Shown: in pieces, positions 1-64,000 of the stretch
Layout: every line of letters starts with the position of its first letter
Numbering within the stretch: the first letter of the stretch is position 1
Assembly (NCBI RefSeq): GCF_944801835.1
Contig: NZ_CALYLN010000001.1
Coordinates: 186,001 to 250,000, forward strand
DNA: 64,000 nt
Direction of reading: 5' to 3'
DNA from: Bartonella sp. B1099
GTDB lineage: Bacteria; Pseudomonadota; Alphaproteobacteria; Rhizobiales; Rhizobiaceae
The notes under the pieces: generated by a model
Told to the model about the DNA's origin: nothing
The model's input: only the letters and a program-made list of their open reading frames with translations
The model's database searches: none
Made by a program: the position numbers and the translations under genes

Positions 1-1073
1 GTGGTACGATTGTCATATCCCCACCGCAAATTAACAGGGGCCGAATTATCAGGAACAAGACGTCGATAAGAATTCACATAAGGCGCGAGCATTACAAGAA
101 CCCCTGGCATATGTTTTTGCAATCCACCAATAAAATGGCGAAAACAAATACTTTCTCCATCATCTTCATGCGTAAAAATATTCATACCTGTCTTCTTATT
201 AACGACTGATTGGTGAATATGCATCGCAGAACCCGGCTGCCCTTGAATGGGCTTGGCCATAAAAGTTGCATACATATTATGTTTCAGTGCTGCTTCACGA
301 ATTGTGCGTTTGAACATAAAAACTTGATCAGCCAATTCAATTGGATCACCATGGCGTAAATTGATTTCAAACTGACCTGCCCCCTCTTCGTGAATAAGTG
401 TATCAATCTCCAATCCTTGTGCTTCCGAAAAATGATAAATATCATCAATGAACTCATCAAACTCGTTCACACCGGCAATCGAATAGCCCTGTCCCCCACC
501 AATTGAACGTCCAGAACGACCAACTGGAGGAACTAAAGGATAATCAGGATCAGGATTTTTTTCTACTAAATAAAACTCAATTTCTGGTGAAACAACCGGC
601 TTTAGATCCATTTGCGTATAAAAATTGACTACTTTTCGCAAAACATTTCGTGGTGTATAAGCGACAACCTGTCCACTTTGATATACAAGATCACAAATCA
701 CCTGTGCTGTGGGAGCATCTTCCCATGGCACAATGCTTAGCGTAGACAAATCAGGCTCAAGACGCAGATCACCATCGGTTTTAGGATATTCAAAGCCATG
801 ACCATCTTCAGGATAATCTCCTGAAATTGTTGTCATAAAAACCGCTGAAGGCAATGCTAATGATGTTTCCGATGTAAATTTTTTAGAAAGCATCATCTTG
901 CCACGCGGCACCCCTGCTTGATCAGGCGTGATACACTCAATATCCTCTACCTTACGAAAAGCCAGCCATTGTAAAACTTGTTCCCAATTTTTTACACCCC
1001 TTAAATTTTTAAGGAAATGAGCGACAGGCTTAGAACCCTTACTTTTTATTTGTTTACCATTCTTCACAGCCAT
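1..1073 (-). CDS. glutamine synthetase family protein (3' end outside window)
   Basis: The reading frame starts at ATG 1073 and runs off the left edge after about 357 codons, so the C-terminal part is not visible. It reads as a glutamine synthetase fold enzyme (ATP-dependent ligation of ammonia or an amine to glutamate). The N-terminal beta-grasp part (IECITPDQAGVPRGKMM) is followed by a catalytic-domain segment with the metal-binding PEIEFYL motif, the nucleotide-loop motif MHIHQS and an NSYRRLVP motif near the edge. The N-terminal layout looks more like the GlnA-paralogue/PuuA-type group than the housekeeping GlnA, so the substrate is uncertain. No disruption is seen in the visible part. 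Confidence 0.88.
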   Translation of the reverse strand, partial: MAVKNGKQIKSKGSKPVAHFLKNLRGVKNWEQVLQWLAFRKVEDIECITPDQAGVPRGKMMLSKKFTSETSLALPSAVFMTTISGDYPEDGHGFEYPKTDGDLRLEPDLSTLSIVPWEDAPTAQVICDLVYQSGQVVAYTPRNVLRKVVNFYTQMDLKPVVSPEIEFYLVEKNPDPDYPLVPPVGRSGRSIGGGQGYSIAGVNEFDEFIDDIYHFSEAQGLEIDTLIHEEGAGQFEINLRHGDPIELADQVFMFKRTIREAALKHNMYATFMAKPIQGQPGSAMHIHQSVVNKKTGMNIFTHEDDGESICFRHFIGGLQKHMPGVLVMLAPYVNSYRRLVPDNSAPVNLRWGYDNRT

Positions 1074-1727
1074 AACATATCAACTTTAAAAATAATCAAG
1101 TCCTATTCTTATTATATCAGACTTATATCAGCCATGTATGAATGACACGAAAAAAACTTATCAACGAATATTTTTAAAGACTGCTACAAAATTCATCAAG
1201 GTAAGAGAACCTTACACTCAATAAGCTATCCTATCAATTATAGTGCAAAATTGGTACTGCACGCGATACATCGCGCGCTAACGTTCTGTTAATAAAAAAT
1301 AAAAGCTCTAAAGCCATTCTGGCAAGCAATAATCGTATAAAATCTCATATGGATACTCAACGTAATTATTACATCTCTACTCTTAATGACCACAAAGAAG
1401 CGATCCGCACACCGCCCCTTCTGCCACCTCAATCTATACAGCAAAATACCCAACGTCTCATTAACTACGCCTTACCGCAACTCCGATAAACGCTTGAAAC
1501 AACTAGAAGCAGTCAGCATTCGTGGGCAGCTGAACGAAAGACGAATTTCCTATTCTGCTAACAAATCTAGCTTGATTTAGAGCACTAGCCCTCTCAATAA
1601 TTTTTTTCCCCTCTCCAGATGCGTTGCACATATGACTTCTTATCTGCGTGGCTGAATCTTATTTAGCACAGATAATTTACCTCATCGGTACAAACCCACG
1701 CAGTATATCAAGAAATAATTTTTTTAG
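1074..1727. other. intergenic, no supported gene
   Basis: AT-rich spacer between the glutamine synthetase gene and the decayed decarboxylase gene. A 64-codon plus-strand frame here has no ribosome-binding site and no recognisable composition. No hairpin terminator with a T-run was found by eye. Confidence 0.5.
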
Positions 1728-3497
1728 CTAATCACACATTATAAAGCTATAAATATTCTGATCATGAAAAACCCCGTTCAACAATTCAGATTTTCTCAAT
1801 CTGCCTTCAAGCTCAAAGCCACAGCACTGCGCTACTGCGTTGCTTCTCTGATTGTCTACTGAGCATTTTATGACAAATCTTTTTATTTTGCCAGACTTCA
1901 AATAAGACTGCATCAAAGCTTTCACAGACTTAGTGATAATCCCTTTTCCTTGAAGTTTTAAATCAAGCCAATAGCCGATATAAGCGGTCTTATTACCACT
2001 ATCAATCCTATTGAAAAAAAGTAACCCCACTGGAACTTCATCAAACAAAATAGCATATGTTTTTCCCTCATTCTTCTGATGTTGCAAAAAGCAAATGTCA
2101 AGAAAAATAGCTTCATCATGTTCATTCATAACATAACGTGGCCAAGCCATATATTGATTGAATTCCTTTCTATTACGATCTATGATATTAAAAAGTTCGG
2201 AAGCATATCTCGAGGATGCAGGTGCGAGTTGGATATTTTTATCCACACTAATAGCTTCCTCTGCATGCAATAAATCCACTCGCCCAGCTGGTAAGGCATT
2301 TTCTGCAAGCCTAGCTGTTACAATTTCTTTTTTGTATAAAGCGTATATGGGAGGTTTAAGACGCGTCCATTCATTAGCAGTTTGTAAATCATAAGAACCG
2401 CAACCGCGAATAATAAACAACTGATCTTTGCCCAAACCATAATCTGCCTTGGGAAAAAGGTAATCATTTTCAAAACAGTTAAAACCTGCTAATATCTGAT
2501 CATGTTTACCACAAGCGCTTTTTTTCTCTTCTAACGGTACAAGCGAATGATGCCAAACACGCCAAGAAGGTATCCAGTTAATGTCAAGATTTGTCTGTAT
2601 GATATCAACCTTACCGCGCTTTTTAATACTCACAGTTCTCCCTACAGCATAACAATGATCTTCGCTGATATACCTACTAGGCTCAAAAACCAATTTCCAT
2701 CTAGCAGGTAAAGTGGGGTCTTGTTCAGATAAAACATTAAAAATTCCTTGGAAAAACTCCCGTGATTTCGTAACCGTAACTTCAGCATCTTCTGAGAAGG
2801 AGTCTGCTGGAAATCCGCTCCCCATATCAAGATACCCTCCCTTAGGCATATTTTTTAAAAGGAAGGGAAGCCAATCACGCAAGTTCTCAATAACTCGTGC
2901 CGGACTTTCCAGATTCGAACCGATATGAAGATGAAAGCCCTTAAGATAAACATTCTTGCAAGATTGCAGTAAAGGAACGATTTCTTCCTCAAATTCTTCC
3001 ACTGTCACTCCAAAACGAGAACGCTGGCTATCTTTGTAAAAATACGACAATCTTAAACCCAGACCTACTACGCGATCAGTACCAGAAACTAGATCAATTA
3101 TGGACTTGAGTTCGTGCGGACTGTCGACATGAATCAGTGCATTTTCAGCAATCCCTTGAAAAAGATCGTTGAGAGATTTATAAGATCCATCCAATATAAT
3201 CCTATCGCCAGTAAAACCAGCCTTTAAAGCTAGCTGAAGCTCATCTGCCGAACATACTTCTGCACTGAGTCCATGCTCAGCGATTAGTCGCAACAGCAAA
3301 CCTAACGAGCATGATTTAACCGAAACAGTGATAACTGCGTTCAGAAAATATTGCTGTCAGATCGCTTGCAAATGCAAAACCCATTTCAGTGCAGAATCAA
3401 CATCGAATATAAAAAACGGCTCGTCGCCATAAGGCTGGCGTCCACGCAGTCGTTTAGCTGCCGTGATGATATTTTGAGCTATTATTTTTTGCGCCAT
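1728..3497 (-). pseudogene. PLP-dependent decarboxylase (DapDC/ODC type IV-like)-GNAT fusion, one internal UGA
   Basis: A frame from ATG 3497 to the stop at 1728 spans 590 codons and is broken by one in-frame TGA at 3359-3357 (codon 47). Upstream of it is a typical alanine-racemase-fold start (PYGDEPFFIFDVDSAL). Downstream the frame continues at once with the segment carrying the likely PLP lysine (VSVKSCS), then HLHIGSN and LDMGSGFPAD motifs of the barrel. The last ~150 residues are a GNAT acetyltransferase domain with the acetyl-CoA loop LQGKGI. Such enzymes decarboxylate a basic amino acid and the GNAT part would acylate an amine. The ATG overlaps the methyltransferase stop by 16 nt, so the two were translationally coupled. 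A TTG at 3299 could reinitiate, but that product would lack the PLP lysine. Recoding or a sequencing error is not excluded. Confidence 0.8.
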
Positions 3498-4285
3498 AAC
3501 TGTATCGTAACTCCCTGATAATCTCGTTGAGCATTAAGAGAAACACGGATAGCAAAATATCGCTCATAAAATGCATCCTGCATATTTTCCTCAAGCTGAC
3601 AAGTGACCTTATTTTCAATTCTAATATATCTACGAAGATTTTCTTTAAGCTCATCATAGGATCGGGACGATAATTCATAATTTTTTCTCGATCCTGTTCC
3701 AATCCTGCTTTGCCAAAAAAGTCACGCCAATAATGCAGCGTCCAAGCAGAATTAAGTTTGAACCCTATGGCGCTATAAATGTCAGTAATAATTTTATCGC
3801 TAGACATCCTTCTATCGTAAAAATTTGAAGTACAAAGAACACCTTCTACTTTCAAAACACGACTAACCTCAGACAGCGCTTGTTCCCTTGCTTGAATAAA
3901 TGCAAAATTACATCCACCAAGTACATGAGTAAACGTTTCTGCATAAAAAGGAAGGCTACAGACATCAGGAACTTGATAGCGTAAAGATCATCCTCTGCAA
4001 GCTTAGCTGCCGACTCACGGGCAATAATGATTGCTACTTCAGATATATCAATATCCTCTGCAGAAGATATAGTTTTTTTCAAAACAATAACGCGAACTGT
4101 AACCAGTAGAGCAGGCAAGATCCAACAACACAGACTCGCGGTGAATGCTAGCATGCGATCCAATAATCAACAGTATAATTACCACTGGGCAGCGTATTAT
4201 CCTGTTTCATCAGCGCCACAAAATCAGGATAACTCATCGAACAAACGTCTTCAAACTTCGCAAATGTATCACTAAGCTCCATCAT
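3482..4285 (-). pseudogene. class I SAM-dependent methyltransferase, multiply frameshifted
   Basis: The gene starts at ATG 4285 behind a perfect Shine-Dalgarno (TAAGGAGGAA, 4291-4300) and ends at TAA 3484-3482. Reading across frames recovers a methyltransferase of about 265 residues: an N-terminus with SYPDFVALMKQDNTLPSG, an in-frame stop near 4153, then motif I (LDLACSTGYSSR) in another frame, and later HYWRDFFGKAG. After a frameshift at an A6 tract near 3683 comes a C-terminal segment with SYDELKENLRRYI and TIQLWRKK. Several shifts mean it is certainly inactive. It lies between a Res remnant and the decarboxylase-GNAT gene in one minus-strand series. The family methylates small molecules; the substrate cannot be told. 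Confidence 0.8.
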
Positions 4286-4321
4286 ATAATTTCCTCCTTA
4301 TAGGGATTTCTTTAAAACGGA

Positions 4322-4720
4322 TCTCCAGCGCAAAGTAAAGCTTTTGTTCTCCCTCGCGCTCTAAAAACACCGCCAAATCAGGCGTGTAAGGTCCTATGAG
4401 CGGCACAATTTTAAAGCTCCTTGGCAATTTAAAAAATAATTTTACTTCGGGAGCATTATCATTGATTTTGCACAAATTCTTTTTCAATATTACTCTTAAT
4501 AAACCACATGATCATACACACTTTTCTCACTCGTCACAGCGGTCCGTTCTAAATTCGCCAAAAGTTTGCTACTTGCAAAACATTCTTGCACGCTATAGTT
4601 TTAGCCAGCTAGTTTTAAATATTTAATACCATCAATAGTAAAATTAACATGCGCTTTATTGAGGATTTCCTCCACGCACTCCAAAGAAGCTTGCATTTTT
4701 TTTGCAAAATCTAATATGCG
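4322..4720 (-). pseudogene. type III restriction enzyme Res subunit remnant, copy 1
   Basis: Minus-strand translation in shifting frames gives segments typical of the Res C-terminal half: NFTIDGIKYLK (about 4640-4620), KSVYDHVVY (about 4530), IEKEFVQN, then FFKLPRSFKI and GPYTPDLAVFLE with KLYFALE. This is the start of the PD-(D/E)xK nuclease domain. Homology to copy 2 (6527-6940) stops inside the catalytic motif: copy 2 reads VLETKG where this copy reads ALEIRF and runs into the methyltransferase start. The fragment contains stops and frameshifts, so it is non-functional. The Res family is the ATP-dependent cleavage subunit of type III restriction-modification; no Mod gene is visible. Confidence 0.7.
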
Positions 4721-4729
4721 CCCACTCTA

Positions 4730-4957
4730 TTAGCAAAACATCAATATCATAAACCTCTTGATATGTTCGCTCCGATATTTCTGGTTAATAGCAGCACAAC
4801 CATTTGGCACATTCAAATCGGTAAGCATCTCTCCTAAAAACGATGGACAGCTATCAATTTCGACGAAATCCATATAAGATGACCCACACACTATTTTTTC
4901 CTGTGTCTTTATGTAAGTCATAGGCAAGGCACTCTTCAACTGTATCTTCACCCTCAA
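4730..4957 (-). pseudogene. unidentified short reading frame downstream of the MFS gene
   Basis: A 75-codon frame starts with TTG at 4957, overlapping the TGA of the MFS gene (4956-4954), an arrangement expected for a coupled downstream gene. The product (SALPMTYIKTQEKIVCGSS near the start, SFLGEMLTDLNVPNG in the middle) matches nothing I recognise. It stops where the Res remnant begins, so it is probably the surviving 5' part of a gene lost when the Res segment was joined. It could also be chance coding. Confidence 0.3.
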
Positions 4958-6215
4958 ACCTCCTCGTCTTTTATTAACTTTTTATCAGTACAAAGCCAGG
5001 CCCAATTTAGCGGGATAACGAAACATATACAAAGCAAGGAAAATGAAAAAGCTGCTTCTATACAAACATTACTCGCCAACCAACCAATCAGCACAAGCGC
5101 TAAAATACCAAAAATACGCGCAAGAAAACTAACAATGGATAAAACCGTATTCGCATTCTTTTGTTGAATATGTTTAAAAAATTCTGCTTCAAACTGTGTT
5201 ACAGGGACAGAAAAAAACTGTGAAATATGGTGAATAAAATAATGGGGGCCCAACTGTTTGCAACAAGAAGCAGAGCAAGCATAACAACAGCACTCAAAAT
5301 TAGCGAGCACAAAGTTATCGCCATAGGAGCATATTTTTGCATAAGATATTTAATGACAAAGCGATTAAATAAGTACTTGACAAAACTATAAGACACAAAA
5401 CACAGGCCAAGAATAAGAATTTTAGTCTTTCCTGTTGCATTGTCTAATACGCCTGTTTGCCCTAAAATAAAAGGTTGCCAAAAATGAAATACTAGCTGCA
5501 ATGCAGCAACAATAAAACCACATATCACTATATAATATAACCCGATTTTTGAGGTAATTAAATAAGTAAAAGCTTCTGTTGCATGCAACAAAGAACCCAA
5601 GTCTCTTGGCTGACGACTCCAAACGGATGCAATCCCTATCCCCGTCACCCGACTAAACCAGAATACCAGCACGAGAAACCCGAAAGAACAAAAATAATAT
5701 GCCGACTGATAATTATCCATACACAAAACAATAAGAACACCTAGTGCACCAGCAACCATATTCATGAATGCTATCAGTTCCCGCTTATAGGCGTTTGTTT
5801 GGTGGTAGATCAAACTACCCTTATAACCACTGCCGTCGATTAAGCCTTTAATCCATGCGCTATCAGCGCCAGAACATAAAGCAAAGGCTAAAGCATAAAT
5901 AATTTCTGCCAGAATTAAGACAGAAAGATTAGGCGCGTAGGTACATAAAAAGAAGAAGAGCGAAAAAAAGAAACATGATAAGATAACATTTTGTTTAACG
6001 CCGATTTTATCTCCTAAAATCCCACAAAGCACTTCAAAAATACAAATAGCCACGCTAAACACAATTTGCAATAAAGCGAGCTGTGTTATACTAATGCCCA
6101 TAGACAATAGAAAAAAGGCATGGAAGGAACCCGTAATCAGCCGAACCCCGCTCATTGCCGCACAGCCATACAGCAACTTTTTAACTTCATAATCTATCGT
6201 CATTAATATGTCCAA
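4954..6215 (-). pseudogene. MFS transporter, single frameshift in a T7 tract
   Basis: From ATG 6215 a hydrophobic protein with repeated membrane segments runs 338 residues. It has the MFS loop 2-3 signature region (GILGDKIGVKQN), then goes out of frame at a run of seven T (minus strand) around 5208-5214 and ends in HSFFLSL. The second frame carries on exactly at that point (QFFSVPVTQFEAEFF) through two more membrane segments to TGA 4956-4954. One extra T would restore a ~420-residue, 12-segment major facilitator protein. The family exports or imports small molecules across the inner membrane. Position with a decarboxylase-GNAT and a methyltransferase suggests export of their product. A natural frameshift, slippage or assembly error are all possible. 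Confidence 0.8.
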
Positions 6216-6526
6216 AAGCTGTAAAGCTGGCAGCTTTTTTGCAAGCAGTTTTATATATTTTAAAACCTCAATTCAAAAGAGCGCCTCGAGCAACCATTTT
6301 CTACTCACTTGCTCGGACTTTGAACGTAGCAACACCAAGCCGCTTAATTTTTTTCAGTGGTTTATATATCTCTTTAGTTTTCATAACTTTACCTTCTGTA
6401 TTAAATGAAAACAATTAAATTTAATATGAGGTGTACATTATTATAGCTAGCTTTTGTCAACTTATTATCTTGATATAAAAAGCTTTGCTCTTCGCCCACA
6501 CCCACGTTAAATATTTCATACACCAA
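6216..6526. other. intergenic upstream of the MFS gene
   Basis: About 310 bases of AT-rich DNA between the MFS start and the 3' end of Res remnant copy 2. It should hold the promoter of the decayed operon, but no confident -35/-10 pair was identified. Confidence 0.4.
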
Positions 6527-6940
6527 TCATTCTGCAACAACCACCACAATGCTTGGAAACTTATGCGCCCCTGCGGATAAAGTACGCTTATATTCACGCC
6601 AATTTTTCACTGGCTGGTCATTAAAAGCAACGCTCGTTTGCAGTGCATAAAAATGCGCTTTGCCGCATTTAATCTTCAGCATTTCTTTAAGGCACAAATT
6701 AAACTGGCTGTCTGCCCCTTTTGTCTCCAGCACAAAATAAAGCTTTTGTTTGCCATCACACTCTAAAAATACCGTCCAATCAGGTGTATAAGAACCAATG
6801 GGAGTTTTTATTTTAAAACTTCTTGGCAATTAAAAAATAATCTTACATCAAGGGCATTATCGAGGTTTTGCACAAACTCTTTCTCAATACGGCTCTCACA
6901 AATCACATGATCATAAACACTTTTCTCGTTGACCACTGCC
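6527..6940 (-). pseudogene. type III restriction enzyme Res subunit remnant, copy 2 with intact 3' end
   Basis: A 100-codon frame (6829-6527) gives the C-terminal nuclease domain of a Res subunit: PRSFKIKTPIGSYTPDW, the catalytic-type pair PDW...VLETKG, and KIKCGKAHFYAL. The sequence upstream (6935-6830) in another frame reads NEKSVYDHVICESRIEKEF, so a frameshift at about 6835 separates the halves. About 190 bp (6739-6930) is a direct repeat of 4322-4510. Only the last ~140 codons of a normally ~900-1000-residue protein survive, so it is inactive. Confidence 0.75.
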
Positions 6941-7715
6941 GGCTATATGATCGCCTTTTATGTCCTCATTTTACAGATGTGGAATCAACTTTATTACGCT
7001 GCGCACATTCAGCGATTATTTTATCATCTGCTTGAGAGCCAAAAAACATGCAGCGGCTTCAATAATAAGGCCAGCTACTCAATCAATCTACACGAAAATA
7101 CATGTGTAAGCGAATTCGCCTATGAAATACTGTATCCAAACCCATCCATAGGGTATTCCTTTTAAAAATTGCACCTATGACTTATCATAATAACAATCTC
7201 AAAATACATATTTAGTCTTTGTCTGAAATAACTCAATTTCGGATTGATGAAAACGAAAACGTACTGCGATACTCACATCATCCAACCCTAATAACCAAAC
7301 ACAAGTGAGCCAACATTCTTATACCACCAACGACTAACTAACCGTATTTTCTATCATTTTTTATCATATTTTCTACCCTTAGTATTTAAAAATCTATACA
7401 TTTCAGCAATAAGCTGCTCGCAGCAAACCCGTGCATCTTCGCTGCTAACGCTCTACAACCTTCATCCTCAAACGCAAAAACATCAACCAAAGAAACTTGA
7501 CATTGCAATGCATATTCATAAAGCATACTGTAGCTTGTCAGCAGGTTTTGTATATTTTGACACCAGGTTTTGTACCAATTTATTTTGTTTCACATGATTT
7601 TTAAGGGGTTCTCAAAGGGTCTTCACAGACCTTTCAAAGGGTGTTTTAAGATTCGTCATTTTTTGTGAGAATCTATGGAATTTTGCTTCTCAATCATCGG
7701 ATCATTATTTTGAGC
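6941..7715. other. intergenic, decayed; short direct repeats
   Basis: No supported gene. It holds two copies of a CAGGTTTTGTA motif (about 7546 and 7563) and two copies of TCAAAGGGT (about 7611 and 7636) downstream of dnaB. The left part may be further eroded Res or other coding DNA but no family was recognised. Confidence 0.4.
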
Positions 7716-9206
7716 TCAAGCGGATATTTCTGGAAAGTTGTCGTTATCCGTTAGGTCACTAAAGCATGTAAAGTCAGATTGGAAAGCCAAAGGGATGATT
7801 CCTGTTGGTCCATGGCGTTGCTTGGCTATGATAACCTCAGCTTTGCCCTTAACTTGCTCCATTGCTTCTTTCCATTTGTGATATTCAACACTGCCTTCTT
7901 TTTGTTTTTCATTGTTGAGATAATATTCTTCACGATAAACAAACAACACAATATCGGCATCTTGCTCGATTGAACCTGATTCACGTAAATCGGAGAGTTG
8001 TGGACGTTTATCTGTTCTATTTTCAACTTGTCGCGATAATTGCGAAAGCGCAATGATGGGAATATTGAGTTCCTTTGCAAGCGCTTTAAGACCCATAGTA
8101 ATGACCGTAATCTCTTGAACGCGGTTTTCAGAAGAACGCTTTGAACCGCTTGTCATCAATTGAATATAATCAATGATCAAAACATCTAGACCATGTTGTC
8201 GTTTAAGACGCCTTGCACGCGCGGCTAGTTGTGCAAGAGATACAGCTCCCGTTTGATCGATATAAAGAGGAATGGTTTGAAGGGAACGCATAGCATGAAT
8301 GATATTGGTAAATTGATCATCAGAAAGATTACCCCGTCGAATATCAGAAGAAGAAACCTTTGTTTGTTCTGAGATAATACGGGTTGCAAGCTGTTCTGTT
8401 GACATTTCAAGGGAGAAGAAACCGACAATCCCCCCTTCACTGGCTTGGCTATCATCATGATTCTTGCAAGCATTGGCAATATTAAAGGCAATATTGGTTG
8501 CAAGGGACGTTTTACCCATCCCAGGGCGCCCTGCTAGGATAATCAAATCAGATGGTTGCAACCCGCCCATTTTTTCATCAAGAGTTTTAATATGGGTTGC
8601 CATGCCAGAGAGCTGTGAGGAACGCTGTTTTGCAGCACTTGCCATGTTAATGGCTTTTACAATAGCTCTATCAAAGTTTTCAAAACCCCCTCCATATTTG
8701 CCTTTCTCTGCCAATGCAAACAACTGATTTTCAATCGCTTCAATTTGTTGCGAAGGGGTAAGTTCTAGAGGAGAATCAAAAGAACTATTCACAATTTGAG
8801 TGCCAAGGTTAATTAAAGAACGCCGAATAAACAGATCATAAATAACCTGTCCATAATCTTGAGTATTGATGATTGTGACAGCTTCTTTGGCTAAACGAAC
8901 AACATACTGGTATACAGTGATATCTCCAATTTTCTCATCATTTGCAATAAAGGGCTTCATGGTAATGGGGTCTGCAACTTTTCCCTTTTGAACAATTTGT
9001 AAGATGATATCAAAAAGCCTTTGATGGAAGGCTTCAAAAAAATGTTCTGGTTTGAGAAAATCAGAAACGCTCTCAAGAGCATCATTATTGATCATGATGG
9101 CCCCGAGCAACGCTTGTTCTGCTTCAATATTATGGGGAAGTTGCCGAAAAGAAGGGGCAAAAGTATCTCTTGGGTTTTCTATTTCTAACACGTTTAATTT
9201 TCTCAT
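7716..9206 (-). CDS. dnaB: replicative DNA helicase DnaB
   Basis: The 496-residue product has the two-domain DnaB layout. The N-terminal helical domain begins with RQLPHNIEAEQALLGAI. The RecA-like ATPase domain has Walker A GRPGMGKTS near residue 228, FFSLEMS, Walker B LIIDYIQLM, and the sensor-like PQLSDLRESGSIEQDAD. Length is normal. It is the ring helicase that unwinds DNA ahead of the replisome. Oddly, its ATG overlaps the TGA of the phage tail gene D (ATGA), so it sits as the last gene of a tail cassette instead of next to rplI or alr as is common for the housekeeping gene. It may be a phage-carried or duplicated copy, or the chromosomal dnaB beside a phage remnant. Confidence 0.93.
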   Translation of the reverse strand: MRKLNVLEIENPRDTFAPSFRQLPHNIEAEQALLGAIMINNDALESVSDFLKPEHFFEAFHQRLFDIILQIVQKGKVADPITMKPFIANDEKIGDITVYQYVVRLAKEAVTIINTQDYGQVIYDLFIRRSLINLGTQIVNSSFDSPLELTPSQQIEAIENQLFALAEKGKYGGGFENFDRAIVKAINMASAAKQRSSQLSGMATHIKTLDEKMGGLQPSDLIILAGRPGMGKTSLATNIAFNIANACKNHDDSQASEGGIVGFFSLEMSTEQLATRIISEQTKVSSSDIRRGNLSDDQFTNIIHAMRSLQTIPLYIDQTGAVSLAQLAARARRLKRQHGLDVLIIDYIQLMTSGSKRSSENRVQEITVITMGLKALAKELNIPIIALSQLSRQVENRTDKRPQLSDLRESGSIEQDADIVLFVYREEYYLNNEKQKEGSVEYHKWKEAMEQVKGKAEVIIAKQRHGPTGIIPLAFQSDFTCFSDLTDNDNFPEISA

Positions 9207-10183
9207 GCCTCTTTTCCTTGATTTGGCGCTTCTAGGGTTATTTCTGTGGTATAGCCGCTTTGCTTTTCATAGCGGTGAGTCACGGTTGCGGCTTTCCATG
9301 GTCCATTGATTTGCATACGAAATCCTTGGAGGAGAAGGGGTTGATCGGCCATGACTTCGGGGCGTCCCGCAAGGGTCAAAGAACCACTGCCCACAGCACG
9401 ACACAGCCTGTCTGATTCTGATGCAGCAGCAGCTTGTGCTTCTTCTTTACAAGTGTAACAACCACGCAGACGACGCACAGGACCGCTAAAACCTGTCTGA
9501 TGCTTGACTTGGCATTGCTGCCCTTGTGAGCGATCAAAATAAGCAGCTTCAATGATGCCATATTGGGTGCGTGGCTCGAGGGTAAATTCCCAGTTGGAAC
9601 AGTCGTGTTTATGGATGTCGAGTGCTGGTAAGTTATCGCCGCTTAAAAATAAAAACTTATTGTCTTTGATCAAAAAACGTGCCTGCATCCGATCAGCAAG
9701 GCGGGTTAAAAAATCAATCGCCGATTGATCGGTACGAATCGCATAAGGCAAGGTTTGTTTGGTAAATTGTGGACTGACCTTTGCTTGATAACCATGACGT
9801 TTGGCAAGGCTCTCAACAATCTCAGCAATGGTTTTGTGGTCAAAATGTTCGCTCACCTGTTCTTTGATCTCCGCACGCATGGAAGCGCTTTTGCCACAAA
9901 GGCGCAAAATCTCTCCATCACTGCCCCCACAACTGATCACCGATTCCACAACAAAACGCCCCATAAAGGCACGGATGCTGTCCTCATAACCAAAGGTGAC
10001 ATGGAGCGCACTGTTACTGGAGGGAATCTATAAATCATTGCCGCTATCATCAAACTCTGCTTCAAATGTATCGGCTTCATTACCGGCATGATCTGTGATA
10101 GTTGCGGTTAAAAGACGCTGGTAAAAAACCTCATGAACAGGTTTGTCTCCCACCTTAACCACAATAAAAGGGTGTGTGCGCAT
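9203..10183 (-). pseudogene. phage late control gene D / tail protein D with an in-frame amber codon
   Basis: Starting at ATG 10183, which overlaps the TAA of gene X (TAATG), the frame runs 327 codons to the TGA at 9203. It is interrupted only by TAG at 10030-10028 (codon 52). Both sides match a P2 gpD-like baseplate hub protein: HPFIVVKVGDKPV before the stop; AIRTDQSAIDFLTRLADRM and FLFLSGDNLPALD after it. The 253-codon piece from ATG 9964 could be made alone but would lack the first ~73 residues. Size fits the family, so the stop looks recent, or is suppressed. Partners are gpU and gpX just upstream. Confidence 0.82.
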
Positions 10184-10437
10184 TAATCCCATAACCGTTT
10201 CACCATACTTTGGGGATTGTGAAGTGCAAATTCAGGCAGAATGACCGTTAAGCCTCGCGGTAAAATTGGACCATATTTGGCAATCTCTGGATTGGCTTCC
10301 AATGTGGCTTCTAAATAGCCGTTTAGTGCCCCAACTTGCGATCTGTCTCCTAACACAGCCATGGCATGTTGAAAGCAGAGGAGATCGAGACTCATATCCT
10401 CCAGCTCTACAACAACACGCTTTTCTGGTATCTTCAT
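10183..10437 (-). CDS. phage tail protein X (P2 gpX-like)
   Basis: This 84-residue protein has the compact LysM-like composition of P2 tail protein X: YLEATLEANPEIAKYG followed by LPRGLTVILPEF. In P2-type phages gpX is a small tail-assembly protein that sits between genes U and D in contractile-tail clusters. Here it overlaps gene U by ATGA at its start and gene D by TAATG at its end, so the three are translationally coupled. It looks intact. Confidence 0.75.
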   Translation of the reverse strand: MKIPEKRVVVELEDMSLDLLCFQHAMAVLGDRSQVGALNGYLEATLEANPEIAKYGPILPRGLTVILPEFALHNPQSMVKRLWD

Positions 10438-10880
10438 AGAGTTTGCCCCACCTGATATTGTCCTTGCGGTTTTCCGCCATTAAAAAAGGGTAAGAGACTG
10501 ATGGAATAGCGGATACGCTGGGATTGACCGGAGCGACTGATAAAGTCGTGGTCTTTCGTGATACTGGTGATCACCACGGGTCCATGGAGAAGGACACTAT
10601 AGGTGGTATCATTGATCCAACGAAGCATCTGGACCGGCTTTGCTCTTTTGATCGTTGTGGTGATGGCATCAATGGCTACACGATCACCAAATTCTTCTGG
10701 AAATAATACCCCGTGGATGGTTTTGGGATCATTGCCATAACCGGTAAATTGCAAACCAGGGGCCCCACCAAAACGCTCTAAGCAAACCCATGAGGCAGAA
10801 AACTCTTCCTCAAAAGATTGGAAGTTCAACCAGTCCACATAAAATTGATGCGGTCCCAACATCAGCAAAGGATCTTGCAT
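10434..10880 (-). CDS. phage tail protein U (P2 gpU-like)
   Basis: The start chosen is ATG 10880, which lies 3 to 5 bases after a strong purine-rich site (GGGGAGGGAG). An upstream TTG/ATG at 10925 has no such site. The 148-residue product (MLGPHQFYVDWLNFQ, GLQFTGYGNDPKTIHGVLFPE) matches P2 gpU-like tail tube terminator proteins in size and pattern. It is the first gene of the U-X-D-dnaB series. No head, sheath or lysis genes are visible, so this is a tail-cassette remnant or an isolated module. Confidence 0.75.
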   Translation of the reverse strand: MQDPLLMLGPHQFYVDWLNFQSFEEEFSASWVCLERFGGAPGLQFTGYGNDPKTIHGVLFPEEFGDRVAIDAITTTIKRAKPVQMLRWINDTTYSVLLHGPVVITSITKDHDFISRSGQSQRIRYSISLLPFFNGGKPQGQYQVGQTL

Positions 10881-11235
10881 ACTCCCTCCCCTTATTCTGT
10901 TTCTCGTATTATTCTGTCCTGCCATTCCTCTCTTGTTTTAATATACCCATGAATATTGGCATCAAAGCACATCTGACCATTAATAAAATATCATGAGGAA
11001 ATTCTCCGTGCCTTATAATATTGCACTAAATACGAAAAAGTATTTTTAACTATACTAAAAAATACATTATAAATTAAACTTAAATATTGCGTATTTAATG
11101 ATAAATTTAACTTTGACAGAGAAAAAAAAATAAATTATCAAAGCTATGAGTAATTAATGAAAAGCAATATCTATTTCTGTTCTTCTTTTGAAGAGTGCGG
11201 GGAATAATATTGGGGGCTTTAAAAGGAGAGTATTC
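10881..11235. other. divergent intergenic between tail gene U and autotransporter 1
   Basis: About 355 bases, very AT-rich from 11000 onward. It should hold the promoter of autotransporter 1 on the plus strand and of the tail cassette on the minus strand. No confident promoter boxes are called. Confidence 0.4.
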
Positions 11236-14200
11236 GTGTATAAAAAATCCCTTCTGTCATCTATAGCAACAGCAGCTATTGTGTTGTTTAATATCCAATT
11301 CAATGTTCATGCTGAATCTCTTGAAGTTTCTGGAGAAAAAAAAGAGATCAAAGATGCTACTTATGAGACTCTTCATGCTCTAAAAGACGGTCAAATTATC
11401 GGAACTGATTTGAAGATAACTGGAAATAAAGACACAAACTCAAGCTCAAACACAAACATTTACGTTATAAGCACTGAAGGTAAAGGCAGTTCAATTGAAT
11501 TAAAGGGCGATAACACAACCATTAAAGGAACGGATTCTGACATCCGTTTGGGTCTTGAAGTAAAAGATGACGCGATACTTCAAGTGACAGGGGGCACTAT
11601 TACGGTTTCTGACACTGGCGTTCACTTCTTAAACAGTAATAGCAAAGAAAACAAACTGGAAAATGTGACCATATCGAGTGGTAAAGATGATGCACCACTA
11701 CACGCTGGAATAAAAACTGAAAACAGTACCATCACTTTAGAAAATGTAAAAGTGACACAAACAAATAATGCCGTAGTTGCAAATAATAACTCTACAATAA
11801 CAATCTCTGGAGGATCATTTGAAACGCAAAAGCTAACATTAGGTGCTCTTAATGGCAGTACCATTACTTTAAACACCAACGTTCAAATTACATCCGAGAA
11901 CTCCGGACTTTATGCAAAAAACGGTAGTGCAATCAGCATGACAGGAGGAATAATTAAAGCTTCAGAAATTGGAGCGTCCTTCGAGAGCAGTAAAAGCGAT
12001 AACAACAAACTAAACGGTGTAACCATCTCAAGTAATAAAGAGGATGCACTACTAAAAAAAGGAGTATCTGCAGATAACAGTACAGTCGCTTTAACAAATG
12101 TAACTGTCTCTCAAGCAGTAAACGCCGTAGTTGCAGATAATGAATCTACAATAACGATCTCTGGAGGATCATTTGAGACGCAAAAGGTAACATTAGGCGC
12201 TCTTAATGGTAGCACCATTATTTTAAACAACAACGTTCAAATTACATCTGAAAACACTGGACTTTATGCAAAAGATGGTGGCGCAATCAGCATGACGGGG
12301 GGAACCATTAAAACTTCAGAGGTTGGTGCTGGCTTTGAAGGCAGTAACAACGAAAAAAATAAACTGGAAAATGTGACTATATTAAGTAATAAAGACGGTG
12401 CACTCCTGAACGTAGGAGTATCTGCAGATAAAAATAGTACAGTCGCTTTAAAAAATGTAACTGTAAAACAAGTAGAAAGCGCCGTAGTTGCCGATAATGA
12501 ATCTACAATAACAGTCTCTGGAGGATCATTTGACGCAAAAGAGGCAACGATATACGCTGGAAAAGGCAGCACTGTTATTTTAACTGACGTTACACAGATT
12601 ACATCATCTGAGAACGATGGGCTTCTTGCCGAAACAGGTGGCGCGATCAATATGACGGGAGGAACAATTAAAGCTTTCTATAATGGTGCTGACTTTGAAG
12701 GCAGTAACAGCGAAAAAAATAAACTGGAAAATGTGACTATATTAAGTAATAAAGACGGTGCACTTCTGAACGCAGGAGTATCTGCAGATAAAAGTACAGT
12801 CGCTTTAACAAATGTAACTGTCACACAAGCAGAAAACGCCGTAGTTGCAGATAATGAATCTACAATAACAGTCTCTGGAGGATCGTTTGATGCAAAACTA
12901 GCGACAATAGCTTCGCAAGGCAATAGTATCGTTACCTTAACCAACAATGCTCAAATTACATCATCTGAAAACACCAGTCTCCTTGCAAAAGAAGGGGGCG
13001 CAATCAGCATGACGGGGGGAACCATTAAAGCTTCAAATGTTGGTGCTACCTTCGAGAATAGTAAGAGAGAAGAAAACAAACTGGAAAATGTGACAATATC
13101 AAGCAGTAAAGACGATGCACGGCTAAAAGCAGGGGTATCTGCGGATCAAAGTACAGTCGCTTTAACAAATGTAACTGTCTCTCAAGCAGAAAACGCGGTA
13201 GTTGCAGATAATAAGTCTACAATAACAATCTCTGGAGGATCGTTTGATGCAAAACTAGCGACAATAGCTTCGCAAGGCAATAGTATCGTTACCTTAACCA
13301 ACAATGCTCAAATTACATCATCTGAGAACGATGGACTTCTTGCACAAAATGACGGTGCAATCAGCATGACAGGAGGAATCATTAAAGCTTCAAACGTTGG
13401 CGCTCATTTCGAGAACAGTAAGAGAGAAGAAAATAAACTGGAAAATGTGACAATATCAAGCAGTAAAGACGATGCGCTGCTTCTGAATGGAATATTAGCA
13501 GTCCAAAACAGTACAGTCGCTTTAACAAATGTCACCGTGACAAAAGCAAACAGCGCCATAATTGCAGATGATCAATCAACAATAACGGTTTCTGGAGGGG
13601 AATTTGACGCAAAAAAAGTAACTATAGGTTCTCAAGGAAACAGTATCATTACCTTAACCGACAATGCTCAAATTACATCATCTGAGAACGATGGACTTCT
13701 TGCACAAAATGACGGTGCAATCAGCATGACGGGGGGAAGCATTAAAGCTTTCTATAATGGAGCTACCTTCGAGAATAGTAAGAGAGAAGAAAACAAACTG
13801 GAAAATGTGACCATATCAAGCGTTAAAGACGATGCACGACTAAAAGCAGGGATATCTGCAGATCAAAGTACAGTCGCTTTAAAAAATGTAACCGTTACAA
13901 AAGCAGAAAATGCCGTAGTTGCCGATAATAAATCTACAATAACAGTCTCTGGAGGATCATTTGATGCAAAATACGCAACAATAGCTACGCAAAATAGTGG
14001 TACTATTATTTTAACCGACAATGCCCAAATTACATCATCTGAAGACACTGGACTTTATGTAAAAGATGGTGGCGCAATCAACATGACGGGGGGAAGCATT
14101 AAAGCTTTCTATAATGGAGCTAGCTTCGAGAATAGTAAGAGAGAAGAAAACAAACTAGAAAATGTGACCATATCAAGCGTTAAAGATGGAGATGATGCGC

Positions 14201-17058
14201 TATTACACTATGGAATAAAAGCAAATAAAAGTACCATCATTTTAAACAATGTAACCGTGACAAAAGCAGAAAGTGCCATAATTGCAGATGACCACTCGAC
14301 AATAACAGTCTCTGGAGGATCATTTGAAAGCGAAGGTGATGGAATATATGCAAAACAAGGAAGTTCCATTGCTTTAAACAACGCTACGGTCACGTCATCT
14401 TATGGAGATAGTGTCTATGCAGACGGTCCAGATTCAAAAATTATAATGGTAGGAGGAAGCGCAACTGCAAAAAGTAACAGTGCAGCATTATTGACAGAAA
14501 ACCAAGGACAGATCGATGCCACAGATGTTACGCTCACAACAAATGGCATAGGGACCGGCGCACTTGCGCTTGGTGAGAGCACAATTCAATTGCATGGCAA
14601 TACAACAATCAACAATACTTTAGACGGTCTTAGAACAGCTGATGGTGGTAAAATTACCGGTGAAAATTTAAATATCACCGGTGGAAAAGCTATCAATTCG
14701 GATCCCGACACAGAACGCTCTGGTCTAACGACAGAAGGCGCTGGAAGTGAAATTAACTTAACAGGCAAAACAATCATTCAAAATGTTGATGAAGGTTTTT
14801 ATGCAGACGGTGGAAGCAAGATCACCAGTGGCGATCTAGTAATGACCGCTGGTGAGAGCGAAAAAATAACCACTGCTGTAGGCTCTTACGAGCCTGAGAG
14901 CAAAATTGAATTAAATGGGAACACAACCATTAAAAGTTTTGATCTTGGTCTTGCTGCAGCTGGTGATGCCTCAATTATCATGAAGAATGGCACTAAAAAT
15001 GAAATAGACGTCAAAAAAGTTGCACTATCCGCAGCAGCTAGGGGAAAGATTGACCTAGCAAATACTGATGTAAAAGCAGAAAGCATAGGTATGCAACTAG
15101 TGGCTTTATCGAAAACCAATACAGATAAATTAGATGATCTACAAATAGATGGAAATAGCGAAATCAATCTGACCAATAGCAATATTCACGTTGATAATGG
15201 CACTGGAATTCTTGTTGGAGCTTTCGCCGCAAAAAGCATTGAAAATAGTCCTGCTCTATCAATCGGTACAATTAATCTTAATAATTCAAAAATCCACGCC
15301 GATATGTTATTAGATGATGGTATTTTTTGGGACAAAATTTCTGGCAACGATAAAAATTTCTGGAATGATGAAACCATGAAGAAGATCTCCAACGGTAGCT
15401 TCACATTAAATGCAGATCATTCCACTTTAGAAGGCAGAGCCAACATTGCACAAGAGAGAAACGTACACTTTAACCTAAAAAATGGTACACAATGGTTCTT
15501 AAAAAACAGCACACAAGAAAAAAATGCTGAGGGCAATTTGCTTGATATCGCTCAAAGATCGCGTTCTGATATTTCTGTTCTCGACCTCAATGACAGCTCT
15601 CTCATTTTTCAAGAGCCAACAGAAAATCATTACCACACATTGCATATAGGTTCAGGAAAACCAGATACCGAATCTGTTTATAATGCAACAGGCGATGCAA
15701 AAATTTATTTCAATACAAAATGGACTGATGGCACGCCAATCACAGAGCAAGAAACCGATCATCTTCTCATTCACGGCGATGTTTCAGGTTCCACAACAGT
15801 TTACATTCAAAGCGATTTAGGAGATAAAGAGAGTGTCATAAATGCTTCCGATCCTTCTAACATAGGCGGGCTTTCATTGATCCAAGTTTCTGGAAAGGCT
15901 GATGAAAATTCTTTCAAATTAGCCCATGGTTATATCACAAAAGGTGGAGCGCCTTATAAATATACGCTAACAGGTTACGGACCAGAATCAAGCTATGGCC
16001 AAGCGAATATTGAACAAAGTCTCTTTGATGAAAAGAATGAGAATTTCTGGGATTTCCGCTTACATAAAGAATTTCTTCCTGATTCAAAAGTAGAAGCACC
16101 TGTAGCACAAATGGCAAGCTATTTGGTCATGCCAAATGCTCTCTTCTATAGTGGATTGACCGATATGGCTGAACAAAACGCATTGTTGGCAAATATCAGA
16201 ACAGCGGTCATAGATAAAGGACAAGAAAAACAGAATGGCTTTTTCTTACACACCTATGGAAGCACAGGAACCTTCTCCTCTGAAAGTGCACCACGTCAAT
16301 ATGGTTATAGCGGTGCTGATCTTCGCTATGCCGCTCTACAAGGAGGGGTGAACTTCGCAACACTGGAAGGACATAATACCACAACACGTTTCGGTCTTTT
16401 AGGAACCTATGGACAGCTTTCCTTTACGCCAAAAAATATGCGAGATGCTGGAAAAAACACCGTTGATAAATGGTCCCTCACAGCCTATGGAACCATACAA
16501 TACGACAATGGCTTTTATCTTGATACGCTGTTATCCTATGGCTTCCTAAAAGGAGAGATCACCAATGCCCTCATTGGGACAACCGCAAAGTTGAAAAATG
16601 CCAAAATGTTGAACATCTCCACCACTGTTGGCAAACAATTTGCAACAGGAATTCAGGGTGTAACATTCGAACCGCAGGCACAACTTGCTTATCAACATTT
16701 GACGTTTGATACCATTGCAGATGCCGATAATTTTACCGTTGACATGCAAAATCCTCATCAATGGATGATCCGTATTGGCGGGCGTTTGACCAAAAGCATT
16801 TCCACTGAAAACAACCGTCCTATGTCTTTCTATGGAAAAGTCAACTTGATCAAAACTTTTAGGGATGATCAGTCCCTCCATATTGATAAGGATTATAAAC
16901 TTGATGCTATGGGATCTGCACTTGAAGGAGGGCTTGGCATCAACGCGCAATTGTCCACGAACCTCTCCCTTCATGGTGATGTGAGTTATCAACAAAAACT
17001 GCAAAAAACGGGTATCTCTGGAGCAAGTTTTTCAGGCGGAATACGCTATCAGTTTTAA
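11236..17058 (+). CDS. autotransporter 1 with eight tandem passenger repeats
   Basis: Start GTG 11236 is preferred over TTG 11188 because AAGGAG at 11223-11228 lies 7 bases before it and a signal peptide follows directly (YKKSLLSSIATAAIVLF...VHA). The 1940-residue product is a type V secretion protein. Its passenger is a beta-helix-like region with eight ~119-residue repeats opening with NKLENVTISS or a variant (about 11640-14500), each carrying STVALTNVTV, STITVSGGSFDA and GAISMTGG. A pertactin-like stretch follows, then a C-terminal ~300-residue barrel (FGLLGTYGQLSF, DKWSLTAYGTI) ending in ...GGIRYQF, with the expected terminal phenylalanine. It probably acts as a surface adhesin. The barrel closely resembles the four downstream genes. 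Confidence 0.93.
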   Translation: MYKKSLLSSIATAAIVLFNIQFNVHAESLEVSGEKKEIKDATYETLHALKDGQIIGTDLKITGNKDTNSSSNTNIYVISTEGKGSSIELKGDNTTIKGTDSDIRLGLEVKDDAILQVTGGTITVSDTGVHFLNSNSKENKLENVTISSGKDDAPLHAGIKTENSTITLENVKVTQTNNAVVANNNSTITISGGSFETQKLTLGALNGSTITLNTNVQITSENSGLYAKNGSAISMTGGIIKASEIGASFESSKSDNNKLNGVTISSNKEDALLKKGVSADNSTVALTNVTVSQAVNAVVADNESTITISGGSFETQKVTLGALNGSTIILNNNVQITSENTGLYAKDGGAISMTGGTIKTSEVGAGFEGSNNEKNKLENVTILSNKDGALLNVGVSADKNSTVALKNVTVKQVESAVVADNESTITVSGGSFDAKEATIYAGKGSTVILTDVTQITSSENDGLLAETGGAINMTGGTIKAFYNGADFEGSNSEKNKLENVTILSNKDGALLNAGVSADKSTVALTNVTVTQAENAVVADNESTITVSGGSFDAKLATIASQGNSIVTLTNNAQITSSENTSLLAKEGGAISMTGGTIKASNVGATFENSKREENKLENVTISSSKDDARLKAGVSADQSTVALTNVTVSQAENAVVADNKSTITISGGSFDAKLATIASQGNSIVTLTNNAQITSSENDGLLAQNDGAISMTGGIIKASNVGAHFENSKREENKLENVTISSSKDDALLLNGILAVQNSTVALTNVTVTKANSAIIADDQSTITVSGGEFDAKKVTIGSQGNSIITLTDNAQITSSENDGLLAQNDGAISMTGGSIKAFYNGATFENSKREENKLENVTISSVKDDARLKAGISADQSTVALKNVTVTKAENAVVADNKSTITVSGGSFDAKYATIATQNSGTIILTDNAQITSSEDTGLYVKDGGAINMTGGSIKAFYNGASFENSKREENKLENVTISSVKDGDDALLHYGIKANKSTIILNNVTVTKAESAIIADDHSTITVSGGSFESEGDGIYAKQGSSIALNNATVTSSYGDSVYADGPDSKIIMVGGSATAKSNSAALLTENQGQIDATDVTLTTNGIGTGALALGESTIQLHGNTTINNTLDGLRTADGGKITGENLNITGGKAINSDPDTERSGLTTEGAGSEINLTGKTIIQNVDEGFYADGGSKITSGDLVMTAGESEKITTAVGSYEPESKIELNGNTTIKSFDLGLAAAGDASIIMKNGTKNEIDVKKVALSAAARGKIDLANTDVKAESIGMQLVALSKTNTDKLDDLQIDGNSEINLTNSNIHVDNGTGILVGAFAAKSIENSPALSIGTINLNNSKIHADMLLDDGIFWDKISGNDKNFWNDETMKKISNGSFTLNADHSTLEGRANIAQERNVHFNLKNGTQWFLKNSTQEKNAEGNLLDIAQRSRSDISVLDLNDSSLIFQEPTENHYHTLHIGSGKPDTESVYNATGDAKIYFNTKWTDGTPITEQETDHLLIHGDVSGSTTVYIQSDLGDKESVINASDPSNIGGLSLIQVSGKADENSFKLAHGYITKGGAPYKYTLTGYGPESSYGQANIEQSLFDEKNENFWDFRLHKEFLPDSKVEAPVAQMASYLVMPNALFYSGLTDMAEQNALLANIRTAVIDKGQEKQNGFFLHTYGSTGTFSSESAPRQYGYSGADLRYAALQGGVNFATLEGHNTTTRFGLLGTYGQLSFTPKNMRDAGKNTVDKWSLTAYGTIQYDNGFYLDTLLSYGFLKGEITNALIGTTAKLKNAKMLNISTTVGKQFATGIQGVTFEPQAQLAYQHLTFDTIADADNFTVDMQNPHQWMIRIGGRLTKSISTENNRPMSFYGKVNLIKTFRDDQSLHIDKDYKLDAMGSALEGGLGINAQLSTNLSLHGDVSYQQKLQKTGISGASFSGGIRYQF
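11640..14500 (+). repeat. tandem coding repeat, about 357 bp x 8
   Basis: Eight consecutive units within autotransporter 1, each about 357 bp (119 codons), begin with codons for NKL(E/N)(N/G)VTI. Starts fall near 11650, 12007, 12360, 12720, 13077, 13434, 13794 and 14150. Some adjacent units share blocks with almost no difference (for example the SFDAKLATIASQGNS block near 12885 and 13240), suggesting recent duplication or gene conversion, while the outer units are more divergent. Confidence 0.9.
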
Positions 17059-17108
17059 GGCAAAACTTTAACAACAAGTGTATTGTTATTCTATACACTT
17101 CATCAAAC

Positions 17109-17140
17109 AAAAAAGGCAGCATATCATGCTGCCTTTTTTA
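17109..17140 (+). terminator. Rho-independent terminator after autotransporter 1
   Basis: Perfect 8-bp stem GGCAGCAT/ATGCTGCC (17115-17133) with a 3-base loop, preceded by A residues and followed by TTTTTT. It lies about 55 bases after the stop codon. Confidence 0.9.
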
Positions 17141-19222
17141 TTCTTAACACTCTTTCATTAAAAGATCGCTCGAATAACGTTGTTATTTATCCCCTTTTAA
17201 CATCATCTCCATCGAGATTCATTGATTTATAAGGTTGGATATTATCTTTGAAGCCTATCAGATTAAATGCGTTCATCTCCCTTAAACAAAATGGCATAAA
17301 GTGCTTCATCTCCAAGTGAAAGAAAAACGCTCAGAAAAAAACACCTAGAGATAACTATGTTCGGCCCAAATGTTATTGATAAATCTCGTTTGCTTCATAA
17401 AATCCCCTTCCCTTTTTCTCAAGAAAAAATGTCAGGGATTTTTATCGAGAATATCTCAACAACCCAAAATGATGAAAACCGAGACCTTTTAATAAAAGTA
17501 CAATTTCTCATAAAAGTGCACTTTTATGGACCAAAGCACCCTTTATTTCAAAGCTTTCAACATGAAGCTCTTTATAAATTGCCTTTTTCCACTTAAAATA
17601 GGCTTTTCTTTCTCTTTACACGAATTCTGCGGCATATTTTATTCGTGAATTTATCCATAAAGTTAAGAAAAATGCATTTTGAGAAAATAGACAGATAACA
17701 ATATCTAAAAAGATAATAATAAAAAGCTCTTTCTTCGCCCCCTTGCTCTGTTGATACCCTCTATTCTTTCAATCAACGAGCTTATTACACCATCTATAAA
17801 GCTTCATTGATACTTTCCTGTAGCATTTTAGGTAAACAATTTTGAGAAAGCTCATCCTTCTCATTCCAAGCTCATCTCACTGAAAGAAAATAAACGATGG
17901 GAAAACGATCAAAATCAGTATAATAGAAATAAGTTTTTGAAGCGCAATATGATGTTATCATATCTTAAGAGATACTGTAAAAGCAGTCCCTGTTTATTCT
18001 ATTTTCTTTATTTTTTAACAAACAACGCTATTTTTCTAATAGTTTATTAAGCAGTAAGACTATTAAAATTTATAAAATAGTAATATATTTAATCTATAAT
18101 AAAAAAATATAATATTAAAATAAATAAAATTATAATAAACTCAACAATATTGTTGATATTTTATTTTAAAATAAAAAATATAATTCAAGATAAAATATAT
18201 ATTGTTATTTTTAAACATAAACAGAAAATATTTTTAGCTAAAAATATTTTATCGGGCATAATAGCTGTAAAAATTTTACGATTTTCCACCTATCATGCTG
18301 AAATGAAATCCCTTAAAATTTTTGGTGCAAAAAACATATCCCATAGAACTTATGCAATACCTCCTACAAAACATGATAAAAAAAATCATCGACAAATATT
18401 TAATCATAACGAGAGAACAAACTGCTTTCTCTAAAAATACTTCTACAGCTGCCAAAACTGAAGGAATGAACAGGGCAATTAAATGACTAAAGAGCATTAT
18501 TATTTATAATAATATAATACAGCTCATTGATTTATAAAGAATATTTACTGTTTTCCTGTTGAAGAGGCATACCCAATACCGTAAGAAACTTTCTCATTCC
18601 CCCCTGTTCCACGTTGAATCAATCAAACCTCTGTCTCTTGCACCTTACAAGCAGGTGAACCATGTGGAAAAAAATTAAGAAAAGCCTAAAATAACCTTTT
18701 TATGAACCGTCTCAAGCACCAAAGGCTGTTTTGCAATATTAAGGGCTGGTAAAATATGCAATGGAGTTGCTCTTTTATCAAAAGGCACCTGCTTCCTCCT
18801 TCACAAGCATAAAGAGGATGGAGCTCACAAGCTTTATCGCTATACCATTCACGAGTGCCGTCGCAAAATGCGCTATGATGCCTTAGAAAATGAGCGTTGG
18901 AGCTTTAAAAAAGATCTCTTTGAAGAACCCCAATATCCCCCTCATTTCTTTTTATAGCATATTTTCTCCTAGAGTAGAGAAAATAGACTAAGATTTTTTC
19001 TGAGTACCGAAAACAATCCATATCAATGCTATAGAGCTTTTATAATGATTATCCTGAAGTACCAATTTTTAAATAGCGTGTTTTAAATAGCTCCATTGTG
19101 GTTTTAGCATAAGCTTATCAAGCTAGATTTTATGAAATCCATTATTTCATTTGCTTTTTATGATCAATGAAAAAAGCTTTTCTGAAGCAAAACTTCAAAT
19201 GATAGAGAACACTACAATATAG
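17141..19222. other. gene-poor spacer with an integrase fragment
   Basis: About 2 kb between autotransporters 1 and 2. Short plus-strand frames (17357-17596, 18150-18434) lack ribosome-binding sites and family resemblance. The region 18000-18260 is extremely AT-rich. The only recognisable coding debris is the integrase piece at 18800-18915. Confidence 0.5.
18800..18915 (+). pseudogene. tyrosine integrase N-terminal fragment
   Basis: Translation gives DGAHKLYRYTIHECRRKM followed by RYDALENERWSFKK. It lines up with GGAQWLYRYTIHGRRREM at 30380-30430 in the larger integrase remnant, then loses similarity. This is the DUF4102-type arm-binding start of a phage or island integrase. No other part of the gene is present. 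Confidence 0.65.
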
Positions 19223-19335
19223 TTTGTTTTGTTATTTACAATAAAAACATAATGATATAAAAAGCTGATTGGGTACTTGCGCCATCAGGGGAATGAAGTA
19301 AGCATCAAAGCATACCAAATACTAAAGGCATATCT
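19223..19335 (+). promoter_or_regulatory. shared autotransporter upstream region, copy A
   Basis: This ~113-bp segment is repeated almost base for base at 22378-22490, at the same distance from each start codon. It contains TTTGTTATTTACAATAAAA and CATAATGATATAAAA, which could supply -35 (TTTACA) and -10 (TATAAA or CATAAT) elements. A diverged version of the first half lies at about 26888-26925 before autotransporter 5. The conservation suggests common regulation of these genes. Confidence 0.6.
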
Positions 19336-21813
19336 ATGTGTAAGAAATATATTTATAAGAAGAATCTTTTGTTATGTACAATTGCTGGAACTTTGATTTT
19401 TTCTCATTTCGGTTCAACTCATGCAAATACACAACCTCCTGAAATTATTGATGAGTTCAAGCTGGAGAACGGAGAGGAAAAGACTCTTAATAATGTTTTT
19501 ATCCGCAATGGATTAAGCGCAGTGTACGCCTCTAAAAAAGCAACTGCTACAATTACGAATTCAACAATACATTCAGCTTCGTTTGCCTTTGCTGTATCAC
19601 AAGGTGGGCGCATTAATGCGAAAGAAGTTAAAGCCAATGCCTTGTATACTGGTCTATCAATTTCAAACGGTATCATTAACATTGAAGATTCATTTATAGA
19701 AACCAAAAGAAAATCCGGTATTATTTTTCATAGCATTTTAGATGCTTTTGTGAAAGATGGGGAAGAAGTTGTCAATAAAGCAATTCTTACCAATACAAAA
19801 CTTCTTGTGAGAGATGGTGTCGGTATTTTAGGACCTTCCTCTTCAAAGTCTGTTGCCGAAGTTCAACTTAGGAATTCAGAAGTTCGTGCTGATGTATTAT
19901 TACAAAATAATGTAAAAAAGAAAACAGATTCAGATCCTCATCCTGTGACTTTTGTCTTAACCGCCGATAATTCAATTATGGAAGGAAGAGCAAGAACCTT
20001 AGCAGTCAATACAACTGTTTTTAATTTAACCAACAAGAGCAAATGGTATTTAAATGTAAGTCAATATGACATAAATCGTGATTTTAGTACATTTAATTAT
20101 GCTCTCCACGACATTGAGCAGCGAGCGCTGTCTACCGTTTCAGCCCTGAACCTTAATAATAGTTCTATTGTGTTTAATGCGCCCCATACGCTGGCAAAGG
20201 GTCAATATCAAACCTTGAGTATAGGACAAACCCTTGAGGTTCCTCATTCACAAGAAAATAGGGACTCCGCTAAAGAAACTGTTTACAATGCAACAGGCAA
20301 TGCAAAGATTTATTTCAATACAAAATGGAGTGATGGTCTGACAAAAGAACAGCAAAAAACGGACCGCCTTCTTGTTCACGGAGATGTCTCAGGTACCACA
20401 ACAATTCATTTCAATAGTCTCTCAAAAGGGGAGCCATCACAGGCAGAGTCTTCTATTCCAGCGAATATGCGTGGTCTGTCACTCATACAAGTATCTGGAC
20501 AGGCAGATAAAAATGCCTTCAAACTAGCAAATGGCTATGTCACAATGGGTGGTTTGCCCTATAAATATGTTTTAAATGCCTATGGACCGGCATCAAGTCT
20601 TGGAAAAGCAGAGAGCGCACAAAGCCATTTAGGGGAAGTATCTCAACAATCAAAAGACAAGAGCGCAAAAATCGATACAACTCCCGTTGTATTAGGGGGA
20701 ATGATTTTAGGCGTTGAGAATAATATAAAAGGTGAATCAACATCAAATTCTGGACAAGCAGACAGCGAACAAAACCATTTGAGAAAAAATCAGAATTTCT
20801 GGGATTTCCGCTTGCAAAGTGCAACGCTCGATGATGAAGGAAAGATCAAGGCTCTCGTTCCTCAAGTAGCAAGCTATTTGGTCATGCCTAACGCTCTATT
20901 CTCAGCTGGATTGGCTGATATAAACAATCAAAATACGTTACTGAATACGATGCAAGAAACAGGCTTTGAGACAAAGGATCATAAAAACAAAGGAATCTTC
21001 TTCTCGACTTACGGCAACAAGATGACATTATCCTCTCACCGTACGCCATTACAATATGGCTATGGTGCCGATATTCACTATGCTGCTTTACAAGCAGGCT
21101 TTACATTGGTCGCTCTAGAAGATCAAAATGTGACCACCAACTTTGGTCTTTTAGGAACATATGGGAAATTGGCTTTCACCCCAAAAGATATGGAAGGTGC
21201 TGACAAGAGTACGCTCAATAAGTGGTCACTGACTGCATATAGTGACCTGCATCATCATAATGGGACATATGTCCATGCACTCTTCTCCTATGGAATGCTC
21301 AAGGGAAATATCACCACAGCTCTCATAGGAAAGACAGTAGAATTGACGAACACTGATACATTCAGTGCATCGGCAACCATTGGACAAAAATTCGAAACCA
21401 GTACGAAAGGATTGACCTTTGAACCACAAGCACAAGTTGTTTATCAACGTCTTATGCTTGGCACACTCTCAGATATTGATGGCTTTGATGTGGATATGGG
21501 CAATCCTCATCAATGGTTGGTTCGTATTGGAGGGCGTTTAATGCAAACAACAGTTCCCACTGAAAACGGCGGTATTCTTTCTTTCTATGGGAAGTTGAAT
21601 ATTGTTAAAGCTTTTTCCAATAATAGTACTATACAGATTGGTGAATCATTCCGTCTTGATTCTATGGGCGCAGCCATTGAAGGTGGATTTGGTGTGAATG
21701 CACAATTATCACAAAATATTACCCTTCATGCTGATGTTCATTATCAACAGAAAATTCAAAAAACGGGTATATCTGGAGCAAGCTTTTCAGGTGGAATACG
21801 CTATCAGTTTTAA
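19336..21813 (+). CDS. autotransporter 2
   Basis: The 825-residue product starts with a signal peptide (MCKKYIYKKN, then LLLCTIAGTLIFSHF and cleavage near THA). A pertactin-like passenger follows, with NNSSIVFNAPH, YNATGNAKIYFNT and DRLLVHGDVSGTT, then the linker FWDFRLQSA. The C-terminal barrel (FGLLGTYGKLAFTPKDM, NKWSLTAYSDL) ends in GGIRYQF. It lacks the tandem repeats of autotransporter 1. Its start, signal peptide and upstream region are nearly identical to autotransporter 3, so the two are recent paralogues. Related Bartonella proteins are described as inducible autotransporters. A surface or adhesin role is inferred. Confidence 0.92.
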   Translation: MCKKYIYKKNLLLCTIAGTLIFSHFGSTHANTQPPEIIDEFKLENGEEKTLNNVFIRNGLSAVYASKKATATITNSTIHSASFAFAVSQGGRINAKEVKANALYTGLSISNGIINIEDSFIETKRKSGIIFHSILDAFVKDGEEVVNKAILTNTKLLVRDGVGILGPSSSKSVAEVQLRNSEVRADVLLQNNVKKKTDSDPHPVTFVLTADNSIMEGRARTLAVNTTVFNLTNKSKWYLNVSQYDINRDFSTFNYALHDIEQRALSTVSALNLNNSSIVFNAPHTLAKGQYQTLSIGQTLEVPHSQENRDSAKETVYNATGNAKIYFNTKWSDGLTKEQQKTDRLLVHGDVSGTTTIHFNSLSKGEPSQAESSIPANMRGLSLIQVSGQADKNAFKLANGYVTMGGLPYKYVLNAYGPASSLGKAESAQSHLGEVSQQSKDKSAKIDTTPVVLGGMILGVENNIKGESTSNSGQADSEQNHLRKNQNFWDFRLQSATLDDEGKIKALVPQVASYLVMPNALFSAGLADINNQNTLLNTMQETGFETKDHKNKGIFFSTYGNKMTLSSHRTPLQYGYGADIHYAALQAGFTLVALEDQNVTTNFGLLGTYGKLAFTPKDMEGADKSTLNKWSLTAYSDLHHHNGTYVHALFSYGMLKGNITTALIGKTVELTNTDTFSASATIGQKFETSTKGLTFEPQAQVVYQRLMLGTLSDIDGFDVDMGNPHQWLVRIGGRLMQTTVPTENGGILSFYGKLNIVKAFSNNSTIQIGESFRLDSMGAAIEGGFGVNAQLSQNITLHADVHYQQKIQKTGISGASFSGGIRYQF

Positions 21814-21854
21814 GAACAAGCAAAAAGCAACTTATAGTCTTATTTAATTTAATA

Positions 21855-21884
21855 AAAAAGGCAGCACAATATGCTGCCTTTTTT
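21855..21884 (+). terminator. Rho-independent terminator after autotransporter 2
   Basis: Stem GGCAGCA/TGCTGCC (21860-21878) with a 5-base loop, followed by six T. Its stem is nearly the same as the terminator after autotransporter 1, consistent with block duplication. Confidence 0.9.
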
Positions 21885-22377
21885 GCAGTCTTTTGGCAAG
21901 ATCCATCGATAACGATTCTGTCTATACACCTTTCTTGAAAAGATTAATTTCATTCAAACGAAATACAACACAATCCTTTATCCCTCAATGACGGTTGAGT
22001 TCTCAAAAGAGCGGTCTTTTTGATTTATAAAAATCGAATGAATTTAATAAACAGTGTTGTATATCGATGGAAAATACACAATATTTTAGCTTTTTTTATA
22101 TTCAAAAATTCACCGTGAATAATTCTATATGCAAAAAAATTGACTGAAAGCTTTTTATAAGCAGACAACAAATTTTCTTCAAAACTTTGTAGCGTTTTTA
22201 AACAGCTTTAAGCAATAAACATCCTTGTAAAATATTTTGATTCTTAGCACTTTAAAACAAAAAATATTTATCAAGCTCGGTTTTCTAAAATTCATCGTCG
22301 CTATGGATTGCGCTTTCTATTAAAAAAAAAAACGCTTCTAAGATCAATTTTTAAAAGATAAACAACAAAACTTAATA
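21885..22377. other. intergenic between autotransporters 2 and 3
   Basis: About 490 bases of AT-rich spacer with no supported gene. The part just before 22378 does not resemble the corresponding DNA before 19223, which marks the left border of the duplicated block. Confidence 0.5.
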
Positions 22378-22490
22378 TTTGTTTTGTTATTTACAATAAA
22401 AACATAATGATATAAAAAGCTGATTGGGTACTTGCGCCATCAGGGGAATGAAGTAAGCATCAAAGCATACCAAATACTAAAGGCATCTCT
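22378..22490 (+). promoter_or_regulatory. shared autotransporter upstream region, copy B
   Basis: Direct repeat of 19223-19335, offset by 3155 bases, with differences only near the start codon (GGCATCTCT versus GGCATATCT). It has the same candidate promoter boxes and weak AAAGG ribosome-binding site. Confidence 0.6.
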
Positions 22491-24914
22491 ATGTGTAAGA
22501 AATATATTTATAAGAAAAATTTTTTGTTATGTACAATTGCTGGAACTTTCATTTTTTCTCATTTTGCTCCAACTTATGCAAATAAACAACCTCCTGAGAT
22601 TCCTACGGTTCAAGTCGCTAATGGAGAAGAGAAGAACCTTAATAACATTTTTATTCGTGGTAAGTATGATGCCGTAGTTGCTAAAAAAGGTCATGTTACC
22701 ATTACAAACTCAATCATGCATTCAGGCTTTACTTTGCTTTCTGCAACGTCAGGGGGTCAAATTAATGCTAAAGGAATTGTGGGAAGAGCAGAAGAGCGTG
22801 GTTTATCACTCACAAACGGCACAATCCATGTTGAAGATTCAACCATCAACGTCATAGGGCACAGCAAAATCTATGGGATCAATTTTGGTTATATTCTAAG
22901 CTCCACAATAAAAGAAGGAGAAGAAGTTGTAAACAAAGCCATTCTTAACAATACAAAACTTCTTGTAAAGGATGGTGTCGGTATTTTCGGACCTTATTAT
23001 TCCAAAGCTGTTGCGAATGCGGTTTACCTTAAAAACTCAGAAATTCGTTCTGATATGTTATTAAAAAACGAAGGCTCACCCTTCACTGAGGTTCAACCTA
23101 CCACTTTTACATTAGACGCTGATAATTCGATTATGGAAGGAAGAGCCAAAACGCTTCCTCAAAATACAACAGTTTTCACCCTAAACAATAACAGCAAGTG
23201 GCATTTAAAGATTAGTTTATTCGAATTAGAAAATAGTTTTAGTCTCTTTGATTACAAGCTCCTTGACCTTAAGCAACGCGCACAATCAGATGTTTCAGTC
23301 CTAAACCTTAATAATAGCTCTATCCTATTTAATGCGCCGCATAAACTAGCAGGCGATCATTATCAAACCTTGCATGTAGGAAGATATCCACAAAAAGCAG
23401 AGCAAAACAGAAACTCCAATGCAACAACCGTTTACAATGCAATGGGCGACGCAAGGATTTACTTTAATACTGAATGGAGTAATGGTCTGACAAAAGAACA
23501 ACAAAAAACTGACCGTTTTCTCGTTCATGGTGATGTCTCAGGCACCACAATAATCTATTTCAACAAATTGTCAAAGCATGCAGAAACATCCGATAATGAA
23601 GAAGCAGAGGGTTCCATTTCTTTGAATATGCGAGGGCTTTCACTCATTCAAGTTTCTGGGCAAGCCAGTGAAGATTCCTTCAAACTTGCCCATGGCTATA
23701 CCACAATGGGGGGCTTACCTTATCAATATACACTCAATGGCTATGGACCAACATCCAGCCGTGGGAAAGCCGATAGGACACAAAGTCATTTCAGTGGAAT
23801 ATCACAAGAATCAAAAGGGAAAGATGCGCAAAATACCAATGCATCATCTCTTGGAAAAGAAAACAATGGCCAAGTCTCTTTGGAAGAAAATGGGGATTTC
23901 TGGGATTTCCGTTTACAAAGTGCGACTGTCGATGATGAAGGAAAAATCAGAGCGCTTGTTCCTCAAGTGGCAAGCTATTTGGTTATGTCTAACGCACTCT
24001 TTTCTTCTGGATTGGCGGATGTAAGTAATCAAAATACACTGTTAGATAATATGCACTCAACCGTTTTGGGATTAGAAGGTCATAAAAAGAAAGGGATTTT
24101 CTTATCAACTTATGGCAACAAGGTGACGTTATCTTCCAACCGTCGTCCATTGGAATATGGTTATGGTGCGGATGTTTGCTATGCTGCTTTACAAGCAGGC
24201 ATGACATTAGCAACGCTAGAAAATCAAAACATTACCGCGAATTTTGGTCTTTTAGGCACCTATGGAAAGCTCGCTTTTACGCCAAAGGATATGGAAGGTT
24301 CTGACAAAAGCATACTGGATAAATGGTCCTTGACAGCTTATGGGAACCTCCACCATGATAATGGTCTCTATGTTAATGCACTTTTCTCTTACGGTATTTT
24401 AAACGGACATATTACAACAGCTCTTATCGGCAACACCACGGAGTTTAAAAATACGGATACATTAAATATATCAGCAACCATTGGACAAAAGCTAGCAACT
24501 GGTGTTGAAGGATTGGCCTTTGAACCGCAGGCACAACTTATTTATCAACATGTTGCATTTGGCACGCTTTCGGATATCGATGGCTTCCAAGTTAATATCA
24601 AGACTCCTCATCAATGGTTGGTGCGTATTGGAGGGCGTTTAACGAAAACCATACTTCCTATTGAAAACGATCGTATTCTTTCTTTTTACGGTAAATTGAA
24701 CGTCATCAAAGCTTTTGATGAAAAAAGCGCGATTGATATTGTTGAACCTTTCCGTCTCGATTCTATGGGCTCTTCCCTTGAAGGAGGACTTGGCATTAAC
24801 GCGCAACTTTCTAAAAATATCGTGCTTCATACTGACGTTAATTACCAACATAAACTTCAAAAATCTGGGATTTCTGGAGTGAATTTTTCCGGTGGGTTGC
24901 ATTATCGCTTTTAG
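22491..24914 (+). CDS. autotransporter 3
   Basis: The 807-residue product is a paralogue of autotransporter 2. It has the same signal-peptide start (MCKKYIYKKNFLLCTIAGT), passenger blocks such as NNSSILFNAPH and DRFLVHGDVSGTT, linker FWDFRLQSATVDDEG, and barrel FGLLGTYGKLAFTPKDM with DKWSLTAYGNL. It ends in GGLHYRF. The N-terminal ~60 residues after the signal peptide and the region before the linker differ most, as expected for exposed, diversifying parts. Confidence 0.92.
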   Translation: MCKKYIYKKNFLLCTIAGTFIFSHFAPTYANKQPPEIPTVQVANGEEKNLNNIFIRGKYDAVVAKKGHVTITNSIMHSGFTLLSATSGGQINAKGIVGRAEERGLSLTNGTIHVEDSTINVIGHSKIYGINFGYILSSTIKEGEEVVNKAILNNTKLLVKDGVGIFGPYYSKAVANAVYLKNSEIRSDMLLKNEGSPFTEVQPTTFTLDADNSIMEGRAKTLPQNTTVFTLNNNSKWHLKISLFELENSFSLFDYKLLDLKQRAQSDVSVLNLNNSSILFNAPHKLAGDHYQTLHVGRYPQKAEQNRNSNATTVYNAMGDARIYFNTEWSNGLTKEQQKTDRFLVHGDVSGTTIIYFNKLSKHAETSDNEEAEGSISLNMRGLSLIQVSGQASEDSFKLAHGYTTMGGLPYQYTLNGYGPTSSRGKADRTQSHFSGISQESKGKDAQNTNASSLGKENNGQVSLEENGDFWDFRLQSATVDDEGKIRALVPQVASYLVMSNALFSSGLADVSNQNTLLDNMHSTVLGLEGHKKKGIFLSTYGNKVTLSSNRRPLEYGYGADVCYAALQAGMTLATLENQNITANFGLLGTYGKLAFTPKDMEGSDKSILDKWSLTAYGNLHHDNGLYVNALFSYGILNGHITTALIGNTTEFKNTDTLNISATIGQKLATGVEGLAFEPQAQLIYQHVAFGTLSDIDGFQVNIKTPHQWLVRIGGRLTKTILPIENDRILSFYGKLNVIKAFDEKSAIDIVEPFRLDSMGSSLEGGLGINAQLSKNIVLHTDVNYQHKLQKSGISGVNFSGGLHYRF

Positions 24915-24940
24915 AAATATTAGCCTTCACTTTTGACACA

Positions 24941-24978
24941 TAAGCAGCACTCAAATGTAAGCAGTGCTGCTTATTTTG
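24941..24978 (+). terminator. terminator after autotransporter 3
   Basis: An 11-bp perfect stem TAAGCAGCACT/AGTGCTGCTTA (24941-24973) with an 11-base loop, then TTTT. It lies 26 bases after the stop codon. Confidence 0.85.
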
Positions 24979-25060
24979 GCACATTCTAAAAAAATCATGA
25001 TGTGTCAAAGAGTGGTACATTTTTTATCAAAACAAAGAAAATATCTTAAGGAACGTCTCT

Positions 25061-26842
25061 ATGTATAAGAATCTTTTGTTATGTACAGCCGCTTGTGCTT
25101 TGTTTTTTTCTTCTTTTACCTTCACATCGATCAGTACCGCCTCTGGCCTAAGTCCTGAAACACGCCACGCCCTTGAAGGAATGATCAAATTACCGGAACA
25201 ATATCGCTATGCCATAGCCATGGCAAACCAATATCCTCAAGATACACAATATAGAATGGATTCCAACGGAAAACTTAACCAAGTGAGAATAAAACGGAGT
25301 GCCTTACAAGGACAAAACAATACTGCGACAAACGTTTTACCCAATACATCGTATCTTAACACACACCACCAAAATACCTCAAACACCGGTAGAATAACAA
25401 ACGTGGAAGGACAAGAAACCTCTCTTGCACATAAAGAGAATAAGCGTCCTGTGATTGATTCCAACGCAAGACAAAAACGCACCAGTGATAAATTATCCGC
25501 TGATGTCGTTTCACAACACAAGGACAATTCATCCTTAAGAACAGATCGTGGAATTACGCAGACTGAGACAAATAAAAAGACGCAATCTGATGTTGATCCC
25601 AAAACAAACACGGCTTCCTCAGTATCGAAAATGGCTCTTAACACATCCGCAGAATCTCATGTAAAATTGCCCACAAAGATTGAGAATACCCCCACAGCTG
25701 ATACTGAGAGTACATCTCCACTTACAGATGGTAAAGCAACTGCCCCTGCTTTTCTTGATGGAGCAGCAAACAGCAAAACGCTTACACCACAAATAGAAAA
25801 CTCTTTGGTCATGCCTATCGCAATGTTTGCTGCTGGAATTTCTGATGTCAACAATCAAAATATCTTGTTAGACAATATGCAAATAACAATGTTTGAACCC
25901 AGAGAGTATCAAGAGAGAAGCATTTTCTTATCCACTTATGGCAATAAAAACACGTTTTTCTCTCGACAGAATTCAGCGCAAAATAGCGTTCAAATAAAAC
26001 AAGAGGGCGTTCAAAAAGAACAAGAAAGTGTTCAAGCAGAACAAAATGACATTCAATTAGAACAAGAGGATGTTCAAGCAAAACAAGGGGGCATTCATGC
26101 GAATATTCGCTATGCCGCATTGCAAGCAGGGGCAATATTAATCGCGCGAGAAGATCAAAATATCAGCGCCAATTTTGGTTTTTTCGGAACATATGGAAAA
26201 TTATCTTTTACTCCTAAAAATGCAGAAAACTCTCATAGGAAGATGTTTGATAAATGGTCACTCACCGCCTATGGAAACATTCAGCATGATGGTGGCATCT
26301 ATGCAAGTGGCTTTCTCTCTTATGGAATTTTTAAAGAAAATGATGGCAAAGATTTCATCGAAGAATCCCCCAAAATAGAAAATAGTAAAATTTTAGGGGC
26401 TGCTGCAACGATTGGTCAAAAACTGTCAACCGGTTTCGAGGGTGTCATCCTAGAACCGCAAGCACAACTTGTTTATCAGCGTCTCATACTTGGTTCTCCC
26501 TCAGATAATACCACTTCCTCAGATGATGGCTCTTCTTCAAATGACGATAACTCTAAAATAAACATAAGCAAACCTGATCAATGGTTGCTGCGTATTGGCA
26601 GTCGCTTAACGCAAAACAAAGGCCATGCCTTTTCCTTCTACGGCAAACTGAATCTGATTAAAACTTTTAGTAAAAATTTTCAGCTTGCCGCGATGGGGTC
26701 TTTAATCGAAGGTGGATTTGGTCTCCAGGCGCATTTATCACCAAATCTTGAGCTTCATAGTGATCTAAGCTATCAACATAAATTCAAAAAAGTTGGCATC
26801 TCTGGAATCAATATTTCTGCTGGAATGCGCTACCACTTTTAA
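25061..26842 (+). CDS. autotransporter 4 with a shortened passenger
   Basis: The 593-residue product has a signal peptide (MYKNLLLCTAACALFF) and the family's C-terminal barrel (FGFFGTYGKLSFTPKN, DKWSLTAYGNI, ending in AGMRYHF). The normal passenger is replaced by a ~230-residue polar, Ser/Thr/Asn-rich region without pertactin-like blocks. A loop of the barrel holds five 7-residue repeats (VQxxQxx). Most likely it presents little or no folded passenger. It may be a degenerate paralogue still translated, or a barrel with enlarged loops. ATG 25061 follows a modest AAGGAACG site. Confidence 0.85.
   Translation: MYKNLLLCTAACALFFSSFTFTSISTASGLSPETRHALEGMIKLPEQYRYAIAMANQYPQDTQYRMDSNGKLNQVRIKRSALQGQNNTATNVLPNTSYLNTHHQNTSNTGRITNVEGQETSLAHKENKRPVIDSNARQKRTSDKLSADVVSQHKDNSSLRTDRGITQTETNKKTQSDVDPKTNTASSVSKMALNTSAESHVKLPTKIENTPTADTESTSPLTDGKATAPAFLDGAANSKTLTPQIENSLVMPIAMFAAGISDVNNQNILLDNMQITMFEPREYQERSIFLSTYGNKNTFFSRQNSAQNSVQIKQEGVQKEQESVQAEQNDIQLEQEDVQAKQGGIHANIRYAALQAGAILIAREDQNISANFGFFGTYGKLSFTPKNAENSHRKMFDKWSLTAYGNIQHDGGIYASGFLSYGIFKENDGKDFIEESPKIENSKILGAAATIGQKLSTGFEGVILEPQAQLVYQRLILGSPSDNTTSSDDGSSSNDDNSKINISKPDQWLLRIGSRLTQNKGHAFSFYGKLNLIKTFSKNFQLAAMGSLIEGGFGLQAHLSPNLELHSDLSYQHKFKKVGISGINISAGMRYHF
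25988..26092 (+). repeat. 21-bp coding minisatellite x 5
   Basis: Five adjacent 21-bp units, most starting GTTCAA (one ATTCAA), encode VQIKQEG, VQKEQES, VQAEQND, IQLEQED and VQAKQGG inside the barrel domain of autotransporter 4. Units are in frame, so unit gain or loss would change loop length without a frameshift. The other four autotransporters lack it at the same place. Confidence 0.9.
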
Positions 26843-26971
26843 AAATACTTGTATTCTATCTTGAAATATAAAGTATTCTCATTATGTTTCGTTTTGTCTC
26901 TTACAAAAGAGACATAATGAGGTAAAAATTTTATATTTTATGAGGGGGAAAATATTTAGGAATACATCTAT

Positions 26972-29587
26972 ATGAAAAAAAATGTTTTACTCTGCACCGT
27001 TTCTGGACTTCTATTTTATTCTTCAACCAGTTTGTCTTATGCTCTTGAGAACTCTTCTTCTATTAATCTCCCACCGCGTAAAGTAGTAGATACATCCACA
27101 ACTTTTGATCCATATGATAATTCACCTGATGGAACTGGAACAGATTCAACAATAGACGTAGCCAAATCGAGAAGACGTCCAGGTGCTCCTGCTTCTCCTA
27201 CGGATTCTTCTAGTGAAAAAACAGCACCCAATTCTACTGTAGTTTCACAATCTGAAAAATTAAATGATTCACAACCGATATCCCCCATACAGCCTAAAAA
27301 GCCTGCACAAATCGAAGATATAAGCGCTGGCGTTAAAGCTAAGAACGGTGCAACTGTCACGCTGCATAACAAAAAGATTCAAGATAGATGGAGTGCTTTA
27401 GATGCAGAGGGGAAGAATTCAAAAATCGAAATGAACGGGGGAAGCGTTGATGCGGGTTTTATTGCACTCAGTGTATCAGAGGGTGGAAAAATTGAGGCCA
27501 CAGATATTACAGTGACAGCAGAAACAACGGGGTTGGTCAACATAGAAGGGACAATCAATCTTAAAGATTCAAGCATCCGTGTCACAGGGAAATATGAAGC
27601 GAATGGTATTATTTTCCGCAATAATCTCTATCGTGCTCCTCAAAGGCGACATCCACGCAATGCAGAAAGAAATGCCAACGCCATTCAAGAACAAGATATT
27701 GCCGGTAAAGTAAATCTAGAGAATACAAAGCTTTTTGTTGAAAATGATACAGGTATCAGCCTTTATGGAACAAACACAAACGGTGACGTCAGCCTTAAAA
27801 ACTCAGAAATTCATGCCGATATTTTATTAAAAAATATAAAAAATGAAAGCGGATCCACAAACACCCTTACGCTTGTTGCGGACCACTCTTCTTTAGAAGG
27901 CCGCGTCAGAACTTCCAGAGATAATAGAACAACTTTTGATCTAAAAGAAGGGACAAAATGGCTCTTAAAGCCCAATAAAAACACTGCAAATAACGATCGT
28001 ATCTCAGAGGACGATACTATTTCGTATAACTATAGACAGTTTGGTCTTGATGAAAAATCTTTCTCTAATCTTTCTGTATTGCGCCTTACCGACAGTGCCA
28101 TTATGTTTGACAAGCCTATGGAAGGACATTACCAAACTTTGTTTATAGGGCCTCATCTTTCGCAAGAAGACGAAACAGCACATACAACAGCAGTTTATCA
28201 TGCAACAGGTGTTGCAGAGATTTATGTCAACACGCAATGGAACAAACATTCTCCTGTCACGGAACAACAAACCGATCGTATTGTGATTAATGGTGATGTA
28301 TCAGGGAATACCATTGTTCACATCAATCTCCAAGAAACAGATAAAATGATAACCGATGGCTCTGTTGTTTGGGGAGAGCAGATGGCTCCTCTTCCTTTAG
28401 GGACACATGGGGTTTCAATCATTCAAGTTTCCGGACAAGCAAACGAAAATTCCTTTACGCTCGCCGGAAACTATATGACAATAGGTGGACAACCTTATAA
28501 ATATGTCCTCGCAAGCTATAAACCTGGAACATCTCATGAAAGTCAAAGTCTTTTTGGCAATAAGAATGATTTCTGGGATTTCCGCTTACAAAATGCCTAC
28601 ATTGATAAGGATAAAAAAGTTCGAGCACTTTTGCCACAGGTGGCAAACTATTTAACCCTACCTAATACTTTATTTTCTTCTGGATTTGCTGATGTAAACA
28701 ACCAAAACAGGTTGTTAGATGCGATGCGAACAACAGTCTTTGGCGCAGCAGATCATAAACAGCATAATCTCTTTTTCTCCTCCTACGGCGAGAAAGTCAC
28801 CTTGTCCTCCAACCGTGGCCCCCTGCGCTATGGTTATGATGCTGATGTGAACTATAAAGCTTTGCAATTGGGGGTTATATTAGCCACTTCGAAAAGCAAA
28901 GACATAAGCGCACGTTTTGGTCTTTTAGGAACATACGGAAAACTTGCCTTTACACCAAAAGAGATGCAAGATTCTGAAAAGACGACCCTTGATAAATGGT
29001 CTCTCGCCGCTTATAGCACCATCGAGCATAGCAATGGTCTATATCTCAACACGCTTCTTTCTTACGGAAGGTTAAAAGGAAATATTACCACAGCTCTTGT
29101 TGGGAATGCTGCAAAATTGGATGGGACTGAAATCCTTAATCTCTCTGCAACCCTTGGTCAGAAATTAGCAACCAGCACAAAAGGGCTAGTCTTTGAACCA
29201 CAAGCGCAATTGATTTATCAAAATCTCATGTTTGATATTTTCTCAGATGCCAATGGCTTAAAAGTAGACATGGGCAATCCGCGTCAATGGTTGATCCGTT
29301 TTGGTGGACGTTTAACAAAAACGATAACAGCTGTTGAAGAAAACAAAGCTGTTTCCTTCTATGGTAAAATGAATGTGATCAGAACTTTTGGTGATGGTAA
29401 AACAATAAAAATTGCGGATACCTTTGATCTTGATCCTGCGGGTTCTTCAATTGAGGGAGGCATGGGTGTGAATGCCTATCTTTCTCAAAAGATCGTGCTA
29501 AACGCCGACATTAGCTATCGGCAAAAACTGCAAAAAACCGGTGTATCGGGGACCAATGTTTCTGGTGGAATAAGGTATCATTTTTAA
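26972..29587 (+). CDS. autotransporter 5
   Basis: The 871-residue product has a signal peptide (MKKNVLLCTVSGLLFYSS...SYA), then a Pro/Ser-rich stretch of ~90 residues. A pertactin-like passenger follows (VTLHNKKIQDRWSALDAEG, DRIVINGDVSGNT), then linker FWDFRLQNA and a barrel (FGLLGTYGKLAFTPKEM, DKWSLAAYSTI) ending in GGIRYHF. It is intact and more diverged from autotransporters 2 and 3 than they are from each other. A partial version of the shared upstream motif lies at about 26888-26925, so it may belong to the same regulatory group. Confidence 0.92.
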   Translation: MKKNVLLCTVSGLLFYSSTSLSYALENSSSINLPPRKVVDTSTTFDPYDNSPDGTGTDSTIDVAKSRRRPGAPASPTDSSSEKTAPNSTVVSQSEKLNDSQPISPIQPKKPAQIEDISAGVKAKNGATVTLHNKKIQDRWSALDAEGKNSKIEMNGGSVDAGFIALSVSEGGKIEATDITVTAETTGLVNIEGTINLKDSSIRVTGKYEANGIIFRNNLYRAPQRRHPRNAERNANAIQEQDIAGKVNLENTKLFVENDTGISLYGTNTNGDVSLKNSEIHADILLKNIKNESGSTNTLTLVADHSSLEGRVRTSRDNRTTFDLKEGTKWLLKPNKNTANNDRISEDDTISYNYRQFGLDEKSFSNLSVLRLTDSAIMFDKPMEGHYQTLFIGPHLSQEDETAHTTAVYHATGVAEIYVNTQWNKHSPVTEQQTDRIVINGDVSGNTIVHINLQETDKMITDGSVVWGEQMAPLPLGTHGVSIIQVSGQANENSFTLAGNYMTIGGQPYKYVLASYKPGTSHESQSLFGNKNDFWDFRLQNAYIDKDKKVRALLPQVANYLTLPNTLFSSGFADVNNQNRLLDAMRTTVFGAADHKQHNLFFSSYGEKVTLSSNRGPLRYGYDADVNYKALQLGVILATSKSKDISARFGLLGTYGKLAFTPKEMQDSEKTTLDKWSLAAYSTIEHSNGLYLNTLLSYGRLKGNITTALVGNAAKLDGTEILNLSATLGQKLATSTKGLVFEPQAQLIYQNLMFDIFSDANGLKVDMGNPRQWLIRFGGRLTKTITAVEENKAVSFYGKMNVIRTFGDGKTIKIADTFDLDPAGSSIEGGMGVNAYLSQKIVLNADISYRQKLQKTGVSGTNVSGGIRYHF

Positions 29588-29613
29588 AGCAAAAGCACTT
29601 TTAATTTCAATAA

Positions 29614-29648
29614 AATAAAAAGCAGCACAGTGTGCTGCTTTTTATTTA
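29614..29648 (+). terminator. Rho-independent terminator after autotransporter 5
   Basis: Near-perfect inverted repeat AAAAAGCAGCACA/TGTGCTGCTTTTT (29617-29643) followed by further T-rich sequence, about 27 bases after the stop codon. The symmetric A and T flanks would also serve the opposite strand. Confidence 0.88.
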
Positions 29649-30321
29649 AACGTCTATTTTTAAAATTCTCAAAAGCCGTTATTTTATCAAAATAACATAT
29701 TGATTTATAATACTTTTTACCAACCAAACAAAAAAACTAGAAAGCTTAGCATTCTCTCATGTCCAAACTGCTCATTTTGAAGCCATCAAAACGCTTTGCT
29801 TGCGCATCACAAGCCGAGAAAACTTCGATGCAGTAAAACGGTACAAAAAAAGCATGCCTCTTTATGAACCACAACAAAAAGCAACACAGGGAATTGGCAA
29901 AGTGAATCATACGACCCGCTTACTCCTTTGCTATGCACAAAAATAGCAGCTTTTGTACCATTCTTTTGTACTACTCATGAGAGTCTTTATCACTTCAAAA
30001 AGCACCCTATCCCTCTTCATGAACACTCTTATGAAATAAGTATGAACATTGAGAAAAATCTCCTTAAAACAAGCATTGAACGGGCAATAACAAATCTATT
30101 CTATTTGGGGTATGTTATTTTGTATGAAGCGTATCCGCTCATGAAAGCTCTACCCTATTATTATGATATCTCAACCGCAGCAAAAGGACAAAACAAGTCA
30201 TTTTGGTTATTGATTAAGAATAGCACCGTAGGAGATGCTTTAAACTTAACAACCAAGATTTTTCTCTGTGAAAAGCAAGTCTGAGAACATGAGTTGAGTG
30301 AACGCATCTTAAAAAAATTGA
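29649..30321. other. decayed spacer, contains a dispersed repeat
   Basis: No supported gene. The part from about 30030 to 30375 recurs in diverged form at 44115-44470 (shared stretches include CTCATGAAAGCT, TATGATATCTCAACC, CATTTTGGTTATTGAT and GGCAAACAGTCTC). A 118-codon plus-strand frame (29928-30284) lies across it, but the other copy does not keep it open, so it is not called. Confidence 0.5.
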
Positions 30322-31197
30322 ACGGCAAACAGTCTCTTATTCAAGAAATCTCTTCACTCTAGAAAAATAATTTTTGATGGTGGTGCTCAATGGCTTTATC
30401 GTTATACCATTCACGGGCGCCGTCGTGAAATGGGCTTGGGTGCCTTAAGACATGTCTCTTTAAAAAAAGCCCGTGAATTGGCAAACCAATGGCGTTCTGT
30501 TTTACATGATGGGCGTGACCCTATTAAAGAACGTGAAAAACAAAAGCGTGAAGCAATGCGTAATCTCCATTATTTAAAAGATATCGCTTTGGATACTTTT
30601 GAAAGTCGTAAAGCTGAATTAAAAGGGGATGGGAAAGATGGACATTGGTTTGCACCTTTGCGGCTTTATATTCTCCCTAAATTAGGCTGTCTGCCCGTTT
30701 CTGAGATTACACAAACAGAGATACGCAATACCCTTGCCCCTATCTGGCATACAAAAGCTGATACAGCGCGTAAAGCACTGAATCGTCTTAATATTTGTCT
30801 CAAACATGCGGCTGCCTTAGGATTGAATGTTGATTTACAAGCAACAGAAAAAGCACGCGCTCTCTTAGGAAAGCAACTCCATAAAGCACAAAATATACCA
30901 GCCATGGATTGGAGAGATATACCGGCTTTTTATAAAACACTTTGCGAAAAAACAACCCTAACACAACTGGCTTTGCGCTTGCTTATCCTTACAGGGGTTC
31001 GTACCAATTCCTTGCGTCATATTCGTGAAGATCAAGTTGAGGGTGATATCTGGACTATCCCTGCTGAGAATATGAAAGGTAGACGTGATGCTACAACAGA
31101 GTTTCGCGTGCCTTTATCATCAGAGGCGATGAAAGTAATTGAACAGGCTATTGGGCTGACTTCCTACAATATGAAACACGATATTTTCTTTTCATAA
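30322..31197 (+). pseudogene. tyrosine recombinase/integrase, truncated at both ends
   Basis: The frame is open from 30322 to the TAA at 31197. Similarity begins at DGGAQWLYRYTIHGRRR (30376), upstream of the first ATG (30430), so the true N-terminus is missing. It has the DUF4102 arm domain (LRHVSLKKARELANQWR, DGRDPIKEREK), then a core-binding domain. The catalytic domain keeps only box I arginine (LTGVRTNSLRHIRED) before ending at HDIFFS. The HxxR motif and tyrosine are absent, so it cannot recombine DNA. It belongs to the P4-like/genomic-island integrase group and marks the former edge of an integrated element. Confidence 0.85.
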
Positions 31198-32150
31198 GCC
31201 TTCCTGCCGCTTCATAAATACTTCTGAAAATATCTTAAAACGCATCACGGCGAGAGCACTCTTGTTTGTCCTTCACTTCCTCCTCAGATCTGTAAACAAT
31301 CCAATTTCTTATCAAGAGGGGTCTCACTGTTGATCACTCCTATCAATCCATCTTCTAAATATCTCTGCACCCATCATTCTATTAAAATAACACATTGATT
31401 TATCCTCATAAATCATCTTTTACAACTTTAAGACCAAATAGTGTAAGGGTTCTCTCATCACCGCCCTTCTCCTATGGATAAATCAATCAAAATCACTTGT
31501 TTTCTCATCACAAGCAAAGGTGTATATAAGTAAAACAAGAATAAAAATATCCCCAGAATCTCAAGTGCCAAAAGCTGTCGCAACATTGGAAAATGATAAA
31601 GTAACGTTGCTGAAAAATATGGCAATGCCAACTTGCTTCTTTATAGGGATGAGAGTGTTCTGTAGATTTTATATTATTTCCATGAAGGCTTTATACCTTC
31701 ATGGATACCGTCACGTCACAGATCGACATCACAAAATAGGCACTATTACAAAATGGATGTGCAAGCCTTGAGAAATATTTCTTTACAATAAGCGCGTATA
31801 TTGCAAACAATAAATTTATTCTTTTTGAATCGTTCTGTTTTGCATGAGAGGCGCGATCCCATTAAAAACGCAATAAATATAAAAACATGAAAAAATGTAT
31901 GATCTTCACTCTTTAAAAGACAGCGCTTTAAATTCCTTTAAAAGCTGTAAAGCAAAAAGGTGATGGTAAAAATATCACCTTTACAATTTTATAATTCTCT
32001 ACCAATGAAGCTCCCTCTCCTTTTCAAATACGAATCCCAACAGAGAAACGCGTACTCCAATCTGGCATACAAAAACGACAACAGAAGAGAAAATACTAAA
32101 CCGCCTCTTTATCTCAAACATAGAGCTTGCAGTGACTAACCGCTTCATAT
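31198..32150. other. gene-poor spacer downstream of the integrase remnant
   Basis: No supported gene. Bases 31183-31265 (from the integrase end) recur at about 45468-45560 (shared CATAAGCCTTC, TTCTGAAAATATCT and CATCA-GG-GAGAG motifs). Around 31286 lies a CTGTAAACAATCC motif of a degenerate repeat found several times in the window. Confidence 0.5.
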
Positions 32151-32345
32151 CACCATACTTTAAAGGAAACGATTGCATAAGGCATCACGGGGCGGTCTTA
32201 ATATTTCTTGCCCCCTTCCCTAAACGAAAAAATGAAGTACCGACCAACCCACTCTATAAACAATTCTCTATAAACAATCCGTCTTCTCTTAAAGCCGCTT
32301 CACTTGGCTCACCACCACACAGGTGTGCGCTTCACATCACCACAC
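32151..32345. repeat. intergenic direct repeat, copy 1 (about 190 bp)
   Basis: Starts around ACTTTAAAGGAAACGATTGCATAAGG and ends near CACACAGGTGTGCG. It is about 90-95% identical to 32450-32640 with a few indels. It contains CATCACGGGGCGGTC, TTCCCTAAACGAAAA and AACAATCCGTCTTCTC. No convincing coding frame is shared by the copies. Confidence 0.85.
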
Positions 32346-32442
32346 TTCAAACAGCAGAGCTTCATAAGATTTAAAAGCAATATTCACTAAAGACTCTAAA
32401 AAGTACTTAATGAGGAAAACTTTACATCACCATACTTTTTAC

Positions 32443-32637
32443 ATCACAACACTTTAAAGGAGACTGTTGCATAAGGCATCACGGGGCGGTCTTAATATTC
32501 TCTTGCCCCCTTCCCTAAACGAAAAAATGAAGTGCCTACCAACCCACTCTGTAAACAATGTTCTATAAACAATCCGTCTTCTCTTAAAGCCGCTTCACTT
32601 GGCTCACCGCCACACAGGTGTACGCGTCACATCACCT
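32443..32637. repeat. intergenic direct repeat, copy 2 (about 190 bp)
   Basis: Second copy of the element at 32151-32345, about 290 bases downstream. Differences are mainly single bases plus small insertions (for example ATATTCTCTTG versus ATATTTCTTG). It may be a tandem duplication or a small non-autonomous repeat; no terminal inverted repeats were seen. Confidence 0.85.
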
Positions 32638-32800
32638 TAAAAGAAACTGGAGACTCTGTTTTACAGAACAGCAAAATGATAATTTTAAGACCCAAACGCG
32701 CTTAAAACATGGAAACTCAACAAACACACTTTTTATTCAAATCACTGCCCTACCTCATCATTATAATCGCGTAGAACAACCGCTATGAATCAAATTTAAA

Positions 32801-33205
32801 TTACTCTTCTAATTCTTTTGCAAATCCAGAGAGTTGCATAGCTTGCGAAAGGTCATTGACTGCATTTAAATGTGTTTGAAGTAGTTCACTATTACGCTGT
32901 AATTTTTTTTGTAAATCAGACAGCAAACTTTCAACTTCATGCTCAATATCTTGATTCATGTAGCGTCTCACATCGCTCATCGATTTATTAAGATCACGCA
33001 AACCACGTATTTTACATAAATTTATTTCTTCGTAATCTGGAATACCACTGCTCTCTAGCATATTGCTTTCATAATCAACCACTTGGGCTAAACCTTTCAC
33101 AGCAGCGACAAATTTTGTCATCGCCCAATCACGATCAATAAGATTATTATCAAGAGCTTTTGCTTTTGCTGCAAAACTATCATCACCATATTGCACTACA
33201 GACAT
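32801..33205 (-). CDS. orphan coiled-coil protein of unknown function
   Basis: The start chosen is ATG 33205, preceded by GAAGGGGAAA at a suitable distance; the longer frame to 33334 begins with an unlikely Cys-rich stretch. The 134-residue product begins MSVVQYGDDSFAAKAK and is strongly helical. Its C-terminal ~60 residues look like a coiled coil (DIEHEVESLLSDLQKKL, ELLQTHLNAVNDL). No signal peptide or membrane segment is seen. I recognise no family. It stands alone amid decayed DNA with a clean reading frame, which favours a real gene. Size and helicity recall secretion chaperones or small phage proteins, but this is only a resemblance. Confidence 0.6.
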   Translation of the reverse strand: MSVVQYGDDSFAAKAKALDNNLIDRDWAMTKFVAAVKGLAQVVDYESNMLESSGIPDYEEINLCKIRGLRDLNKSMSDVRRYMNQDIEHEVESLLSDLQKKLQRNSELLQTHLNAVNDLSQAMQLSGFAKELEE

Positions 33206-34713
33206 TTTTATTTCCCCTTCAACCGTATTGTTCAATCTTGCTTTTAAATGAGGGAGATTAAACAGTTTCTCTTCAATGCTGATACACCCAATCGCGCTCG
33301 TGACGTGAACATTTCTCAGACAACAGCACGACAATCCTTCAAAGTGCGTACCACTTCAACTTTCAACGTATTCTCTGAAATATTTTCTTGCTTTGCTCCA
33401 AAATCATTCTTGCTAGTATACGCATTCACCAAAACGATATAAACTTAAAACCCTGCACAACAATATCGAAACTTCCAAATTTTCCCACACGTTCTCTGTC
33501 TATTTCGCCTTGCCTATTTTATCTTTGCCCATTTCATCACCCCCAAGCCTTCAACAGAAAACGACAATGCTCTGACAATAACCTTGACAATAAAAAAACG
33601 CCTGCAAAAAACACCTGCCAGCAAAAATTTGCAGCATATAGAGACTTAAGCCCATTAAGAACTTCAGCATTTCATCGATAGCAGCATTTTACCCTCCATA
33701 ACTTTACGGCTTTTCCCGCACCTAAACCTGCATACTCTCTGATGCCATAAGATAGCACCTTACAAGATTAGTTTGCTCCCACTCAAAAGGAAACACCCCC
33801 ACCCCAAACTCTTTCTGCATACACGCAGTATTCTGCACAACACACAAAGAGAATGCTCTTTTGAACAGATCAGCCATATAGCACTCTTAAAAAAGACATC
33901 TTAAAATAGCTAAATAGCCATCCATCTTTCTTTTTCAATTATCATTTTGCTTTTCTTTGCAATGAGCGACTATATAAGATTTTTTAAACCTTTTCAAGCG
34001 TTTCTTAACCCATCCGTTCGAGACGTCTTCAATCACATCTTCACGCGCTTGTTTGAAAAAAACAATCTCTTAAAAGGCACCCGAACCCATTGCGCACAAG
34101 TCCATTTTGACAAGTCCATTGCGCACCGGCTCCCATGAATAGTATAATGATAAATCTCCAATCCATTGAGCCGCCACCATCACACACTCAATCCCCCAAT
34201 GTTACCTCCTTTAGCACTTGAAGACGCTTCATAAGAAGTATACCTTTCTTGTACAGTTTCACACCGTACGGCTCTCTCTACTTGTAATGTTCAAGAAACA
34301 TAGTTTTGGTTGATTGAATATAAAAAGATTTAAAATAAGATAATATTTCGGTATTCAAGACTCTCACTCAAGCTGAAGAACTCTAGATTATTCTTATAAA
34401 TAAAAATATTATCAATAAATAACGCCTAACTCTCCCCCTATAACTCTTTGCAAATTTTCCCCTCATCTTCCTGTCTATTATTTCACGGACAGCATACAAT
34501 CCACTCTTAATATCGCAGCTTTACAGGCACCCTAACCTAAAAACATAGTTTATAATAAAGGCCCAATTTCGACGACATCCCCCTTCTCACCATCACCCCT
34601 TTAAATAAAGAAAAGTTTTTAAGCTTGCCGAATATGGTGTATCCGCATATATTACAGGCTGTAACATATTGTTACTCATAAAATCACTTCCAAAAGAACA
34701 GAAAGAGATTCTT
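33206..34713. other. gene-poor spacer
   Basis: About 1.5 kb with several short plus-strand frames (33248, 33388, 33947) that lack ribosome-binding sites and recognisable content. Bases 34150-34380 contain motifs (TAAGAAGTATACCTTTCTTG, TTAAAATAAGATAAT, GGTATTCA) that recur in diverged form near 35265-35300 and 40290-40435, so this is part of a dispersed repeat family. Confidence 0.5.
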
Positions 34714-34812
34714 ATGGCTGATCTCGTAAAAGCCGCGATGCTTTATTCAACCTTGATCATTACCCTCAACGCTTTTGTTGTATTTTTAGCGCTCATCATA
34801 GAGGTATATTAA
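34714..34812 (+). CDS. small single-pass membrane protein (32 aa)
   Basis: ATG 34714 follows GAAAGAGATT (AAGAG, 9 bases upstream). The 32-residue product MADLVKAAMLYSTLI... is a short polar start followed by one hydrophobic segment to residue 30 (TLNAFVVFLALIIEV). Such miniproteins are common in bacterial membranes. The clean ribosome-binding site and membrane segment support it, but the frame is short enough to occur by chance. It lies alone in a gene-poor region, with no partner suggested by context. Confidence 0.45.
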   Translation: MADLVKAAMLYSTLIITLNAFVVFLALIIEVY

Positions 34813-36208
34813 GCATAATCTCTTAACTTTTCGTAATCTGTGCAAATAAGCATCTTAATTTTCCATAAGGTCAAAGTAAAATTTTAGCTCTCTAGATAAA
34901 TCACCTCCCAGTTTCAAACATCACTTGCAACTCTTTTGGTGTTAACCTCTCCTTTTTATCTGCATTTTTAACCACTAGTTTTTGTCTTTTCACGCTCCCT
35001 TGAATCCCAACGTCATCCCCGCCTTAAAGGACAGAGTTTTCGAGCAGATCCAATCTGTAAACAATTTATCTTCTTATCAAGCAGCTTACCGAGCCGATTT
35101 CACTTAATTTCCTCCCTCAAGGCATATCACGCCCCTAAAGAATAATATTAAAGCTTACGCTAAAAAGCACCACCATCTTGACCTCTATGAGAAAGTAAGC
35201 CGCCCCATCATACACTCACCCCCCTCATGGTGCGACACCCCTTGGCTCTTGAGAATAAGTTTATAAGAAGCATTTGTATACCTTTCTTAATCGTTTTTTA
35301 TTCGCGAGAGAACACTTTCATTTTTGACGTACAAAAAACATGGGGTTGCGTAACTTAACCGAGAACAGATTTGAAATAAGAGAATTCTATGAGTATCGGG
35401 GGCTCATTCAATATGAAAAACAACGAACACTCTTTACACATCAAAGCATTGTCCGAAGAATATTCACCAAACAATTGAGAACAAAGAAACCTCATGCGTA
35501 AATTTTACATGGGCTCCACCACCACTCAAGACGATAATACTACGGCAAAATTATAATAACAAACACCAAGAAAAAGGCGTACAAACTTGAAAGAAAAAAA
35601 CAAAAAGACATGGAAGGCGAACAACATCTTAGAGATCCAGCAAAGCCATCCTAGCAACACTGGCTCACACTCTAATTGATGTGATAATATTCACCAATAA
35701 AAAGCGGTTTTTTTTAAATAGTTTAAGAAAAATATTTAACTATAAAACGATAATAAGTCCCTTCAGAATGATTTTCCCTCTCTTAAAAACAGAAAAAAAT
35801 AAATTCCAAATAGATATTTCCCACCTAATTTTTTTCAAAATTAACCGTAAAGCTTAAAGCCATTCTTCGTGTGATAAAATATTTTATGTGTATTAAACAC
35901 CCCAGCATAGATTGAATCTCATATTTCATCATGTATGCAACCAAGACATTAAAAAAATCAGCGCATAATTTAAAAAAATGAACCGCAACACGCGGCTGCT
36001 CATTCCGGTGCAACGACCACAATTAAAAGCGCTTTTTAGCTGAACAGATGACAGTATGTCATCTGTTCCACAAAGAGTGCAAACCGTAAAAGATTAGCTC
36101 TTGAAGTCAAAAGCGCCCCAAAAGTTAGAGACAAAAATCCAAAAAACGGAATAAAATCAATAACGGCCCAATCCCTTATTGAGATAATAACTTATTGAAT
36201 TTTATTTT
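34813..36208. other. gene-poor spacer with dispersed repeat fragments
   Basis: No supported gene. Bases 35050-35090 contain AATCTGTAAACAATTTATCTTCTTATCAAG, related to motifs near 31286, 32260, 32555 and 45815. Bases 35180-35300 are related to 34150-34260. A 65-codon minus-strand frame (35825-36022) has no supporting signal. Confidence 0.45.
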
Positions 36209-36427
36209 TTAATGAAAGCCAAAAAGAAATTCCATATATGCTTGTTTAACATGTCGACAATTTTTAGATTTTTCTCTGGAAGATTCCTCCATCTTTTCAC
36301 ATTTCATTCCCCATTCTTGCATCAATTTTTCATCTTTCTTAAAATCTTCTACGCTATAAGTCTTTTCACAACCAGCAACAGCAAATCCAGTACAAAGCAG
36401 CAATGCTGTGATAATGACTTTATTCAT
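36209..36427 (-). CDS. EexN-like lipoprotein, array copy 1
   Basis: The 72-residue product starts MNKVIITALLLCTGF followed by the lipobox AVAGC, so it is predicted to be lipid-modified at Cys19. Next comes the family core CEKTYSVEDFKKDEKLMQEWGMKCEK and a second Cys pair typical of EexN. EexN-type lipoproteins are entry-exclusion proteins of conjugative T4SS, hindering uptake from an equally equipped donor. Here they form an array of four without conjugation genes nearby. Its C-terminus (YMEFLFGFH) is shorter than that of copy 2. Confidence 0.78.
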   Translation of the reverse strand: MNKVIITALLLCTGFAVAGCEKTYSVEDFKKDEKLMQEWGMKCEKMEESSREKSKNCRHVKQAYMEFLFGFH

Positions 36428-36430
36428 GAT

Positions 36431-36700
36431 TTAATTCCCTTCTTTTTTTTCTTCAGATTTTTCCTCATCATCATGTACAAAACTTGCGCCAGGCCAATCG
36501 TTTCTATGAACTATACGATAAGCTTTGTCTGCATTTTTACAATTTGTTGAATCTAAATCCCCTGATATCATGCATTTCATTGCCCACTGTTCAAGTAATT
36601 TGGGATCTTTTTTAAAATCTTCTACACTATAGGTTTTTTCACAACCAGCAACAGCAAGTCCAGTACAAAGCAGCAATGCTGTGATAATGACTTTATTCAT
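36431..36700 (-). CDS. EexN-like lipoprotein, array copy 2
   Basis: Start ATG 36700 is chosen over TTG 36703. The 89-residue product has a signal peptide and lipobox (LLLCTGLAVAGC) nearly identical to copy 1, then EKTYSVEDFKKDPKLLEQWAMKC. A divergent tail ends in acidic/basic residues (EKSEEKKEGN). The near-identity of the first ~35 codons between copies and variation after them fit tandem duplication with diversification of the exposed part. It ends 3 bases before copy 1 starts, so the two are probably cotranscribed. Confidence 0.78.
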   Translation of the reverse strand: MNKVIITALLLCTGLAVAGCEKTYSVEDFKKDPKLLEQWAMKCMISGDLDSTNCKNADKAYRIVHRNDWPGASFVHDDEEKSEEKKEGN

Positions 36701-36736
36701 CAATAAATTCCCTTCCTTTTTTTCTTCAGATTTTTC

Positions 36737-36971
36737 CTAGTCGTCCTTTCCAGAGCCGAAAATCCCCCATTTCTTACGCGTTTCTAATTCACCTTTCTCT
36801 GCGTTTTTACAATTTTTTGAATCAAAACTCCCTTCAATAAAACATTTCTCTAACTACTGATTGAGTAATTTAGGATCTTTCTTAAAATCTTCTACGCTAT
36901 AGTTTTTTTTCACAACCAACAACAGCAAGTCCAGTACAAAGCAGCAATGCTGTGATAACGACTTTATTCAT
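36737..36971 (-). pseudogene. EexN-like lipoprotein, array copy 3, broken
   Basis: ATG 36971 opens the same signal peptide and lipobox as its neighbours. At CEK the sequence has a run of eight A (36907-36914 region) that throws the frame. The continuation in another frame reads YSVEDFKKDPKLLNQ, then hits a TAG, and resumes with EKCFIEGSFDSKNCKNAEK. So there is one frameshift and one stop. The A8 run could be slippage-prone. Confidence 0.75.
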
Positions 36972-37154
36972 CAATAAATTCCCCTTCTTTTAGATGATAA
37001 AATTTGGACACAATTGAACGTCCCATAAAAATTGCACATTTGGTCCATTGTGCATTTTCAAAAATTTTAAATCCAACTTCTGTACGCAATTTTTTTTACA
37101 ATCCCTAAATCAATAGAATGCAAAGAAAGCCCTCCTATTGATAGTGTTGATAAT

Positions 37155-37445
37155 TTAATTATTGTCCTGCTGTTTTTCAGTTTCATTCCCCTTTTTGCTA
37201 TTTTCACGAAGTTTCTTTGCAAGATCTCTATAATGCTCTTGAAAAAGTTCCATATCGGCTTGTACAAAATTTACACAATTTTGGGATTTCATAAAAGCAG
37301 GTGGCTCTAACTTATCGCATTTCTCTTTCCACTCTTTGCGTAATTTTTCATCTTTTTTAAATTCCTCAACACTGTAGTTTTTTTCACAACCAACAACAAC
37401 AAGTCCTGTGCAAAGTAATAGTGCTGTTAGAATGATCTTGTTCAT
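37155..37445 (-). CDS. EexN-like lipoprotein, array copy 4
   Basis: The 96-residue product starts MNKIILTALLLCTGLVVVGC (lipobox VVGC), followed by EKNYSVEEFKKDEKLRKEWKEKC. It ends in a charged, Gln/Asn-rich tail (KKGNETEKQQDNN). It is the longest and most upstream member, and the likely promoter-proximal gene of the array. Role as for copy 1: probably an outer-membrane- or inner-membrane-anchored entry-exclusion type lipoprotein. An immunity or surface-variation role is also possible. Confidence 0.78.
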   Translation of the reverse strand: MNKIILTALLLCTGLVVVGCEKNYSVEEFKKDEKLRKEWKEKCDKLEPPAFMKSQNCVNFVQADMELFQEHYRDLAKKLRENSKKGNETEKQQDNN

Positions 37446-38568
37446 GAATTGACCCCTCTCTTTATTTTATACTTTAAGAACTTGTTTTATACTTTGAGAA
37501 CGACATCGTTGGATTCACAAAACCCTGTATCGTGCTCTTACGTATACCTTTCCTTTGACAAACACGAACAGCTTCAACGCCAATATGTTGAATCATGAGA
37601 GTTGTTTTATTGGACTTGCATTTGGAATGTTATCTACGCAGTGGCTCTTTATATTTGAACTATTTAGACTTCAGCAGCAATTTGATATCTTGATATTTTC
37701 AAAAAGCTTTTTAATCACTTTTTTTTCAAGAATTTTTCTTTTTTTCAAGAACTACTTTATCATGAAAAGCAGCACAAATATCGTATCAAAAATTCACCAT
37801 AGCTAGATCCATTGCAAGCTTTCTGCAAATGAAACAACAACTCTTTTAATGATTTGATTGCGCTCTTCCTTATTTCTTAATCCGCCGAGAAAGAAAAAAC
37901 TTAAACGCCCCCTACACTTTTAAAATACCAATAGAAATTCTAAAAAAGCGATCTTATACATTCCTGATAGCCATAGAAAAGATTATTCCTTGACCATCAT
38001 CAAGTAGCCTTCAATACTCAGACTCTAAAATCATATAGTCTATAAAATCACACAAATGAAAGAAATAATTTTCATATCATACGCGATGATTTCTTTTGGT
38101 TATGAGGAAAGCTTATAGCGCACCCACATCAGTCAATTTTATTGATTTTTCCCCCCTGATAAACATGAATATAACTTTAAAAAGGAAGTATTATCTAGCA
38201 GAAAAAAACAAACAACGCTACTGTTAATTTACATTATTTATCCATGTATTTTAGTAAAATAAACAACAAAGAACTCCACATTTAAAATCATGATCAAAAC
38301 AATTGTTATGGAAGAATAAACTGAACTATCCAGCGATGATACAAATAACAAAGGAGATGATGATCACATCCATCGGAGAAAAGTTGAAATGAAGAATTTT
38401 TATAGGTTCATGACTCTTTCATGAAATGAATCGTATGAAAAAAACACGTAAAAAATGAGCGCTTTTATTACGATTACTTTCATGTAAAAATGACCGATAT
38501 CATCTTTTTTTTAAAAAAAACAAACCAACGCACATTTATTATCATAGATCTGTTATCGTATATTATTT
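37446..38568. other. intergenic between the EexN array and the partition operon
   Basis: About 1.1 kb without a supported gene; an 83-codon frame (37555-37806) has no support. AT-rich, with a long A/T tract near 38500-38575. If the par operon has a separate centromere it could lie here, but no clear iteron set was seen. Confidence 0.4.
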
Positions 38569-38796
38569 TTATTTTCCGTATTTTTTTGCAAGCAATTCGC
38601 GCACCTCATCAGCCATTTTAGTTCCACGACTTGCACAACTGACCTTCATTAATCGATGCAAAGTTTCTGGAATATCGATTGTGAGACGCTTCATCCCTCC
38701 ATTCGCGTTTCCTTTGTGGCTTCCTACCCATGCATCAGCCGTTAAAGGAATAGATTTATTGGTTGGTTTCATACTAATTTTAATTTTTTTATTCAT
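38569..38796 (-). CDS. ribbon-helix-helix partition-type protein (ParG-like)
   Basis: The 75-residue product has a flexible basic N-terminus (MNKKIKISMKPTNKS) and a C-terminal ribbon-helix-helix segment (MKRLTIDIPETLHRLMK, then ADEVRELLAKKYGK). It is the usual size of ParG/CopG-like centromere-binding repressors that pair with ParF-type ATPases. Its ATG overlaps the parA TGA (ATGA), so the two are coupled. It probably binds the palindrome at 39433-39466. It may now act on a chromosomal element rather than a free plasmid. Confidence 0.78.
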   Translation of the reverse strand: MNKKIKISMKPTNKSIPLTADAWVGSHKGNANGGMKRLTIDIPETLHRLMKVSCASRGTKMADEVRELLAKKYGK

Positions 38797-39422
38797 GACG
38801 CTAACTCCTTGATTTCCGCTGCAACAGCTTCAATCTCTGCAGCTGCTGGTCCTTGCTTATCAACTTCGTAAACAGCCTTACCCTGTGCTGCAGCTTCTGC
38901 GAAAATCACACGTTGTGCAACGCTAGAAGAAAGAACACGCACGGGATATATGCCAAGAGCTTCGTTCACATCACGCCCTATCGCTGTATTGACAATTTTA
39001 CGATTAATAACAAAAGCAGATTTGAGATTTTCTTTATAAACGCGTGCTTCGTCAATCAACTTTACAATTCCATCAGCAGCCCAAATATCATAGGGACTAG
39101 GCAAAACAGGGATAAGCACAAAATCCGAAGCCATAAGAGCACTACGCGCAAGATCCGTCACACGCGGAGGACCATCAATAATAATATGATCATAACTATG
39201 ACCAATCTGTGCAATCTCTTTGTGAACCGTTGCACGCGGTAAACCAATAACGGAAAATAAAGGAGCCTCTTCACGTGCAGCAGCCCAATCCAATGCGCTC
39301 CCTTGAGGATCAACATCAATAAGCAATACCCGTGCACCGGTACGGGAAAAACTCGCCGCCAGATTCACACTCAACGTGGTTTTTCCGACGCCCCCTTTTT
39401 GATTCAAAAGTCCAATGATCAT
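38793..39422 (-). CDS. parA: ParA/ParF-type partition ATPase
   Basis: The 209-residue product has the deviant Walker A motif KGGVGKTT at residues 9-16, LLIDVDPQGSALDW (A' motif), and HIIIDGPPR (Walker B). The size is that of small ParF/type Ib ATPases without the N-terminal helix-turn-helix. With ATP it forms dynamic assemblies on the nucleoid and moves plasmid or element DNA bound by the ribbon-helix-helix partner. The gene starts 10 bases from a large palindrome, suggesting autoregulation. The pair looks plasmid-derived and is intact, although no replication gene is visible. Confidence 0.9.
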   Translation of the reverse strand: MIIGLLNQKGGVGKTTLSVNLAASFSRTGARVLLIDVDPQGSALDWAAAREEAPLFSVIGLPRATVHKEIAQIGHSYDHIIIDGPPRVTDLARSALMASDFVLIPVLPSPYDIWAADGIVKLIDEARVYKENLKSAFVINRKIVNTAIGRDVNEALGIYPVRVLSSSVAQRVIFAEAAAQGKAVYEVDKQGPAAAEIEAVAAEIKELAS

Positions 39423-39432
39423 TCATTACATC

Positions 39433-39466
39433 TTTCAGTATTATCGTTTTTACGATTATACTGAAA
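39433..39466. promoter_or_regulatory. palindromic operator or centromere-like site of the par operon
   Basis: Arms TTTCAGTATTATCG (39433-39446) and CGATTATACTGAAA (39453-39466) match at 13 of 14 positions around a 6-base spacer. The site lies immediately upstream of the parA start at 39422. Position and symmetry fit an operator for the ribbon-helix-helix protein. Confidence 0.7.
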
Positions 39467-40665
39467 ACAACAAAAGAAGCAAGCATCCAACACCTGCAAA
39501 ACAACCATTTCTCTTAACTTTTACGATAAAAACAACAGCCCGCAATTTTATCTTGAGAATATTCTTTTAGTATGAAGCCCAAAACATTATGAAGGGAATA
39601 TTCTTAAAAAGAAAAAAATAAGTTTAAACAAGTGATAGGCTTCTCTCTCCTCGCCTTAAAATGAAGGTTTCTTAAATCCATGCCAATAGATCAATAAGGT
39701 CTCTCCATAATCTTCCTTGGGTTTCACCTTTCATGAGATCCTTGCTCCACCCAGACAAACAAGCCTTTTCCTTAAAGAGATAACAAATACCCTAGGAGAA
39801 TTCAGGGAGAGAATATTGAATGAGAAAAGCAAAATCCATAAAATTGGCTCATTTCCCACTCTCATCTTCAATCAATTAAAATTATTTATCTACCATCACC
39901 AGCAAAGCTAACATATGAGAACAAACACAAAAAAAAAGACGTCTTATGAAATATCTGAAATGTCAAGAACGGCTGTCCGCATCGGTGGCGCGTATATAAT
40001 TGTATCGGTTTGTTCCTTTTCTTGAATGAAAGAAGAGGTGTGTACAATGAATATTATACTCTTTAAATTGATACAGTTCCGTGCGACAGAGTGAAATGAG
40101 CTTGAGAAAATAAGGGTAAAAAAGCAATACAATGGAGTGTTCTCTGCTTCGCAAGAACAATGAGTCATCCATAAAGAGCGTTATCTTTTACAACGGTTAA
40201 TTCATTAAGCACATCTATCTTTAAGCTTGAGAAGGAACAAAACCGCCCCCATCATAAGACTTGTGCCAGCTCGTGGGCATACGATAAGGCTCTTGGCCCT
40301 TGAAACGGTAAAAGGCATTTTTCGTCCTTTCTTATACAATTTTACTCCACACGCCCCCCGCTGTATCAGCAAGAGATCTTGACTGATGCAATATAGAACA
40401 GACTTAAAATAAGGGAATCTTAGGGTATTCAGAGTTCTAATTCAAGTTCAACAGCACTATATTATCATTATAGATCAATATCTTATTCAAGATCGAATAT
40501 GTTGCGCTGTGAAATATTATTCACCTTACAACGCATTTTTCCAAGCAAGTCTTCTCGACAAAAAGAATATTTTTGTTAAGATGCCCTTGAAAGATTTTAC
40601 CTTCTTCATGTCCTCTTATAGACCTCAGAGTATCGTAAAAATCGTGCAATTGGGAATAAACGAAA
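39467..40665. other. gene-poor spacer
   Basis: No supported gene. It holds diverged copies of the dispersed repeat (GGCTCTTGGCCCTTGAAACGG, TTTCTTATACAATTTTAC, TTAAAATAAGGGAATCTTAGGGTATTCA around 40290-40435), related to 34200-34370. Confidence 0.45.
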
Positions 40666-41001
40666 ATGAATTTACAGCAAATTGCTCCTGATATTTTTAT
40701 CGGCGCTCAAGTGAATATAGAAAATATCAAAACATTGGCAGAAGCTGGTTTTAAAACAATTATCTGTAACCGCCCTGATCATGAAGAACCTCATCAACCT
40801 GCTTTTTTGAGCATTAAAACGGTCGCAAATGACTATGGCATAAAAGCCTATTACCTTCCCATTTCTCCTCCGACCATAGAAAAATCAGATATTGAGACCA
40901 TGCAAACAATTTTAAAAACAGCATCTCTGCCTCTTCTCGCCTATTGCCATCGCGGAACGCGTTCGCTGCATCTTTACCGTTTAGCACGTCTTGAATCATA
41001 A
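40666..41001 (+). CDS. DUF442 / TIGR01244-type phosphatase-like (Blh-like) protein
   Basis: The 111-residue product (IAPDIFIGAQVNIENIKTLAEAGFKTIICNRPDHEEP) belongs to the beta-lactamase-hydrolase-like phosphatase family. It has the tyrosine/dual-specificity phosphatase fold with the P-loop CHRGTRS (Cys-x5-Arg/Ser) near residue 93. Members are often fused or linked to sulfide-oxidising or rhodanese proteins. Full-length stand-alone members are about 110-140 residues, so this one is complete or slightly short. It has no obvious operon partner. ATG 40666 follows a weak purine stretch. Confidence 0.8.
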   Translation: MNLQQIAPDIFIGAQVNIENIKTLAEAGFKTIICNRPDHEEPHQPAFLSIKTVANDYGIKAYYLPISPPTIEKSDIETMQTILKTASLPLLAYCHRGTRSLHLYRLARLES

Positions 41002-41447
41002 GCTTCGCATGCTTCCCATACACTCTAAAAGGCAAAGATTCTTCAATGCGCACTGATCTGTAAAAAAATCCTCTGTCAATCATCGTTGTCTCGTGCCTTC
41101 TCCTTGAGCTTCTTCCTGGAGCCCTCTTCATTAGGACACGATAAACGCTTTGCTCTTTAAAGATACAACAAACCTCCACCCCTAAAGCTATAAAAATTCC
41201 TGCAAATTGATAAAGCGATTAGCTTTTAAAAGAAAAAAGTCATCGATTTTAAATTTTGTGAAATTGTAAGGTTAAAAGTGTAAGAAGTTAAAAAAACAGT
41301 TCTCCTTTTTCTTCTCATCTCTTCTTGCCAAAGATGCTGTATCCTTATTCATTTACGATTCATCATAAATTTTAACGAATCAGAAAGAAACAAGCAGTAA
41401 AGTTTTAATTGACAACAAAAACCATACAATTAACTTTGAAAAAGACA
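41002..41447. other. intergenic
   Basis: About 450 bases without a supported gene. A minus-strand frame overlapping the previous gene (40814-41179) is treated as a shadow. Confidence 0.4.
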
Positions 41448-41609
41448 ATGCCTCAATCAGATCTTCAGATATTCGATTCTCCCTCTCAACAACGCAAGAA
41501 ACATATATTCCGTGATGTTTTGGAATATATGTTTGTGATGATCATCACTTTAAGTGCTATTTTTGCGAGTTTTCTCTCTTTTTCAGATACAGTTAGAGCA
41601 TATTTTTAA
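41448..41609 (+). CDS. possible small membrane protein
   Basis: Starting at ATG 41448 (TTG 41409 is possible), a 53-residue product begins MPQSDLQIFDSPSQQRKK and then has one hydrophobic segment (YMFVMIITLSAIFASFLSF). The ribosome-binding site is weak. It ends overlapping the 3' end of ribF on the other strand. No family recognised. The membrane segment after a basic stretch gives some support, but this could be chance. Confidence 0.35.
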   Translation: MPQSDLQIFDSPSQQRKKHIFRDVLEYMFVMIITLSAIFASFLSFSDTVRAYF

Positions 41610-42609
41610 AAGTAAGTAGCCTATCCAACTTGGAGAGGGGTTGAACTGTCTTTAAAATTTCTTTTGCTTTTTTTTCATCATGGTGCATTTGTGCAATCAG
41701 AGGTTCAAGCCCATCAAATTTTTCTTGCCCGCGCAAAAACTGGAAAAAAGAAACGGTACAGCTTTCCCCATAAAGGTCGTCATTAAAGTCAAATAAATAG
41801 GTTTCCAAAAGGGGTTCCCCATCTTTAACAACCGTTGGACGACAGCCAAAACTTGCAACCCCATCATATAAAATACCGTTGGCACGACGCAAGCGTACCG
41901 CATAAACACCATGAGCCAAACGAACTTGAGGAGGCAACATCTGATTAGCGGTAGGAAATCCCAAAAGACGTCCAAGTTTGTCGCCTTGAATAATATTGGA
42001 GCATACCCGATAGTGATAGCCTAACAAATGAGCAGCTTTGTCCACTTCCCCTTGTGAAAGAAGTTGCCGAATAAAACTAGAGGAAATGATCAACGGTTGT
42101 GAATCTTGAGAACGAGAAACACCTGGATGAGAAACGCAAGGGACTTGCACGACCTGAAATCCAATTTCTTCTCCTCTTTGGCAAAGAAGAAGAACATTTC
42201 CACTTTTCTGATGACCAAATTGAAAATTTTCACCTGTCACCACAACGGAAACATCAAAAATTTCCTTTAAAATCGATTTGATAAATTCATCGGCTGAAAG
42301 AGTGGCAAATTGAGCATCAAAGGGCTGTTCAATCACGCCATCAAAGCCAAGGATTTTAAAAATTTCAGCTTTTTCAGCCGCCTCAGTCAAACGATAGACA
42401 GGCGCTGAACGTTGAAAAAAACTTCTTGGATGCGGTTCAAAGGTTAAAACAACAGCTGGTTTCTTTTTTATCCGTGCGAAATCAAGGGCTTTTTGCAACA
42501 CCCCCTGATGCCCACAATGAACACCATCAAAATTTCCAAGTGCCAACACAGCTCCCCGCCAAACTGAGGGAAAAGTACGAATTCCCTGAAGACGCAAAAA
42601 ATTAGCCAT
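41593..42609 (-). CDS. ribF: bifunctional riboflavin kinase / FAD synthetase
   Basis: Start ATG 42609 overlaps the TAA of the upstream HAD gene (TAATG); a GTG 15 bases earlier is less likely. The 338-residue protein has the N-terminal nucleotidyltransferase domain with LGNFDGVHCGH, which transfers AMP to FMN. A C-terminal riboflavin kinase domain has GRLLGFPTAN, which makes FMN from riboflavin. Length and domain order are normal for RibF. It is cytoplasmic, a core gene, and coupled to the HAD-family phosphatase. Confidence 0.95.
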   Translation of the reverse strand: MANFLRLQGIRTFPSVWRGAVLALGNFDGVHCGHQGVLQKALDFARIKKKPAVVLTFEPHPRSFFQRSAPVYRLTEAAEKAEIFKILGFDGVIEQPFDAQFATLSADEFIKSILKEIFDVSVVVTGENFQFGHQKSGNVLLLCQRGEEIGFQVVQVPCVSHPGVSRSQDSQPLIISSSFIRQLLSQGEVDKAAHLLGYHYRVCSNIIQGDKLGRLLGFPTANQMLPPQVRLAHGVYAVRLRRANGILYDGVASFGCRPTVVKDGEPLLETYLFDFNDDLYGESCTVSFFQFLRGQEKFDGLEPLIAQMHHDEKKAKEILKTVQPLSKLDRLLTFKNML

Positions 42610-43478
42610 TACTGAAGTGCCCACATGATTGCTTGTGGCCTATAACCATGACGTTCGAGAGAAGAATACAAAGCTTGCTTATCAACCACACCATTTTGCA
42701 TATAATCATAACGATGAATCCCCCCCATAATATAAAGGGCATCAAGACCAAATTGAGCCGCCCCTTTAATATCCGTCAAAAGACCATCACCAATCGCTAA
42801 AATTTGACTTTTTTCTACTGTCCCCCGTATTTTTTGAAGTTTTTCAAAGGCACACTCATAAATAGGCGCATGAGGTTTTCCAGCGATACGAACTTCCCCT
42901 CCTAATTGTTGATAAAGACGTGCCAATGCGCCGGCACACCAAAATTCCTTATTTCCATAATGGACAATCACATCCGGATTAGCACAAATAAACGGTAAAT
43001 TCCGCGCCCTTATGCGACGAAACATCGCCTCATAAGCAGAGGGTTCTTTCTCAAACTCTTCAAGAAAACCGCTACAAACGACAACAGAAGCTTCTCTTTC
43101 TTCAACAAATTCACACGTCAATCCTTCAAACAACACCAAATCACGTTGTGGACCAATGAAAAAAACTTTACGCGGTGCAGCACAAATGAGATCCCGCGTA
43201 ACATCCCCTGATGTGATAATGGCATCATAATAGTCACGATGAACATTCATGCTTTGTAATTGGGCCGCAACATCTTCCCGGAGTCGAGGAGAATTGGTCA
43301 ATAAAATGACCGTTTTTCCCATTTGTCGAATTTTATACAATGCTTTCAACGCTGGTTCAAATGCCTGTACACCATTATGCACAACACCCCATACATCACA
43401 AAAAACAGCATCATAACGTTCTATAACAGTCTCAATATGGGTAAGTTCATTCATGGGGGACCTATCTCTATTTGTCAT
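42609..43478 (-). CDS. TIGR01459-family HAD-type hydrolase
   Basis: The 289-residue product begins after ATG 43478 or, more likely by family length, ATG 43454 (MNELTHIETVIERY). HAD motif I is DAVFCDVWGVVHNG. Next come the threonine/serine motif LLTNSPR, the lysine region around GKPHAPIYECA and the acidic motif GDGLLTDIKGA. The fold is that of the NagD/PGP-like branch with a cap domain (RIRARNLPFICANPD). It dephosphorylates a small phosphorylated metabolite, substrate unknown. The coupling with ribF is typical for alphaproteobacteria and suggests a flavin-related or housekeeping role. Confidence 0.9.
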   Translation of the reverse strand: MTNRDRSPMNELTHIETVIERYDAVFCDVWGVVHNGVQAFEPALKALYKIRQMGKTVILLTNSPRLREDVAAQLQSMNVHRDYYDAIITSGDVTRDLICAAPRKVFFIGPQRDLVLFEGLTCEFVEEREASVVVCSGFLEEFEKEPSAYEAMFRRIRARNLPFICANPDVIVHYGNKEFWCAGALARLYQQLGGEVRIAGKPHAPIYECAFEKLQKIRGTVEKSQILAIGDGLLTDIKGAAQFGLDALYIMGGIHRYDYMQNGVVDKQALYSSLERHGYRPQAIMWALQ

Positions 43479-44465
43479 TGATCAAGCTGTCTTTTACTTT
43501 AAAACTACTTACCGAAAGATAATATTTCTGTCATCTGCTTTCTCAAACCATATCCCAACTTTACATCACTTATTAAAGATCATAAGAAATGATAAAATAA
43601 ATAAGCTATCGTTAAGTCGTGCAAAATTCTAAAACGCTTTATAACAAAAGCTTATCATTCCACAATACTCATTTCTTCATAAAAACTTCAATTCCAACAA
43701 CAACTGCGTTGATACAGTTTTTTAGCGAAAATACTCAAGTTCTTAATTTGGAAAATAAACAGATTAAAAAACGCCTAAAAATTACTTCCTTAGGGATAAA
43801 ATCCTTGATTTATAATTATCGTTTATTCTTCAAGCCTCATGAGAAGCCCAAATATCTTTTCTCATTTCAAATCTGTTTATATTAAATCAATCACAACACT
43901 TTGTTTGCCCATTCATTGAGTAGAATGAGCAATAAAAACACTTAAAGATAAAGAATAAAATATTTCTTCCTCTCAAACGCAAAAATTGTGGGAGTATTTT
44001 GAACTGACAGAGGATTAGAACTATGCGCCATTGTACACCTTTTTTCAGGAAAGATAGAAACATGGCGTTTATCCTATCCATAGAAGCTTTCCCTTGCTAC
44101 ACTTCACGCAGCACCATTCATGAAATGAGGACGAGCCTTGAGAAAGATTTTTTTTAAACAAGCAGATGAAGTGACAAAATCCAAGCTATTCTGTTTTTGT
44201 GTGTTGCATGAGGGATGTTCACTCATGAAAGCTTTTCCCTCTCATTATGATATCTCAACCACATAAGAAAAGCCATTTTGGTTATTGATCAAAGACCTCG
44301 TGAGGCACCCACAGAGAGCTGAATTTTAAACTCCACAGAGAGATTGTTGCTCCCTTCACAAATGCAGAGCTGAGGACATCATTTTGCTGAGCACGTCTTA
44401 AAAATTTGAAAGGCAAACAGTCTCTCCTTCAATAAATCTACCCGTTTTCAGAAAAACGATTTTTA
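43479..44465. other. gene-poor spacer with a dispersed repeat
   Basis: No supported gene; an 88-codon frame (43619-43885) has no support. The part 44080-44465 is a diverged copy of 29990-30380, the DNA upstream of the integrase remnant, sharing several 12-20 base blocks in order. Confidence 0.55.
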
Positions 44466-44736
44466 TTGCCAAGCTCTTAAAATTATTTTACCCACTGAAA
44501 GATATTTTGGTCACATACGCAAAGATCAAGAGGAACGACAAATTCAAAACCTCAAACCATAAATTTATCCCGCTTTGCGTTTTTTTTCGAATTCCGGGAG
44601 ATTTTGCACTGTCCAGGTGCTTCCCAGCACTAAAAGCAAAATGCTGACTAGGATTCAGTGTTTTCAAGCTCCCGGAATACTAAATGCGAGGGCGCTCGCA
44701 CTAGGCGGGGACAAATGCAAACTCAAAATCTTAATA
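44466..44736. repeat. tandem duplication unit 1 (271 bp): integrase scrap, Brt-like RNA, truncated trp start
   Basis: The block starting TTGCCAAGCTCTTAAAATTA at 44466 recurs at 44737, and every matching landmark has the same 271-base offset. The unit contains an integrase scrap (GHIRKDQEERQI), the Brt-like leader, and the first nine codons of the XRE gene, which then run into unit 2. The two units differ most in the integrase scrap and least in the leader. Confidence 0.85.
44590..44715 (+). ncRNA. Brt-like regulatory RNA, copy 1
   Basis: A strong stem pairs ATTCCGGGAG (44591-44600) with CTCCCGGAAT (44669-44678). It encloses a conserved 68-base interior, followed by a small hairpin GCGAG/CTCGC (44686-44699). 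In Bartonella henselae a family of small RNAs (Brt) precedes genes for XRE-type regulators (Trp) and controls them; this leader has the same placement. The gene behind this copy is cut off after nine codons. Exact RNA ends cannot be read from sequence. Confidence 0.6.
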
Positions 44737-44860
44737 TTGCCAAGCTCTTAAAATTACTTTATGAATCAAAAGGTGTTTTGGTCGTCTACGCAACGATCAA
44801 GTGGGCCTTGAAAACCTAAAACCCTAGCGTAAAAATGAACCCACTCTGTGGGTGTCCCGG

Positions 44861-44985
44861 AATTCCGGGAGATTTTGCTATGTCCAGGTGCTTCCCAGCA
44901 CTAAAAGCAAAATGCTGACTAGGGTTCAGTGTTTTCAAGCTCCCGGAATACTAAATGCGAGGGCGCTCGCAACCGGAGGGGGCAA
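44861..44985 (+). ncRNA. Brt-like regulatory RNA, copy 2, leader of the XRE gene
   Basis: Same structure as copy 1: perfect 10-bp stem ATTCCGGGAG (44862-44871)/CTCCCGGAAT (44940-44949), then hairpin GCGAG/CTCGC (44957-44970), then Shine-Dalgarno GGAGG (44975-44979) and ATG 44986. The interior is almost unchanged between copies (two or three substitutions), implying selection on the RNA. The closeness of the last hairpin to the Shine-Dalgarno suggests control of translation or early termination. Confidence 0.65.
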
Positions 44986-45345
44986 ATGCAAGCTCAGAAC
45001 CTTAATATTGATCTTTTTGTTGGCAAAAAAATTCGCTTGAAGCGAAAAATGTTGGGAATATCTCAAAAAACCTTAGGAGACGCTTTAGGGGTAAGTTTTC
45101 AACAAATTCAAAAGTATGAAAAAGGCTTAAATCGCGTGAGCGCAGGACGTTTAAAGGAAATTTCCGATATCCTAAAAGTTCCGGTTTCCTTTTTTTATGC
45201 GGATATTATCACAAAAGAAAACACCTCGTACCCTCATGAAGAAATTGCATCAAGCAAAGAGGAATTTTTGCTTTTAAAAAGTTTTAGAGTCCTGACCTCT
45301 GTCAAACAAAAAGCCATTTTAAAATTAATTTCTGATCAAAATTAA
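44986..45345 (+). CDS. XRE-family transcriptional regulator (Trp-like)
   Basis: ATG 44986 is chosen because GGAGG lies 6 bases upstream; longer frames start inside the RNA leader. The 119-residue product has a helix-turn-helix at residues ~14-70 (IRLKRKMLGISQKTLGDALGV, SFQQIQKYEKG, LKEISDILKVPVSFFY). A short C-terminal tail ends in KQKAILKLISDQN. It resembles the small XRE regulators found beside Brt RNAs in Bartonella, reported to affect badA adhesin expression. Targets here could include the autotransporter cluster, but nothing in the sequence proves this. Confidence 0.85.
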   Translation: MQAQNLNIDLFVGKKIRLKRKMLGISQKTLGDALGVSFQQIQKYEKGLNRVSAGRLKEISDILKVPVSFFYADIITKENTSYPHEEIASSKEEFLLLKSFRVLTSVKQKAILKLISDQN

Positions 45346-45976
45346 AATATTTTAAGTGATTTCTATCCTTTAATCTTCTTACTATCTTAAAGAACAAAGC
45401 CCTGCAATTTATAAACAACGCGTTTTTTTACAGGTTCTCCTTGATTGACTTTATAGGATAGAAAGCACGACTTTTTCTTCATAAGCCTTCATGCCACTTC
45501 ATCAATATTTTTCTGAAAATATCTCGCAACACATCATGGAAAGAGTGCTCTCATTGAGCCATCATGAAAACAATTTATGATATAAGCCTTAAATATTGAG
45601 CGATACTTCTTTTGACTGTTCCAAATTTGAAAAAGTTCTATCCTCTCCCCTGCGTTTAAAAGGACCAGCTTACAATCTGATGTCTTGTCTAACAGTTTCA
45701 CTGAGCTGACTTCAACATCTCAAAGGACAATGTTCCATGAAGCTCTACGAGCAAAAACGTCCTAAAAAGTTAACTTCCTGCGCACCTTGAAGCGCAAAAA
45801 CGCTTCAATCCAATCCAGTCTGTAAATAATGCAACAATCCAGCTTTTTAAGTGAGCACATTGACTTGATTTATTTCATATCACCAACCTCAAGGAACCGC
45901 CTCTCATGAGACTGTAAGGTTTGTCCTGATCTCACACATTTTTGCAATAAACATCAAGGAGAATCAATAAAACCAA
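45346..45976. other. gene-poor spacer
   Basis: No supported gene. Bases 45468-45560 are a diverged copy of the integrase 3' end and flank (31183-31265). Bases 45790-45850 contain the CTGTAAATAATGCAACAATCC version of the degenerate repeat. Confidence 0.5.
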
Positions 45977-46723
45977 TCACGGGCTTGCAAAGGGGTTGTA
46001 AGATCCATTATCTTGCCGCCATTTTGAAGGTTCGGTGAAGTCGCTTGACCAAAGACCAATCTTGTTGTTACGTGCTTTTTCTTCTGCATGATGGTACTGC
46101 GTTGGAAGAGGATTTTTGCCCTCCTTTGAGAGCACCAACATCCCTTCTGTAAGACCTGCCTCGGCTAAATCAACCCCTTGAACAAAACATTGCGCATAAT
46201 AAACACCATTGTGCATAAAAGCCCGCTTACAAGATAAATCCTGATCAAGTGTTTTGGTAACAAGCCAAGCCATTGTAACCACACCACAGGGCCATTCTTG
46301 ATCCTTTAATTTTGCTTTTTGGCGGGGTGCGCATGTGTCCACACCATAAAGATGAATATCACGAGTCATATGAGATCGCCAAGATTGTGCAGAAGGCGTC
46401 AGCAATTTAAACGTAACCCCACTGGTAACCGATGCCCTTCCATGAAAAACAACTGTATTATTGACACCATCACTTGATAAAACTGTCCTCTGCCGATCGA
46501 GCACTGGTTTATTTTTTTCAAGCGCAGGTTCATTTTTTTCTAAAGACTGTTGAGTAATCGATTGACTTAAATCTTTTTCTTCCCGATAGAGATCCACAAT
46601 ATCTTGGATATCTTGCGTTTTTAATATTTTAAGAAAGCTGAAATCTATTTTATCTCTATATTGGCTTAATCCCCACACTATGGCCCCCATAATGTAAATA
46701 ATAACAATCCATTTAAATAGCAT
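45977..46723 (-). CDS. membrane-anchored SNase-like (thermonuclease fold) protein
   Basis: The 248-residue product has an N-terminal membrane segment (WIVIIYIMGAIVWGL). A charged linker holds imperfect LEKNEPALEKNKPVLD repeats. A C-terminal staphylococcal-nuclease-like domain of ~130 residues (VVFHGRASVTSG, IHLYGVDTCAPRQ, EEKARNNKIGLW) ends it. In active nucleases the segment reads G-D-A/T-P-E; here the expected glutamate after DT is not seen (DTCAPRQ), so catalysis is doubtful. Related rhizobial proteins are annotated as ExoI-like or thermonuclease. It is divergent from the virB operon and probably periplasmic. Confidence 0.75.
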   Translation of the reverse strand: MLFKWIVIIYIMGAIVWGLSQYRDKIDFSFLKILKTQDIQDIVDLYREEKDLSQSITQQSLEKNEPALEKNKPVLDRQRTVLSSDGVNNTVVFHGRASVTSGVTFKLLTPSAQSWRSHMTRDIHLYGVDTCAPRQKAKLKDQEWPCGVVTMAWLVTKTLDQDLSCKRAFMHNGVYYAQCFVQGVDLAEAGLTEGMLVLSKEGKNPLPTQYHHAEEKARNNKIGLWSSDFTEPSKWRQDNGSYNPFASP

Positions 46724-47117
46724 TTCTTAACACGCTCGCTCAAAAAGTTCATATTTTTCTATCATTTTACATTATTTATCAGCAATCCCCTTGTTTTTAA
46801 AGAAAAAAATATAAATATCTGTTTTGTATATTAACTACATTTTGTAAAAAATAATATTCTCTCTCACCTTATTTTAATATTGTTGTCTTAACCAGAAACA
46901 CAACTTAAAATTGCCATTTTTATATAACACAATCTCAGTTTGAAAAGACTTCTGTCTCTTTAAGAAGAGCGTTTGAGAGTGAGAAAATCCACGATCAAGA
47001 CTTTAAAAACAAAAAAAACAAGGAGTTTAAACTGTCAAAAATAACAGAATTCTCCAGTTGTTAGAGGCAATGAAATGTCAACAGATGAACAAATATTGTT
47101 TGTTAAAGAGAGGTAAA
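46724..47117. other. virB promoter region
   Basis: About 390 bases, AT-rich, divergent between the SNase-like gene and virB2. It must contain the virB operon promoter, known in B. henselae to respond to BatR/BatS and RpoH1. I could not place confident promoter boxes; TTGCCATTTTTATATAAC at about 46910-46927 is one candidate region. Confidence 0.5.
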
Positions 47118-47441
47118 ATGACAGATAATAGATTTCAGAACATCATTTTTATCGTGACCATGCTGCTTTTTACAGCAGTATTTTTGTCCGATCTTTCTTA
47201 TGCTGCTCCTTCTTCTCCTAGTGGGGGTGATTTCGGGAATCTTGATGGTGTTTTAGGCAACATTGTTACAATGATGACGGGCGCAACGGCAAAGCTCATT
47301 GCCATTATATGTGTTGCTGCTGTAGGTATTGGCTGGATGTACGGCTTTATTGATTTACGCAAAGCAGCTTACTGTGTTCTGGGTATTGCGATTGTTTTTG
47401 GGGCTCCCACTCTCGTCGGTAAATTAGCGGGCACAACATAA
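47118..47441 (+). CDS. virB2: T4SS pilin VirB2
   Basis: Start ATG 47118 (MTDNRFQ) follows AGAGAGG; the longer frame has no better site. The 107-residue product has a long signal peptide ending near SYA-APSS. Two hydrophobic segments follow (LIAIICVAAVGIGWMYGFI and YCVLGIAIVFGAPTLVG), the layout of VirB2 propilins. It forms the extracellular pilus of the VirB/VirD4 system. It is first of an operon with virB3 starting 1 base after its stop. Confidence 0.92.
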   Translation: MTDNRFQNIIFIVTMLLFTAVFLSDLSYAAPSSPSGGDFGNLDGVLGNIVTMMTGATAKLIAIICVAAVGIGWMYGFIDLRKAAYCVLGIAIVFGAPTLVGKLAGTT

Positions 47442-47442
47442 A

Positions 47443-47751
47443 ATGAACGAAGATACCCTTTTCTTGGCCTGTACACGTCCGGCCATGTTTGCCGGTGTTA
47501 CAATGGAAGCGATGGCACTCAATGTCATGGCAACATCTATTCTCTTTATTTTGACCAGTGGTTTTACCATGTTTGGTTTAGGCATCGGGATGCACTTTAT
47601 TTTACGTGAAGTGACAAAATATGATCACAACCAATTTCGCGTATTATTTGCGTGGCTCAATACAAGAGGAAAACAAAAAAATCTCAGCCGATGGGGAGGC
47701 GGTTCTACCTCCCCCTTACGCCTTGTCCGCACTTATAAGGAACTACGCTGA
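47443..47751 (+). CDS. virB3: T4SS protein VirB3
   Basis: The 102-residue product begins MNEDTLFLACTRPAMFAG, typical of VirB3 (FxxATRPAM-like). It has a hydrophobic stretch (LNVMATSILFILTSGFTMFGLGIGM) and a C-terminal tail. VirB3 is an inner-membrane partner of the VirB4 ATPase. Spacing to virB2 is 1 base; virB4 begins 22 bases after its stop. Confidence 0.92.
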   Translation: MNEDTLFLACTRPAMFAGVTMEAMALNVMATSILFILTSGFTMFGLGIGMHFILREVTKYDHNQFRVLFAWLNTRGKQKNLSRWGGGSTSPLRLVRTYKELR

Positions 47752-47773
47752 AGGAACAAAACCGGTGAAACAG

Positions 47774-50128
47774 ATGTCAATGATGAAACGGGAAACTTTG
47801 CCTGAAGAATATATTCCCTACATACGCTACATCAACCAGCATGTCATTGCTTTAAACTCACGCTGTTTAATGGTTGTGATGGCTGTTGAAGGTGTCAATT
47901 TTGACACGGCAGACATTGATCAACTCAATTCTTTACACAACCAATTAAACACTCTTTTGAAAAATATCGCAGATGAACGGGTTGCTTTATATTCTCACAT
48001 CATCCGTCGTCGTGAAACAATTTATCCAGAAGGTCATTTTCTTTCATCTTTTGCAACAACATTAGATGAAAAATATAAAAAGAAAATGGTTTCGCAAGAG
48101 CTGTATCGCAATGATCTGTTTATTTCACTGCTTTGGAATCCCGCAGCGGACAAGACACAACAACTAGCTTCATTTTTTCAGCGCTTGAGCAAAGCAAAAA
48201 AAACACAATCTGAACCCGACGCAGAAGCTATTCGGAAACTCGAAGAGTTAAGCCAAGATCTCATGCAAGGTTTAGAAGAATATGAAGTCCGTCTCCTATC
48301 AATCTATGAACATGAAGGACTTTTATTTTCTGAACAAAGTGAATTTCTCCACCAACTGGTGGGAGGAAGACGTGAACGTATTCCTCTTACATTTGGCACC
48401 ATTGCCTCAACGATTTACTCAGATCGTGTTATTTTTGGGAAAGAAATTATTGAAATTCGCCATGAAAGCAATGAACGCTTTGTCGGCATGTTTGGCTGGA
48501 AAGAATACCCTTCAAAAACCCGCCCAGGGATGACCGATGGTTTGCTTACGGTCCCCTTTGAATTCATCTTAACACAATCGTTTGTTTTTAAAAGTAAAGC
48601 GGTTGCCAGTGCCATTATGAGCCGCAAGCAAAATCAAATGATTAATGCAGCCGACCGTGCTAGCTCACAAATTGATGCACTGGATGAAGCCTTGGATGAT
48701 TTAGAGTCAAACCGTTTTGTTTTGGGCGAACATCATATTTCTTTAGCCGTTTTTGCGGATCACCCCAAAATATTGACGGAGAACTTATCAAAAGCACGTT
48801 CTCATTTAACCAATGGGGGTGCCGTAATTGCCAGAGAAGATTTAGGATTAGAAGCCGCATGGTGGGCACAATTGCCTGGAAACTTTAGCTATCGTGCGCG
48901 TTCAGGCGCCATTACCAGCCGAAACTTTGCAGCTTTATCGCCCTTCCATTCTTTCCCCGTTGGCAAATTGAACGATAATGTTTGGGGAGCAGCTGTCGCA
49001 TTGCTCAAAACACAGGCTGGTTCACCTTACTATTTTAATTTTCATTATGGTGATCTTGGCAACACGTTTGTTTGTGGTCCATCGGGATCTGGTAAAACAG
49101 TGATTGTTAATTTTCTTCTTGCACAATTACAAAAACACAATCCGACCATGGTTTTTTTTGATAAAGATCAAGGAGCGGAGATTTTTGTCCGCGCTGGAGG
49201 TGGAAAATATAAACCTCTCAAAAATGGACAGCCCACGGGGATTGCTCCCTTAAAGGGCATGGAATACAATGAAAAAAATAAAATTTTTCTTCGTCATTGG
49301 ATCTTAAAGCTCGTCACAGCTGAAGGGCAAATTGTAACAGAAGAAGAGCGACAAGATATCGCCAAAGCCATTGACTCTTTAGAAAACTTACCCCCAACAC
49401 ACCGCTCTCTTGGAGCCCTTCAACTGTTTTTTGACAACACATCCAAAGAAGGGATTGCCATGCGGCTACAACGCTGGATTAGAGGCAATGATTTAGGATG
49501 GGTTTTTGACAATGATCAAGATGATCTTAATTTAAATGCACAATTCATTGGCTATGACATGACCGATTTCTTAGACAATGAAGAAATTCGGCGCCCCTTG
49601 ATGATGTACCTCTTTCACCGCATTCTTGATCTGATTGATGGACGACGCATCATTATTGTCGTTGATGAGTTCTGGAAAGCTTTGGAAGATGATTCCTTTA
49701 AAGCTTTTGCGCAAGATCGGCTTAAAACAATCCGTAAACAAAATGGCATGATGCTCTTTGCAACCCAAAGTCCTAAAGACGCTTTAAACTCCACAATCGC
49801 CCATACCATTATTGAACAATGCCCCACCCAAATATTTTTTCCCAATCAAAAAGCAAATTACAATGATTATGTTGAAGCTTTTAAACTCACTGAGCGTGAA
49901 TTTGAACTGATACAGTCAGAATTAAGTAGAGAATCCCGTCGTTTTCTCGTCAAACAAGGGCAAAGTTCCGTCGTTGCAGAACTTAACTTACGGGGAATGA
50001 ACGATGAGATTGCCGTTTTAAGCGGCACAACAAAAAATATTGAACTTATGAATGAAATTATAAACGAACATGGCGCAGACCCTGAAAAATGGCTGCCCAT
50101 CTTTTATCAGAGGAGAAAAAAACAATGA
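47774..50128 (+). CDS. virB4: T4SS ATPase VirB4
   Basis: ATG 47774 gives 784 residues, the length I recall for B. henselae VirB4. GTG 47765 lies 9 bases after GAAGGA and is an alternative start. The frame extending back to 47621 overlaps virB3 and is not used. The C-terminal ATPase domain has Walker A GPSGSGKT near residue 435 and Walker B IIIVVDEFWKAL. VirB4 powers pilus biogenesis and substrate transfer from the inner membrane. Confidence 0.95.
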   Translation: MSMMKRETLPEEYIPYIRYINQHVIALNSRCLMVVMAVEGVNFDTADIDQLNSLHNQLNTLLKNIADERVALYSHIIRRRETIYPEGHFLSSFATTLDEKYKKKMVSQELYRNDLFISLLWNPAADKTQQLASFFQRLSKAKKTQSEPDAEAIRKLEELSQDLMQGLEEYEVRLLSIYEHEGLLFSEQSEFLHQLVGGRRERIPLTFGTIASTIYSDRVIFGKEIIEIRHESNERFVGMFGWKEYPSKTRPGMTDGLLTVPFEFILTQSFVFKSKAVASAIMSRKQNQMINAADRASSQIDALDEALDDLESNRFVLGEHHISLAVFADHPKILTENLSKARSHLTNGGAVIAREDLGLEAAWWAQLPGNFSYRARSGAITSRNFAALSPFHSFPVGKLNDNVWGAAVALLKTQAGSPYYFNFHYGDLGNTFVCGPSGSGKTVIVNFLLAQLQKHNPTMVFFDKDQGAEIFVRAGGGKYKPLKNGQPTGIAPLKGMEYNEKNKIFLRHWILKLVTAEGQIVTEEERQDIAKAIDSLENLPPTHRSLGALQLFFDNTSKEGIAMRLQRWIRGNDLGWVFDNDQDDLNLNAQFIGYDMTDFLDNEEIRRPLMMYLFHRILDLIDGRRIIIVVDEFWKALEDDSFKAFAQDRLKTIRKQNGMMLFATQSPKDALNSTIAHTIIEQCPTQIFFPNQKANYNDYVEAFKLTEREFELIQSELSRESRRFLVKQGQSSVVAELNLRGMNDEIAVLSGTTKNIELMNEIINEHGADPEKWLPIFYQRRKKQ

Positions 50129-50658
50129 AAAAATATGGCTTAGTGACACTGTTATCTTTTTCTTTTATTTCTCATGCGCTCTCACAAATATCCCCCGATG
50201 CAGACGAATATTATAAGCAAGCGCTCGAGAATACACAAAAACTCGAGGCTGCAAAATCAGAAACCGCTGAGACAATTTATAAGGCTGCTACTGAAACGAC
50301 AAAAAAAATTAAAGAACTAAGAGATCAACTTGAACAACTTAAATCAAAAATAGAGAGAACAAAAACTGAAACGACATCAGACGCTGACAAAAACTCTAAA
50401 CTTGAAGAATTGCAGAATCTTCAAGCTCTTCGACAAGAGCTTCAAGTAAAAGTTTCTCTTCTGCAAGCCGATCTTCAAGCGAATGCTTTAAAACTTCAGT
50501 CTCTTGATATGATTCAAGCCAGAGATACGAAGACAAAAGAAGAGCTGCGTGAAGAAAAGGAGCAACAAAAACATAAAACACTTCAAACACAATTAAAAGA
50601 AAAAGAAGAAAAGCTAAAAGAAAAACTTGAAAGTACTAGTGCAGATGTCAGACTATAA
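50125..50658 (+). CDS. virB5: T4SS minor pilin VirB5 (17-kDa antigen type)
   Basis: ATG 50125 overlaps the virB4 stop (ATGA). The 177-residue product has a signal peptide (MKKYGLVTLLSFSFISHALS) and an almost wholly helical, charged mature part with heptad-like spacing (KKIKELRDQLEQLKSKIE, LREEKEQQKHKT). In Bartonella the virB5 product is the immunodominant 17-kDa antigen, a pilus-tip component. Position and features fit, despite little sequence similarity to Agrobacterium VirB5. Confidence 0.9.
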   Translation: MKKYGLVTLLSFSFISHALSQISPDADEYYKQALENTQKLEAAKSETAETIYKAATETTKKIKELRDQLEQLKSKIERTKTETTSDADKNSKLEELQNLQALRQELQVKVSLLQADLQANALKLQSLDMIQARDTKTKEELREEKEQQKHKTLQTQLKEKEEKLKEKLESTSADVRL

Positions 50659-51649
50659 TTTTCCTACATTTGATAAGTTTTCTCCCTTTGAAAGCATTTC
50701 TGGGTATATTTTAAAGCCCCTCGATAATGTGATGGACACAACGGTGAGTGGGTTATCTTCTGCAATTTCAGCGCCCTTAAATCTTGCCGCAATCATTTTT
50801 ATTTTTCTTTATGGCTATAATGTTATGACAGGTCGCGTTGCCCTTTCCATGCATAGTCTTCTCAATAATGTTGTTAAAATCGTTGTTGTAACAACGATGG
50901 CAACGAATGCGGAAACGTTTAATAGTTATGTTAAAGATATTTTCTTCAATGACTTGTCCAACGCTATTGGAAATGCGTTAAACAGCAATCCTGCAAACTC
51001 CAATGTTTTTGATTATATTTTGTTAAAGGCAAGTGACCGCTATCAAGAAGTTTTATACAATGCTTGGTTTTTTGAAAAGATCATTGTGGGTCTTCTTGGT
51101 TCTATCATGCTTCTTGCTGTTATTCTCTTTTGTATAGGTGGTTTTATTGTCCAAATGTTTGCCCAAGTTGCACTGGTCATGATTATAGGTCTTGGACCTC
51201 TGTTCATTAGTTTATATTTGTTCAATGCAACGCGAAAATACACCGATGCGTGGATTACAACTTTGGTTAATTTTACCATTTTACAAGTTCTCGTAATCAT
51301 GCTTGGAACAATTATATGTCAAGTTATCATACAGGTCCTCAAAGTTTCCTATGAATCAATCTACATTCTTTTTCCCCCTGTCATCGTCATTTCGATCATA
51401 GGTGTTATTATCTTCCGGGCGCTTCCTGGTATTGCCACAGCGCTGGCCTCTGGCGGACCATACTTTAGTGCTGGTGTCTCTTCAGGAGGACAGATCTTCA
51501 CAATGCTTGCCAATAGTGCAAGAGCGAGTGGTAATGCTGTAAAAAGTGCTGCTTCACAAATCTCAGGAGCTGCCGGGAATGCTGCTAAAGGTGCAGCAGG
51601 CGCGGCAGCAAAAGCAGGAAGATTTGGAGGTGGTCGTGGTCGGTTTTAA
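50645..51649 (+). CDS. virB6: T4SS polytopic membrane protein VirB6
   Basis: ATG 50645 (MSDYNFPTFDKFSPF) overlaps the end of virB5 by 14 bases. The 334-residue product has at least five membrane segments (LAAIIFIFLYGYNVM, IIVGLLGSIMLLAVILFCIGGFI and others). A Gly/Ala-rich hydrophilic tail (GAAGNAAKGAAGAAAKAGRF) completes it. VirB6 forms part of the inner-membrane channel. Confidence 0.92.
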   Translation: MSDYNFPTFDKFSPFESISGYILKPLDNVMDTTVSGLSSAISAPLNLAAIIFIFLYGYNVMTGRVALSMHSLLNNVVKIVVVTTMATNAETFNSYVKDIFFNDLSNAIGNALNSNPANSNVFDYILLKASDRYQEVLYNAWFFEKIIVGLLGSIMLLAVILFCIGGFIVQMFAQVALVMIIGLGPLFISLYLFNATRKYTDAWITTLVNFTILQVLVIMLGTIICQVIIQVLKVSYESIYILFPPVIVISIIGVIIFRALPGIATALASGGPYFSAGVSSGGQIFTMLANSARASGNAVKSAASQISGAAGNAAKGAAGAAAKAGRFGGGRGRF

Positions 51650-51694
51650 GATAAAGCATTTCTTTAAAAGAAGAAGCATTTTGGTTTTTGCTTT

Positions 51695-51716
51695 GCGTGC
51701 GCCCTTTGGCGCACGC
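51695..51716. promoter_or_regulatory. strong GC-rich hairpin between virB6 and virB7
   Basis: Perfect 9-bp stem GCGTGCGCC/GGCGCACGC with a CTTT loop in the only sizeable gap (211 bases) of the virB operon. There is no T-run after it, so it is not a standard terminator. It may stabilise or process the operon mRNA. Confidence 0.65.
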
Positions 51717-51860
51717 ACCATGATCCTGTTCCATGAAAGACTTAACATCTTGAGTCTTACAATAAAACCAATCACAATCTTGCCTCCCATAAACTTGTAA
51801 AAGTGTTCAAAATAAAAGGCTCTCATGCATTGTATTCCAAGATATCTGTGAGTTCAAAAA

Positions 51861-53688
<1,828 letters not shown>

Positions 53689-53696
<8 letters not shown>

Positions 53697-54867
53697 TACC
53701 GTGGATGAAAAAAACATTAATGATCGCGATACCATAAAAAATGCTCAAGGAAAAAGTCAACAAAGCAATGTAGGCAAAGCCATTGCTCTTATTATTCTTT
53801 TCAGTGTCTGTCTTTATTTAGCCTATTCCACACTTGTCACAGACAAAAAACAACCAACAGAGAAAAAACAATCGATTGAGTCTTTAAAAGAAGGAAAAGT
53901 TATCAAACAAACAGAACTTTTCCGTCCTGCAAAGCCTACCCCTTCTTCCCCTGAACAGGCGCACCGAAAGAACGCTTTGTTACCCAAAGTCGAGCTCCCA
54001 ACACCCAACATCAATCAATTAAATTCTGATGATCCTCTGTTGGAAGCTGCACAACGTGCTCCCGTATTAGCTTATACGAATGCACAACAAGGCAAAACAG
54101 ATTCACAAACCAATAACAGCGCTTTGCCTCACCAACTAGAAAGCAAGCCTGATGAAACAACACAACGCTTTAATCATCTTCTCAAACCCACGGTTCTTGA
54201 AGGGATTCGTGCTTCAACCCTTGGCAATCGAAATTATATCATCACAATGGGAACTTCTATCCCTTGTATCTTAGAAACAGCCATCAATAGCGATCAACAA
54301 GGTTTTGCCAGTTGTATCATCTCCAGAGATATTTTATCCGACAATGGTCGTGTTGTGCTTCTTGATAAAGGTACTCAAATTGTTGGTGAATATCGCGCTG
54401 GATTGAAAAAAGGCCAAAAACGTCTCTTTGTGTTATGGAATAGAGCAAAAACCCCCAATGGTATCATTATATCCTTAGCTTCACCGGCAACAGACAGTTT
54501 AGGACGCTCTGGAATTGATGGTGATATTGATAATCATTGGTTAGAGAGGATTGGCTCTGCACTTCTTGTATCCCTGATAAAAGATGTAACAAGCTATACC
54601 AATAAACGTTTATCAAAAAAACAAGAAAAAGAAGAGACTGAAACAATCTCTTCCGGACAGAACATCGCAAATATTATTGTCGAAAATTACGCCAATATTC
54701 CTCCAACCTTATCTAAAAATCAAGGAGAAATAGTGAATGTTTTTGTTGCCCGCGATTTAGATTTTTCTGGCGTTTATAAACTGAACGTCATCGAAAACAA
54801 AAAACAGATTATCAATCGAGCTGTTTCAAAAAACTTTTACAAAAATTCTGCGATACCTTTAGAATGA
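53689..54867 (+). CDS. virB10: T4SS core protein VirB10
   Basis: Overlaps virB9 by 8 bases. The 392-residue product has a short cytoplasmic part and one membrane segment near residues 30-48 (IALIILFSVCLYLAYSTLV). A proline-rich linker follows, then the C-terminal barrel domain (IPCILETAINSDQQGFASCIIS, GSALLVSLI). VirB10 spans both membranes and transduces ATPase energy to the core. Confidence 0.95.
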
Positions 54868-55934
54868 ACCAAACCTTACACACCATGAGCGATGAAACCG
54901 TCGCGATTGTTCTAACAAAACTTGAACCGATCAGTGTTTTTTTGAAAGATGAGAGTCTTTTCGAAATTGTGATCAATCGTCCCTATCAAGTAATGACGGA
55001 AGGGATTGATGGATGGAAAACAATAGAAGCACCGGCTCTCTCTTTTAATGAGCTTATGGGGATCGCGAAAGTTGTCGCGTCCTATTCCAAGCAAAATATA
55101 TCAGATAAGAATCCAATATTATCCGCGACTCTGCCAGGTAATGAGCGCATTCAAATTGTCATTCCACCAGCTGTCGAAAAAGACACGATTAGTATGACCA
55201 TTCGTAAACCATCATCACAGAGTTTTTCTCTCGAAGAACTAGCGAATAAAGGTCTTTTTTCACACTGTGAGCAGGTTTCTTTCACACCATTGAATGATTA
55301 TCATTCTCGTTTTAATGAACTCAAAGTCATTGAGTATAACTTAGCCAATGCCTACTGCGATAAAGACTTTGTTTCCTTTTTAAATCAAGCTGTAAAATGC
55401 CAAAAAAATATTTTGATTGCGGGAAAAACCGGTTCGGGGAAAACAACATTATCAAAAGCATTAATCGCCAAAATTCCTCAAGACGAGCGTATTATCACCA
55501 TTGAAGACACCCAAGAATTAGTAATCCCACACCCTAATCATGTCTCGATGATCTATTCAAAAGATGGACAAGGCTTAGCTTCTGTTGGCCCCAAGGAATT
55601 GCTTGAATCATCTTTACGAATGCGTCCTGATCGTATTCTTTTGCAGGAACTTCGAGATGGTACAGCCTTTTATTATATCCGCAATGTCAATTCGGGCCAC
55701 CCAGGTTCCATTACGACGGTCCATGCCTCAACAGCCCTTGCTGCCTTTGAGCAAATGACCCTTTTAGTCAAAGAAAGTGAAGGAGGGGGTGATTTAGAGC
55801 GTGATGATATTCGCGGTTTATTGATTTCAATGATTGATATCATCATCCAATGCAAACGGGTTGAAGGGAAATTTAAGGTCACAGAAATTTATTATGATCC
55901 CTTCAAACAACGGAACATCTTTGGCGGGGACTAG
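54864..55934 (+). CDS. virB11: T4SS ATPase VirB11
   Basis: ATGA overlap with virB10. The 356-residue product is a hexameric traffic ATPase with Walker A AGKTGSGKTT near residues 186-195, the Asp box ERIITIEDTQELVIP, and Walker B-type MRPDRILLQELRDG. A His box segment follows (NSGHPGSITTVHA). It works with VirB4 and VirD4 at the cytoplasmic entrance. It is the last gene of the overlapping virB series; an 80-base gap follows before the antitoxin gene. Confidence 0.96.
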   Translation: MNQTLHTMSDETVAIVLTKLEPISVFLKDESLFEIVINRPYQVMTEGIDGWKTIEAPALSFNELMGIAKVVASYSKQNISDKNPILSATLPGNERIQIVIPPAVEKDTISMTIRKPSSQSFSLEELANKGLFSHCEQVSFTPLNDYHSRFNELKVIEYNLANAYCDKDFVSFLNQAVKCQKNILIAGKTGSGKTTLSKALIAKIPQDERIITIEDTQELVIPHPNHVSMIYSKDGQGLASVGPKELLESSLRMRPDRILLQELRDGTAFYYIRNVNSGHPGSITTVHASTALAAFEQMTLLVKESEGGGDLERDDIRGLLISMIDIIIQCKRVEGKFKVTEIYYDPFKQRNIFGGD

Positions 55935-56014
55935 AATAAGATCACATCGGTTGAAGGCTCTTTTAAAGCAACGATTGAACATACATCGCCCATAAAAGGA
56001 AAAAGGAAAAATGC

Positions 56015-56230
56015 ATGAAAAGCAAAACAACAGGAAACAAAGAAAACCTTTTATCGATGACAGCGGAAGAATTAAAACAACGCCGCCAAGCCGTTGATGC
56101 CGCCATCAACACCCATACAATAGAAGGGATAAAGCTTCATTCCACAACGCTAAAAATTTTAGAAGAATACGCAAGGGGAAATATTTCACTCGAAGAATTT
56201 AATACGCTTATGGAAAACGCGCCACTATAA
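56015..56230 (+). CDS. class I Fic-inhibitory antitoxin of BepA (BiaA/VbhA-like)
   Basis: The 71-residue helical protein carries the Fic-inhibitory motif (S/T)xxxE(G/N) as THTIEG. In class I systems this places a glutamate in the Fic active site and blocks ATP binding for AMP transfer. Its C-terminal half (STTLKILEEYARGNISLEEFN) has the YxxGxxSxxE pattern of VbhA-type antitoxins. The gene ends 11 bases before bepA with AAGGAG between them. It lacks a BID domain, so it should stay in the bacterium while BepA is exported. Confidence 0.85.
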   Translation: MKSKTTGNKENLLSMTAEELKQRRQAVDAAINTHTIEGIKLHSTTLKILEEYARGNISLEEFNTLMENAPL

Positions 56231-56241
56231 GGAGATTAACC

Positions 56242-57876
56242 ATGCCCAAAGCAAAAGCAAAAACAAAAAATATAAACACCCCTTCTCCCCATAATTATCT
56301 CTATCCTAAAACTGTTACGTTAAAAAATAAATATGGCACAAAGGACCTTGATACTTTTTTGAAAAAATGTTCGCATGACACAGCAAAGGCGATGATTAAT
56401 CTGCGCGAAGAGTCCTTACCAGAAAAGTTCGATAGCACCTATCTATGCCATATTCATAAAAAATTGTTTAGCAACACATTTGAGTGGGCTGGTTTGACTC
56501 GGAATATCCCCGTTACATTTTCAGATGGCACCACAGCCGTCATGCCCGAAATGAAAAGAACAGGCTGGGAAAATGCTTTTGCAATCGGAGATGAGATCCA
56601 AGAAGGTTTACAACAATTAGATCAAACGCTTGCCGAAAAAAACAATTTGCAAGGCTTATCGCGCGAAGAATTTAATTCTGAAGCAATAAACTTATTTAAC
56701 ACTCTCAACCAAATCCACCCATTCAGAGAAGGCAATGGACGCACACAACGGGCATTTTTTGAAAATCTCGCTCAAGCCGCAGGCCATCAACTTGAATTTT
56801 CGCTTGTCACAAAAGAACGCATGCTTCTTGCCAGTGTTGCAGTAGCAGAAAAGGGTGATCTAGAACCGATGCAACACCTGTTTGAAGATATTTCCAATCC
56901 AGAAAAGGCATGTCTTTTAAAAGAATTCATGGATAACATGAAAAACAGCGGACGCAACGTGAATGATCGTCCTGTTATGGTTGTAAAAGAAGGTGAAACT
57001 TACACGGGCATGTATAGAGGTGCTGGCCTTAACAGCTTTGCCTTCAATGTGAAAGGAGCTTACATCATCGGAAATAAAGAACATCTCACACCAGAACAAC
57101 TCAAAACATTAAAACCCGGTGATAGATTTACCTTCACCGTTCCACAAACACAAGAGTTAAAAGGCATTCTCATTCCTGAAGAGAAATTAGCCCCTTTGAC
57201 AAAAAGTGAAAAGGCTGAAAGGGTTGCAGAAGATGCCTGTGTTCAAACAGCACGAAACCAAATTCATCAGTTGGCAAAAATTGTTTATGGCAACGCAAAA
57301 ACATTAGACAAACAAATGGTCGAGATTATTAAAAAACCAAGCTTAGGTCAACAGCTTGCCAACCAGATTGAAAAGGCACCAGACTCTGTTGCTCATCTTG
57401 CAGGTTTTGATTTATGTGGGCTCCAAAATCAAGCACGTGCAAACGCTAAAAACCATGTTGATCTCCTCTGTACTGCTGTTGCAAATTTCGCTCATGCTGT
57501 AAAACATGCGGAGAAGGAAATTACTCAAGAACATACGGCAGAACAAAAGCGCTGTGCAAAAACAGTAGAAATGCCAAGTAAAAGCTTGCAAGATCTTTTT
57601 GCCTTGCCAAAAGAATTACAGCAAGAAGCTTTAGCAAAAAATCCTGGACTTCAAAAAGAGCTGACCAATCTTGTAAAAAACATCAATAGTCGTCTTTCCG
57701 CAACTGAACATAAAGCTGTCAAAAATAATAATTATGAAACATTGGCTCAAAGCATTGGTGTCTCAGAAAATAAAGCCAAGCAAATTACACAAACCATTAA
57801 GCAAGTCCAAGAAGCACACCAACAAACTTGCACGCGTACAATCAACCGTTCAAATGTGCTCGCTATGGCCAGCTAA
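56242..57876 (+). CDS. bepA: Bep effector with FIC and BID domains (BepA-like)
   Basis: The 544-residue product starts behind AAGGAG. It has a FIC domain with the complete catalytic motif HPFREGNGR near residues 159-167 and flap region (AGLTRNIPVTFSDGT). A small OB-type linker domain (GETYTGMYRGAGLN) and a BID domain of ~140 residues from about 330 (ARNQIHQLAKIVYGNAKTL, AHLAGFDL) follow. The Lys/Arg-rich tail completes the VirD4 export signal. The intact motif predicts AMP transfer to a host target. BepA of B. henselae blocks endothelial cell apoptosis through its BID domain. Position between virB11 and virD4 is the classical bepA site. Confidence 0.92.
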   Translation: MPKAKAKTKNINTPSPHNYLYPKTVTLKNKYGTKDLDTFLKKCSHDTAKAMINLREESLPEKFDSTYLCHIHKKLFSNTFEWAGLTRNIPVTFSDGTTAVMPEMKRTGWENAFAIGDEIQEGLQQLDQTLAEKNNLQGLSREEFNSEAINLFNTLNQIHPFREGNGRTQRAFFENLAQAAGHQLEFSLVTKERMLLASVAVAEKGDLEPMQHLFEDISNPEKACLLKEFMDNMKNSGRNVNDRPVMVVKEGETYTGMYRGAGLNSFAFNVKGAYIIGNKEHLTPEQLKTLKPGDRFTFTVPQTQELKGILIPEEKLAPLTKSEKAERVAEDACVQTARNQIHQLAKIVYGNAKTLDKQMVEIIKKPSLGQQLANQIEKAPDSVAHLAGFDLCGLQNQARANAKNHVDLLCTAVANFAHAVKHAEKEITQEHTAEQKRCAKTVEMPSKSLQDLFALPKELQQEALAKNPGLQKELTNLVKNINSRLSATEHKAVKNNNYETLAQSIGVSENKAKQITQTIKQVQEAHQQTCTRTINRSNVLAMAS

Positions 57877-58024
57877 GAATGGATAAAACCTTCCTCTTTC
57901 ATGAAAAGAGCGCATAAACGAAAACGAGTTAGCGTTATCTTGCGCCTTTGCAAAAAAGAGTATTGCACCCCTGAAAAAAGAGCATTTCACAGCATATTCT
58001 AAAAAGAATTGAAAGTAATATACA

Positions 58025-59941
58025 ATGAAATATACCAAGACACAAATGGTCCTTATTTTAACCCCTATTGCTTTAGGTGCTTTAACGATATTTCTTGTCC
58101 CTCATTTTTTGTTGCTGTTAACAAATGGCCTTAAGAGCGATCAAATGTATTGGACCCTTCGTTCAGAGCCTTTATTAGTCTTAGCACTAACAGCTGCTGT
58201 TTCATTGTTGTATAGTCTCTCGCAAAAACTGCATTTGCGTAAAATCATCACTTTTGTTTCCTTGGTCTTTTTTGGCACCATTGCTCTTTACTATGTTGGG
58301 GGTGAACTAAAACGTTTAAGTCCCTATGTTGGCCAACAAGGAATAACGTGGAGCTATGCGCTTCAATTCATGGATCCCATGGTTATCTTTGGCATCATCA
58401 TTGGTGTTTTTTTTTCCATCATTCAATTCATCACAACCTCTCCCCCTAAAAATAGGGTCAAGCGTGCCAAAAAAGGTGTTTTTGGGGATGCCGCATGGAT
58501 GAATTTAAATGAAGCAGCAAAAATCTTTCCTGCCAATGGGCAAATTGTTGTGGGAGAAAGATACCGTGTTGATCAAGATAATGTGTGCAAAATTCCCTTT
58601 GCCCCTGGCAATAAAACAACATGGGGCAAGGGTGGAACAGCCCCTTTGCTCACCTTTAATCTCGATTTTGGTTCAACCCATATGATTTTTTTTGCTGGTT
58701 CTGGTGGTTATAAAACCACAAGTACAGTAGTTCCTACGTGTTTAACCTATCCAGGCTCTATTATTTGTCTTGATCCTTCAACAGAAGTTGCCCCAATGGT
58801 CAAATTTGCGCGTCAAAAAATGGGCAATAGAAATGTTATTGTTCTCGATCCTAATTCACTTTTAACAAAAAATTTTAATGTTATCGATTGGCTTTTAGAT
58901 GACAGCGTCCCACGCACACAACGTGAAGCGAATATTGTAAGCTTTTCCAAACTGCTTCTTACAGATAAAAAATCCGACAATTCTTCAGCGGAATATTTCT
59001 CGACACAAGCCCATAATCTTTTAACGGCTCTTCTTGCTCATGTTATATTTTCTGATGAATATGAGGACGATGAGCGCAATTTAAAAACATTGCGTGGCAT
59101 TCTCTCACAATCAGAAACAGCGGTTGTCAATCAATTACGCATGATTCAAGAAACCACCCCTTCTCCTTTTATTCGCGAAATGGTGGGGATTTTTACAGAA
59201 ATGGCAGAACAAACCTTTTCAGGCGTTTATACAACCGCCTCAAAAGATACCCAATGGCTTTCTTTGTCCAATTACGCAAATCTTGTCTGCGGCGATGATT
59301 TTTCCTCCTCAGATATCACAGATGGCAATACAGATGTTTTTCTCAATCTCCCCGCCAGCATTTTAAACAGTTATCCAGCAATCGGACGTGTGATTATTGG
59401 TGCCTTTCTCAATGCCATGGTCACAGCAGATGGTAAGTATAAAAAGCGTGTTTTATTTGTCTTAGATGAAGTTGATCTTTTAGGCTATATGAATATTTTA
59501 GAAGAAGCACGTGATCGTGGACGAAAATACGGAACATCCTTGATGCTCTTTTATCAATCTTCTGGTCAGTTGGTCAATCACTTTGGAGAAGCAGGAGCAC
59601 GTTCATGGTTTGAAAGCTGCTCCTTTGTCAGCTATGCTGCCATTAAAGACCTTCAAACAGCGAAAGACATTTCAGAACGCTGTGGTCAAATGACCGTTGA
59701 AGTCACCGGAACGAACAAATCAAGAGGTTTATCTTTAGGAAAGAGTTCTTACAACATCAATTACCAACAAAGAGCTCTTATTTTACCCCACGAAGTTATT
59801 CAAGAAATGCGTCAAGATGAACAAATTATTCTTATGCAAGGGCAACCCCCTCTGCGATGTGGTCGTGCCATCTATTTCAGAAGAAAAGAAATGCTAGCCG
59901 CAGCGGCAAAAAACCGCTTTGCCCCACAAAAGAAAAACTAA
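58025..59941 (+). CDS. virD4: T4SS coupling protein VirD4
   Basis: The 638-residue product has two N-terminal membrane segments (MVLILTPIALGALTIFLV and others within 120 residues). The RecA-like ATPase has Walker A GSGGYKTTS near residue 224, Walker B VLFVLDEVDLLG, and the TraG/VirD4 signature SLMLFYQSSGQL. It receives BID-domain effectors and feeds them to the VirB channel. It is separated from bepA by 148 bases and from bepC by over 1 kb. Confidence 0.96.
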   Translation: MKYTKTQMVLILTPIALGALTIFLVPHFLLLLTNGLKSDQMYWTLRSEPLLVLALTAAVSLLYSLSQKLHLRKIITFVSLVFFGTIALYYVGGELKRLSPYVGQQGITWSYALQFMDPMVIFGIIIGVFFSIIQFITTSPPKNRVKRAKKGVFGDAAWMNLNEAAKIFPANGQIVVGERYRVDQDNVCKIPFAPGNKTTWGKGGTAPLLTFNLDFGSTHMIFFAGSGGYKTTSTVVPTCLTYPGSIICLDPSTEVAPMVKFARQKMGNRNVIVLDPNSLLTKNFNVIDWLLDDSVPRTQREANIVSFSKLLLTDKKSDNSSAEYFSTQAHNLLTALLAHVIFSDEYEDDERNLKTLRGILSQSETAVVNQLRMIQETTPSPFIREMVGIFTEMAEQTFSGVYTTASKDTQWLSLSNYANLVCGDDFSSSDITDGNTDVFLNLPASILNSYPAIGRVIIGAFLNAMVTADGKYKKRVLFVLDEVDLLGYMNILEEARDRGRKYGTSLMLFYQSSGQLVNHFGEAGARSWFESCSFVSYAAIKDLQTAKDISERCGQMTVEVTGTNKSRGLSLGKSSYNINYQQRALILPHEVIQEMRQDEQIILMQGQPPLRCGRAIYFRRKEMLAAAAKNRFAPQKKN

Positions 59942-61106
59942 CCTTCATCAATGAGATACTGAAAGAAAAATAACAACAAAAAGTATACATTGCTGTTTTT
60001 TTTAAAGCCTACGAACAAAAAAACTCCCCGCTACCATACAAGAAAAACAGGGTCAAAAAGCCCGTGATTTTTCTTTTTTATATTTTCCCCTTTCTATTTT
60101 GCGTATCATTTTACCAGCGCCCATGATCTTTAAATTTTTATAAAAAACGCCCATCCCCCAACCAAGAGCAATACCCAAAACACCCCAAAATCCAAGGTTT
60201 GATCCGCAATATTTTAGCGCTAGCAAAGTGTGTAATGGTCCCCGCTTCTTTATGAAACGTAAAAAATAAAGCTTAAAAATGGAAGCACTCAACAGATTTT
60301 ACACACTTTATGGAGGCTTTCCCGTTGTACCCTTCACGAGCCACCATTGCTAAATGGATAAATGATTTCTCTTTAAAACAAACTTGAGAAGATGCACCAC
60401 AATGGTGTTCTATTTTACGTAAAGGACGTACCTTCCATGAAAGAACATAATAAACAAAAGATTTCCCTTTGAGACAAGAGCTCTCCCCCCACAATAAGCA
60501 TTGATTTTTTCCTAAAAACATTCAGGAGATACACCAAAATGAATAAATCATTCTTATAGAAGCTTCCCCCCCCTTTACGATATCATAATGTGTTCTATTT
60601 TAACAACTAAGCGCTGAAAAAGCACCTTTCTTTCTCACCACAGAAAGTTTTTTCCCTCTTATGGATCTTAAAGGAGCACAATACAATAAGAGTAACAAGA
60701 CCAAGTAAAAAACATTTTGTTTTAAATATAGACCAACAAGATGTTCACAGAGACCAAGAAGAAAAATATTATGGAGTAAAATTCTTGATGACTGCTTTTA
60801 TTCATAAACTTCCCAATCTAAGTGCTGTATATGAAAAGTCTCAAAGCCATCCGATCACCAAGAGCAATTCTCTCCGCCATATCCGCGTCCTTCATCAAAG
60901 CGCTTTTGCAAACAACTTTACTAAAAGCAAAACAGCAAAAATCTTAAACAATATTTTTCTTTTTAGCTTCTTTCCCTTACCTCAAAGAGGGAAGAGTACT
61001 TTCTCTCATAACACTCAAAATCTCAAAAGAATACGCGATGGGGGACTTTCAACATGACCCGCGTTTAAGGGCGCGTATCAATTACTACTTTCTCAGGAGA
61101 GACGAT
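59942..61106. other. spacer between virD4 and bepC
   Basis: About 1.15 kb. A 79-codon minus-strand frame (60053-60292; NLGFWGVLGIALGWGMGVFY then a basic tail) has one membrane segment and might be a small gene, but no ribosome-binding site was found. Bases 60300-60600 show loose similarity to the dispersed DNA at 44080-44200 (GGAGGCTTTCCCGTTGTACCCTTCACG-type motifs). The bepC promoter must lie near 60900-61090. Confidence 0.45.
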
Positions 61107-62705
61107 ATGTTAGAGCAAAATTACCTCTATAAAGGAACTTCAACACTCAAAAATAAATATGGCATCAAAAACCCCCAAAAACTGTATGAACGCAGCGCCC
61201 ATGACAGCGCAAAAGAGGCTGTTAATTTTCGTCATGCCCCCCCACCCCAACAGTTTGATACCGCGTATCTCAAATTAATCCACTGGAGCTTGTTCTACAA
61301 AACTTTTGAATGGGCAGGTCAGACCCGCGATACATCCTTTAAATTTGAAGATGGCACCTCCGCCCATATGCCAGCGATGCGCCCCAAAGGCTATGAAGTT
61401 CCTTTTGCCATCGGTCCACAGATAAAAAAAGAGCTCAAACAACTGGAAAGAACACTGAGAGAGAAGAACAATTTACAAGGCTTATCACGCCAAGAGTTTG
61501 CTGAAAGTGCCGCTGAAGTTTTTATGGCGCTCGAGCACGCACACCCTTTCCGAAAAGGCAATGGACGCGTCAATCGAATGTTTATGGAAAAACTTGGACA
61601 AGCAGCAGGCCATACCATTGACTTTTCGTTCATCACAAAAGGACGCATGACAGCAGCTTGTATTGAAGCCATGCAATATGGCAATCCTCAACCGATGAAA
61701 GATCTTTTTGAAGATGTTACCCATCCGCAAAAATCTCTTGTTTTAAAAGAATTTATCTCTCAAATGCGAGAAGCTAAACTGGATGAAATTAACAATCGCG
61801 TTGTTGTTGCAGCAAAAGAAGGTGTTTCCTATGACGGCATCTTTAGAGGCACTTCAGCAGAAGGTTTTGTCATGGAAGTCGGAGGGGGATTCGTCGTGGG
61901 CCACAAAGATGATCTTCCCCCAGAACAAATCAAAACGTTACAGAACGGCGACCGCCTCTGCTTTCAAAAAACCAACGTTCAAAGTGTAAAAGAAACCCTC
62001 ATTCCACAAGAAACCTTAGCTCCTCTCACAAACGACGAGTTATTTGCAAGAGTTTCAAATGACACTTATGTTGAAGCAAGCCGAAAAGAGGTCGAAGACC
62101 TATCAAGGATTGTTTATGGTAAAGCCCAAGCCTTAAAGACAAAACTAGATATCATAACGGCAGCTCCAAACTTAGGAAATCAATTTGCTGATGAAATTTT
62201 AGAAAACCCTCAATCCGTTTCTAAACTTTCAGGGAGAAAAATCCTTGATATGAAAAGTCCAAGTTGCAGACATGCCGAACAGACCGTTCCACAACTCAGC
62301 CAAGCTCTTAAAAATTATGGTGCCATAACAAAACAAACAAAAGATGAAGTTTTAAAACAACACCAAAGAGAACAAAAACGCCTAAGCCACATAATTGAAA
62401 AACCTGGAAAAAATTTACAAAACCTTTTTGCCTTACCAGAAGAACGACAAAGGGAAGCTTTATTGCATTCTCCTGCACTCCGACAAGAACTCCATACCTT
62501 TTCACGCCAATTACACAATCGTCTCTCCTCAGAAGATCGTAAAGCCATACAAGAAAAAGATCATCCAAGATTGGCTTGCCTCCTTGGAACATCGGAAAGC
62601 AAAGCCAAAGAAATTGCACAGGCTGTCAAGAACACCAAAGACGTCCAATGTCAAGCCCGCAGCTTGAAAGTTAGCCGTTCCTCATCACTGGCTCTGACTG
62701 GCTAA
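61107..62705 (+). CDS. bepC: Bep effector with non-canonical FIC motif (BepC-like)
   Basis: ATG 61107 follows AGGAGAG at the right distance and gives 532 residues, the length I recall for BepC; a longer frame to 61038 is not needed. The FIC motif starting at His146 reads HPFRKGNGR, with lysine where AMP-transferring Fic proteins have Asp/Glu. This is the hallmark of BepC, so AMP transfer is not expected. A linker domain and a BID domain from about residue 330 (REVEDLSRIVYGKAQAL, SKLSGRKILDM) follow, then a basic tail. B. henselae BepC acts with BepF in invasome formation and activates RhoA signalling via GEF-H1. Residues 10-120 are highly similar to BepA, indicating duplication. Confidence 0.93.
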   Translation: MLEQNYLYKGTSTLKNKYGIKNPQKLYERSAHDSAKEAVNFRHAPPPQQFDTAYLKLIHWSLFYKTFEWAGQTRDTSFKFEDGTSAHMPAMRPKGYEVPFAIGPQIKKELKQLERTLREKNNLQGLSRQEFAESAAEVFMALEHAHPFRKGNGRVNRMFMEKLGQAAGHTIDFSFITKGRMTAACIEAMQYGNPQPMKDLFEDVTHPQKSLVLKEFISQMREAKLDEINNRVVVAAKEGVSYDGIFRGTSAEGFVMEVGGGFVVGHKDDLPPEQIKTLQNGDRLCFQKTNVQSVKETLIPQETLAPLTNDELFARVSNDTYVEASRKEVEDLSRIVYGKAQALKTKLDIITAAPNLGNQFADEILENPQSVSKLSGRKILDMKSPSCRHAEQTVPQLSQALKNYGAITKQTKDEVLKQHQREQKRLSHIIEKPGKNLQNLFALPEERQREALLHSPALRQELHTFSRQLHNRLSSEDRKAIQEKDHPRLACLLGTSESKAKEIAQAVKNTKDVQCQARSLKVSRSSSLALTG

Positions 62706-63009
62706 AAGATGCTATCTTTTGTCTTCCAACGGAAATCTTGACGCCAACCCTCATCGTGATTACGCTCACGAATTGTTTTAGAATATTACAAAAAATAGTC
62801 CCCAAAATGAATCCTGTAATTTATTATAACTTATTGATAAAATTTCACAAAAAAACTGTATTAAAGACATAAATCTCCATTAAACTAGGGGCGAATAGCG
62901 CGAAATCTTTGGAAAGCATTCAATTTGATATCTTCATTTGCTTTAGATTTATCAAAAAAGTGGGGAATGCACCAAAGAGGTTTTCTAAAAATATTGAAAG
63001 GAAACAGCC
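62706..63009. other. intergenic between bepC and bepD
   Basis: Just after the bepC stop is an AT-rich hairpin, AAAAGAT/ATCTTTT with a 3-base loop (62704-62720), a weak terminator at best. The rest should include the bepD promoter; no boxes are called. Confidence 0.4.
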
Positions 63010-64000
63010 ATGAAAAAAAGCCACCCACACCAAGAATCTCAAACCCCAGAAACCCAGAAGCCAGAGCCTCTCTACGCGACAGTGAATAAAAACAGAGGAA
63101 GAGGAAGTCCGCGCACCCCAAGCCCAGAAGACTTACAAGCAGCAAATAGAAGTCAACCAACCCTCCAAGAAGATTCCCCCTACAACACACCAAGAACGGA
63201 AGCAGCTGGATATGATACCTCCCCTTCTCAACGACCACAAGAAACTGTCTATGCCCCCCAAAATCCACTGGGAGGAACGATCTATGCACCCCAATACCCA
63301 TTAGGATCCACCCATGCAGCCGTTGGAAGGGGATCGCGTACCCCCTCCCCCGACAAACTCGTAGATCCCTATGCAGTCGTTAATCTAGCGACGGGTGAAA
63401 CAGAGTTCCAAGAACGAAGAAACCCCCTCTATGACTCACCAAGCGGAAGCAATCAAGATCTGCGCCATCCCCCAAGACCAGAAGAACATCTCTATGCAGA
63501 AATTGATCCGAGAACAGAAGTCAGACGCGCTCCCTATAAACCAGTAGAATCTGTCTATGCAACACTAGGCATGGGCGCTGAAGGTGGACAAGAATCCCAG
63601 AAACGGGAAAATCCCCTCTACGAAGGCGTTGGCAGAGCAACAACGCCCCCTCCCAGAACCCAAAAAGATGTGGTTATGACAAAGCTCTTACAACACACAG
63701 ACTTTCAATATGGTATAAGAGAAACCCAAGAGTGGTGTACAGTTGTTTATGGTAATCCACATGCCTTGAATCAGCAACTTTCTGAGATTCTTGAAAATCC
63801 TAAAGGGGCAGAAAAAGTCTTATGGAACCTTGCAGCCAATCCTGAAAGTGTTGGTAGGCTTGCAGGAAGCAAAGTCCTTGGTATAAAAAGCCCTGACCGC
63901 AAAGAGGCTGAAGACGGTTTTCGCCACCTTTGCTCAGCTCTTGAAAGACATATAGATAAGACAAAAAGGCTCCACAAAGACTTTACACGTGATCTGGAAA
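63010..64000 (+). CDS. bepD: Bep effector with tandem tyrosine motifs and BID domain (BepD-like), cut by window end
   Basis: ATG 63010 follows AAAGGAAA; 330 codons are visible and the frame is open at the right edge. The N-terminal ~215 residues are Pro-rich and disordered-looking with many tyrosine motifs: EPLYATV, DSPYNTP, ETVYAPQ, GTIYAPQ, DPYAVVN, NPLYDSP, EHLYAEI, ESVYATL and NPLYEGV. These resemble EPIYA-like sites phosphorylated by host Src/Abl kinases. From about residue 220 a BID domain begins (ETQEWCTVVYGNPHALNQQL, GRLAGSKVLGI). The position after bepC and a single visible BID after the tyrosine region favour BepD; BepE or BepF cannot be excluded without the 3' end. Confidence 0.85.
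   Translation, partial: MKKSHPHQESQTPETQKPEPLYATVNKNRGRGSPRTPSPEDLQAANRSQPTLQEDSPYNTPRTEAAGYDTSPSQRPQETVYAPQNPLGGTIYAPQYPLGSTHAAVGRGSRTPSPDKLVDPYAVVNLATGETEFQERRNPLYDSPSGSNQDLRHPPRPEEHLYAEIDPRTEVRRAPYKPVESVYATLGMGAEGGQESQKRENPLYEGVGRATTPPPRTQKDVVMTKLLQHTDFQYGIRETQEWCTVVYGNPHALNQQLSEILENPKGAEKVLWNLAANPESVGRLAGSKVLGIKSPDRKEAEDGFRHLCSALERHIDKTKRLHKDFTRDLE

What the first reader, a model, noticed from the sequence alone, without database searches (positions are those of the whole stretch)
44466..45345. Tandemly duplicated Brt-like RNA leader with a truncated and an intact XRE gene
A 271-bp unit is repeated exactly in tandem, giving two structured leaders. The first is followed by only nine codons of the regulator, so it would be a stand-alone RNA, possibly a decoy or trans-acting copy of the leader that controls the second. 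The 10-bp stem and hairpin are preserved in both.
Basis: partly seen in the sequence, partly recalled or inferred. Interest (0 to 1): 0.7.

Follow-up and report, generated by a model that had tools for sequence, protein, structure and literature searches.

The report
Duplicated Bartonella RNA switch, one dead
A gene-control RNA of Bartonella has been copied in tandem, and the upstream copy has lost both the gene it would control and most of the parts that seem to let it switch; comparing such broken copies with working ones points to which parts of the RNA form the switch.

Summary
The tandem repeat is real but not exact: two abutting 271-bp units, 218/271 identical. Both match a covariance model trained only on B. 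henselae-type Brt leaders (121 and 150 bits), so this is the published Brt-Trp family. Copy 2 leads an intact XRE gene (trp). Copy 1 is followed by 8 shared codons, then a 34-codon ORF that runs into copy 2.

New here: in trp-linked Brt leaders a hypervariable 5' arm pairs with the leader's own 3' arm (mean -18.0 against -11.1 kcal/mol permuted) with strong compensatory change. Copy 2 has this helix; copy 1 lacks it and the CCCGG hairpin. Trp-less leaders recur: 50 of 235 leader hits, in 23 of 27 genomes sampled. They relax the switch parts but keep the core.

Best reading: copy 1 is a switch-dead duplicate whose core is refreshed by gene conversion, perhaps still transcribed. A decoy acting on copy 2 is not supported. 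A stand-alone RNA or ligand sponge remains possible. Transcription was not testable.

The parts
44464..44734 (+). Copy 1: tandem Brt unit, from promoter to trp codon 8 (TATTG at both edges)
   Evidence: Repeat family D1, alignment, covariance hit 44569-44716, 121.4 bits
44464..44491 (+). Copy 1 promoter-like region (start site inferred near 44497-44507 from the published Brt length)
   Evidence: Profile score 26.0, shuffled mean -17.1; first 22 bases identical to copy 2
44580..44587 (+). T tract replacing the CCCGG strand and part of the P2 hairpin in copy 1
   Evidence: predicted CCCGG hairpin probability 0
44591..44678 (+). Copy 1 core closed by the 10-bp stem (44591-44600 with 44669-44678); AC at 44608-44609 where 128 of 142 trp-linked leaders have TA
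   Evidence: stem probability 1.0
44685..44700 (+). Copy 1 3' hairpin
44715..44819 (+). 34-codon ORF after copy 1: 8 trp codons, then 26 unrelated codons running into copy 2
   Evidence: Translation
44735..45005 (+). Copy 2: Brt unit that leads the intact trp gene
   Evidence: Covariance hit 44840-44988, 150.4 bits
44780..44798 (+). Copy 2 5' hairpin P1
44807..44827 (+). Copy 2 hypervariable 5' arm, complementary to 44919-44939
   Evidence: -23.0 kcal/mol, rank 0.00; covariation of the helix in 33 leaders
44856..44869 (+). Copy 2 palindromic hairpin CCCGGAATTCCGGG, which shares a strand with the 10-bp stem
44862..44949 (+). Copy 2 core and 10-bp stem (44862-44871 with 44940-44949)
44919..44939 (+). 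Copy 2 hypervariable 3' arm
44956..44971 (+). Copy 2 3' hairpin; no U tract follows
44975..44982 (+). Ribosome-binding site of trp (GGAGGGGG), read by eye
44986..45345 (+). trp: 119-aa XRE-type regulator
   Evidence: Pfam HTH_3 E 1.9e-13; translation

Best explanation
Copy 2 with trp is an ordinary working brt-trp unit. Its leader can take two folds: one with the hypervariable long-range helix and the CCCGGAATTCCGGG hairpin, the other with the 10-bp stem and the CTGA/TCAG hairpin; the change of fold gates trp (long-range fold inferred OFF, by hiding the ribosome site or by attenuation). Copy 1 arose by a 271-bp tandem duplication between TATTG in the promoter and TATTG in trp codons 7-8, before the split from B. 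elizabethae. With no gene to control it lost the switch parts. Its core stays close to copy 2, most likely through gene conversion among leader copies. It probably still gives an RNA of about 200 nt fixed in the stem fold, with little or no regulatory role. Shown from sequence: duplication, family membership, covariation of the helix, its loss in copy 1. Inferred: ON/OFF direction, transcription, gene conversion, lack of role.
For: Covariance hits 150.4 and 121.4 bits. Own-arm pairing in 119 distinct trp-linked leaders -18.04 against permuted -11.12, sd 0.25; top 5% rank in 120 of 140 trp-linked, 11 of 40 solo-tandem leaders. Double changes in 10 of 16 pairs, 75 cells against 25.1 shuffled, 1 to 9 when slid. 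Copy 2: long-range helix 17.6 bp, CCCGG hairpin probability 1.0; copy 1: 0 and 0, stem probability 1.0. Solos violate invariant positions in the CCCGG hairpin (.123 against .012), ribosome site (.118 against .006) and 3' hairpin (.060 against .007), little in the core (.008 against .003). Promoter-less solos keep clean cores too (15/616, 3/242), and several solos combine arms of different types, both as expected from gene conversion. Five lineages have one leader at this locus; B. elizabethae has a copy-1-like 5' half, 90.5%.
Against: Pairing of CUCCC with the ribosome site is weak: 3 bp or more in only 32 of 137 trp-linked leaders, and in copy 2 it varies from 6.0 to 0.0 bp with the length folded. 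With 60 nt of trp added, the predicted long-range helix of copy 2 falls from 18.6 to 6.8 bp. 40 of 137 trp-linked leaders are predicted mainly in the stem fold. Copy 1 violates none of 57 core and none of 23 3'-end invariant positions, which selection would also explain. The B. elizabethae counterpart has TA, not AC, at the core site. Hits are found largely by their core, so core retention is partly built in.
Confidence: 0.58

Rival explanations
1. Copy 1, like other trp-less Brt copies, is a functional stand-alone small RNA; selection keeps promoter and core because Brt RNAs act in trans, and the switch parts are not needed for that.
For: Promoter found in 30 of 50 solo-tandem leaders; core nearly free of violations; copy 1 has 0 of 57 core violations; trp-less copies in 23 of 27 genomes. 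PMC5387305 (sections read: Results parts 1-2, Discussion) proposes Brt1 as a trans RNA.
Against: 20 of 50 solo-tandem leaders have lost the promoter while such solos keep the core. Copy 1 has AC at a core site that is TA in 128 of 142 trp-linked leaders. No target or transcript is known here.
Confidence: 0.22
2. Copy 1 adds a second promoter and a tandem leader: read-through from copy 1 passes copy 2 and trp, so trp answers to two leaders in series.
For: Same strand, no U-tract terminator seen between them; 31 of 34 full-length solos are followed within 700 nt by a leader, against 52 of 139 trp-linked ones (P = 6e-9).
Against: Copy 1's switch parts are broken, and only 11 of 40 solo-tandem leaders keep a matched helix. 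The enrichment may only reflect how trp is lost within arrays.
Confidence: 0.12
3. Copy 1 RNA is a decoy that pairs with the 5' arm of copy 2 and so changes control of trp.
For: Copy-1 3' arm with copy-2 5' arm -16.6 kcal/mol, rank 0.02; copy 1 does not use that arm itself.
Against: Copy 2's own helix is stronger (-23.0). Genus-wide 5 of 39 solo-next pairs match so well, control 2 of 49. The combined RNA shows no cross-pairing. The match follows from recent common origin of the two 3' arms.
Confidence: 0.05

Closest known systems
Brt1-9 RNAs with Trp1-9 regulators of Bartonella henselae Houston-1 (PMC5387305)
   Same: Same core, 10-bp stem, 3' hairpin and short spacing to an XRE gene; both copies hit a model made from those leaders
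   Different: Copy 1 has no trp gene and has lost the long-range helix. None of the nine G023 (Houston-1-type) leaders lacks trp sequence downstream, though some trp frames carry stops
Metabolite-responsive attenuators and riboswitches (general class)
   Same: Leader with two mutually exclusive predicted folds before a gene; a brt1-gfp reporter is reported to brighten as heme falls (PMC8070961, passages seen)
   Different: No ligand binding shown; no U-tract terminator; ribosome-site pairing weak
SreA/SreB dual riboswitch-sRNAs of Listeria (named as comparison in PMC5387305)
   Same: A leader RNA proposed also to act in trans
   Different: No trans target identified here; no sequence comparison was made

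Membership tests
Brt RNA family | Sequence and structure like the B. henselae Brt RNAs | tested here: met
   Model from eight distinct G023 leaders: copy 2 150.4 bits, copy 1 121.4 bits, full length
Brt RNA family | Followed at 10-18 nt by an XRE-type trp gene (copy 2) | tested here: met
   14 nt between hairpin end 44971 and ATG 44986; HTH_3
Brt RNA family | Followed at 10-18 nt by an XRE-type trp gene (copy 1) | tested here: not met
   Start codon at 14 nt but only 8 trp codons; so copy 1 is a Brt derivative, not a brt-trp unit
Brt RNA family | Abundant transcript of 194-203 nt | not testable with these tools
   No RNA data; geometry allows it
Brt RNA family | Restricted to Bartonella | tested here: inconclusive
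   46 of 71 genomes of the genus match; no match in the phage collection; other genera were not searched with the leader
Riboswitch | Two alternative folds tied to expression | tested here: inconclusive
   Alternative folds predicted and the long-range helix covaries; stem almost invariant; expression not testable
Riboswitch | Binds a ligand | not testable with these tools
   Heme link only from passages of PMC8070961
Rfam families | Score above the gathering threshold of any family | tested here: not met
   0 matches in the whole window

The most novel reading that the evidence does not exclude
Brt leaders are a genus-wide set of RNA switches that share one sensing core but carry copy-specific switching helices. 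Again and again trp has been lost and the core left behind, often with a promoter, giving stand-alone core RNAs such as copy 1 that soak up the shared ligand or protein and so tune all working leaders of the cell at once.
Probability: 0.12. Interest if true: 0.75.

Novelty: new variant of a known kind. Interest (0 to 1): 0.5.

Why it matters
Whether Brt RNAs are cis switches, trans RNAs or both has been open since they were described in 2016. Copies without trp are a natural control: the long-range helix, the CCCGG hairpin and the ribosome site hold when a trp gene follows and drift when none does, while the core stays. That makes the cis-switch model directly testable in one helix and marks the core as the likely sensing part. 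It also warns that Brt copy counts include switch-dead copies.

Tried and rejected
Exact repeat: rejected, 80%. The bases after codon 8 of copy 1 as a trp C-terminal remnant: rejected, because the same bases precede other leaders as their promoter region. Copy 1 as the remainder of a deleted brt-trp-brt-trp array: possible, but five lineages have one leader at this locus and the joints fit a direct duplication. Decoy pairing: tested, not supported. Copy-specific helices selected to avoid cross-talk within a genome: weak only (9.3% cross-matches within genomes against 11.5% permuted, one-sided 0.045). Clean core as proof of function: rejected, since promoter-less solos have it too. The 'no stem' energies are invalid (the constraint blocked the bases altogether); one search replaces them. 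The promoter line is biased towards units that have a promoter (hits had to start at model column 3 or earlier); one search is the unbiased one. The profile used to find leaders was built from 18 leaders of this genome, copy 1 among them, so only model R1 is an independent membership test. Phage collection: no match. Rfam: none.

Full report
What is there. The window lies in a 2.29-Mb Bartonella genome. The best-matching named relative of its trp gene is in B. elizabethae (97% over residues 10-119). Two leader units abut at 44464-44734 and 44735-45005 and are 218/271 identical without gaps. The match is patchy: the first 22 bases are identical, 20-base blocks over 44484-44583 have 11 to 15 matches, and 44589-44700 is 97% identical to copy 2. 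Copy 2 is followed by a 119-aa XRE regulator, 44986-45345. Copy 1 has eight codons of the gene, then 26 unrelated codons that run through the promoter of copy 2 and end at 44819. TATTG stands at 44464, 44735 and 45006, so a direct duplication between the promoter and trp codons 7-8 explains the layout.

Family. A covariance model from eight distinct leaders of genome G023 hits copy 2 with 150.4 and copy 1 with 121.4 bits over all 149 positions. G023 has nine leader matches spread over 277 kb, two of them identical. PMC5387305 (abstract, Results parts 1-2 of 3 and the Discussion read; Methods not read) reports nine Brt RNAs within 277 kb of B. henselae Houston-1, with Brt4 and Brt9 identical. 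So both copies belong to the Brt family. Rfam gave no match in the window. In the genus, 46 of 71 genomes match.

Sample. I fetched 66 regions around listed hits and used them with the window, 27 genomes in all. A profile built from 18 leaders of this genome finds 235 leader hits: 143 with a near-full trp, 29 with a broken or partial one, 50 without trp and with another leader within 330 nt (solo-tandem), 9 without trp and not so followed, 4 at an edge. Some of the 143 carry an internal stop or a short N-terminus. These counts are of chosen regions, not of whole genomes. Solo-tandem leaders occur in 23 of 27 genomes; by eye their joints fall into about a dozen kinds, so trp was lost many times.

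A helix that belongs to the switch. The 5' part of the leader and the stretch around the CTGA/TCAG hairpin vary strongly between copies but stay complementary within a copy. In 119 distinct trp-linked leaders the own-arm duplex averages -18.04 kcal/mol; 2000 permutations average -11.12, sd 0.25, lowest -12.00. The own arm ranks in the top 5% in 120 of 140 trp-linked, 12 of 25 partial-trp, 11 of 40 solo-tandem and 2 of 5 other solo leaders. On 33 trp-linked leaders of one length class (alignment A4), 90.7% of cells pair, 10 of 16 pairs have changes on both sides, and 75 cells are doubly changed, against 25.1 in shuffles (0 of 500) and 1 to 9 when the partner is slid; the number of further pair types was not above the shuffles (498 of 500 reached it). 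It shares a strand with the conserved hairpin CCCGGAATTCCGGG, so the two exclude each other.

The two copies. Copy 2 is predicted with the long-range helix (17.6 expected bp), the CCCGG hairpin (1.0) and 6.0 bp between CUCCC and the ribosome site; copy 1 with the 10-bp stem (1.0) and none of these. These numbers depend on length: with 60 nt of trp the long-range helix of copy 2 falls to 6.8 bp and the ribosome-site pairing is 4.6 bp; in a read-through RNA that pairing is 0.0. Over the family, 40 of 137 trp-linked and 20 of 30 solo-tandem leaders are predicted mainly in the stem fold, and ribosome-site pairing of 3 bp or more is predicted in 32 of 137. So the alternative folds are well supported, the ribosome-site step is not. 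Copy 1 violates 9 of 43 invariant positions in the 5' part, 0 of 57 in the core and 0 of 23 at the 3' end. It has AC where 128 of 142 trp-linked leaders have TA; the eight trp-linked leaders with AC have a weak long-range helix (-10.3 against -18.9, P = 2.4e-5). The B. elizabethae counterpart has TA.

What solos keep. Against 139 trp-linked leaders, 34 full-length solos violate invariant positions more in the CCCGG hairpin (.123 against .012), ribosome site (.118 against .006), 3' hairpin (.060 against .007) and 5' hairpin (.036 against .005), little in the core (.008 against .003). A search that does not require an aligned promoter finds one in 30 of 50 solo-tandem leaders and in 99% of 142 trp-linked ones. 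The 22 solos without a promoter still have clean cores (15/616 and 3/242 violations) though 46/158 positions of their 5' hairpin are lost. The profile finds leaders largely by the core, so part of this contrast is built in, but 19 hits lack the 5' half and only 4 lack the core. Several solos combine a 5' arm and a 3' arm that look normal but belong to different types. I read this as gene conversion among leaders, tolerated where no trp depends on the match. Selection on the core as an RNA is not excluded.

Decoy test. The copy-1 3' arm can pair with the copy-2 5' arm (-16.6 kcal/mol, rank 0.02), because the copies nearly share that arm. Of 39 solo-next pairs 5 reach the top 5%; of 49 control pairs, 2. 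A predicted RNA across both copies keeps each leader's own folds. A decoy role is not supported as a general feature and is weak here.

History. In B. elizabethae the upstream flank is 96.3% identical and a leader with copy 1's T tract is present, 90.5% identical over 158 positions, before a run of N that ends inside trp. So copy 1's decay began before that split; whether copy 2 is there too cannot be read.

How it most likely works. PMC8070961 (a review; passages seen) says that deleting the 3' stem-loop of brt1 raises trp1 transcription and that gfp behind brt1 brightens as heme falls; the primary paper was not seen. My reading: copy 2 moves between the long-range fold and the stem fold and so gates trp; the direction is inferred. 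Copy 1 is a by-product that lost this ability.

Novelty. Three searches of the held library listed two papers centred on Brt RNAs. In the main text of PMC5387305 'covari' and 'pseudoknot' do not occur. Its supplementary tables were not seen; Table S3 there lists trp-brt linkage by species, so trp-less copies may have been counted. Most subscription papers are not in the library.

Noticed in passing
window 47058-50128: A virB2-, virB3-, virB4-like type IV secretion gene run starts about 1.7 kb downstream of trp on the same strand (VirB4 family match 3.1e-288; VirB2 and VirB3 matches below the curated cut-offs).
   Followed up: partly
L025:2690-3103 (minus strand): Two core-like Brt remnants about 150 bp apart, neither followed by trp; both keep the 10-bp stem and lack CCCGG.
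   Followed up: partly
L081:3792-6262; L092:14136-14936; L112:1240-2259: Arrays of repeated solo and trp-linked leaders, such as three solo-trp pairs in a row (G028) or two solos before one trp unit (G067, G052).
   Followed up: partly
L023:4492-4748 (minus) and other trp-linked leaders with AC in the core: Eight trp-linked leaders carry AC instead of TA in the core loop and have a weak long-range helix, so they may be switch-dead too.
   Followed up: partly
   Followed up: no
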